35,489 nucleotides of DNA from positions 1 through 35,489 of the forward strand of contig JAAXMC010000122.1 of the NCBI GenBank assembly GCA_013036315.1. Reading direction: 5' to 3'. The notes beneath the pieces are model-generated. The model worked only from the letters and a program-made list of their open reading frames with translations. It made no database searches and had not been told where the DNA came from. This document shows, piece by piece, positions 1 through 35,489 of this stretch (position 1 is the first letter of the stretch; each line of letters begins with the position of its first letter). The DNA is from Vulcanimicrobiota bacterium. GTDB lineage: Bacteria > Vulcanimicrobiota > Vulcanimicrobiia > Vulcanimicrobiales > Vulcanimicrobiaceae. The position numbers were made by a program, and so were the translations under genes.

Positions 1-1
1 A

Positions 2-202
2 AAGAAGAAAGATTATCCGCAACGCGCGCTCGAGGCGCTGCACGTTGCGATCGACGACTACAAAGCAAAAGTTTCGTCCGGAGCCGTTCCGGATTTCGGC
101 GCGATGCCTGCGCCTGAGCGTTTGGTTCAGCCTGTCGCGGAAACGGTTCCCGAACCGCCGCCCGCTGCCGACGACGGCAAACTCTTAATCAAGCTCCACT
201 AA
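2..202 (+). CDS. C-terminal end of an unknown protein (partial, 5' cut off)
   Basis: An open frame enters at the window edge and ends at TAA 200-202, giving 66 visible residues. The first part looks helical and charged (RALEALHVAIDDYKAKV), followed by a Pro/Ala/Glu-rich linker and a short hydrophobic end (LLIKLH). No domain is recognisable from this fragment. The cupin gene starts four bases after the stop, so the two are probably co-transcribed. The function is unknown. Confidence 0.55.
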   Translation, partial: KKKDYPQRALEALHVAIDDYKAKVSSGAVPDFGAMPAPERLVQPVAETVPEPPPAADDGKLLIKLH

Positions 203-206
203 GCGC

Positions 207-578
207 GTGAGCGCCGGCAAGTACGAGATCCATCTCGAGGACAAGTTCGGCTACTCGACGCTGATCGACGCCGATGCGGAAGCTGCCGCGTGTGCCGTCC
301 CATGGTTCAATCAAACGCTGACGACCGTCAACGACGCGCTCGTTCGATTGGGCGTGTTTCACGGCGAATTCCACTGGCACAAGCACGACGAGCAAGACGA
401 ATTTTTCTTCGTGCTCGAAGGCGAGCTGTTACTGGATATCGATCACAAAGAAACGCACACGCTAAAACGCCATCAAGGGTATACCGTGCCGAAAGGCGTC
501 ATGCATCGCACGCGCGCGCCTGAACGAACCGTTGTTTTGATGATCGAGCAACGTGGAGTTATTCCGACCGGCGATTAG
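207..578 (+). CDS. Single-domain cupin protein
   Basis: The product has 123 residues and starts at GTG 207, four bases after the preceding stop. Cupin motif 1 is present as H58-x-H60-x4-E65-x6-G72, and motif 2 as G91-x3-P95-x-G97-x2-H100, so the usual three-His/one-Glu metal site is complete; only the final Asn of motif 2 is missing. Stand-alone cupins of this size bind a divalent metal and may be isomerases, dioxygenases or small-molecule sensors, and the sequence does not tell which. It is likely cytoplasmic, as no signal peptide is visible. The fold call is firm; substrate is unknown. Confidence 0.85.
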   Translation: MSAGKYEIHLEDKFGYSTLIDADAEAAACAVPWFNQTLTTVNDALVRLGVFHGEFHWHKHDEQDEFFFVLEGELLLDIDHKETHTLKRHQGYTVPKGVMHRTRAPERTVVLMIEQRGVIPTGD

Positions 579-594
579 TCGCGGGAGGTCGCGG

Positions 595-1416
595 CTATTG
601 GAAGGTGGTCTTGAACAAGTAGCTGCCGGGCACCGGCTGGCAGTATGCGACTGCGCTTTGATAGGTGGTTTCTCGTGCCGCTCTCAGCGTTGCATTATCG
701 AAATTTATGTCTCCGGACGATTGAAAAAGCGTAGCGTCAGCCAGGCTGCCGCCGGGATTAATCGTCACGAGAACTTGCACAGTTCCTTGAGCCCCGTGTA
801 GCAGAGGTTCCGGATAGTCCGGCGGCACCGGCGCCTTCACGCTGGCATCCCGGAACGGCTCAGCGCAATCCGTGTTGTACAATGCTTTTGCGGGTTTTGG
901 AGTGATTATCGCATCTCCGGATTGCGGTGCAAGCGTGGTCGTATCCGGATACTGCGGATCCCGGATTGTCGTTGGCCCGCGACTTTTTGGCGTGAGTGCC
1001 CATCGCGGTTGAGGCGGGCATGCCTGCCCGTCGGCACCGAGCACAAAGGCATTCATCAATGAGACGGGCTGAGAGAAGCGTACGTACATGACGGGCGAGC
1101 TCCATGCCGCCTGCGCGCGATGTGTTCCATCGGGTTCGATGAAATGGCGCGTGACAGGGGCGATTGCCACGGCGGGAACAGTTGCGCTGAACCAGCTGCT
1201 TTCCGTCTCGAAAGCTAAAATCGCCGATACGGTCTTCGGTGCACCCGCGTTCAATGTAAATCCGTAGAGCGCGGCCCGCGTTCCGTTGTTGCCCACCGGT
1301 TTCAGATAGAGGGAGGCGGGACAAAATTCTCCCGCGGCTTTCGCATGCGTGGCCGCAAGCCCTGACAGGGCCGCAAAAAATATGACAGCGACGATCGCCC
1401 GGCCGATTAATGTCAC
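595..1416 (-). CDS. Secreted protein with TonB C-terminal domain
   Basis: The product has 273 residues and starts at GTG 1416, which overlaps the thpR stop as GTGA. A signal peptide or N-terminal anchor covers residues 1 to about 27 (IVAVIFFAALSGLAATHAKA). The middle of about 150 residues is unrecognised. The last 80 or so residues match the TonB C-terminal family, with the typical PPDYPEPLLHGAQGTVQVLV stretch followed by VTINPGGSLADATLFQSSG. Classic TonB has a long Pro-rich periplasmic spacer, which is absent, so this may be a periplasmic protein that borrows the fold rather than a true energy transducer. No ExbB/ExbD or TonB-dependent receptor is in the window. It ends convergently, 16 bp from the cupin stop. 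Confidence 0.75.
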   Translation of the reverse strand: MTLIGRAIVAVIFFAALSGLAATHAKAAGEFCPASLYLKPVGNNGTRAALYGFTLNAGAPKTVSAILAFETESSWFSATVPAVAIAPVTRHFIEPDGTHRAQAAWSSPVMYVRFSQPVSLMNAFVLGADGQACPPQPRWALTPKSRGPTTIRDPQYPDTTTLAPQSGDAIITPKPAKALYNTDCAEPFRDASVKAPVPPDYPEPLLHGAQGTVQVLVTINPGGSLADATLFQSSGDINFDNATLRAARETTYQSAVAYCQPVPGSYLFKTTFQ

Positions 1417-1964
1417 AGCGACTGCTTCAGCGGGTAGCTGGCACGAACCTCGTAACGCGTCGTGCGGGCGTCCGGGATCGATTCAAAAAGCGTCAGCTCG
1501 CGCACGGTGAGTTTCATCGGTTTTATATCTAGCACCGGAAGGTGCGCGTCGCCGCCTTTCACGCGGGCGATCGTAACGTGGGCGACGGCGTTCTTGTCGA
1601 AAGTAAATCCGAGCTCTTCGTAGGTCGTGCGAACGGATCGCGAGAGCTCGCGGATCGGCGCGCCCTGTTCGCTCGCGCCGATCCACACGACGCGCGGCCG
1701 GCGTTCGTGCGGGAAGGCGCCGAGCTTATCGAGCGTCAGGTCGAAAGGCTTTGCGCGGTTCGCCGCGCGCGCAAGCGCATCACGAACCGGCTCAACGCTT
1801 TCGGGGTCGACCCAACCGAGAAACGCCAGCGTAATGTGCAGCTTCAAGGACGATTCGAAACGCGCGTCGAGTCCGGCGCCGCGCAAACGTTCGGTAACCT
1901 CGTTGCACGCGGTGCGAACGTTTGGAGTGAGATCTATGCCGGTGAAGAGTTTTAGTCGCTTCAT
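1413..1964 (-). CDS. thpR: RNA 2',3'-cyclic phosphodiesterase (ThpR/LigT family)
   Basis: The product has 183 residues, the normal length for the family. Both signature HxT motifs of the 2H phosphoesterase fold are present: H43-I-T45 in LKLHITLAFLG and H129-V-T131 in NAVAHVTIARVKG. Family members open 2',3'-cyclic phosphate ends of RNA and in vitro also join 2'-5' tRNA halves. The enzyme is cytoplasmic. The start is ATG 1964, with a 225-bp repeat-containing gap upstream that separates it from the folD group. Its stop overlaps the start of the TonB-domain gene by four bases, so the two are translationally coupled although they share no obvious function. Confidence 0.93.
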   Translation of the reverse strand: MKRLKLFTGIDLTPNVRTACNEVTERLRGAGLDARFESSLKLHITLAFLGWVDPESVEPVRDALARAANRAKPFDLTLDKLGAFPHERRPRVVWIGASEQGAPIRELSRSVRTTYEELGFTFDKNAVAHVTIARVKGGDAHLPVLDIKPMKLTVRELTLFESIPDARTTRYEVRASYPLKQSL

Positions 1965-1991
1965 GCGTTATCTCGCGCGGCCCTCGTCAAC

Positions 1992-2006
1992 GCGTGCTTC
2001 GCACGC
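1992..2006. repeat. Short perfect hairpin
   Basis: GCGTGC (1992-1997) and GCACGC (2001-2006) form a 6-bp stem with loop TTC. It lies just before the larger hairpin and may belong to the same repeat unit. Confidence 0.6.
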
Positions 2007-2015
2007 TGCTCGGGC

Positions 2016-2057
2016 GTCCTTCGACTGGCGCATCAAAGATGCGCCGCTCAGGATGAC
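2016..2057. repeat. REP-like intergenic hairpin
   Basis: GGCGCATC (2027-2034) and GATGCGCC (2038-2045) make a perfect 8-bp stem closed by loop AAA. The flanks GTCCTTCGACT (2016-2026) and GCTCAGGATGAC (2046-2057) are imperfectly complementary and would extend the stem. The shape (stem, small loop, imperfect outer arms, intergenic position) is that of a dispersed extragenic palindrome. Only one copy is seen in this window. Confidence 0.6.
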
Positions 2058-2069
2058 ACCCTTTTTACC

Positions 2070-2147
2070 CCACGCTTTTACCACGCAACGCCTTTCCCGC
2101 GCCACGCTTTTACCACGCAACGCCTTTACCACGCCGCGCTTTTAGCG
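2070..2147. repeat. 32-bp tandem direct repeat, about 2.4 copies
   Basis: Unit 1 (2070-2101) and unit 2 (2102-2133) both begin CCACGCTTTTACCACGCAAC and continue with GCCTTT; they differ only near their ends. A degenerate third unit starts at 2134 (CCGCGCTTTTAGCG). Within each unit, CCACGC itself recurs. Confidence 0.8.
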
Positions 2148-2189
2148 TCCCATTTTCACCATTCACAACCCCGTGTTCCAACACGCGCG

Positions 2190-2825
2190 CTACTGCAAGT
2201 AGGAATTTGTGTTGCGCTCCTCCCCAATCGTCGTAAACGGGCCATGGCCGGGGATAACGCGCGTGTCGTCCTCAAAGGGCATGAGTTTGCGATGAATGCT
2301 GGCCACGATATCTTCCATCGACGTGCCGCCCAAATCCCAGCGTCCGATCGATCCGGCGAACAACGTGTCGCCCGAGAGAACGGTTTGCGCGCCGTCGTTA
2401 GTGAAAGCAAAACAGACGCTGCCGGGCGTGTGACCGGGCGTGTGCAGCACGTCGATCGCAACATCGCCCGCGCGAATGCTCTCGCCGTCCTGCAGTTCGC
2501 CGTCCAGCTCGATGATGCGTGGAACCTCGTACATTCCAAGCCATCCCGCTTGAGTTCCGAGACTACGATAAAGCGGCAAGTCCGCCGGGTGCAGCAAGCC
2601 TTGCGCGCCCGTGCGTTCGCGCAGGCCGGCTAAGTCGCCGATATGGTCGATGTGCGCGTGCGTGTGGATCAGATATTTTGCGCGGGTGCCGAGCCGCTCC
2701 AAGCGTTTGACGACTTCGGGAACGCCGTCGCCGCCGTCCACGACAATCGCCTCTTTCTTTTTCTCGTCGCTCAGAATCGTGCAGTTGCACCCCAGTGGCC
2801 CGACCGGGAACGTTTCGACGATCAA
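2190..2825 (-). CDS. MBL-fold hydrolase, glyoxalase-II-like
   Basis: With start TTG 2825, which overlaps the stop of the upstream gene as TTGA, the product has 211 residues and begins (M)IVETFPVGPLGCNC, exactly where this family begins. A longer in-frame reading exists but would run through the flavin reductase gene. The metal motif H56-x-H58-x-D60-H61 (HTHAHIDH) is complete, followed by LHTPGHTPGS, SGDTLFAGSIGR and IPGHGP, which supply the remaining ligands. Short proteins of this type (YcbL-like) hydrolyse thioesters such as S-lactoylglutathione or related adducts. It is cytoplasmic and last in the overlapping folD group. Confidence 0.9.
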   Translation of the reverse strand: MIVETFPVGPLGCNCTILSDEKKKEAIVVDGGDGVPEVVKRLERLGTRAKYLIHTHAHIDHIGDLAGLRERTGAQGLLHPADLPLYRSLGTQAGWLGMYEVPRIIELDGELQDGESIRAGDVAIDVLHTPGHTPGSVCFAFTNDGAQTVLSGDTLFAGSIGRWDLGGTSMEDIVASIHRKLMPFEDDTRVIPGHGPFTTIGEERNTNSYLQ

Positions 2826-3316
2826 TCGATCCGGATTCCAAAATCGTGGAAGGCGCCGCTGTAATAGCCAAGCGGCGAACCCGGACGCGACGCGCACGAT
2901 ACGACGCGTCCGATAAAAATGCTGTGCGTGCCGGCGTGGTGCTCCTCGGCCACCTCGCACTCCAAGTGGGCGACGGTGCCGCGAATGATGGCGGCGCCCG
3001 TCGAGCCAGTCTCGAATGGAACGCCCTCAAACTGATTCTGCCGCATCTTGCTGGCGAAGCGCTCCGCGAGTTGCTGCTGGTCGCCGCTCAAAATATTGAC
3101 GCAAAAAACTTTCGATTCGGAGATGAAGAGGTAGCTGCGCGCTTCGCGATTGATGCAGATCAGCACCAGCGGCGGATCGATCGAGACGCTTGAGAACGCG
3201 CTGACGGTGAGGCCGCGCGGTTCGCCTTCGCGCACGCTGGTTACGACCGTCACGCCGGTCGGGAAATGCCGCATCGCGGCCTTGAACGTTTCCGCGCTAA
3301 CCGGAGACGAGCTCAC
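2822..3316 (-). CDS. Flavin reductase family protein (FMN-binding split barrel)
   Basis: The start is GTG 3316, overlapping the methyltransferase stop as GTGA, giving 164 residues beginning MSSSPVSAETFKAAM. An upstream in-frame extension is Arg-rich and lies inside the neighbouring gene, so it is rejected. The pattern FPTGVTVVTS, GLTVSAFSSVSIDPPLVLICIN, F-x-VNIL and G-x3-HLEC is typical of the family, which reduces FMN or FAD with NAD(P)H, often to feed a monooxygenase. No flavin monooxygenase is nearby, so the partner is unknown. Its stop overlaps the next start by four bases. Confidence 0.9.
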   Translation of the reverse strand: MSSSPVSAETFKAAMRHFPTGVTVVTSVREGEPRGLTVSAFSSVSIDPPLVLICINREARSYLFISESKVFCVNILSGDQQQLAERFASKMRQNQFEGVPFETGSTGAAIIRGTVAHLECEVAEEHHAGTHSIFIGRVVSCASRPGSPLGYYSGAFHDFGIRID

Positions 3317-3858
3317 GCTTTGCGCGCGCCGATGCCCAAGCCGGCGCCGAGCGGCAGTATCGCAGCGTCCAGTTGCGGATGCTGCAAGAAGGTTCGATTG
3401 AACGCATCGGTTTCGTCGTCTGCGGTCAGTCCGTTGAGAATGACGAGTCCGGACAGCTTTAATACGTGCAGACATTGTTTGAGGTATTCGGCGTAGTCGG
3501 TGCGCGGCGCATCGACGAATGCGATATCGAGGTTGCGCAAAGGAAAGATGTGCAGCACTTCAAGCGCCGGCTGATTGACGATTTCGATACGGTCGCCGAC
3601 GCCGGCGCGATCGAAATACTCGCGCGCGACTTCCGTGCGTTCGATGTACGGATCGAACGTCCAAATCTTGCCGGCGGGCGGTTGCGCGAGTGCCATCTGC
3701 ACGGTGGCGTATCCGTAACCGGTGCCGATTTCCAGTATCCGGTTGGCTTGCATCGCATGCGTTAGGACGGAGAGCAGCCTTCCGACCTCGTGCGGAACCG
3801 TGGCGATGCCGTCTTTCTTGGCTCTTTGCTCGATCTCCAGAAGCAGCTCGGCCGTCAT
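3313..3858 (-). CDS. SAM-dependent O-methyltransferase (family 3)
   Basis: The product has 181 residues and starts at ATG 3858, nine bases after the folD stop. Motif I for S-adenosylmethionine is ILEIGTGYGYATVQMA, then WTFDPYIERTEVAREYF holds the acidic residue for the ribose, and IAFVDAPRTDYAEYL is the metal-associated motif of the catechol-O-methyltransferase-like family (in which YrrM/TrmR methylates tRNA wobble uridine). The protein is slightly shorter than the usual 200-220 residues. The substrate may be a small phenol or tRNA and cannot be decided here. It is translationally coupled to the flavin reductase. Confidence 0.85.
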   Translation of the reverse strand: MTAELLLEIEQRAKKDGIATVPHEVGRLLSVLTHAMQANRILEIGTGYGYATVQMALAQPPAGKIWTFDPYIERTEVAREYFDRAGVGDRIEIVNQPALEVLHIFPLRNLDIAFVDAPRTDYAEYLKQCLHVLKLSGLVILNGLTADDETDAFNRTFLQHPQLDAAILPLGAGLGIGARKA

Positions 3859-3867
3859 GCTCGACGC

Positions 3868-4707
3868 TTAGTCGCGAGGGTTGAGCTTCCCCGCGTTGGA
3901 CGCCGCTTTGATCACGTTGCGAAGCAGCGCGATGTTCGTTACGGGGCCTACGCCGCCGGGAACCGGCGTTATCGCACCCGCGACTTTGACCGCTGAATCG
4001 AAATCAACGTCGCCTTTCAATTGTCCGTCGACGAGCGTGGTGCCGACGTCGATGACCGTTGCGCCGGGTTTGATATCCGAGCCGCCGATCAGATTCGGGA
4101 CGCCGGCGGCGACGACGAGTACGTCGGCCATCTTCACATACGGCTGCAATCCGGCTGACTTGCTGTGTAAAATCGTCACGGTCGCGTTGCGCGCGAGCAT
4201 CAGCAAAGCGACGGGCACACCCACAACGACCGATCGCCCAATCATGACAGCGTTCCGGCCCGTTAGCGGCCAATGCGGACTGCGTTCCAATAGCAACATC
4301 ACTGCAGCGGGTGTGGCCGGCGTGAACTCTGTGCCGGGATGCGTGCCGTCAACGTCTTTGTGAATCGGAATCGAATCGGCGATCGCGCGGATCGAAAGAT
4401 GCGCCGGCAGGGGTTGCTGAAGCATGACGCCGTGCACGCTGGAATCGAGCGCCAACGCCTCGAGCCGCTCGCGCACAGCCGCGGCGTCCGAAGTTTCAGG
4501 AAGCTGGTCGGCGTGCACGGTGATGCCCACGCGTTCGCCCATTTTCACCAGCGTGCGCACATACGCAGCCGACGATTCATTTTCTCCGACGAGTACGATG
4601 ACGAGGCGCGGATGGATTCCGCGCTCGCGCAGACTGTTACTTTGGGAGACAAGCTCGGCGCGCAGGTCGTTGGCAACCGCGCGGCCGTCTAGAATCTGTG
4701 CCGGCAC
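3868..4707 (-). CDS. folD: Methylenetetrahydrofolate dehydrogenase/cyclohydrolase FolD
   Basis: FolD interconverts 5,10-methylene-THF, 5,10-methenyl-THF and 10-formyl-THF in one-carbon metabolism. With start GTG 4707 the protein is 279 residues and opens (M)PAQILDGRAVANDLR, which matches the conserved family N-terminus; longer in-frame readings to 4836 add an unrelated hydrophobic stretch and would run over the divergent TlpA-like gene. Signature regions are YVRTLVKMGERVGI, with the catalytic Tyr and Lys, GRSVVVGVPVALLM for NADP, and PVPGGVGPVTNIALL near the end. It is the first gene of a tightly packed minus-strand group and faces away from the TlpA-like gene across 58 bp, which must hold both promoters. 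Confidence 0.95.
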   Translation of the reverse strand: MPAQILDGRAVANDLRAELVSQSNSLRERGIHPRLVIVLVGENESSAAYVRTLVKMGERVGITVHADQLPETSDAAAVRERLEALALDSSVHGVMLQQPLPAHLSIRAIADSIPIHKDVDGTHPGTEFTPATPAAVMLLLERSPHWPLTGRNAVMIGRSVVVGVPVALLMLARNATVTILHSKSAGLQPYVKMADVLVVAAGVPNLIGGSDIKPGATVIDVGTTLVDGQLKGDVDFDSAVKVAGAITPVPGGVGPVTNIALLRNVIKAASNAGKLNPRD

Positions 4708-4755
4708 CGCACGCGCATTCGTTTGCAGAAGGAAGCTCACCTGGAATAGTAGCAC

Positions 4756-4760
4756 GAAGG
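4756..4760 (+). promoter_or_regulatory. Ribosome-binding site of the TlpA-like gene
   Basis: GAAGG lies five bases before GTG 4766. It supports this start against a longer open frame that begins at 4424 inside folD. Confidence 0.6.
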
Positions 4761-4765
4761 CAATC

Positions 4766-5290
4766 GTGAAATGGCTCTTTGCGGCTGCCGGCGCGCTGAT
4801 CGTTGCGGTCGTCTTAAAACAATACTTCCCGAGCACTCATCCCGCGACGATGCAAGTCGCGGCGGCGGGCAAATTGGCGCCAAGCTTTGCGGTGCCTTCA
4901 ATCACCGGAAAGAACGAAACGCTCGCGACCTATCGCGGAAACGTTATCGTCATGAACCTGTGGGCGACCTGGTGCCCGCCATGCCGCTCGGAAATGCCCG
5001 ATCTCGAGAAACTGTACGTCACCTACCACTCGCGCGGGCTGGTCGTGATCGGGATCAATCAGGGCGAATCGCGTCAACGCGCCGCGTCCTTCGCGCAATC
5101 GCTACGCATCAAGTATCCGATCTGGCTCGATACCGAGCAACAGTACGGCCGCACCTATATCGCCATCGGTCTGCCCACGACAGTGATCATCGACCGCTCG
5201 GGAAAGGCGGTTCCGCCGGGCTTTGACGGCCCGCTGACCTATTCGCAAATGACGAACGCGATAGCTCCGCTCATTCGCGCGAAACGTTGA
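4766..5290 (+). CDS. TlpA/ResA-like membrane-anchored thiol-disulfide oxidoreductase
   Basis: The product has 174 residues from GTG 4766. Residues 3-20 (WLFAAAGALIVAVVLKQY) form an uncleaved N-terminal membrane anchor, so the thioredoxin domain faces the periplasm. The active site is W69-C70-P-P-C73, as in TlpA/ResA, and the cis-Pro loop is GLPTT around residue 137. Family members reduce or exchange disulfides in exported proteins, commonly apo-cytochrome c before haem attachment. The gene overlaps the next membrane protein by TTGA, suggesting coupled synthesis. No cytochrome c maturation gene is recognisable nearby, so the partner is open. Confidence 0.92.
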   Translation: MKWLFAAAGALIVAVVLKQYFPSTHPATMQVAAAGKLAPSFAVPSITGKNETLATYRGNVIVMNLWATWCPPCRSEMPDLEKLYVTYHSRGLVVIGINQGESRQRAASFAQSLRIKYPIWLDTEQQYGRTYIAIGLPTTVIIDRSGKAVPPGFDGPLTYSQMTNAIAPLIRAKR

Positions 5291-6168
5291 CGCTTTTCTG
5301 GCTGCTGATCGCGGCCGCCGCCGGCATGACCGTGGCGCAAGATGCTTTTCCGGGCAACGCACTCTTTCACACGGGCTGGTACAACGTGCTCGATGGCGCG
5401 TTGCTGGCTGCGGCCGCATATCAGCCGCGCCGGAACGTGATCGCGCTTTGCGGAGCGGCGATCATCGTCTTGGCGGGAATCGCGAGCGGATTGATGGGTC
5501 CGGACACGCACACCGTCGTCGGATCTCCGGGCGCAACCGTGAGCGACGCTCAGATCGGATCGGCATTCGTTTTCCCGCTCGCGCAGCCGGGCGCAGATCC
5601 GCAATCGGTCGCGGTAGCGTTACAAAACGGTTCGTCGCTGATCCCAATCGGTGCGCACCGCCGGTATTCGGGCGGACTCATTTTGTGGCAAAACCCGCGC
5701 GTGGCAGTCTGGGTCACCGCGGCCGACGCCGCGGGGAACCGATTGACGATCACGCAGCCGACGAACGGTTCGTTCTTATCGCCGGTGCTGGCGATGCAGC
5801 AGAACACCACGATCGGCGGAATGAGCGTGCTCTACGACACGTTCGCGGTGCCGGCAGTGCGAAGAACGGTGAAAGCGGTGCTTTTTGATGCGGGGCAGGC
5901 GTCGCGTCTGGGAAATCAGGCGCCCGCGGTTGGAACGCCCGCGGTGTTGTTTGCCATTGCGGACCGCGCCGATCGGCCGGTGCCGGGCGGAATCGGCGTC
6001 GTGCCGTCCGGTGCGGTAAAAAAGGTCGACGGTTTGCGTTTGGGCGCTCGAGTCGGGGAGTACCCCGCGGTGAACGTCGCGTCGGCGCCGTATCTGCCGG
6101 TGCTGATCCTTGGTGCGCTGGTTTTACTCGGCGGCGTTGTTAGAACTGCGTTCCGCTCGAAAACTTAA
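5287..6168 (+). CDS. Unknown membrane protein coupled to the TlpA-like gene
   Basis: The product has 293 residues from TTG 5287, which overlaps the preceding stop as TTGA. Hydrophobic segments lie near residues 2-17, 35-45 and 50-70, then about 195 residues look like an exported beta-rich domain with small, polar and Gly-rich patches, and a last membrane segment sits at about 269-289 (LPVLILGALVLLGGVVRTAF). I do not recognise the family. The general layout (N-terminal helices, long extracytoplasmic domain, C-terminal helix, TlpA partner) loosely resembles ResB-type cytochrome c assembly proteins, but no ResB motif is convincing. Its 3' end overlaps the convergent tldE gene by 29 bp. Confidence 0.7.
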   Translation: MTLFWLLIAAAAGMTVAQDAFPGNALFHTGWYNVLDGALLAAAAYQPRRNVIALCGAAIIVLAGIASGLMGPDTHTVVGSPGATVSDAQIGSAFVFPLAQPGADPQSVAVALQNGSSLIPIGAHRRYSGGLILWQNPRVAVWVTAADAAGNRLTITQPTNGSFLSPVLAMQQNTTIGGMSVLYDTFAVPAVRRTVKAVLFDAGQASRLGNQAPAVGTPAVLFAIADRADRPVPGGIGVVPSGAVKKVDGLRLGARVGEYPAVNVASAPYLPVLILGALVLLGGVVRTAFRSKT

Positions 6169-7471
6169 AGCCTTCAATTTTCTCGGCCGGGACGACCAAT
6201 GAAAACCAGTAGTCTCCGGTGCGCTGCGCCGCGCTGGAAAACTCGCATTTTCCAAGCGCGGCGATAATGCTCTGGTTGAAGCGCATATTGCGCACGCCGC
6301 CGGTCACCTTGCCGTTCTCGATGAGGAACGTGCCGTCGCGCGTCATTCCGGTCACGATCGCCTTTTTCTGGTCGACCGTCCGTATGTACCAGAAGCGGCT
6401 GATCAACAATCCCCGTTTTGTTTCGGCGATCAGTTCATCGAAAGATTTCTTCCCGGGCGCAACGATTAAATCGATCGCTTGGGGACCATACGCGTTCGGC
6501 GCGGGCAAAGCGTGGCCGGTATTGTCGCGGTTGAGTTTTTTGGCCCAGTAGCTGTCGGTGACGAATGTTTTGGCGACGCCGCTTTCGACCAGCGTGACGC
6601 GTTGCTTCGGCTGTCCTTCGAAATCGAACGGCATCGACGGCGCGAGCGGATTGGAGTAATCGTCGGTGATCGTAAGGTTCTCGCTAAAATACGGTTTGTC
6701 GAGCCCGTCGCTCAAGAACGACGAACCTTCGTCGTAGGCTTGCGCGGAGAAGTGCTGGCCGAGGTAGGCAAAAAATTCGCCGAAGGCGGCCGGCTCCATG
6801 ATCACCGTCCACTCGCCCGGCTCGACGCCTTGCGGCTGCGCCGAGTTTTTGGCTTTGCTTGCGGCGACGCTCGCGACTTTATGCGCATCCAGCGTGGTTG
6901 CGTCGGGCGAATACGCCTGCCCGTAGCCCGTCGAATCGGCGGCGTTCATCTTCACGTTGATTCCGCTGTCGGTGCCGTCGAACGATGCGCGCGCGCCGTT
7001 CGAGTTTGCGATCGTGAAGCCGGCGCTTTGCGTGCGCGCGAATCCGGCGCACCAAAACTTGTGCGATTCGGCCACTTTGAAGATGGCGTCGGCCATGCCG
7101 GCCCGCAACTGCGGAGATGCATCGGCCGTCGCCTTGACGTAGGCGCCTTTGGGCGTGACCGTTGGTCCGCCCGATGGTAACGGCGCGAGATCGGGATCTT
7201 CGGGAGCGAGTTGCGCGATGGCGATCGCGCGCCCGACCGTAGCGCGCAGCGAATCTTCGTCGAGTACGTTGGTCGCGGCGGTACCGGTGCGCAGGCCTAA
7301 AATGGCGCGCACGCTCACGCCCGCGTCGGAACGCGCGACGTTCTGGTGAATCTCTTCATGGGTGAAACGCGTGAGGTCGGCGTCTTCGGTGCCGATGGTG
7401 ACCTCGGTTTGATCCGCGTTCGATAATGCCAGTACGCGCTCGGCCAGCGCTTCGCGCTGCGCGCTATCCAC
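6140..7471 (-). CDS. tldE: TldE/PmbA-type subunit of the TldD-TldE protease
   Basis: The C-terminal part (IEPAAFGEFFAYL-like, SEN-LTITDDYSNP, MPFDFEGQP, TRDGTFLIENGKV, RFNQSI) is typical of the TldD/PmbA fold and lacks the HExxxH motif, as expected for the TldE subunit. In known systems TldE pairs with TldD to degrade unfolded peptides or cleave leader peptides of ribosomal peptides. GTG 7471 gives 443 residues, beginning (M)DSAQREALAERVLALSN, a normal family length; longer readings run into tldD in another frame. The start overlaps the tldD stop by eight bases. TTG 7480 is an alternative. A run of GGGG about nine bases upstream may serve as ribosome-binding site. Confidence 0.85.
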   Translation of the reverse strand: MDSAQREALAERVLALSNADQTEVTIGTEDADLTRFTHEEIHQNVARSDAGVSVRAILGLRTGTAATNVLDEDSLRATVGRAIAIAQLAPEDPDLAPLPSGGPTVTPKGAYVKATADASPQLRAGMADAIFKVAESHKFWCAGFARTQSAGFTIANSNGARASFDGTDSGINVKMNAADSTGYGQAYSPDATTLDAHKVASVAASKAKNSAQPQGVEPGEWTVIMEPAAFGEFFAYLGQHFSAQAYDEGSSFLSDGLDKPYFSENLTITDDYSNPLAPSMPFDFEGQPKQRVTLVESGVAKTFVTDSYWAKKLNRDNTGHALPAPNAYGPQAIDLIVAPGKKSFDELIAETKRGLLISRFWYIRTVDQKKAIVTGMTRDGTFLIENGKVTGGVRNMRFNQSIIAALGKCEFSSAAQRTGDYWFSLVVPAEKIEGFKFSSGTQF

Positions 7472-8915
7472 CGTATCCAACCCCGACTTGCACGTTTCGA
7501 AAACGCGCGGGTGAAGCGCACTGCGCGGTGCGCCCGGTCTGCATCGGCTCGCCCTTGCCGCAGTTGGGCGTGCCCCACGCGACCCATGAATGCTTGTCCG
7601 CAATTGCGTCGCACGAATTCCAGAATTGCGGGGTCATGCCGGCGTAGGTCGGATTCTTCAGCAGTTTCCCGCGCTTGCCGTTTTTGATTTCCCACGCGAT
7701 TTCGCAGCCGAACTGAAAGTTGAGCCGGTGATCGTCGATCGACCACGAGCGGTTGCTTTCCATGTAGATGCCGTCTTTGACGCCGTCGAACAAACCTTCG
7801 AAGGGGACGTTTCCCGGAAGTAAATTCAGATTGCACATCCGGATCATCGGAACGAACTCCCAGCTCTGCGCGCGCACGCATGCGTTGCTTTCACGCCCGA
7901 TCGTTCGTGCCGTGTCGTTGCTCATCTCGTACCCGACCAGCATGCCGTCGCGAATGATGTCGGAGGACACGCTTTTCGTTCCCTCGTCGTCGTAGCCGAC
8001 GGTGGCCATGCCTTGCGGCAGGGTGTTGTCGATGCAGATCGTGACGATGTCCGAACCGTAGCGCAGCTTTCCTAACTGCGCGATTTCGAGAAAACTGACG
8101 CCGGAGAAATTGGCTTCCCAACCCATAACGCGATCGAGCTCGGCCGGATGGCCGCACGATTCGTGGATCTGCAGCGAAACTTGCGAGCCTCCCAAAATAA
8201 TATCGCGCGTGCCGCTCGAACATTGCTCGGCGGTCAGCAGCGATTGCGCTTCCTCGCCGATACGCTGGGCGTTTTGCAAGAGCCGGGCTTCTTCGATGAT
8301 TTCCCAGCCGCCAGATTTATAGAGGCCGATGTCGCCGGGAAAGGTGCGCGTTTGCACCTCGCCTTCCCCGACCGCAAGGGCTTCCAGACCGCTGCCGGTT
8401 TGCCGGATCGATTGTTCGATGCGCGATCCCAGCGTGCTGTAAAATGTTTTATCCGTGCGCCACAGATCGATCCAAGCGCGGCCGACGCTGATCTTCGGTG
8501 AAACGTGCAGCGCCTTTTCCGCGTCGAGCAAAAGCGCGACTCGCTCGCCCAGCGGCACCTCAACCGGGTCGCGAACGATCGGCGTTGCAAACGAGTCGAC
8601 ATACGCGTGCGGCGGCGCGGCGCCGAACGGGTGACGTGCGATTGCGGCGCCCGCTTTGGCAATCTCGACGGCGCGCGCGGCGGCGCGATCTATTCCCGCC
8701 GGAGTCAAATCCGAGGCGGCCGCAAAACCCCAGGCGCCTCCCACCAGCGCGCGCATTCCGTAACCGCGGCTCGTCGCATCGGAGAGCGTTGCTACGACGC
8801 CGTTGCGGGTTTCGATGCGTTCGGATCGGACAACCTCGAAGCGCACGTCGGCGTACTCGGCGCCCCGCTTCGTTGCGGTATCGAGCGCGCGCGCGGCCAG
8901 ATCGTCAAAACTCAT
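7464..8915 (-). CDS. tldD: TldD, catalytic subunit of the TldD-TldE metalloprotease
   Basis: The product has 483 residues from ATG 8915. The zinc motif H251-E252-x3-H256 (HESCGH) is intact, and a C-terminal Cys in GTPNCGKGE sits where the third metal ligand is expected. The conserved N-terminal RGYGMRALVGGAWGFAA and the C-terminal GRTAQCASPARFRNVQVGVG are also family features. The protein acts in the cytoplasm as a heterodimer with TldE, whose gene follows with an eight-base overlap. Known roles are toxin/antitoxin turnover (CcdA) and maturation of modified peptides such as microcin B17; no precursor peptide gene is visible nearby. It starts nine bases after the upstream phosphodiester glycosidase gene. 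Confidence 0.93.
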   Translation of the reverse strand: MSFDDLAARALDTATKRGAEYADVRFEVVRSERIETRNGVVATLSDATSRGYGMRALVGGAWGFAAASDLTPAGIDRAAARAVEIAKAGAAIARHPFGAAPPHAYVDSFATPIVRDPVEVPLGERVALLLDAEKALHVSPKISVGRAWIDLWRTDKTFYSTLGSRIEQSIRQTGSGLEALAVGEGEVQTRTFPGDIGLYKSGGWEIIEEARLLQNAQRIGEEAQSLLTAEQCSSGTRDIILGGSQVSLQIHESCGHPAELDRVMGWEANFSGVSFLEIAQLGKLRYGSDIVTICIDNTLPQGMATVGYDDEGTKSVSSDIIRDGMLVGYEMSNDTARTIGRESNACVRAQSWEFVPMIRMCNLNLLPGNVPFEGLFDGVKDGIYMESNRSWSIDDHRLNFQFGCEIAWEIKNGKRGKLLKNPTYAGMTPQFWNSCDAIADKHSWVAWGTPNCGKGEPMQTGRTAQCASPARFRNVQVGVGYGG

Positions 8916-8924
8916 GCGTTCGCG

Positions 8925-11033
8925 CTATTTGGGAGTGTTGTCGGAGCCGCCTGCAAGTATTACCTGCACGTTGCGAAGACGGACCGAGCCTGCGGTTGTG
9001 ACAGGATTTTCCGGTCCGATGCGATTGACGACGTAGAACGCCTTGAGCGTGAGCGGCTGCGGCAGCTCGGGCGGAAAGCGGAACTCAAATTTGCGCCATC
9101 CGTGCCAATCGACGTGCGCGATCGTGTACATGAAACGCTCGTTGATGGAATTATTGACCGCGACGCGAAGCGGCTCGCCGTTCCCGTCGCCGTACGCCTC
9201 GGCCGTGATCCCGAGCGCGCGCTCCGGCAGCACGATCGATGCGTTTGCATAAGCGGCGCGTTCAGTACCGGTAAAATCGTACCGCAGCGTGAGGCAATCT
9301 TTGCACGCTGCATCGCGCTCGAGCTGACCGGGGCCGCCGCGCGGCGCCGTTGCGAAGACGGCCGCATCCGCAAACGGTACGCTTTCACTGTGTTCGCCGA
9401 CGATGATCGCCTGCGTCGCGACGTTGGTTCCGAGCCGCAAACTGATCGTCGCGTTCGTTTTGGATGCGCTGAAGGTGCCGGCGGAATCGATCGTTCCGTT
9501 TTCCGCGCGCCAATCCAAGGACGCCGGTAGAGCGATCGGATAGCCGTCGCGATCGTAGGCGCGAACCGACAGCTGCACCGCTCCGCCGGCGGGCAGCACC
9601 GGATCGCGCGGCAAGATCTGAATACGCGCGACGGCGGCCGTTACCGAGATCGGTATGTCCAAACGCAGCGTGCCGTGGCGCACTTGCAAGACGCCGGAGC
9701 CGGGGCGCGCGCCGGCTTTGAATTCGCCGGCATCGAACGAGCCGAGGCTCGCTGGCCGAACCGTTGTGCGCGTGGCGATTGTATCCGATGCGGGATGGTC
9801 GCCGCTATCCACTGCTGCGAAGCGAATCGCAACGCGCGCGTTGGGAAATGCGCGAACAGCTTGCGGCCACGCGACGACGCGCGCCGGCGGTCCGGACGGC
9901 GCATCGCTATAGACGAACAACCCGTCGGCAACGCGCCGTTCCACTCCATCCGACGGCGAATTCAGGACCGTCGCGGCCGCATCTCCGGGCATGCGCGCAA
10001 CGATCGTAGCGCTGCCGCCACCGTCGAACTGCATGCCGGTATTCGCGCCGAACGCGATCATCAACGCCGCCAGTTGCGGCTGCAGCACGCCGATGGAGAG
10101 CGCCGGCTGCCGTCCGTCAATTTCCAAAAACAAGAGCCTTCCGTCGCGCGTGGTTGCAACTCCCGACGCCGGCATGTGTGTAGCGAATTCTCCGGTCGAC
10201 GGTCCGTCGGGATCTGCGTACCAGCGTCCGCTTTGCACCAGCAGCGGACCGCCCCCGATCGCGGCTTGAAGATCGGTCAGCGCGGCGCTGCCGGTTGATG
10301 TCACGGCAATCGCATCGCCGGCGTTCGGCAACGGAAACGTTCCATACGCGATCGGACCGATCGCTAAATAGTAGCCCGGCGGCTGCGTCAACGAATTATC
10401 TGCGATACCGGTGACGCGATACGTCGCAAACGGCGGCGAGCCGTTGGTGAGCTCGAGGTGCAGCTCGGTGACGTTCGGCGCGGGGCGCAACGCGCCGAAA
10501 TCCGGCGTCATCAGCACGACGCGGCCGCCGGGCGGCCAGTCATTGATCGTTCGCAGCGGCACCGTAACGGCCCCGATCTGCGCGCTAACCGGAATCGAAA
10601 ACTCGGCGAAACGCGCGGCCTTAGCGCGATCGATCGCGATCGCCCAGCGCTGCATCGGCATGCGCTCCAGCCGTCCGTTCTGGACGAGAATATTCAACGG
10701 CTGATTCGTTTGGTTGATATCGAAATAGTCGCCGTTGATGCCGGCGACGGCGCCGCTGCGGGCCGCCATCGATGAAACCGGCTCGCCTTGTGAAACGAGC
10801 CGGTCTTGCGCCAGCATCGCACCGACGCGAATCGTTGGCTCATTCAGATCGATTGCGAGCACGCGCACCGAAAGCGGACCGTCCGTGGTCAGCATCTCGT
10901 AATCGCCGTAGGCGACGCCGGGAGCCACTTCGGTCAGCGTCGCGGCGTCGGTGAGAATGTGCGGAAAAGGAGCCGCGGGATGCGGCGCCGCCGGCAAGAG
11001 CGCCGCCAGTGCGATCGCTGCGATCAACGCCAC
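8925..11033 (-). CDS. Secreted phosphodiester glycosidase family protein (NAGPA domain)
   Basis: With GTG 11033 the product is about 702 residues; TTG 11027, which overlaps the upstream stop as TTGA, is equally possible. A signal peptide covers roughly residues 1-20 (ALIAAIALAALLPAAPHP). The NAGPA-type domain spans about residues 40-370 with AVAGINGDYFDINQT at 96-110, RDGRLLFLEIDGRQP at 297-310 and the hallmark FDGGGSA at 336-342. Members remove N-acetylglucosamine from phosphodiesters or act on cell-wall sugars. The C-terminal half looks like Ig-like repeats (LPAGGAVQLSVRAYDRDGYP, then WRAENGTIDSAGTFSAS) and a final beta-rich module of about 130 residues that may bind sugar. It is probably periplasmic or surface exposed. 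Confidence 0.85.
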   Translation of the reverse strand: MALIAAIALAALLPAAPHPAAPFPHILTDAATLTEVAPGVAYGDYEMLTTDGPLSVRVLAIDLNEPTIRVGAMLAQDRLVSQGEPVSSMAARSGAVAGINGDYFDINQTNQPLNILVQNGRLERMPMQRWAIAIDRAKAARFAEFSIPVSAQIGAVTVPLRTINDWPPGGRVVLMTPDFGALRPAPNVTELHLELTNGSPPFATYRVTGIADNSLTQPPGYYLAIGPIAYGTFPLPNAGDAIAVTSTGSAALTDLQAAIGGGPLLVQSGRWYADPDGPSTGEFATHMPASGVATTRDGRLLFLEIDGRQPALSIGVLQPQLAALMIAFGANTGMQFDGGGSATIVARMPGDAAATVLNSPSDGVERRVADGLFVYSDAPSGPPARVVAWPQAVRAFPNARVAIRFAAVDSGDHPASDTIATRTTVRPASLGSFDAGEFKAGARPGSGVLQVRHGTLRLDIPISVTAAVARIQILPRDPVLPAGGAVQLSVRAYDRDGYPIALPASLDWRAENGTIDSAGTFSASKTNATISLRLGTNVATQAIIVGEHSESVPFADAAVFATAPRGGPGQLERDAACKDCLTLRYDFTGTERAAYANASIVLPERALGITAEAYGDGNGEPLRVAVNNSINERFMYTIAHVDWHGWRKFEFRFPPELPQPLTLKAFYVVNRIGPENPVTTAGSVRLRNVQVILAGGSDNTPK

Positions 11034-12238
11034 ACGGCTACGCTTAGCGGGTAACCGCCGGTTGGAAACGGCGCTCCGCGCATGCGTTTGAGCGTTGCGA
11101 GCGAAAACACGTCGACACGATCTTCGCGCGCGCACGGAACATACAAACGATCGCCCACGACGCTCGGCCGCCAGGGCGTCGAACATGTCTGAAGCGGCGC
11201 ATGCGCTTCGCGCAGCGTGTTTGAATGCAGCACATACACGATATTCGAAGCTTCGTCGGTTACGAATACGCGCCGGAATCGCGCGTCGAAAGCGACGCCC
11301 AGCGGAAAGCGCAGCTTCGAGCTGTGCGCGATGATGCGAGGCGCGGCTGCATCCAAACCGATCGCGGCGACAAACCCGCCGCGCGGACTCATCGACGGAC
11401 TGACGTTCGACACGACGAAAAGCCGCCGCTCCGGTTCGTCCAGTGCAATCCCAAACGGCCGTTCCACCGCCGGGATTTTCGCAAGAACGCGCATCGCTTG
11501 CGTATCGACCACCGCGATCGTGTTGTCGTTCACATTGCCGACGAAGGCGGTGTGCGTGGCGGAACTCAAAGCCAGGCCTTCGGCAGTTAATCCGGTCGGC
11601 ACGTGTGTAACGGCGCCGTCCGGCGAAACGCGCGTTAGCGCGCCTTGTCCTTGGAAATCGCGATCGGTGACAAAGATGTTGCCCGCGGAATCGGCGGCAA
11701 TTTCATTTCCCTCTGGGACACCCGGTATTTGACGAATGCTCCAAGGCGAGCGGCCGATGCGCGTCAGCACGGTGCCGTCCGTGTCGGCGGTTGCCAATGA
11801 ACCGTCGGGAAGAAACGCCACGTCGCCCGGAGGGCCGTCGATCGCAACGCTTCCGAGCGGCGCGAACGTCCGCTCGTCGTGCAGCGCGATCCCGCCCCGG
11901 TATGTCGCGACCGCAATTATGTGTGCCGGCTGCGCCGGCGGCGGCACCGTGCGAATCGCCGCATATGCAACGGCCGCACTCGACGCGCCGACGATCGTCG
12001 TCCACGCCGGCCGGTTGACGGACGGCGCGACAAATGTATCGCGATCGATGCTGCCCGGACCCAAGATTGATAAGGTGTAAGGCCCGCTGATGCCGTCGGC
12101 GGAGATCCGGATACGGCTTCCCGGGAAATATGAACCTGCCGGAACCGCCAATCTGAAAGAACCGGAAGTCGAGGGCCGGCTTTGCGGCACCGTTCCGAGC
12201 AGCAAAACGAGAGAAAGCGCGCTAGCGCGCGTGAGCAT
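11024..12238 (-). CDS. Secreted beta-propeller protein (YncE/SMP-30-like)
   Basis: The product has 404 residues from ATG 12238, overlapping the nitrilase stop by 17 bp; longer readings would cover the nitrilase gene. Residues 1-20 (MLTRASALSLVLLLGTVPQS) are a signal peptide. Residues 21-110 form a small beta domain, and the rest contains repeated blades of the kind DVAFLPDGSLATADTDGT, NIFVTDRDFQGQGALTRVSP, TAFVGNVNDNTIAVVDTQ and RVFVTDEASNIVYVLHSNTL, the pattern of YncE and NHL-type propellers. Such proteins bind partners or ligands outside the cytoplasm; no catalytic residues can be named. It ends in a four- to ten-base overlap with the glycosidase gene. Confidence 0.82.
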   Translation of the reverse strand: MLTRASALSLVLLLGTVPQSRPSTSGSFRLAVPAGSYFPGSRIRISADGISGPYTLSILGPGSIDRDTFVAPSVNRPAWTTIVGASSAAVAYAAIRTVPPPAQPAHIIAVATYRGGIALHDERTFAPLGSVAIDGPPGDVAFLPDGSLATADTDGTVLTRIGRSPWSIRQIPGVPEGNEIAADSAGNIFVTDRDFQGQGALTRVSPDGAVTHVPTGLTAEGLALSSATHTAFVGNVNDNTIAVVDTQAMRVLAKIPAVERPFGIALDEPERRLFVVSNVSPSMSPRGGFVAAIGLDAAAPRIIAHSSKLRFPLGVAFDARFRRVFVTDEASNIVYVLHSNTLREAHAPLQTCSTPWRPSVVGDRLYVPCAREDRVDVFSLATLKRMRGAPFPTGGYPLSVAVWR

Positions 12239-13493
12239 GTGCCCGTTCGAGCCCTTGGAGTACGTCGGTTCCCGGCGCCACCAGCGTTTGACGCGTTCGA
12301 GCCGGGTCGAAAGTGAAGCTCGCGATTCTGTAATCGCCATACGTTCCGCAAACGATCGCGCCGTCGGGATCGACGGCATACGCGCGCTTCGATGCCGTAT
12401 CGAGAACGACGACGTACATGCGCAGCTCCACCGCCCGCGCGCGCGCAAACGGAACCTGCCAGCCGTCATCATCTTGCGTCGGCCAAATGGCGAGATCGAA
12501 ACCCGCAAGGCGGTAGGCTGCGACGCCGCCCGGATCGTGGACGACGTCATCCGAAACGCAAACGGCCTGCGGCAGACCCGACGTTGCCGTTTCAGGCGAG
12601 ATCAGCACGGCGGCCTCCAAGATCGCCAAGAGCTCTTTTGCGTTCGCCGGGTTTTGCTCCGCAGTTATGGCGATGCGCACGGAGCCATTGTTTTGGTTCG
12701 GAGCTCGCGGCGGGGATAAGGCGCCCGCGCGCAACGGTTTGCGCGCGCCGAGTTCGATGGCGGCGGTGAGGATTTCGGGCGCCGTTTCGGATGCGATGCC
12801 TGCGACGCTGCCATCGGCCGAAACGATCTGACTCTTTCCGCAATAGGCTACGCACTGCAGCTCCACGCCGCATTTGTTGGCGGCGACGAACGGGACGCCG
12901 TTCTCTCGCGCGCGCACGCGGGCCAGCAAGTCGGCTTGGATGTTTTCCAAGTTGGCGGAGTCGCGGCCGCTCGTCACCCACGCGGTCGGCATGACCAAGA
13001 CCTCGGCTCCCTGATCGACCAGCGTCCGTGCGATCGTCGGTATGCGGCCGTCGGCGCAGATCAAGACGCCCAGACTCCCCAGCGACGTTTGAACCGGCTG
13101 CAGCTGCTCCGCGCCGGAGAACCACTGGCGGTCGAAGTGCCACAAGAAGTGTTTGTCGGCGCTTCCCGCGATTTTTCCGCCGGCGTCGAAAACGATCGCG
13201 CTGTTGTACACGCGGCCATCCTGCTCGCGGGCGGCTCCGACCACCAGCACGACGCGAAGATCGCGGGCGAGCGCTTCGCACTCGGCCAGGGCTTCGGCAA
13301 TCTCCGATGAGTCGAATTTTTCGGGACCGAGCACGTATGCCGGCAGCGTCCCTTCGGGCAGGACGATCAGCTGCGCGCCGCCCTTGGCGGCAGCGGCGAT
13401 CTGCCGTGCAATGCCGGGCCACGCGCGCTTCAGCGAAGCGCGGTCGTGAGCTAAGAGTTGGATCGCGGCGGTGTGGATTCGGCGGCGGTTCAT
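12222..13493 (-). CDS. Carbon-nitrogen hydrolase with a degenerate second nitrilase-like domain
   Basis: ATG 13493 gives 423 residues starting MNRRRIHTAAIQ; an in-frame ATG 20 codons upstream is possible but adds sequence atypical for the family. The first domain (1 to about 250) has the full catalytic triad E47 (VLPEGTLP), K114 (SADKHFLW) and C146 (GVLICADGRIP), so it should hydrolyse an amide or nitrile C-N bond in the cytoplasm. The rest (about 255-423) looks like a shrunken second copy: VLISPET, then VCVSDDVVHDP where the Cys position reads Ser, then FDLAIWPT, ARARAVELRMYVVV and DPDGAIV. The Lys-bearing stretch is missing, so it is presumably non-catalytic. This gene heads the minus-strand group down to tldE. 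Confidence 0.85.
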   Translation of the reverse strand: MNRRRIHTAAIQLLAHDRASLKRAWPGIARQIAAAAKGGAQLIVLPEGTLPAYVLGPEKFDSSEIAEALAECEALARDLRVVLVVGAAREQDGRVYNSAIVFDAGGKIAGSADKHFLWHFDRQWFSGAEQLQPVQTSLGSLGVLICADGRIPTIARTLVDQGAEVLVMPTAWVTSGRDSANLENIQADLLARVRARENGVPFVAANKCGVELQCVAYCGKSQIVSADGSVAGIASETAPEILTAAIELGARKPLRAGALSPPRAPNQNNGSVRIAITAEQNPANAKELLAILEAAVLISPETATSGLPQAVCVSDDVVHDPGGVAAYRLAGFDLAIWPTQDDDGWQVPFARARAVELRMYVVVLDTASKRAYAVDPDGAIVCGTYGDYRIASFTFDPARTRQTLVAPGTDVLQGLERAHAHAR

Positions 13494-13604
13494 TCGTGCA
13501 GCAGGGGTGTTAGCAGCCGTGGCCGCCCTTCCTGTTCGCTTGGGGAGCGACATAAGCGGCTAATAGGCCACGGAAATGGCGCCGATGCCTGGTGTGGGGA
13601 GAGA

Positions 13605-13610
13605 AAAGGA
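13605..13610 (+). promoter_or_regulatory. Ribosome-binding site of the first DEYFGRLK paralogue
   Basis: AAAGGA ends eight bases before ATG 13619 and favours this start over an in-frame ATG 27 bases upstream, which would put charged residues before the signal peptide. Confidence 0.6.
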
Positions 13611-13618
13611 GCGGCGCC

Positions 13619-14080
13619 ATGCGCTTACATCGCTTACTCGTTATCTTTACAGCTCTACCGGTGTTGGCTTTTGCCGCGCCGCAGCCGGCATTTTCGGCGA
13701 CCCACGTTGCTTCCATAAGATTTGCTTCGCGCGTTGCGCCGGCGGACGAATATTTCGGCCGTTTGAAGATGAGCATACTCGGCATTCGCAACCAGCTGCG
13801 CGATCTCGACCAGCGGTTGACGTACTCGCCCGATCGCGGAGCGGACGTTATGGGCACGGCCCTTTTCGTTGAAAACGCAATCCGCGATTGGGAATCCAAA
13901 TACCCGGCCGACCCGTGGCTGGCTCGCAGCGTTTACCAACTCACGCATCTGTACGCGCGCATTCATTCCGCCGACGGGCACGTCAAGGCAGTCAGCGCGC
14001 TGCACTGGCTCGTCAGCCGCTACCGCACTTCGCCATACTGCACCGTCGCGCAGAGTGAGGTGGGAAGCGCCCTGAAGTAA
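13619..14080 (+). CDS. Secreted protein of unknown function, DEYFGRLK paralogue 1
   Basis: The product has 153 residues from ATG 13619. Residues 1-26 are a clear signal peptide (RLLVIFTALPVLAFAAPQPAFSA). The mature part carries APADEYFGRLKMSILGIRN, then a helical region with ENAIRDWESKYPADPWLARS and a final HLYARI...ALHWLVSRYRTSPY helix pair. The same succession appears in the next gene, so the two are tandem paralogues. The helical, periodic pattern vaguely resembles TPR-like folds of cell-envelope proteins, but I recognise no named family. It is probably periplasmic. Only 15 bases separate it from paralogue 2. Confidence 0.8.
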   Translation: MRLHRLLVIFTALPVLAFAAPQPAFSATHVASIRFASRVAPADEYFGRLKMSILGIRNQLRDLDQRLTYSPDRGADVMGTALFVENAIRDWESKYPADPWLARSVYQLTHLYARIHSADGHVKAVSALHWLVSRYRTSPYCTVAQSEVGSALK

Positions 14081-14095
14081 GCGAACTGCCCCGGG

Positions 14096-14977
14096 GTGAT
14101 GAAGATTCGCTCCACCACACGATCGATTATGGCTGCCGTAACGGCAGCATGCGTTCTTGGTTCCGTAGCAGCGGCACCAACATCGAAGCCGCCGTCGAAA
14201 CCGGCCCCCAGAAGGCCGAAGCCGCCGGCGGTTTCGAGATTTCGGCAGCACCAGCTCGACATGATGAGGGTCTCGGCGCCCGGCGACGAGTATTTCGGTC
14301 GCCTCAAGCTGAGCTATCTCGGGGTCGACAACACGTTTCGCGACGAATCTATTCGGGCGGGCGCATACACCACCGATTCACATATCATTTCTCAGGTCAA
14401 TTTTGCGGAAGACGCGCTGCGAGACTGGTATAACCGCTATCCGAAAGATCCGCAGTTGCCGCGCTCGTATTTTCTGGCCTATGCCATGTACCGGAAAATC
14501 TGGACTCAGCCCGGGCAAGTCAAAGCGTGGCAGTATCTGCACATCATTGCGGCACGCTGGCCGGGCAGCTATTTCGGCAAGCTCGTGAAAAAAGACATGG
14601 TCGGTTTCGTCGAGCACTATTTTTTGGAACCCGCGCCGTGTCCATCGGAAGCGCCGGCTGAATCTCCAGCGCCCGGCGGCCGCCGCCGCGCCGCGCCAAC
14701 TCCGAGTCCGACGCCGACTCCGGTTCCGTCGCCGACGCCGACAGTCGGGCCGGGACAGCCATCGGTCGAACAGCTTCCCGTTCCGTGCTACACGCCGGTT
14801 CCGCCGACGCCGTCACCGGCGCCAATCCCGTCGATAGCGCCGACGATCGTTCCAACGACAGCACCGAGCGCGTTACCAACGGGATTGCTTACGCCGACGC
14901 CGTTACCATCAACACATCCGTCGACAACGCCATCGCCGGTCCCGACACGAACGCCGTTGGTTGCTAAGCATCATTAG
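14096..14977 (+). CDS. Secreted protein of unknown function, DEYFGRLK paralogue 2 with Pro/Thr-rich tail
   Basis: The product has 293 residues from GTG 14096; ATG 14099 is also possible, as no ribosome-binding site decides. The N-terminal 26 or so residues are a signal peptide (SIMAAVTAACVLGSVAAA), followed by a basic Pro-rich stretch. The core (about 55-175) repeats paralogue 1: APGDEYFGRLKLSYLGVDN, EDALRDWYNRYPKDPQLPRS, and a helical end. From about residue 183 the protein is low-complexity Pro/Thr/Ser/Ala, rich in TPSPTP units, which would form an extended spacer through the wall or periplasm. The two genes form an operon that ends in the structured element and terminator downstream. Confidence 0.8.
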   Translation: MMKIRSTTRSIMAAVTAACVLGSVAAAPTSKPPSKPAPRRPKPPAVSRFRQHQLDMMRVSAPGDEYFGRLKLSYLGVDNTFRDESIRAGAYTTDSHIISQVNFAEDALRDWYNRYPKDPQLPRSYFLAYAMYRKIWTQPGQVKAWQYLHIIAARWPGSYFGKLVKKDMVGFVEHYFLEPAPCPSEAPAESPAPGGRRRAAPTPSPTPTPVPSPTPTVGPGQPSVEQLPVPCYTPVPPTPSPAPIPSIAPTIVPTTAPSALPTGLLTPTPLPSTHPSTTPSPVPTRTPLVAKHH

Positions 14978-14980
14978 CGC

Positions 14981-15144
14981 CATAGGTACGCGGACAGGGG
15001 CCGCCAGGAAACCACTCGCAAAATTACCTCCATGTAATTTTGCTGTTTGAGCGTTTTTTCGAGAAAACAAAGTTTTGAAGTCGACATCCTGTCGAGCTCG
15101 AAAAAATCGCACATTCCCTGACGGCCCCTGTCCGCGTGCCTATG
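14981..15144. repeat. 164-bp structured element with 28-nt inverted arms and internal hairpins
   Basis: Arms 14981-15008 and 15117-15144 are inverted repeats matching at 26 of 28 positions; read as + strand RNA one of the other two is a U-G wobble and the other a C-A mismatch. Between them lie a 10-bp hairpin (15018-15027 with 15034-15043, loop CTCCAT), and a stem of TTTTTTCGAG (15054-15063) with CTCGAAAAAA (15097-15106), extended by three pairs past one bulged T. This stem encloses two small hairpins (15064-15076 and 15081-15095). No open frame fills it. It sits between a gene stop and a terminator, so it could be a structured 3'UTR or ncRNA, or a small mobile element with terminal inverted repeats. 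Confidence 0.85.
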
Positions 15145-15153
15145 CGTATAAAG

Positions 15154-15183
15154 AAAACAGCCCCGGCGAACCGGGGCTGTTTT
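15154..15183. terminator. Bidirectional Rho-independent terminator
   Basis: AAAACAGCCCCGG (15154-15166) and CCGGGGCTGTTTT (15171-15183) form a perfect 13-bp stem with loop CGAA. The A-run on one side and T-run on the other let it end transcription both from the DEYFGRLK operon (+) and from the convergent envelope protein gene (-). Confidence 0.93.
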
Positions 15184-15204
15184 GCGTCTAGTTCTCTTGC
15201 GAGA

Positions 15205-16581
15205 TTAGAACTTCAGACCTAACCCGCCGTATATACCGCTGTAGCTGTAGTCCGACGGAGCGTTCTGTTTATTCTTGCCGTTGCTTCCGAGGAAGCCGAG
15301 CTCGATATAAACCGGAACGTTGGGACCGAACGTAAACGCGCCGCCGATATCCCAGCGGTAGACGTTGTACGCGAGCGTGAACGGTACGCCGGGCGGTATG
15401 CATCCGAGCGCGAGACAGCCGGTTCCGGTGCCTTGCACGTTCGGATAGTAGTACGCGCTGCCGTACCAGGTGAAGCCCGTGTTCAGGTCAGGTAGTTTCT
15501 CTACGCCGACGCCAAAGTTACCGAGTTTGGGATATCCGTAATTACCGGATTGCCACAGGTAACCGACGCCAATGTAGATGCGCGGATCCAGAACCTTGAG
15601 TCCCAAACGCGCATCGCCTTCATATTGGCGAGCGATGAACGCTGGTACGAAAGTTCCGTATTGTCCGCCGATCGCGGTTACGCAGCCTTGATCGCCTTCG
15701 GATGCGCGTCCGCCGACGCCGTTACAGAGTTGGCCGGCGTTCGAAGGCGTCGTTGCGACTCCTTGATTGTGCGGATAGTTGAATTGCCGATAGTCGCCCT
15801 CGATCATCCACGGCAGGTTGATGAGATTGAACTCCCACGCACCATGAATGCGATACGAGAAACCACCATTCGTGTTCGTGCCGGTGTTGCCCGGGCTGAA
15901 CTCGTTGTACACCTTCGGCGAAACGATATAGTCGCCGGCGATGAAGTGGTCTTGGTACGGGGCCGGCACCGGTGAAGGTGTTACCACCGGCACGGGTGAC
16001 GGGGCCGGAGTGACGGGCGGCGGAGGCGGCGTCGGCGGTATGTAGCGGACTACAACCAGACGTTTGTCCGGAACCCATTGCACGTACGCGCCCATACCTT
16101 CCGATATGACGCGAACCGGTACAACCACGTGGCCCTGGTATATTTCGGGCGGCACGTCCAACGGACGAGTTTCGCCATTGATCACGACCTCGGGTTTACC
16201 AACCGTCACTTTTACGTCGGAGCCGGGCTTTGTGACGTCAACCGTCTTTGACGCGGGATCGTAAGCGACCGTCGCGCCCATTTGCTCGAACATCGAACGT
16301 AATGGAATGAGGATGGTACCCCCGCGTACGAGCGCCGCCAGGACGCGGCCCTGTTTGAGCTCGTCCGGTTTCGCGTATACGTGGTGGTCGTTATAAAGGA
16401 TCGGAATTTGTCCGGACGGCGGGGAACCGAAGTTCATCGGCGGCGGAGCCGGGCTAGCCTGTGCGACCACATTGGTTCCTAGGTTTCCATGTGATCCAGG
16501 CTGCGACGGAGCTGCAACCGCGCTAAGTCCCAAGCCCGCTGTTAACAGCGCGGCGAGGACTCCGGTGCTCAGTCGTTTCAA
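15205..16581 (-). CDS. Envelope protein: copper amine oxidase N-like domain plus outer-membrane barrel
   Basis: The start is TTG 16581, chosen because a perfect AGGAGG (16588-16593) lies six bases upstream; an in-frame ATG at 16626 has none. The 458 residues comprise a signal peptide (1-24), a copper-amine-oxidase N-terminal (stalk) domain at about 60-182 with ILIPLRSMFEQMGATVAYDP and VVVPVRVISEGMGAYVQWVP, a Pro-rich linker at 182-209, and a region from about 212 rich in aromatic, alternating beta strands. It ends GGLGLKF, and a C-terminal Phe is the classic recognition signal for outer-membrane barrel insertion. I infer a periplasmic domain tethered to an outer-membrane barrel. No enzyme activity is implied, because this domain lacks the catalytic part of the oxidase. 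Confidence 0.82.
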   Translation of the reverse strand: MKRLSTGVLAALLTAGLGLSAVAAPSQPGSHGNLGTNVVAQASPAPPPMNFGSPPSGQIPILYNDHHVYAKPDELKQGRVLAALVRGGTILIPLRSMFEQMGATVAYDPASKTVDVTKPGSDVKVTVGKPEVVINGETRPLDVPPEIYQGHVVVPVRVISEGMGAYVQWVPDKRLVVVRYIPPTPPPPPVTPAPSPVPVVTPSPVPAPYQDHFIAGDYIVSPKVYNEFSPGNTGTNTNGGFSYRIHGAWEFNLINLPWMIEGDYRQFNYPHNQGVATTPSNAGQLCNGVGGRASEGDQGCVTAIGGQYGTFVPAFIARQYEGDARLGLKVLDPRIYIGVGYLWQSGNYGYPKLGNFGVGVEKLPDLNTGFTWYGSAYYYPNVQGTGTGCLALGCIPPGVPFTLAYNVYRWDIGGAFTFGPNVPVYIELGFLGSNGKNKQNAPSDYSYSGIYGGLGLKF

Positions 16582-16587
16582 GTTTTT

Positions 16588-16593
16588 CCTCCT
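16588..16593 (-). promoter_or_regulatory. Perfect Shine-Dalgarno deciding a TTG start
   Basis: Read on the minus strand, AGGAGG stands six bases before TTG 16581. It is the strongest ribosome-binding site in the window and fixes the start of the barrel protein. Confidence 0.85.
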
Positions 16594-16812
16594 AGCTAGA
16601 ATGAGGAGCTCGGATTGCCTGGGCATGAGGCGCTATTTCGGCGCTTTTCCTACAGACGAACCAAGCGTGGGTTTCGTCGCAGGGATACCCAAGAGCAAGC
16701 AAAGCTAATCGCGTTAATCGTTTCGGGAATCGGGTTGCCCCCCCTTCAGTATAAGCGAGGTCAGGCTTGCCGGGGGGCCCTGGCCGGTTCCCTTTCGTTT
16801 ATAAAGGTAGCG
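16594..16812 (-). promoter_or_regulatory. Leader/promoter region of the barrel protein gene
   Basis: This 219-bp region holds no gene. A possible -10 box TATACT lies at 16748-16753 (minus strand) without a good -35, inside a G-run/C-run segment (16735-16780) that can fold back on itself. If used, the 5'UTR would be about 160 nt. Within it, 16649-16683 can form a 13-bp stem with two single-base bulges around a 7-nt loop, and 16630-16644 a small GCGC stem. I could not match it to a riboswitch class. Confidence 0.35.
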
Positions 16813-17226
16813 TTAAGTGAGCTTATCTTCAAGCTTTGAGCGAAATTTTGAGCGATCCATCACATAGCGCTCATGGGTCCCCTCGGCCACGGACTCCTGT
16901 TCGTCGAACACCTGGACCGCAAAATTGATGCGGGGGCCGTCCACCAGCACGACCTCGACCTCGGTCCGGAGGATGAAGCCCACCGGGACCGGCCGTTTGT
17001 GCTCCAAATCGATGCTGGTGGCCAGGGTGACCTGGTTTTCAGCGAGCGTGGGGGCGACGCAGGCCATCGCCGCATCTTCAATCAGCTGGACGAGCACGGG
17101 CGTCGCGAGGGCGTCAACGCCCTTATTTCCGGCCTTTTCGGCGGTCATCCACTCTTCGACGCGGCTCTGCCTGCTATATGTGCGGCCGACCTCGAGTTTC
17201 GGGGGCATGGGCAGATGGGTTTTCAC
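16813..17226 (-). CDS. Hotdog-fold acyl-CoA thioesterase related to FlK
   Basis: The product has 137 residues from GTG 17226; ATG 17208 is an alternative. The pattern VGRTYSRQSRVEE, LATPVLVQLIEDAAMACVAPTL, DLEHKRPVPVG and EGTHERYVMDRSKF marks the thioesterase group that contains fluoroacetyl-CoA thioesterase FlK. Residues T42, E50 and H76 fall at the same numbers as the FlK catalytic triad. The Phe residues that give FlK its fluoroacetate specificity (around position 36) are absent, with Gly in place, so a general short acyl-CoA or aryl-CoA thioesterase is more likely. The gene is divergent from the efflux adaptor gene, with the twin hairpins between them. Confidence 0.87.
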   Translation of the reverse strand: MKTHLPMPPKLEVGRTYSRQSRVEEWMTAEKAGNKGVDALATPVLVQLIEDAAMACVAPTLAENQVTLATSIDLEHKRPVPVGFILRTEVEVVLVDGPRINFAVQVFDEQESVAEGTHERYVMDRSKFRSKLEDKLT

Positions 17227-17264
17227 GGCTCGGGCTCAGGCTCCCCGGTCCTCGGCGAACTGGA

Positions 17265-17306
17265 TGCGGGGCTCGCTTTTTTTTATGGTTAATCGCTCGC
17301 CCCGCA
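17265..17306. repeat. Hairpin 1 of a same-loop/different-stem pair
   Basis: TGCGGGGC (17265-17272) and GCCCCGCA (17299-17306) form a perfect 8-bp stem. The 26-nt loop reads TCGCTTTT, four bases, then ATGGTTAATCGCTC, and is shared with hairpin 2. Confidence 0.8.
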
Positions 17307-17334
17307 CCCAGCTCGCCTCGGCCGCGCTCGCCGA

Positions 17335-17379
17335 TTGCCGCCCTTCGCTTTTGGGCATGGTTAATCGCTCGGGCGGCAA
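17335..17379. repeat. Hairpin 2 of a same-loop/different-stem pair
   Basis: TTGCCGCCC (17335-17343) and GGGCGGCAA (17371-17379) form a perfect 9-bp stem that shares no sequence register with the stem of hairpin 1. The 27-nt loop carries TCGCTTTT, four bases, and ATGGTTAATCGCTC, the same as hairpin 1. Confidence 0.8.
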
Positions 17380-17480
17380 ACGGCTCGCTGGCTCGTGAAT
17401 CGATAGGAAGAACAGACGGTTTTAAGGTTCACCGGGTAGTACTTGAATCAAATAACTACGATCGCCGTATAAAAAGAAGA

Positions 17481-18776
17481 ATGAAAGCAAAAAGCATCAC
17501 AATTTTCGCTATTGCGCTCGCGCTCGCCGGTTGCGGCGGGGGCGGCCAGCAAAAACACGGTCCGGCGGCCCTCGACGTCGACGTCTCGCAAGCGCAGCGC
17601 CGCACGATCGCGACCTATCTCACTTTGGACGGCCAAGTCTCGCCGCTCGAAGAGTCTACGCTCTCGTTTCAGCAATCGGGACCGATCAGCTCGCTGTATG
17701 TGAACGTGGGCGATCGCGTGAGCGCAGGTCAGTTGCTGGCCAGGATCGACGCTTCGACGTTGCAGGCGCAGCTCGCGCAGGACGAAGCGCTGATCGCGCA
17801 AGCTGCGGCGCGCGCGCAATCGTCGGCGCTGAACGTGCCGATCGTATCTTCGCAAACGTCGGATGCCGTCCGTTCGGCCAAAGCCGCGCTCGATAACGCG
17901 CAGCTGAGCTATAACCAAGATGAGCAACTGTTCAAGCAAGGTTACGTTTCGCAATCGCAATTAGTGCAGGCTCGTTCGCAGTACATCGCGGCGCAGACGC
18001 AATACTCTTCCGCGATTGCCAATCAAAAATCGACGCAGGTCTCGAGTTCTAACGCGACTGCCGATCGCGCCGCGGTGCAATCCGCGCAGGCGCAGGCGAA
18101 TACTCTGCAAACGGAAATCGGCCAAACCGCGCTGTATTCGCCATTTGACGGCGTGATTACGGCGCGCTTGATGGATCCCGGCGCGATGGCCAGCCCGGGC
18201 AATCCCGTGTTGCGCGTCGATAAACTCGACACCGTCTGGATCAACATCAACGTTCCCGATGAAGATTTGCAATACGTTCATGCCGGCACGCCGGTCACGT
18301 TCACGGCGACCACCACGGGGCAGCGTTTCAGCGCGCGCGTCAGCGCGGTCAATGCCGTGCCGACGCAGGGAACGCTTTCATATCAGGCCCGCGTAAGCCA
18401 ACCCAATCCCGGTGACGTGCTGCGCGGCGGAATGCTAGTCAGCGTAACGGTTCAGCAAGCCCGGCACGACAATGCGATCGTCGTGCCGCGCCAAGCGGTT
18501 GCGCAATCCGATCGCGGCACGGCGGTTTTCGTCGTCGGCGCGGACAAGAAAGCAAAAGAAGTTCCCGTGCAAGTCGGCTTGCAGACGGATACCTTGAGCG
18601 AAGTGCGCAGCCCGCTCGTGAACGCCGGGACCGTAGTGATTACGACGCGGCCCGATGCGCTGCAAGACGGCAGTTTGGTCGCGTACGGACCTGCAAATCA
18701 GGGCGCGGCGGGAGCGGGCGCCTCGGGCGCCAAGGGGCCGCCGTCAGGCCAACATAGCCGTAAGCGGACGCAGTAA
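17481..18776 (+). CDS. Efflux membrane-fusion lipoprotein (HlyD/AcrA family adaptor)
   Basis: The product has 431 residues from ATG 17481. A lipoprotein signal ends in ALAGC with Cys18 as the lipidated residue. The biotinyl/lipoyl-like hairpin halves are at QQSGPISSLYVNVGDRVSAGQLLARID (in parts about 70-95) and YSPFDGVITARLMDPGAMASPGNPVLRVD; between them is an Ala/Gln-rich helical hairpin. The beta-barrel (VWININVPDEDLQYVHAGTPV) and a membrane-proximal domain follow. Such adaptors bridge an inner-membrane pump and TolC. The next gene, three bases downstream, encodes the TolC-type channel, but no RND or ABC pump gene follows, so the pump must be elsewhere. Confidence 0.92.
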   Translation: MKAKSITIFAIALALAGCGGGGQQKHGPAALDVDVSQAQRRTIATYLTLDGQVSPLEESTLSFQQSGPISSLYVNVGDRVSAGQLLARIDASTLQAQLAQDEALIAQAAARAQSSALNVPIVSSQTSDAVRSAKAALDNAQLSYNQDEQLFKQGYVSQSQLVQARSQYIAAQTQYSSAIANQKSTQVSSSNATADRAAVQSAQAQANTLQTEIGQTALYSPFDGVITARLMDPGAMASPGNPVLRVDKLDTVWININVPDEDLQYVHAGTPVTFTATTTGQRFSARVSAVNAVPTQGTLSYQARVSQPNPGDVLRGGMLVSVTVQQARHDNAIVVPRQAVAQSDRGTAVFVVGADKKAKEVPVQVGLQTDTLSEVRSPLVNAGTVVITTRPDALQDGSLVAYGPANQGAAGAGASGAKGPPSGQHSRKRTQ

Positions 18777-18779
18777 GCG

Positions 18780-20177
18780 ATGCATGCGATTATCCTAGCG
18801 GCCGTCGTCCTCGCGACGCCGACACCCATTCCCGCGTCGACTCCGCCGGCCGTACCGATGCCGTATCCCGCCTACGGCACGCCGGCGCCGGGCGTCGCCG
18901 TGCAGCGCCAGGAGGCCGGCGTTCCGGTTTCCATTTCACTTCTGCAGGCGATCGCGATCGCGGCGGCGCGCTCGCCCGTCATGGCGGTAGCGCGCTCCGA
19001 TTACCGGCTGACGCAGCTTTCCGTCGACCTCGCGCGCACGGGACTCTATCCGAATATCGCCGGGACGGCCAGCGTTACACGCTCTTTCGGAGGGCGTGGC
19101 GGCAACACGGGTGCGGTCGGCGGCGGCTTCACCAATGAAGGCCTCAACGGAACGCTCAGGCAGTTTATTCTAGACGGTGGAAAAGTCATCGGCCAGATCC
19201 GTCAAGCGCGGTCGAACCAATTGGCGGGCGCGGGCACGTACGAGCGCTCGCTGCAGACGGTGGCCTTCGACGTCGCGCAAGCCTATTACAACGCGCTGCA
19301 GGCGCAAGCTGCGACGCAGCTCGCCGTGCAAGTCGTGCACCAGAATGAAGTGCAAGAGAGTTTGGTAACGGCACAGCTACGCGCGGGCACGGCGTCGCGG
19401 GTCGATCTCGCCACGGCGCAGCTTCCCACCGCGCAAGCGCGCGTGGCGCTGGTCAGAGCCCAAGGCAATGAATTGTCGGCTTTGGCCGCATTCGCAAACC
19501 AGTTAGGGCTCGATGCCAGCACGCTGGTCGCACCCATAGACGACACGCCGTCGAATCCGGCGGCGTCGCTGTTGCCTTCGCAGTTGCTCGATTACGACAA
19601 GGCCGTTGCGCGAGCGTTCTTGGAACGGCCCGATTTCTTAGCCGCCCAGTATACGGCGCAGGCGGCGGCGTACAATGTCCGCGCGCAACGCGCGGGACTT
19701 TTCCCGACGCTTACGGGCAGTGCGACGTATGGCACGAACTCTACCACCGCGACGGGAACGGATTTCCGCAGCGGTGGCAACACGGGCGTAACGCTGAGCC
19801 TCCCAATCTTCGATCAGGGCGTGACGCGCGTGCAAATCGCACAAGCGCAAACGCAGGCCGATATCGCAAACAGCCAGCTCGATGAATCCAAATTAGGCGT
19901 CGAATTAACCGTGCGCCAAGCGTTGATCGGGCTGGTCTCGGCGCAAGCCGCCGTCGGACAGTCCCAGGCGGAACTCTCCAAAGCGCAAGAAATTTTGCGC
20001 GCAACCCAAGCGCAGTATCGCGCCGGCGTGACGACGCTTCCGCTGCTACTGAACGCCCAAGTGGGGTTGACGACAGCCGAAACCGACGAACTCAACGCCG
20101 TCTACCTGCTGCGGCAAGCCGAACAGGCGTATCTCTTCGCGCTTGGCGAAAATACGTTGGGTGTGTCGGCGCCTTAG
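18780..20177 (+). CDS. TolC-family outer-membrane efflux channel protein
   Basis: The product has 465 residues from ATG 18780, three bases after the adaptor stop. A short hydrophobic leader (HAIILAAVVLATPTPIPAS) precedes a Pro-rich stretch. Two internally similar halves follow, each with long Ala/Gln-rich helices and a short beta part: AYYNALQAQAATQLAVQVVHQNEVQESLVTAQ in the first half and LTVRQALIGLVSAQAAVGQSQAELSKAQEIL in the second, ending RAGVTTLPLLLNAQVGLTTAET, the usual OEP signature. It would trimerise into the outer-membrane exit duct for the adaptor encoded upstream. Substrate and pump are unknown. Confidence 0.92.
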   Translation: MHAIILAAVVLATPTPIPASTPPAVPMPYPAYGTPAPGVAVQRQEAGVPVSISLLQAIAIAAARSPVMAVARSDYRLTQLSVDLARTGLYPNIAGTASVTRSFGGRGGNTGAVGGGFTNEGLNGTLRQFILDGGKVIGQIRQARSNQLAGAGTYERSLQTVAFDVAQAYYNALQAQAATQLAVQVVHQNEVQESLVTAQLRAGTASRVDLATAQLPTAQARVALVRAQGNELSALAAFANQLGLDASTLVAPIDDTPSNPAASLLPSQLLDYDKAVARAFLERPDFLAAQYTAQAAAYNVRAQRAGLFPTLTGSATYGTNSTTATGTDFRSGGNTGVTLSLPIFDQGVTRVQIAQAQTQADIANSQLDESKLGVELTVRQALIGLVSAQAAVGQSQAELSKAQEILRATQAQYRAGVTTLPLLLNAQVGLTTAETDELNAVYLLRQAEQAYLFALGENTLGVSAP

Positions 20178-20183
20178 GTTTGC

Positions 20184-21317
20184 ATGATGCCGGCCTCCGC
20201 GGCCGTTAGCGATCCGATCAATGCGCAGATTCTTGCAGTCTCCGAAGACCGGCTCGCGGGATTTCAAAGCGATCCGTTTGGAAAGATAGCGGCGCGCAGC
20301 GGCGTTCCCGTCGAGACCGTTCTCGAACGCGTGACGGAGATGCTGCGCGCGGGAACTATCCGCCGTGTCCGCCAGACGTTGCTCGCGACCAGCCTCGCGC
20401 AAGGCGCGCTCGTCGCGTGGCGCGTTCCGGCCGAGAAACTCGATGCGGCTTTCGAGTACATGTTCCGCGAGGATCCGTTCTCGGGTCACGTTGTGATCCG
20501 CACGGCCGATCCGGCGACGCCCGGCGCGGCGTATCGTCTGTGGACGACGCTAAAAGTTCCACAAGGATATTCGCTGAGCAAACATGCCGAGTTCTTGCGC
20601 GCGCAAGTCGGCGCCGAGCATTTCCGGCTGATGCCCGCGAAGAAATTGTTCGCGCTCGGTGTTGGGCATATTCGCCGGCGCGGCATTGAGATCGGCAGCC
20701 GCGCGGAGGTTCCGGCCGAACCGATCGATACAAGCATCGTGTCGCTCGACGATCTCGAATGGCGAGTTCTAACGGCGCTCAAACGCGAATTCAAGCCGGA
20801 AGAGATCGGGCGCGAGCTCTGGGACCCGCGCGCGGCGGAAGCGGGTGTCAGTCTCGACGAATTCTACGAAGTCGCCCAACGTTTGAATACGCGCGGCGTC
20901 ATCGGGAGATTCTCGACGTTTCTCGAGCACGTAAAAAAGACCGCGGGCGACGAGCGCGTCACGCGTTATAACGCGCTCTTTCATTGGGCCATTCCGGCGG
21001 GCCGCGAGCTCGCGGCAGGCCGCGAAGTCGGGCGGCATCACATCGTCACGCACGCGTATTGGCGCGAGGGCGGCGAGGAATTTCACCACGTCAACGTCAT
21101 GGCGGTTGCGCACGGCTTGGATAAGGAGGTCGTGCTCGCGCATAAAGCGGCCATCGACGCCCACTTGCGGGAAGCCGGCATAGACTTCGGGTATACGAAT
21201 GTCTTCTGGGGGGGACGCAGCGAGATCAAACCGTCCGAGATATCGCCGCTGGCGTACCGCGAGTTCTGCCTCGAGCACGGACTCGATCCCGAAGAGATGA
21301 GAGAGGAGCCTGGATGA
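20184..21317 (+). CDS. Two-module Lrp/AsnC protein resembling siroheme decarboxylase (AhbA-AhbB/NirDL type)
   Basis: The product has 377 residues from ATG 20184, with TAGG about five bases upstream. Each half has an Lrp/AsnC-like winged-helix start (FGKIAARSGVPVETVLERV... and EIGRELW...GVSLDEFYEVAQRL) and a ligand-binding-like domain. The second half reads RYNALFHWAIPAG, then HHIVTHAYWREGGEEFHHVNVMAVAHG, close to the AhbB/NirD pattern with its two His-containing stretches; the first half shows SGHVVIRTADPATPGAAYRLWTTLKVP. In known organisms these proteins convert siroheme to didecarboxysiroheme for alternative haem or haem d1 synthesis. No other haem gene is near, so a regulator cannot be excluded. 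The stop overlaps the next start as ATGA. Confidence 0.75.
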   Translation: MMPASAAVSDPINAQILAVSEDRLAGFQSDPFGKIAARSGVPVETVLERVTEMLRAGTIRRVRQTLLATSLAQGALVAWRVPAEKLDAAFEYMFREDPFSGHVVIRTADPATPGAAYRLWTTLKVPQGYSLSKHAEFLRAQVGAEHFRLMPAKKLFALGVGHIRRRGIEIGSRAEVPAEPIDTSIVSLDDLEWRVLTALKREFKPEEIGRELWDPRAAEAGVSLDEFYEVAQRLNTRGVIGRFSTFLEHVKKTAGDERVTRYNALFHWAIPAGRELAAGREVGRHHIVTHAYWREGGEEFHHVNVMAVAHGLDKEVVLAHKAAIDAHLREAGIDFGYTNVFWGGRSEIKPSEISPLAYREFCLEHGLDPEEMREEPG

Positions 21318-23005
21318 AACGCATTTTTGCCGCCACGCTTGCCGCGGTTTTTGTTTTAGCCGGATGCACGCAGACGAACACGACTAGCGGAACCGGTGCG
21401 ACCGCGATCCCAGGCAATGGCGCCGCGGAAACGGTTAGCGGCCCGGTAACGAACCGGGTAAACTCGTTTACGCAGCCCCACGTGCTGCGTTATGCGACCG
21501 GCGAAGACGTTTCGTCACTCAACCCTCACCTCGCGCAGCAGACTACCCTCGGTCTCATGTCTTCGTTGACCATGGCTTGGCTGATAAAGTGGGACCAGCA
21601 TAACAACGCGATTCCCGAACTGGCGACCGAAGTCCCGACGAAGCAAAATGGCGGCGTCAGCAAAGACGGCCTAACGATCACCTATCACCTTCGGAAAGGA
21701 GTAAAGTGGTCCGACGGCGCGCCGTTCAATGCGGACGACGTCGTGTTCTCTACGCGCACGGTGCTCAATCCGGCTAATAACGAAGTCAGTCGCCTCGGCT
21801 GGGATCATATTGCCAAGATCGATGAGCCCAATAAGTACACCGTCGTGTACCACCTCAGCAAGCCGTACTCGCCCTTTGTTGAAACGTTCTTTTCGAGTGC
21901 GGCCGGCAATCCGTGCGTCCTTCCTGCGCATTTACTGGCGCAATATCCCAACATCAATCAGGTTTCATACAACGCCCTGCCTATCGGGATAGGACCGTTT
22001 AAATACCAGCGTTGGGATCGCGCATCGCGAGTGGTGATGGTGCCGAATCCACTGTATTTCAGGGGAGTACCCAGACTACAGAGAGTCGTCTTCGACATTA
22101 TTCAAGATCGCAACACGATCCTGGCCGAGCTGCAAGCCAAGAGCCTCGATCTGTGGTATCCCGTGCCCGGTAACTACTTAGCGCGAGCTAAGGCGATACC
22201 CGGGTTCACGATTGTCCGGCAGCCGAGCTATAACTTTAACCATTTAGATTTTAATCTCACACGGCCAAGAGTGAGCGATCCGGTAGTCCGGCAGGCGCTG
22301 CGTCTTGCGCTCGATCGGGCCACGATCTGGCACAAGATCGCGCACAACGTCGGCTATCTCCAAGAAGAGCCGGCGCCGCACACTGCGCCGTATTACGATC
22401 CGAACATCAAAATGACGCCTTTCGACATCGCGCAAGCAAATGCGCTGCTGGATAAAAACGGCTGGGTACGGGGACCGGACGGAATTCGTGCAAAGAACGG
22501 TGTCAAACTCAGTAACCTTGAATACGTAACCGCAACCGGAACGCCCGATACGGATCTACAGATCGAGATGATCCGCAGTTGGTGGAAACAGATCGGCGTG
22601 TCGTTCCTCGTCAAGCACTATCCGGCGCCGCTGTTGTTCGAGCCGATGCAATCCGGCGGAATCATAAACGGGAGCAAATTTGATATCGTTGGTTTCGCCT
22701 GGGGACTGGATCCGGTGGGCGACTTTTCGACGATCTATGGCTGCAACTCGGTGCCGCCGGCGGGCCAAAACGATCTGCACTGGTGCAACCCAAAAGCGAA
22801 CCGGGCGATGCTCGACCTCTATTCGCAATACGATCAGGCCGGACGCAACAAGGATGACGCGATCATGATGGAGCAGCTCGCTTCAGATGTGCCGACAATA
22901 GTCATAAACGCTCGCGAAGATATCTACGTCGTTAACCGCGATCTCCATAACTTCCGGCCGAACGGCGTTTCGCAATTTGACGACTTCATGAACGTCGACA
23001 TCTAG
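21314..23005 (+). CDS. Peptide/nickel-type ABC substrate-binding lipoprotein 1
   Basis: The product has 563 residues from ATG 21314, with GGAG upstream and a four-base overlap with the preceding stop. A lipoprotein signal ends in VLAGC with Cys18. The solute-binding family 5 pattern is clear: SSLNPHLAQQTT, LTITYHLRKGVKWSDGAPFNADDVVFS, IGIGPFKYQRW and VVRQALRLALDRATIW. Family members bind di- and oligopeptides, or in some cases nickel or sugars, for an ABC importer. A homologue follows two bases later, but no permease or ATPase gene is in the window. The ligand is not predictable from sequence alone. Confidence 0.92.
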   Translation: MKRIFAATLAAVFVLAGCTQTNTTSGTGATAIPGNGAAETVSGPVTNRVNSFTQPHVLRYATGEDVSSLNPHLAQQTTLGLMSSLTMAWLIKWDQHNNAIPELATEVPTKQNGGVSKDGLTITYHLRKGVKWSDGAPFNADDVVFSTRTVLNPANNEVSRLGWDHIAKIDEPNKYTVVYHLSKPYSPFVETFFSSAAGNPCVLPAHLLAQYPNINQVSYNALPIGIGPFKYQRWDRASRVVMVPNPLYFRGVPRLQRVVFDIIQDRNTILAELQAKSLDLWYPVPGNYLARAKAIPGFTIVRQPSYNFNHLDFNLTRPRVSDPVVRQALRLALDRATIWHKIAHNVGYLQEEPAPHTAPYYDPNIKMTPFDIAQANALLDKNGWVRGPDGIRAKNGVKLSNLEYVTATGTPDTDLQIEMIRSWWKQIGVSFLVKHYPAPLLFEPMQSGGIINGSKFDIVGFAWGLDPVGDFSTIYGCNSVPPAGQNDLHWCNPKANRAMLDLYSQYDQAGRNKDDAIMMEQLASDVPTIVINAREDIYVVNRDLHNFRPNGVSQFDDFMNVDI

Positions 23006-23007
23006 GC

Positions 23008-24642
23008 GTGTTCGTCCGGGTTTGCGCGGCGCTCTTTTTGGGCGCCGCACTCGTTTCTTGCGCCGGAAATAACGCCTCCCAAAATGCCGGGGCGCATCGC
23101 CGGCACGCCTGGACGATTCCCGGAACGTTCCGCTGGGCCGACGGCGAGGACATCGATAATCTCAATCCGCTGCTTTCCACCGAAACGCTGGTGAACGATC
23201 TGTCGTCGTTCACGATGGGTTATTTTTTCTTGTTCGACGACAAGGGTCACGCGATACCGTCGCTGTGCTTGCAAGTGCCGACCAAAGCCAACGGGTTGAT
23301 CTCGGCCGACGGAAAATCGCTGACGTTCAGGTTGCGCCATGGCGTGCTCTGGCATGACGGCCAGCCGTTTACGTCGGCCGACGTGGCGTTTACCGTGAAG
23401 ACGATTCTCGACCCGCATACCAATGTACTGACGCGCGAGGGTTGGGATCTGATCACGCGGGTCGACACACCCGACGCGTACACGGTGATCTTCCGGCTGA
23501 AAAAGCCGTATGCGGCGTTTGTAAATCACTATTTTACGCCCGTCGGCAACCCGGCGATTTTGCCGAAGCATTTACTCCAAGGCGTCGACGTCAACCGCGC
23601 GCCTTACAATTCTCTGCCGGTTGGCTTGGGGCCGTTTAAGTACGTACGCTGGGCGCGCGGGACCGACGTCGTGATGGAAGCGTTTCCGAAGTGGTGGGGC
23701 GGGCCGCCGAAACTCAAGCGCGTTGTTTTTAAGGTCATTACCGACGCGAACACGGTCTTTGTCGCATTGCAGACTCACTCTATCGATGCGTACGTTCGCG
23801 TGCCGACGTTCCAGTATCAATCCGTGCAGCGTACCGCAGGAACGCGCACGATCGCGCACGACGTCACGACGTATGGCCATATTGACTTCAATTTGAAGAA
23901 TCCGATGCTGGCGGATCCGCAAGTGCGCGAGGCGCTGGTGCGCGCGATCGACGTTCGCCTGCTGTGGCAGAAGGTCGATCACGGCGCCGGCTATCTGGCG
24001 TGCACGCCGATTTCACATTTGAGTTGGGCATACGACCCGCAGGCCTCATGCTATTCGTTCGATCTCGCCGCGGCGCGCGCACAGCTAGAGCGCGACGGAT
24101 GGAAGCTCGGATCGGACGGACTGCGGCACCGTAACGGTGCCACGCTGCGGTTCGACTTTGCCGGCACCACCGGCAATCCGGGGCTCGACGCGCGCGTGCT
24201 GCTGATACAGCAGTGGTTCAAATCGATCGGGGTGGGGCTGGATTACACGCGCTATCAGACGGACAAGATGTTCGCTTCATATGCAGCCGGCGGAATCGCG
24301 GCGACGCGGCACTATGATCTCGCCTCGTTCGCGTGGACGATCGCACCCGACCCTGATTTGACCAACCTCATCGCGTGCACGCGCATCTCGCCGCTGGGTC
24401 AAAACTATATGGCCTACTGCAACCGCGAACTGGATCGCGCGCTGGAGGATGCGCTGCTCCACTACGAACCGGCGCGCCGCCGGGCCGACTACATTCTCGT
24501 GCAAGAGCTGCTCGCACGCGACGTACCGTTCATCGTCTTGAGCCAGCGCACCGACCACGTCACCTTCAATGACGACTTCAGCAACATCAATCCGGGCCCG
24601 GAGATGATGTTCTGGAATCCGCAGGCGATCTCGAATGAATAA
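23008..24642 (+). CDS. Peptide/nickel-type ABC substrate-binding lipoprotein 2
   Basis: The product has 544 residues from GTG 23008, two bases after the stop of its paralogue. A lipoprotein signal ends in ALVSC with Cys18. Matching landmarks are DIDNLNPLLSTETL, LTFRLRHGVLWHDGQPFTSADVAFT, VGLGPFKYVRWARG and QVREALVRAIDVRLLW. It is clearly homologous to the first protein over its length, so the pair arose by tandem duplication, perhaps with different ligand ranges. Its 3' end overlaps the convergent membrane protein gene by 56 bp, and no terminator is seen. Confidence 0.92.
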   Translation: MFVRVCAALFLGAALVSCAGNNASQNAGAHRRHAWTIPGTFRWADGEDIDNLNPLLSTETLVNDLSSFTMGYFFLFDDKGHAIPSLCLQVPTKANGLISADGKSLTFRLRHGVLWHDGQPFTSADVAFTVKTILDPHTNVLTREGWDLITRVDTPDAYTVIFRLKKPYAAFVNHYFTPVGNPAILPKHLLQGVDVNRAPYNSLPVGLGPFKYVRWARGTDVVMEAFPKWWGGPPKLKRVVFKVITDANTVFVALQTHSIDAYVRVPTFQYQSVQRTAGTRTIAHDVTTYGHIDFNLKNPMLADPQVREALVRAIDVRLLWQKVDHGAGYLACTPISHLSWAYDPQASCYSFDLAAARAQLERDGWKLGSDGLRHRNGATLRFDFAGTTGNPGLDARVLLIQQWFKSIGVGLDYTRYQTDKMFASYAAGGIAATRHYDLASFAWTIAPDPDLTNLIACTRISPLGQNYMAYCNRELDRALEDALLHYEPARRRADYILVQELLARDVPFIVLSQRTDHVTFNDDFSNINPGPEMMFWNPQAISNE

Positions 24643-26002
24643 TCGCGGCGTAAACTAATAGGCCGCAGCCGGCTAGGGAGGCGCACCGGAGAACCGCCCA
24701 CATCGTGTCGCGCGCGAAAAGCCCCGTTGCCACTTGTTCGGCGTGCCAAACCGTTGCGATGTTTGTAAAATGCGCGCTCGATCCGAGCGGCGCCATCGCG
24801 TCGGGCCAAACCGGCATCGGGTGAGCGTGTGCAGCAAGTCCGCCGGTGACGATCAGCACGAGTGTCACGGCTGCCGCTTCCAGCGTGCGCTTTGTGACCT
24901 CCGCGCGCATCGCAAGCAGTGCCAAGGCGAACGCCGCAACGAGCAAGACCGTTTGAGCGACCGCGTCGGACCTTTGCGCCAGCCCGAGCCAATTTGTGGC
25001 GCAAAGTACTGCGCCGGTCAGAGCGATGGGCAGCACCGCCGGCGATGCACGCAGAACGAGCACGACGGCCGGAACCAACACGATCGCGAGATCGTGTTGG
25101 TGAAAGAATGGGGCCACGAACGGCACGAGTGCGCACGTCGCGCAGAAAAGCATCAGCCGATCCGGCAAGAAGCGCGCGCACCAAAACCACGCGATAAGGC
25201 CGGCTACCGCGACGAGGAGCCCGGCCAGCGCGGCGGTGTATTCGTTCGCTCCCAATCCGTAAACGATCGCCGTTGGCGTGAGCTGGATTGCCGAAAACCG
25301 TTCGGTATATCCGTGTTCTTGCAGGGCCCGAAGATAGTTCACGATTCCCGGAACGCGAACCACGCCAAGGCTCACGATCGCGAATGCGATCGCACCGGCA
25401 ATAATTGGAATCGCGTTCCTTCGATCGCGCAGCCCGGCCGCGAGCGAAAGCGCGAGGTTTGGTTGCGCGCAAGCGATTGCGGCGAAAAGGGCTTTGCCGG
25501 TGAATCCGCTCGCGGTGAATGCGGCGAGGATCGCTAGGGCGACCGGCAAGACGATCTGTCCAAGCGCCAGCGCGCTCGTTACCGGCCCAAAGCCCAGCGC
25601 GGCGATCGCCAATGCGAAGAGTGTCAACGGCGAACGGCGCAGATTGGCAAGCGGTGCGGCCAGCCAAAGCGTCGCCAGCAACGATGCGAAGAGCAGCGCG
25701 CGCCACCCGTTGGCCGCAGCGGCGTACGGAAAGCGGGCGAAGGCGGCAAACAGCGGCAGCGTCGCGGGCGGCCCTACGAACGGCAGAACCTCGTAGCGCT
25801 GCGCGAGAACGCCCGGAAGATTCCGTTCGTTCTGCCAGATTGCTGTGCTGTAAGGATCGCCACCGCGCAGCCAGGTGGCGCCGGCCGCGTAGTACGCCTC
25901 GAAATCGCGCAGCGAAGGGCCCGCCGGATGATGCGGGCGGGCGATCGTGAACGCGGCCGCGACCGCCAGCGCGGCTGCGGCGAGTAACGCGCCGCGAATC
26001 AC
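24587..26002 (-). CDS. Polytopic membrane protein, GT87-like (DUF2029) glycosyltransferase
   Basis: The product has 471 residues from GTG 26002, overlapping the protease stop as GTGA. About ten hydrophobic segments are visible. The N-terminal PSLRDFEAYYAAGATWLRGGDPYS, with Asp and Tyr after the first helix, and VLPFVGPPATLPLFAAFARFP match the polyprenol-phosphate-mannose-dependent GT-C family 87, and a later FFHQHDLAIVLVP loop is also typical. Such enzymes transfer sugar from a lipid carrier to extracytoplasmic glycans. Coupling with the site-2 protease is positional only. The donor and acceptor are unknown. Confidence 0.8.
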   Translation of the reverse strand: MIRGALLAAAALAVAAAFTIARPHHPAGPSLRDFEAYYAAGATWLRGGDPYSTAIWQNERNLPGVLAQRYEVLPFVGPPATLPLFAAFARFPYAAAANGWRALLFASLLATLWLAAPLANLRRSPLTLFALAIAALGFGPVTSALALGQIVLPVALAILAAFTASGFTGKALFAAIACAQPNLALSLAAGLRDRRNAIPIIAGAIAFAIVSLGVVRVPGIVNYLRALQEHGYTERFSAIQLTPTAIVYGLGANEYTAALAGLLVAVAGLIAWFWCARFLPDRLMLFCATCALVPFVAPFFHQHDLAIVLVPAVVLVLRASPAVLPIALTGAVLCATNWLGLAQRSDAVAQTVLLVAAFALALLAMRAEVTKRTLEAAAVTLVLIVTGGLAAHAHPMPVWPDAMAPLGSSAHFTNIATVWHAEQVATGLFARDTMWAVLRCASLAGCGLLVYAAIIHSRSPADSRTSSPGPD

Positions 26003-26910
26003 CGGTATGCTGCCGGCTGCATTCCCCCGGTGTGCACGGTCATGGTCATCAAGTAGAAGAGCGCAAAGAGCGTGAAGAGGTACCAGAGCGCAACGCGCAC
26101 GCGCGCGGGATTCGTCATGGTAGCAAAACGTGGATCTTTATGTCCGCGCCAGCCGGCAATCGCTCCCGGCAGTGCCATTATGGCGAAGAGCAAGACCAAG
26201 AAGAGCGGGAGATGCAGCCCCAGCGCTAGCCCCAGGAATACGACGAAGCCGCCGACCCAGAGCGACGGAGAGAGTGCGCCGGCGATGCGGCCGCCGTCGA
26301 ACGGCGGCGTCGGAATCATGTTGAACAAGTTGACAAACGCGCCAAGGTAAGCGGCCATGTACCAAAACGCCGAGTGCGCTTCCAATGCAAATACATAACA
26401 GATAATAGCCACGCCGAGTCCGGTTAGTGGCCCCGCAAGCGCGATGTACGCGTCGTGCTCGAGCGACTCCGGAACGCCGCCGACGGTATAAGCGCCGATG
26501 AACGGAACGAACATCGGCCAGCGGGCCGGCAAGCCATAGTTCCGGATCGTAAAATAGTGACCGAGCTCGTGTGCGAGAATCATCAGCACGAAGACAAGCG
26601 CGAACTTCCAACCCCAAAACAGCGCATAGAACCATAGCGACAGAAACATCGCGCCGCCGAACTTTAGGCCGTATAAAAGCCACTTGAATTCGAAAATCAC
26701 GAACAGCAGTGATTTGAATTTCAGGAGTATCGCGCCGAGCCCTAACCCCGCTGCGCCCAATCCCTCGGCGGTTTTTTTCGCGCGCTCTTTCTTCGCGTCC
26801 GGCGGTACGTAGCCGGCCTCGTGAACGTCGTACGCGCGATTTTCCGGCCGCTCGGCGTTGAAGCCCGACGCCCACGGATTCTTCGGCGGTTTTTTCTGGT
26901 CGTCGTTCAC
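25999..26910 (-). CDS. Site-2 protease family protein (M50, rhomboid-like fold not implied)
   Basis: The product has 303 residues from GTG 26910, with AAGGA about seven bases upstream. After a charged, Pro-rich cytoplasmic N-terminus (1-55), several membrane segments follow. The zinc site is H114-E115-x2-H118 (LAHELGHYF) and the second M50 motif is NMIPTPPFDGG with Asp206, so the intramembrane metalloprotease is complete. There is no PDZ domain. These proteins cleave membrane-bound substrates, such as anti-sigma factors, but no such substrate is encoded here. The gene leads a two-gene unit with the GT87-like protein and is divergent from the NDH-2 gene across 72 bp. Confidence 0.92.
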   Translation of the reverse strand: MNDDQKKPPKNPWASGFNAERPENRAYDVHEAGYVPPDAKKERAKKTAEGLGAAGLGLGAILLKFKSLLFVIFEFKWLLYGLKFGGAMFLSLWFYALFWGWKFALVFVLMILAHELGHYFTIRNYGLPARWPMFVPFIGAYTVGGVPESLEHDAYIALAGPLTGLGVAIICYVFALEAHSAFWYMAAYLGAFVNLFNMIPTPPFDGGRIAGALSPSLWVGGFVVFLGLALGLHLPLFLVLLFAIMALPGAIAGWRGHKDPRFATMTNPARVRVALWYLFTLFALFYLMTMTVHTGGMQPAAYR

Positions 26911-26970
26911 GTGGCGTCCTTCTGAAACCGCAGCATAAAGCCCTTACCGGGGCCCCCTTGTTTTGGTAAC

Positions 26971-26975
26971 GAAGG
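26971..26975 (+). promoter_or_regulatory. Ribosome-binding site of the NDH-2-like gene
   Basis: GAAGG lies seven bases before GTG 26983 and supports this start. Confidence 0.6.
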
Positions 26976-26982
26976 CATACGC

Positions 26983-28296
26983 GTGACGCGCATCGTTATT
27001 TTGGGCGGCGGCTTCGCTGCGATTGGCGTCGCACAGCGTTTGGAGCGCACGCTGCGCCCGGGCGAAGCCGAAGTGACGTTGATCAGCCGCGAGAATTTTT
27101 CGCTCTTTACGCCGATGCTGCCCGAAGTAAGCTCGGGCGCGCTGGACACGCGCCACATCGTCACGCCGATCCGCGCGCAGCTGAGGCGCACGCATTTTAT
27201 TCTCGCCGACGTTACCGCCCTGGATTTGAACTCGCGTGAGATTACCTATACGCATACGCTGACGGGAATTGCCGAACGTTTGCGCTACGACCAGCTAGTC
27301 ATTACTACGGGCGCATCGACGTCGACATTCGGCTTGCCGGGCGTCGCCGAGCGCGTCTTCGCGTTGAAGACGTTAGAAGATGCCGCAATCCTGCGCAACA
27401 GATTCATGTGGCTGCTCGAACTGGCCGACGACGCGCCGGAGGCCGAACGCAAGAAACTGCTAACGCTGGTGGTGGTCGGCGGAGGATTCACGGGCGTTGA
27501 AACCGCCGGCGAGATGGTCGAACTGTTTCACAGCGTCGGACGATTTTATCCGCGCGTGCGCCCCGGTGACGTGCGGATAGTCCTAATCGAAGGCGGCGCG
27601 ACCTTACTGCCGGGTTTACCGGTGCGCATGGGATCGTACGCGGAGAAATTCTTGCGCGGACGCGGGGTCGAAGTGCTGACCGGCGACGGCGTGCGCTCAG
27701 CCGACGACGAGGGCATCGAGCTCGCGAGCGGCAAGCGGATCGAAACCCATACGATCGTTTGGAGTGCCGGCATTCAGCCGCGCTTGCTGACGGGCAGCGA
27801 ATCCTTACCGCATGCGAAAAACGGAGCGATTCTGGCAGCCGCCGATATGAGCGTCCCGGGCTTTCCCGGTATTTGGGCTTGCGGCGATTGCGCGGGTATT
27901 CCGGATGGTACGGGCAAATATTTTCCACCGACGGCGCAGCACGCGATTCGCGAAGCGCCGCTGCTTGCGGATAATTTGGTTGCAACGATGCGCGGAGGTC
28001 AGACGCGCCCGTTTCGATATACGTCGCTCGGCATGATGGCGTCGCTCGGTGCGCGCAAAGCGGTGGCGCAACTGCCGGGCAACCGGGTGCTGACGGGGTT
28101 CCTGGCTTGGTTCTTGTGGCGGACGTATTATCTGGCGCGCCTGCCTGGGCTGGACCGCAAGCTGCGCGTCGCGTTTGACTGGACGCTCGAACTGCTCTTC
28201 CCGCGGGATATCTCCGAACTTCGCGTCTACACCAGGCGCGCGCAGTCCAGCGCGGCGGCGGACGCGGGGCTTCTTCCGCGCGACGAGAATCTTTGA
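26983..28296 (+). CDS. NAD(P)/FAD-dependent oxidoreductase, type II NADH dehydrogenase family
   Basis: The product has 437 residues from GTG 26983. The FAD-binding GGGFAAIGVAQRL is at residues 8-20, the NAD(P)-binding VVVGGGFTGVETAGEM about residue 165, and the second FAD motif PGIWACGDCAGIPD about residue 305. The acidic C-terminal part and the FFLFT-like NFSLFTPMLPEVSSG region match NDH-2. The enzyme would pass electrons from NADH to quinone at the inner membrane without proton pumping; amphipathic C-terminal helices (FLAWFLWRTYYLARLPG) would attach it. The stop overlaps the LeuA-family start as TTGA. No respiratory complex is nearby. Confidence 0.9.
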   Translation: MTRIVILGGGFAAIGVAQRLERTLRPGEAEVTLISRENFSLFTPMLPEVSSGALDTRHIVTPIRAQLRRTHFILADVTALDLNSREITYTHTLTGIAERLRYDQLVITTGASTSTFGLPGVAERVFALKTLEDAAILRNRFMWLLELADDAPEAERKKLLTLVVVGGGFTGVETAGEMVELFHSVGRFYPRVRPGDVRIVLIEGGATLLPGLPVRMGSYAEKFLRGRGVEVLTGDGVRSADDEGIELASGKRIETHTIVWSAGIQPRLLTGSESLPHAKNGAILAAADMSVPGFPGIWACGDCAGIPDGTGKYFPPTAQHAIREAPLLADNLVATMRGGQTRPFRYTSLGMMASLGARKAVAQLPGNRVLTGFLAWFLWRTYYLARLPGLDRKLRVAFDWTLELLFPRDISELRVYTRRAQSSAAADAGLLPRDENL

Positions 28297-29699
28297 GCGT
28301 GGAACTGAAGGAGCCGATCGAGCAGCTGATTCGCGATCCGCGTGAGTTCACCAAAGGGTTGACGTTCCCGGATCCGTCCGAGCTTCGCATCTACGACGAA
28401 ACGCTGCGCGACGGCGAGCAGATGCCGGGCGTCTGTTACACACCCGAACAAAAACGCGAGATTGCCAAACACCTTGCCGATATCGGCGTGCACATCATGA
28501 GCGTGGGCTTTCCGGCGGCGTCCGCGGGCGATCGTAAGACGCTGCAGCTGGTGATGGAGTCGAAACGGCGCGGCGAGCTCGGCAATGTCGAGATCGTCGT
28601 CATGTGCCGCAGCAATCCCAAAGACATCGATGTGACTGCCAAGACGCTGGAAGACGTAGGCGTGTCGCCGTCAGAGGTGACGTTCTTCATCTTTACGAGC
28701 GGCAGCGATTTGCATTTGAAGTACAAAATCGGGAAAACGCTGCTGAAATTGGAAGGCCGCGACGAACGCGAATGGTTGGGCTTGCCGCTCGAGTTCTACC
28801 GCGAAGCGAACATCAAGCTGCAGTGCGACGCGATTCGCTACGCTAAGAGCCGCGGGGTGACGAGCATCGAGTTCGGCGCGGAAGACGGCAGCCGCGGCGA
28901 CGTCGAGTATTTTATCCGCTATTTCAAGCGCAGCCTCGAAGCCGGCGGCGATCGCCCTGCATGGCCGGACACCGTGGGTTGCCTAACGCCGGAAGCCGCG
29001 CGCTGGTACTGCACGCGCATCGTCGACGCAATGCCGAAAGGCTTGCCGATGGTCTGCCACTTTCATAACGACTACGGGCTCGGAACGATCAACGCGATAA
29101 CGGCGGTGTCGTGCGGCTTTAAAGTCGTCTCGGTAACGGCCAACGGCTACGGCGAGCGTGCGGGCAACGTGAAGCTGCACGAGTTCGTAACGGCGCTCAA
29201 CGTTCTGTACGGCATTGAGATCCCAGGTTTTAAATACGACAAGCTGCGGGATTTGGCGCGATTCATGGAGCGCATGAGCGGCGTGCCGATGCAGCAGCAC
29301 GAGCCCATTGTCGGATCGAAAGTATTTGCGCACGAGTCGGGCATCCACACGCAAGCGATGCTGATCGACCGCCGCATGTACGAGGCCGTGCCGGCCAAAC
29401 TCGTCGGCGGCGAGATCTCGTGGATATTCGGCAAACACTCGGGCGTGGCGCTCGTGAAAGATACGCTGCGCAAACACGCTGCTGAGTTGTCGAAGCAAGG
29501 CGTCGATATCTCCGACGAGCTCGCTCAGCGGGTTACCGAGGAGATCAAACGTCTGCGCGAAGAGCGCGCCGCGAGCAGCAAGAGCGAGGAGACCATCGCG
29601 ATCTATGAAGGCGCGATGGGACAGCTCTCGCTCGACGAAGCCGACGTTATCGATATTGCCGCAGCACTCGGCGCGCCGAAAACGGCGGCCCATTCGTAG
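28293..29699 (+). CDS. LeuA-family synthase (isopropylmalate/homocitrate/citramalate synthase-like)
   Basis: The product has 468 residues from TTG 28293, overlapping the preceding stop; GTG 28299 is an alternative. The catalytic IYDETLRDGEQMPG is at residues 33-46, the metal-binding CHFHNDYGLG about residue 252, and GYGERAGN about residue 287, followed by HESGIHTQAMLIDR and FGKHSG. These enzymes condense acetyl-CoA with a 2-oxoacid. The helical C-terminus looks too short for the full leucine-feedback domain of LeuA, so homocitrate synthase or another member is possible. No leuB, leuC or leuD gene is next to it, so the pathway is undecided. Confidence 0.85.
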   Translation: MSVELKEPIEQLIRDPREFTKGLTFPDPSELRIYDETLRDGEQMPGVCYTPEQKREIAKHLADIGVHIMSVGFPAASAGDRKTLQLVMESKRRGELGNVEIVVMCRSNPKDIDVTAKTLEDVGVSPSEVTFFIFTSGSDLHLKYKIGKTLLKLEGRDEREWLGLPLEFYREANIKLQCDAIRYAKSRGVTSIEFGAEDGSRGDVEYFIRYFKRSLEAGGDRPAWPDTVGCLTPEAARWYCTRIVDAMPKGLPMVCHFHNDYGLGTINAITAVSCGFKVVSVTANGYGERAGNVKLHEFVTALNVLYGIEIPGFKYDKLRDLARFMERMSGVPMQQHEPIVGSKVFAHESGIHTQAMLIDRRMYEAVPAKLVGGEISWIFGKHSGVALVKDTLRKHAAELSKQGVDISDELAQRVTEEIKRLREERAASSKSEETIAIYEGAMGQLSLDEADVIDIAAALGAPKTAAHS

Positions 29700-29737
29700 C
29701 TCCTTGCTAAAATGCGGACTCGTCGTGATACATATGC

Positions 29738-29956
29738 GTGCGATTCAGCAAGTACGCGATCGAACAGATGCGCCGCCGCCGCATTCCGGAGTCCGATGCC
29801 GCCGTCGTCGCCGCTTGGCCCGCAGCGGTGGTTGAAGGGCGCAATGGTGCGAAAACCTTTTACGGCCAGGGTCCCGTTTCCGGTTATCGTATTCGCGTAA
29901 CGGTCAGCTCCGATGGGACGGTGAAGAGCGCCGCCTTCGCAGACTGGCGCAAATAG
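29738..29956 (+). CDS. DUF4258 small protein, possible toxin half of a pair
   Basis: The product has 72 residues from GTG 29738. The opening FSKYAIEQMRRRRIPESDAAVV and the end RIRVTVSSDGTVKSAAFADW match DUF4258, a BECR/RelE-like small fold with a His/Arg-rich first helix. The function is unproven in this family. The DUF2283 gene follows ten bases later. An ATG four bases upstream in another frame gives a different, unlikely peptide. Confidence 0.72.
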   Translation: MRFSKYAIEQMRRRRIPESDAAVVAAWPAAVVEGRNGAKTFYGQGPVSGYRIRVTVSSDGTVKSAAFADWRK

Positions 29957-29960
29957 GGAG
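29955..29960 (+). promoter_or_regulatory. Ribosome-binding site of the DUF2283 gene
   Basis: AGGGAG ends six bases before ATG 29967. This spacing favours that start over GTG 29964, which would be too close. Confidence 0.65.
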
Positions 29961-29966
29961 AATGTG

Positions 29967-30215
29967 ATGATGCATCCGATCGATGTCCGGATTGACGACG
30001 AAGCCGGCGCGGGTTACATCACCTACTCGAATGGCGAGGTCGCCGAAACGGTTGAGGTTTGGGAGGAAGGGACGGTAGCCGCTGACGTTGACTCGAGCGG
30101 AAACATCCTCGGTATCGAAGTCCTTGGTTTCGATGAAGAGATTCTTTCACGCGCGCGGGCCTATGCGAACGAAAACGATCTCGTCTTTCCAGCGCGACTG
30201 GGGCCTCAAGCCTGA
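29967..30215 (+). CDS. DUF2283 small protein, possible antitoxin half of a pair
   Basis: The product has 82 residues from ATG 29967. The pattern IDVRIDDEAGAGYITYSNGEVAETVEV, then VAADVDSSGNILGIEVLGFDEEI, is typical of DUF2283 (COG5428), a short acidic beta-rich protein. It overlaps the ribosome-binding context of DUF4258 and ends five bases from the convergent aminopeptidase stop. The basic/acidic pairing suggests a toxin-antitoxin-like unit, which is an inference. Confidence 0.75.
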   Translation: MMHPIDVRIDDEAGAGYITYSNGEVAETVEVWEEGTVAADVDSSGNILGIEVLGFDEEILSRARAYANENDLVFPARLGPQA

Positions 30216-30219
30216 AGTT

Positions 30220-31056
30220 TTAGGCTCTCCCGTCCGCAACGGCGCCCATTCGAAACGCGGCAACAAACGCTTTAAACACCGTGGGGTAGTCGTCGCTTGT
30301 AAACCGCACGGTGCGCGGTGCCGTTCGCTCAAATTGAGGAATGAGCGCGACCCAGTCGGCTTGTTCCACCTTCGCAAGTTCTATCTCTAACACGATCGGC
30401 GGCTCCATCACGAATGGCCGCGCGTTTTTAATCGAGCGTAGCGCTTGGGCGGCACCGTCGCGAATGGCGTCTTGTGCCGCCTGCGGCGACAGCGAATCGA
30501 CGGCGTAGTTGCCGATGCTCTCCTTGACGATCACCCCGGTAACCCAGGGCATTTGTTCTTGCGCGGTCTCTATAGTGGTGCGGTCGCCGGTGATCAGGAG
30601 CACCGGAACGCCGTAATATCCGGCGAGGGCGGCGTTGAGTGTGGCTTCGCTGCAGCGCATCCCGTTGAGGCGCGCGTCGTAGACAACCGACGGCGTGTAT
30701 GTGTGGCAGAGCGTGGCATTGCGCTCGCCAATCGCACCGTGATAACCCGTGAAGAAGATGCCGTCAAAACTTCGATCCAAGCCTTCGACCATCGAATACG
30801 GTTTTCGATTTCCGAAAATGACGCGCGCATCTTTAGGCAGTTCGTCGAGCAGCAGGTTGCGCATTGGGCCGTGCGAGTCGTTGATCAGAAATTCGCGCGC
30901 GCCGGCCTTGCCGGCCCCCGCAATCGCGGCGCAGACCTCGGCCGTCATGATTTTCTGATAGATGAAATAGTCGACCGTATAGTTGCGCGCATCCACCTGA
31001 TCCCACGAACTGACGCCGGCGGTGCCCTCCATATCGGCCGAAACGTAGATTTTCAT
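30220..31056 (-). CDS. M55 family D-aminopeptidase (DppA-like), copy 2
   Basis: The product has 278 residues from ATG 31056, overlapping the stop of its paralogue as ATGA. Metal ligands of the family are all present: D8 and E10 (SADMEGTAG), H62 (NDSHGPMRN), H106 (GYHGAIG) and E137 (CSEATLN); H118 in LCHTY matches the catalytic His115 of Bacillus DppA. The family forms a self-compartmentalising decamer that cleaves D-amino acids from short peptides, thought to recycle cell-wall peptides. The neighbouring copy suggests two substrate ranges. Confidence 0.9.
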   Translation of the reverse strand: MKIYVSADMEGTAGVSSWDQVDARNYTVDYFIYQKIMTAEVCAAIAGAGKAGAREFLINDSHGPMRNLLLDELPKDARVIFGNRKPYSMVEGLDRSFDGIFFTGYHGAIGERNATLCHTYTPSVVYDARLNGMRCSEATLNAALAGYYGVPVLLITGDRTTIETAQEQMPWVTGVIVKESIGNYAVDSLSPQAAQDAIRDGAAQALRSIKNARPFVMEPPIVLEIELAKVEQADWVALIPQFERTAPRTVRFTSDDYPTVFKAFVAAFRMGAVADGRA

Positions 31057-31886
31057 GCGCGCGTGTTGGCGGCACCGCCCAGGCGGAACGCGGCGACGAA
31101 GGCGCGGAAGATCGAAGGATAGTCGGATGATTCGAAGCGCACGGTTCGTCCGCCGGTGCGTTGATAGCCGGGCATGAGTTCGATGAAGTCGGCTTGTTCG
31201 ACGCGCGTCGTGTCGATCTCCAGCGTCAGCGGCGGCTCGAATGTAAACGGTTTGGCCTTGGAAGCATCGCGAACGGCTTGCATTGCGGCGTCGCGGATCG
31301 CCGCTTGCGCGGCTTGCGGCGTCATGGAATTAGTGGCGTAGTTGCCGATGCCGTCTTTGACGATCACGCCTTTTACCCACGGCATATGCTCATGGACGTG
31401 TTCGACAACGACCCGATCGCCGGTTACGAGTAGCAGCGGAATGTCATAGTAGCCTGCCATTGCCGCGTTGAGCAACGCTTCGCTGCACGCCACACCATTC
31501 ACGCGCACGTTGTAAATGGTCTCGTCGTCGTACGTGTGCGCGAGGACGCCGTCTTTGTCGCCGGCACGGGCATGATAGCCCGTGAAGAACGCGCCGCCGA
31601 AGCCGGAGCCGAGCCCTTGCGTCATCGAAAGAGGCTTGCGCCCGCCGGAGATCATGCGCACGTCCGCGGGCAGCTCGTCCCAAAGAACGTTGCGCATGTT
31701 CCAATGCGAGTCGTTTACGACGATTTCATCCGCGCCGGCTTTGCGCGCGCCGTCGATGGCTGCGCGGACTTCCTGTGACATGTAGCGGCGGTAGATCGGG
31801 TATTCATGCGTGTTTGAGGGATCGCACTGCAGCCAGCTGCAGACGCCGGCCGTGCCCTCCATGTCGCATGAAATGTACAGACGCAC
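31053..31886 (-). CDS. M55 family D-aminopeptidase (DppA-like), copy 1
   Basis: The product has 277 residues from GTG 31886, sharing one base with the upstream stop. Metal ligands D8 and E10 (SCDMEGTAG), H61 (NDSHWNMRN), H105 (GYHARAG) and E136 (CSEALLN) are present, and H117 in LAHTY is the catalytic His position. The protein is close to the next gene along its full length; differences cluster in the loop after the third His (DKDGVLA against ERNATLC), near the active site. The two copies and the peptide-binding lipoproteins at 21-24 kb could serve peptide recycling, but they are not in one operon. Confidence 0.9.
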   Translation of the reverse strand: MRLYISCDMEGTAGVCSWLQCDPSNTHEYPIYRRYMSQEVRAAIDGARKAGADEIVVNDSHWNMRNVLWDELPADVRMISGGRKPLSMTQGLGSGFGGAFFTGYHARAGDKDGVLAHTYDDETIYNVRVNGVACSEALLNAAMAGYYDIPLLLVTGDRVVVEHVHEHMPWVKGVIVKDGIGNYATNSMTPQAAQAAIRDAAMQAVRDASKAKPFTFEPPLTLEIDTTRVEQADFIELMPGYQRTGGRTVRFESSDYPSIFRAFVAAFRLGGAANTRA

Positions 31887-32326
31887 TATTGCGCCTCTTT
31901 CAATCCGGCGCGCGCTTCGCTCAAGCCCTCGCGGGCCGCGACGTTACGCGGATTAGCTGCCAACGCCCGAACGTAGTACGGGATCGCGTCGCTATATTTG
32001 TTGACCGCGAGATAGAGATCGCCCAGCTGCGTCAGCGCGACGTCGTCTTTCGGCGAGTGCGCTATGCGATCGCGCAGCTGTTGCAGCTGAATGCGCACTG
32101 AGGCGGGCGGCCCGCCCTCGACATTGACTGCCGGCGGCCCGGCTGTCGCCGCCGTCGTGGTCGCTTGGCCGCTCGCGCCGGTGCCGGCGCCGAAAACCGA
32201 GCCGCCCGTGCCGAAGCCGGCTCTTACGAGCCATCCGATGGCGCCCAAAAAAAGCGCCGCAATGACGATGACGATAGGAAGATAGATGCGCGGCGGTAAC
32301 CCGCGCTTGGGAGCGGCGATCACCAA
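31886..32326 (-). CDS. Small membrane-anchored TPR protein
   Basis: The product has 146 residues. A membrane segment lies at about 15-37 (YLPIVIVIAALFLGAIGWLV), followed by a Gly/Ala/Thr-rich linker and a TPR-like helical region from about 78, with ALTQLGDLYLAVNKYSDAIPYYVRALAANPRN giving one clear repeat. It would sit in the inner membrane with the repeat on one side and bind a protein partner. It is the first gene of the unit with the two aminopeptidases, sharing one base with the next start. Thirty-three bases separate it from the divergent SprT-like gene. Confidence 0.8.
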   Translation of the reverse strand: MVIAAPKRGLPPRIYLPIVIVIAALFLGAIGWLVRAGFGTGGSVFGAGTGASGQATTTAATAGPPAVNVEGGPPASVRIQLQQLRDRIAHSPKDDVALTQLGDLYLAVNKYSDAIPYYVRALAANPRNVAAREGLSEARAGLKEAQ

Positions 32327-32359
32327 GAAAATGTTGGACGCACGACGAACAAACTCTTC

Positions 32360-32902
32360 GTGCCGACCGAAACCGAGCTGCAGTTGCTCTTCGCCGAGTT
32401 GAACAACTTTTATTTCAACGGCGAAACGCCGGTCTGCCGCATTCGGTATAATGCGCGCTTTTCAAACTCGGCCGGACGCATTACCTACAGCACCAAACCC
32501 GTGCTGATCGAACTGTCCGCCAAGCATTTTCGCGATCACCCCGAGGCGTTGCGCGAAACGCTCTTGCACGAAATGATTCATGCCTGGCTGTACGACCGCA
32601 CCGGCGATACGGGCCACGGCGCGGATTTCCGAAAGAAGATGGCCGAGTGCGGCCTAACGTCGATCTATCACGATCTCGGGAACGTCAAGCCGTTTAACGA
32701 ATCGGCGAAGCGCTATATTCTGCGCTGCGAACATTGCGCGCTCGAAATTCTTCGCAGGCGGCTTCCACGCGCGGCCATGAGCTGCGGCCGCTGCAGCAAA
32801 CAGGGCTACGATCCGCGCTTTCCGCTAACGCTCCTCGAAGTGACCGAAACGCGCGAGCTAGGCGTCACTGTGCCGCGCGCCGCCTTTAAATCTCAGCGCT
32901 AG
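32360..32902 (+). CDS. SprT-like zinc metalloprotease domain protein
   Basis: The product has 180 residues from GTG 32360. The domain has LFAELNNFYFNGE near the start, the HExxH motif H70-E71-M-I-H74 (LLHEMIHAWLYD), GHGADFRKKM with a third His, and a C-terminal zinc ribbon CEHC...CGRC. SprT/Spartan proteins cleave DNA-bound or other proteins in the nucleoid; bacterial copies are less well characterised. No repair gene is adjacent. Its stop overlaps the convergent gene by four bases. Confidence 0.9.
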   Translation: MPTETELQLLFAELNNFYFNGETPVCRIRYNARFSNSAGRITYSTKPVLIELSAKHFRDHPEALRETLLHEMIHAWLYDRTGDTGHGADFRKKMAECGLTSIYHDLGNVKPFNESAKRYILRCEHCALEILRRRLPRAAMSCGRCSKQGYDPRFPLTLLEVTETRELGVTVPRAAFKSQR

Positions 32903-33291
32903 ATAGTATTGTAGAAATCGGCGGCGCCGGCGAACGGAAATGGCGTGCAAGCCGGGCCGAACCAACGTTGTGGAGCCAATTGGATGACTAAATCCACGCC
33001 TTGGTTCGCGGATACCCATCCTTTTCGGCATCGTGGAGTATATCCACTGGCAGCGGAAGCTACGTTCGTATACCCCACGACAACGCCAAAAAACTGAAAT
33101 CTCCCAAAGCGATCCGTTGTGGTCTTGCCCAATCCCGCGGGGCTGCTCCAGTACACCGACGCGCCCGCGATCGCTTTCCCTTGAAAGTCGCGTACGATAC
33201 CGCGGATCATGCCCGTGTTCCCGTCCGCCAGAGCGGCGAGCGGCGCCCCGACGGCGAGCGCCAAGGCCAGGGCCAGTTTTAGACTTTTCAT
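32899..33291 (-). CDS. Small secreted protein with a carboxypeptidase-regulatory-like (Ig) domain
   Basis: ATG 33291 gives 130 residues; the longer reading adds unrelated upstream sequence. Residues 1-22 are a signal peptide (LKLALALALAVGAPLAALA). The rest has GMIRGIVRDFQGKAIAGASVYWSS and TTTDRFGRFQFFGVVVGYTNV, the common CarboxypepD_reg beta-sandwich pattern, then a Cys pair (PRCRKGW, GPACTPF) that may form a disulfide. It is a single module, so it may be a periplasmic binding or scaffold protein. No enzyme part is present. Confidence 0.78.
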   Translation of the reverse strand: MKSLKLALALALAVGAPLAALADGNTGMIRGIVRDFQGKAIAGASVYWSSPAGLGKTTTDRFGRFQFFGVVVGYTNVASAASGYTPRCRKGWVSANQGVDLVIQLAPQRWFGPACTPFPFAGAADFYNTI

Positions 33292-33345
33292 ACATACAAG
33301 AGCGTGTAACGCGGGATGGCCGTGACGAGGTCTAGTGAAAATTGC

Positions 33346-33361
33346 CGGAACGCGTGATAGA
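33346..33361 (+). repeat. Repeated upstream segment, copy A
   Basis: CGGAACGCGTGATAGA lies 20 bases before the first coiled-coil gene and is repeated with one extra G before the third gene at 33971-33987. It may hold the shared promoter. Confidence 0.6.
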
Positions 33362-33381
33362 CTGTGCGGGAGAGATATGTC

Positions 33382-33630
33382 TTGAGCGCACAACCCTTGG
33401 AAATACGCATGGCGCACCTCGAAGGCGCCTACCAACAGGTCAGCCAGCGGCTGAACGGTATCGATTTGCGCTTGGCCGGCATTGAGGCCAGAATTGACTC
33501 GACGCGGGATATGCTGGTTGGGCGAATCGATTCATTGCGGGACAGCGTGGATCGCAAATTTCTATGGGTCATGGGGCTCGTTCTTGTTTCCATTCTGTTG
33601 CCGCTGATCCAACGGTTCGTCTCGCGTTGA
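33382..33630 (+). CDS. Small coiled-coil tail-anchored protein, copy 1 of 3
   Basis: TTG 33382 gives 82 residues; a GGGAGAG seven bases upstream supports it. The product starts (M)SAQPLEIRMAHLEGAYQQVSQRLNGIDLRLAG, an amphipathic coiled coil, and ends in a membrane helix FLWVMGLVLVSILLPLIQRF. Synonymous third-base changes between the three copies across LEIR show that this part is translated, so a start at the later ATG is unlikely. The family has no name known to me. It probably sits in the inner membrane by its tail. Confidence 0.75.
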   Translation: MSAQPLEIRMAHLEGAYQQVSQRLNGIDLRLAGIEARIDSTRDMLVGRIDSLRDSVDRKFLWVMGLVLVSILLPLIQRFVSR

Positions 33631-33932
33631 GTGCACAGCCCTTAGAAATCCGAATGGCGCATCTCGAAGGCGCCTACGAGCAGGTCAGCCAGCGGCTGAA
33701 CGGCATCGATCTGCGCCTGGCCGGAGTTGAACAAAAAATCGACATGACACGCGATGTGCTTCTGGCCCAGATGAACGAACGATTCGCCGCGGTCGACCTA
33801 CGCTTTGCCTCTTTCGACGAGCGTTTTATCTCGTTAGAGAAGCGGCTCGATCAGAAATTTCTTTGGGTGATAGGCCTGGTGCTCATTTCCATTTTGTTGC
33901 CGCTGGTTCAGCGGTTCGTTCCGCACGGATAG
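33627..33932 (+). CDS. Small coiled-coil tail-anchored protein, copy 2 of 3
   Basis: TTG 33627 overlaps the stop of copy 1 as TTGA and gives 101 residues, the longest of the three because of extra heptads (FAAVDLRFASFDERFISLEKRL). It shares (M)SAQPLEIRMAHLEGAYEQVSQRLNGIDLRLAG with copy 1 and ends in FLWVIGLVLISILLPLVQRF plus VPHG. Being coupled to copy 1, it needs no promoter of its own. Confidence 0.78.
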   Translation: MSAQPLEIRMAHLEGAYEQVSQRLNGIDLRLAGVEQKIDMTRDVLLAQMNERFAAVDLRFASFDERFISLEKRLDQKFLWVIGLVLISILLPLVQRFVPHG

Positions 33933-33970
33933 CAATGCGCATCTGTGACCGCTGCGCCTAGCGACATTTC

Positions 33971-33987
33971 CGGGAACGCGTGATAGA
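33971..33987 (+). repeat. Repeated upstream segment, copy B
   Basis: CGGGAACGCGTGATAGA before the third gene matches 33346-33361 apart from one extra G. The duplication that made copy 3 thus included the upstream control region. Confidence 0.6.
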
Positions 33988-34005
33988 GTACTTGTGAGGA
34001 GAGAC

Positions 34006-34245
34006 GTGGCGGCACAACCCTTGGAAATACGTATGGCCCGCCTTGAGGGGGCCTACGAGCAGATCAGCGACCGGCTGAACGGGATCGATTTGCGGCTGGC
34101 TGCCATTGAAACGCGAATGGACCAGCGCTTCGCCGCGATGGATCAGCGCTTTAACGCGATGGACCAGAAGTTTCTTTGGGTGATTGGGCTCGTGCTGGTT
34201 TCCATTCTGTTGCCACTCGTCCAGCGGTTCGTTCCGCACGGATAA
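34006..34245 (+). CDS. Small coiled-coil tail-anchored protein, copy 3 of 3
   Basis: GTG 34006 gives 79 residues, with AGGAG about four bases upstream. The common start (AAQPLEIRMARLEGAYEQISDRLNGIDLRL) is followed by an exact seven-residue repeat MDQRFAA-MDQRFNA-MDQKF and then the shared membrane tail FLWVIGLVLVSILLPLVQRF. It has its own copy of the upstream segment, unlike copy 2. Confidence 0.75.
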   Translation: MAAQPLEIRMARLEGAYEQISDRLNGIDLRLAAIETRMDQRFAAMDQRFNAMDQKFLWVIGLVLVSILLPLVQRFVPHG

Positions 34246-34304
34246 GGGCTCGACTCCGACCTTTATAGAGGCAGAACCCGGCCCCCAAGCGAGAAGATAG
34301 GGGC

Positions 34305-35489
34305 GTGAAGACACGCACCGAGTCCGACTCCATGGGCCAGATCCAAGTCCCCGGCGACAAGTATTACGGCGCGCAATCGGCGCGTTCGCTCATTCATTTC
34401 GATATCGGCGATGGCGAATCGCCGCGCGACGTGATGCCGCGTCAGGTGATTCGCGCGATGGCTACGCTCAAGAAGGCCGCGGCGCTGGTAAACCGCGACC
34501 TGGGCAAACTCGATGATGCCAAGGCCAAGCTGATCGAGGCGGCGGCGGACGAGGTCATCGCGGGTAAACTTTACGCGCATTTTCCACTGCGCGTGTGGCA
34601 AACGGGGTCGGGCACGCAGACCAACATGAACGTGAACGAAGTCATCTCCAACCGCGCCATCGAGATTGCCGGCGGTGAGATGGGGAGCAAGAAGCCCGTT
34701 CATCCCAACGATGACGTGAACATGTCGCAGTCTTCCAACGACACGTTTCCGACGGCGATGCACATGGCCGCCGCTGAGGCGATGTCGAGCATGCTTCCGG
34801 CTGTGAAACAATTGCGCGATGCGCTCGAGGGCAAGTCCAAAGAGTGGATGCGCATCGTCAAGGTCGGTCGCACGCATCTGCAAGATGCGACTCCGCTGAC
34901 GCTCGGCCAAGAATTCTCCGGTTACGTCACGCAACTGGACCGCGCGATGGCCGCGTGCAAAATGGCGCTGGACCCGCTCTACGATTTGGCGATTGGCGGC
35001 ACGGCAGTCGGCACGGGACTCAATGCCCATCCCGAGTTTGGCGAGCGGGTGGCCAAGAAGGTTGCCGAGCTCACGGGACTGCCGTTCAGGTCGCATCCCA
35101 ACAAATTCACGGCGCTCGCCTCGCACGACGACTTTGTGTTTGCCTCCGGCGCTCTCAAGACGCTCGGTGCAGCTTTAATGAAGATTGCCAACGACATCCG
35201 CTGGCTGGCCTCGGGGCCGCGCGCCGGCATCGGGGAACTGACCCTTCCCGAAAACGAGCCCGGCTCGTCGATCATGCCGGGGAAGGTCAATCCCACTCAG
35301 TCCGAAGCGATGACGATGGTCGTCGCGCAAGTCTACGGCAACGACCTCGCCATTAGTTTCGCTGCGTCGCAGGGTAACTTCGAACTCAACGTCTTCAACC
35401 CGGTGATGATCTACAATTTCCTGCACTCGTGCACGCTGCTGCGCGATACGTGCACGATGTTCCGCGAGCACGCCGTCGAAGGCCTCACT
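34305..35489 (+). CDS. fumC: Fumarate hydratase class II (FumC), 3' end cut off
   Basis: GTG 34305 starts [28 protein letters not shown], and 395 codons run to the window end, so about 70 residues are missing. Conserved stretches are [18 protein letters not shown], the [16 protein letters not shown] region, [19 protein letters not shown] with its catalytic His, and the lyase signature [11 protein letters not shown]. FumC is the iron-independent, homotetrameric enzyme that hydrates fumarate to malate in the TCA cycle. The gene follows the small coiled-coil genes after 59 bp and is unlikely to share their role. Confidence 0.96.

Follow-up and report, generated by a model that had tools for sequence, protein, structure and literature searches.

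The MITE-like repeats ERIC, RUP, NEMIS and bcr are palindromic, intergenic sequences of about 100–200 bp that can fold as RNA, and the attC sites of integrons are folded single strands defined by their structure, with a variable sequence. To our knowledge, known small mobile repeats are recognized by conserved ends. REPINs are short, non-autonomous, extragenic hairpins built from inverted repeats, present in many copies per genome and showing compensatory changes within the hairpin (PMC3116915).

The 164-bp hairpin described here shares all of these features with REPINs and BIMEs, but in those the outer ends are invariant and the spacer variable, whereas this element combines a conserved core with variable outer arms; a conserved REP sequence at both hairpin ends is missing, as the arms are unrelated between most copies. 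REPINs are mobilized by a RAYT, a Y1 transposase, while no Y1/RAYT transposase (PF01797) was found in the 25 genomes of the family that were scanned (G000–G024), the window's genus included, nor any mobilizing protein; a RAYT-mediated REP was therefore rejected. The element is similar to the MITE-like repeats in its size, palindromic form, intergenic position and RNA foldability, and dispersed copies without a gene and insertion polymorphism are found as well. However, the terminal inverted repeats of those repeats are conserved within a family, whereas here they are specific to each site, except for three copies in one genome (G086). The initial annotation had weighed a mobile element with terminal inverted repeats against an ncRNA, and as a classical MITE this element does not hold, because those repeats differ between most copies. 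The integron attC site may serve as a working analogy, being a folded strand defined by structure, where in the present case the variable part would be the outer clamp. The reading preferred here, with a probability of about one half, is that of a non-autonomous, REPIN/MITE-like dispersed mobile element of one Eremiobacterota family, recognized as a folded single strand.

The element lies at positions 14981–15144 of the window, the stretch of 35,489 nucleotides that was analyzed, and its arms (14981–15008 and 15117–15144) pair at 26 of 28 positions, the pairing reaching 31 bp when GGAA/TTCC is counted. Besides it, the window holds only one further inverted repeat whose arms reach 16 bp, a 16-bp pair elsewhere. 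The interior is formed by a 10-bp hairpin (15014–15046) and a long stem (15048–15113) with two mini-hairpins inside. Folded as RNA, the element has a minimum free energy of −93.1 kcal/mol on the plus strand and −93.9 kcal/mol on the minus strand, against −44 and −49 for shuffled sequences (z −12.1 and −10.5), and the minus strand folded as single-stranded DNA gives −59.4 (z −12.6), bearing out the arms and the two-tier internal fold that had been described from the letters.

The whole element (14981–15144) is supported by its folding energy relative to shuffles, and its selected fold is placed on the minus strand by the covariance-model match and the asymmetry between G.U and A.C mismatches. 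Read on that strand, it is closed by a clamp helix, P1, whose 5′ arm (15114–15144) is specific to this site, matching only the element's own two arms in the ten genomes searched, and whose 3′ arm covers 14981–15011. P1 encloses the conserved core common to the copies, of about 102 nt (15012–15113), arranged as a junction of stem P2 with its apical hairpin P3 and of hairpin P4. P2 (15048–15113) carries the internal mini-hairpins and a conserved UUC and AAAACUUUGUUUU region; P3 (15081–15095) exposes the loop ACAGGAUGU, with a GGA at 15087–15089 that is kept in 99 of 103 copies, and P4 (15014–15046) the loop ACAUGGAGGU, with a GGA at 15029–15031 kept in 95 of 103.

Regarding the neighbors, the upstream gene (14096–14977, plus strand), coding for a DEYFGRLK protein, ends with a stop codon 3 nt before the element, and a perfect 13-bp terminator-type hairpin (15154–15183), separate from the element, stands before the convergent gene (15205–16626, minus strand), which codes for a Cu_amine_oxidN1 domain (PF07833); this agrees with the placement first proposed. 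The terminator-type hairpin is also present at the orthologous sites L044 and L045. The adjacent reading frames 13592–14080 and 14096–14977 both contain the DEYFGRLK motif and look like tandem relatives, and a Pfam search gave no family for either. The product of 15205–16626 is predicted to be secreted, with a long C-terminal region of unknown type behind its Cu_amine_oxidN1 domain.

The core occurs seven times in the genome that the window comes from (1.67 Mb, 57% complete), and BLAST against 60 relatives detected it in each of the six congeneric genomes. In the first alignment, the core was about 80–87% identical, while the outer arms were unrelated between copies and self-complementary within each. 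Run on 148 related genomes, a covariance model made from 27 copies matched 219 times, in 52 genomes that all belong to one GTDB family (f1) of Candidatus Eremiobacterota, a lineage of permafrost and other soils, with one to more than 20 copies per genome; no more than 22 candidates per genome were scored, so that G012 and G069 may hold more. The window copy itself was recovered on the minus strand (G000:C122:14996-15129, 147.7 bits, E 4e-31). Among the 53 copies that were oriented and had their arms measured, the arms are typically 20–47 bp long, about 95% paired and dissimilar from site to site. The whole window is without an Rfam match above the gathering threshold, a relaxed search giving chance-level matches only, in agreement with the earlier remark that no described family has this layout. 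A phage or plasmid element was rejected, as no match to it was found in phages, plasmids or IMG/VR. That the hairpin is one copy of an undescribed, dispersed repeat family is certain, as are the fold, the dissimilar arms and the distribution. In G069, an element lies no more than a few hundred bases from the start or end of six contigs (C12, C70, C100, C235, C45 and C194), which would be expected of hairpins that interrupt assembly, and copy numbers in metagenome-assembled genomes (MAGs) are probably underestimates.

The covariation check called for by the initial annotation gave double-sided changes in 45 of 49 pairs, and 97% of the paired cells are complementary, compared to 67% in shuffled and 35–48% in slid alignments; none of 500 shuffles reached any of the five covariation measures. 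Since paired changes can also be produced by template switching, covariation alone does not prove selection, and the type of mismatch is decisive. In RNA and DNA alike, G.U and purine–purine mismatches are more stable than A.C and pyrimidine–pyrimidine ones. Over the arms of the 53 copies, read on the minus strand, G.U exceeds A.C by 89 to 8 (p 2e-18) and purine–purine exceeds pyrimidine–pyrimidine by 54 to 10; with one copy per site and the five pairs beside the core left out, G.U and A.C still stand at 37:6 (p 1.6e-6). This bias towards the stabler types is strong evidence that the fold of the window's minus strand is under selection. Thus, the arm substitutions favor neither strand in the window copy alone, as first noted, but clearly do so across the family, and the suggestion that the element forms the 3′ end of the DEYFGRLK transcript finds no support, the selected fold being on the opposite strand. 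The ncRNA reading stands insofar as a covarying, strand-specific fold is found at many syntenic sites. The bias is equal whether the neighboring genes run with or against the strand, a weaker point than it looks because copies flip. As G.T pairs are also better mismatches in DNA, single-stranded DNA and RNA are not separable from the sequence alone.

The mobility of the element is strongly supported by empty sites. At the L043 site of G002, the orthologous sites in G001 and G006 and a paralogue in G002 are empty, the convergent stop codons overlapping there without interruption (CTCTAG); the filled site holds the whole element, arms included. L015 and L053 also have empty orthologues in relatives, and at L171 of G012 the sister genome G069 is empty, pre-existing arm sequence being limited to the outer 9 bp of a single arm. 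The clearest case of recent spread is that of G086, where the three copies have a common core and common arms within unrelated flanks, indicating that arms are able to travel with the core. Together with the seven copies in the home genome, these cases uphold the dispersed and mobile character that had been considered at first. Of the target duplications expected along with dispersed copies, a possible TA is seen at the L043 site only, the other empty sites being not exact.

A strict TA target and several origins of the arms were examined and set aside. The mild enrichment of TA just beyond the arm ends is explainable by stop codons. Arms acting as guides or as copies of another locus do not agree with the search of ten genomes, in which no arm matched anything but its own two arms. 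Insertion of the core into pre-existing long hairpins is not supported, because the empty sites lack arms; in the 371 kb of fetched DNA, elements aside, inverted repeats are only short or isolated (17–20 bp). An inverted target duplication is likewise unsupported for the whole arm, with 9 bp (L171) and about 4 bp (L043) present in the empty sites. At the orthologue of the L043 site in G003, an unrelated REP-like hairpin, CATCCTGAGG...CCTTCGA (L106:1649-1797), occupies the same convergent gene end, suggesting that gene ends are recurrent landing sites for hairpin elements. Other hairpins are also seen where another species has the element, at L098 and L104 (orthologues of the L029 site) and L102 (orthologue of the L015 site), with the sequences GTGTCATCCT... 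and GGCGGGCGCG-TA-GCGCGCCCGCC.

Many copies are found at one site in different species, some of them across genera (L012/L019, L002/L038 and L007/L058), and this persistence suggests a host function or a very slow loss, which is counted against the mobile-element reading. Relative to its flanks, the core is inverted at six sites in the window's genus (g1), and three pairs between G012 and G069 (L017/L179, L169/L180 and L038/L181) differ by inversion with recognizably the same arms, being strong evidence for inversion in place. In eight orthologous pairs of these two genomes, perfect double changes in the arms number 20 and single changes 19, and most cores of such pairs are 0–2 nt apart. Template switching between inverted repeats, which homogenizes arms and inverts spacers, is documented in yeast (PMC8604942), and the pattern of arms and cores fits this process, working in addition to a selection that maintains the fold. 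Orthologues in G012 and G069 have an arm identity of 0.73–1.00, whereas paralogues with 0–2 core differences have 0.50–0.63, compared to a null value of 0.56 ± 0.06. Unrelated arms on nearly identical cores, likewise a point against the mobile-element reading, require either that arms were remade at some insertions or that cores were homogenized by gene conversion.

Taken as a mobile element, the hairpin would be recognized as a folded single strand by a trans-acting mobilizing protein, and the dissimilar arms suggest that the fold, not the end sequence, is what is recognized. The acting form would most likely be single-stranded DNA exposed at replication, as in REPIN/IS200-type elements, with recognition probably through the two GGA loops; the clamp helix P1 may only hold the core, and template switching from one arm to the other during replication would maintain the complementarity of the arms and turn the core around. 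A more specific proposal, held tentatively and with less confidence than mobility by folding in general, is that the element is defined by structure, a perfect clamp helix being acquired or rapidly re-randomized with each new copy and a trans factor reading the two GGA loops. If true, this would be a class of mobile nucleic acid whose conservation lies outside the terminal inverted repeats; if the factor were CsrA, the elements would be mobile, dispersed CsrA decoys. Confirmation would also provide a natural, replicated record of inverted-repeat upkeep and spacer inversion in bacteria, and would reveal a new structured family, specific to one strand, within an uncultured phylum.

CsrA binding is a serious rival to the mobile element, although not the lead, and rather doubtful on balance. 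According to it, the element would be a multi-copy CsrA-binding RNA, a sponge or tether, whose transcribed minus strand would offer one CsrA dimer two ANGGAX hairpins separated by about 57 nt, with the RNA stabilized by the clamp helix. The loops ACAUGGACGU, ACAGGAUGU and CCAUGGAUGG fit the CsrA/RsmE consensus, an ANGGAX hexaloop on a stem, and the SELEX sequence RUACARGGAUGU (PMC4005645, PMC7652899); the GGA, retained in nearly all apical loops (99/103 and 95/103), stands mostly in the context (A/C)CA(N)GGANG, and the spacing is inside the bridging range of 10–63 nt. Moreover, CsrA is present in all six same-genus relatives (G001–G006) and in most of the family. CsrB/RsmZ-type sRNAs are similar in having a CsrA-consensus GGA in their apical hairpin loops and more than one site per RNA, whereas here there are only two sites per copy, many dispersed copies and no detectable promoter or terminator. 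In addition, CsrA was not found in several element-bearing genomes, namely the two of genus g10, G015 (97% complete) and G071 (90%), as well as G031 (11 copies, 86% complete) and G033 (5 copies, 84%), an absence that is uncertain as all four are MAGs. The H2 GGA is nevertheless retained in these four, and some CsrA-positive genomes likewise have CGA in H1. CsrA is present in most element-bearing genomes, and a dependence of the element on it is neither supported nor refuted by their co-occurrence. Neither a promoter-like nor a terminator-like signal was found beside the arms, with no U-tract after them, and 25 of the 40 copies between tandem genes are antisense to both neighbors, which speaks against a CsrA-binding transcript. 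An intrinsic terminator and an independent sRNA gene were rejected for the same lack of a U-tract and of a promoter signal.

A cis-acting element at the 3′ end of neighboring mRNAs, serving as a transcription barrier or as an mRNA stabilizer beside stop codons, is unlikely, even though it would explain the location of the copies: the 77 with both neighbors called comprise 37 between convergent, 40 between tandem and none between divergent genes, and the arm ends are mostly no more than about 25 nt from a stop codon. Tolerated extragenic elements, REP among them, would also be expected to be distributed in this way at gene ends. In opposition to a 3′-end role, the selected strand tracks the core and not the neighboring gene, with no difference between sense and antisense copies, the core is seen to invert in place, the arms lack a U-tract, and the window copy is adjoined by a terminator of its own. 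Very improbable is a neutral long palindrome, kept perfect by replication template switching and with covariation as a mutational artifact of no selected fold, since, although such switching homogenizes arms and inverts spacers (PMC8604942) and double changes are unusually frequent here, it predicts no strand preference, in contrast to the strong bias of the mismatches (89:8), and the core shows conserved sequences in its loops and junction.

The elements also occur close to each other and host other repeats. Pairs in opposite orientation are present in G073 (L198:1394-1527 and 1573-1701, about 46 nt apart) and in G061 (L197:1350-1480 and 2587-2717, with 1.1 kb between them). In L005, L007 and L048, the tip of a P2 mini-hairpin is swapped for a palindrome of the CCCTGAGC...GTCGAAGGG type, a different dispersed repeat nested inside the element, and the longer model match of L196 points to the same nested repeat there.
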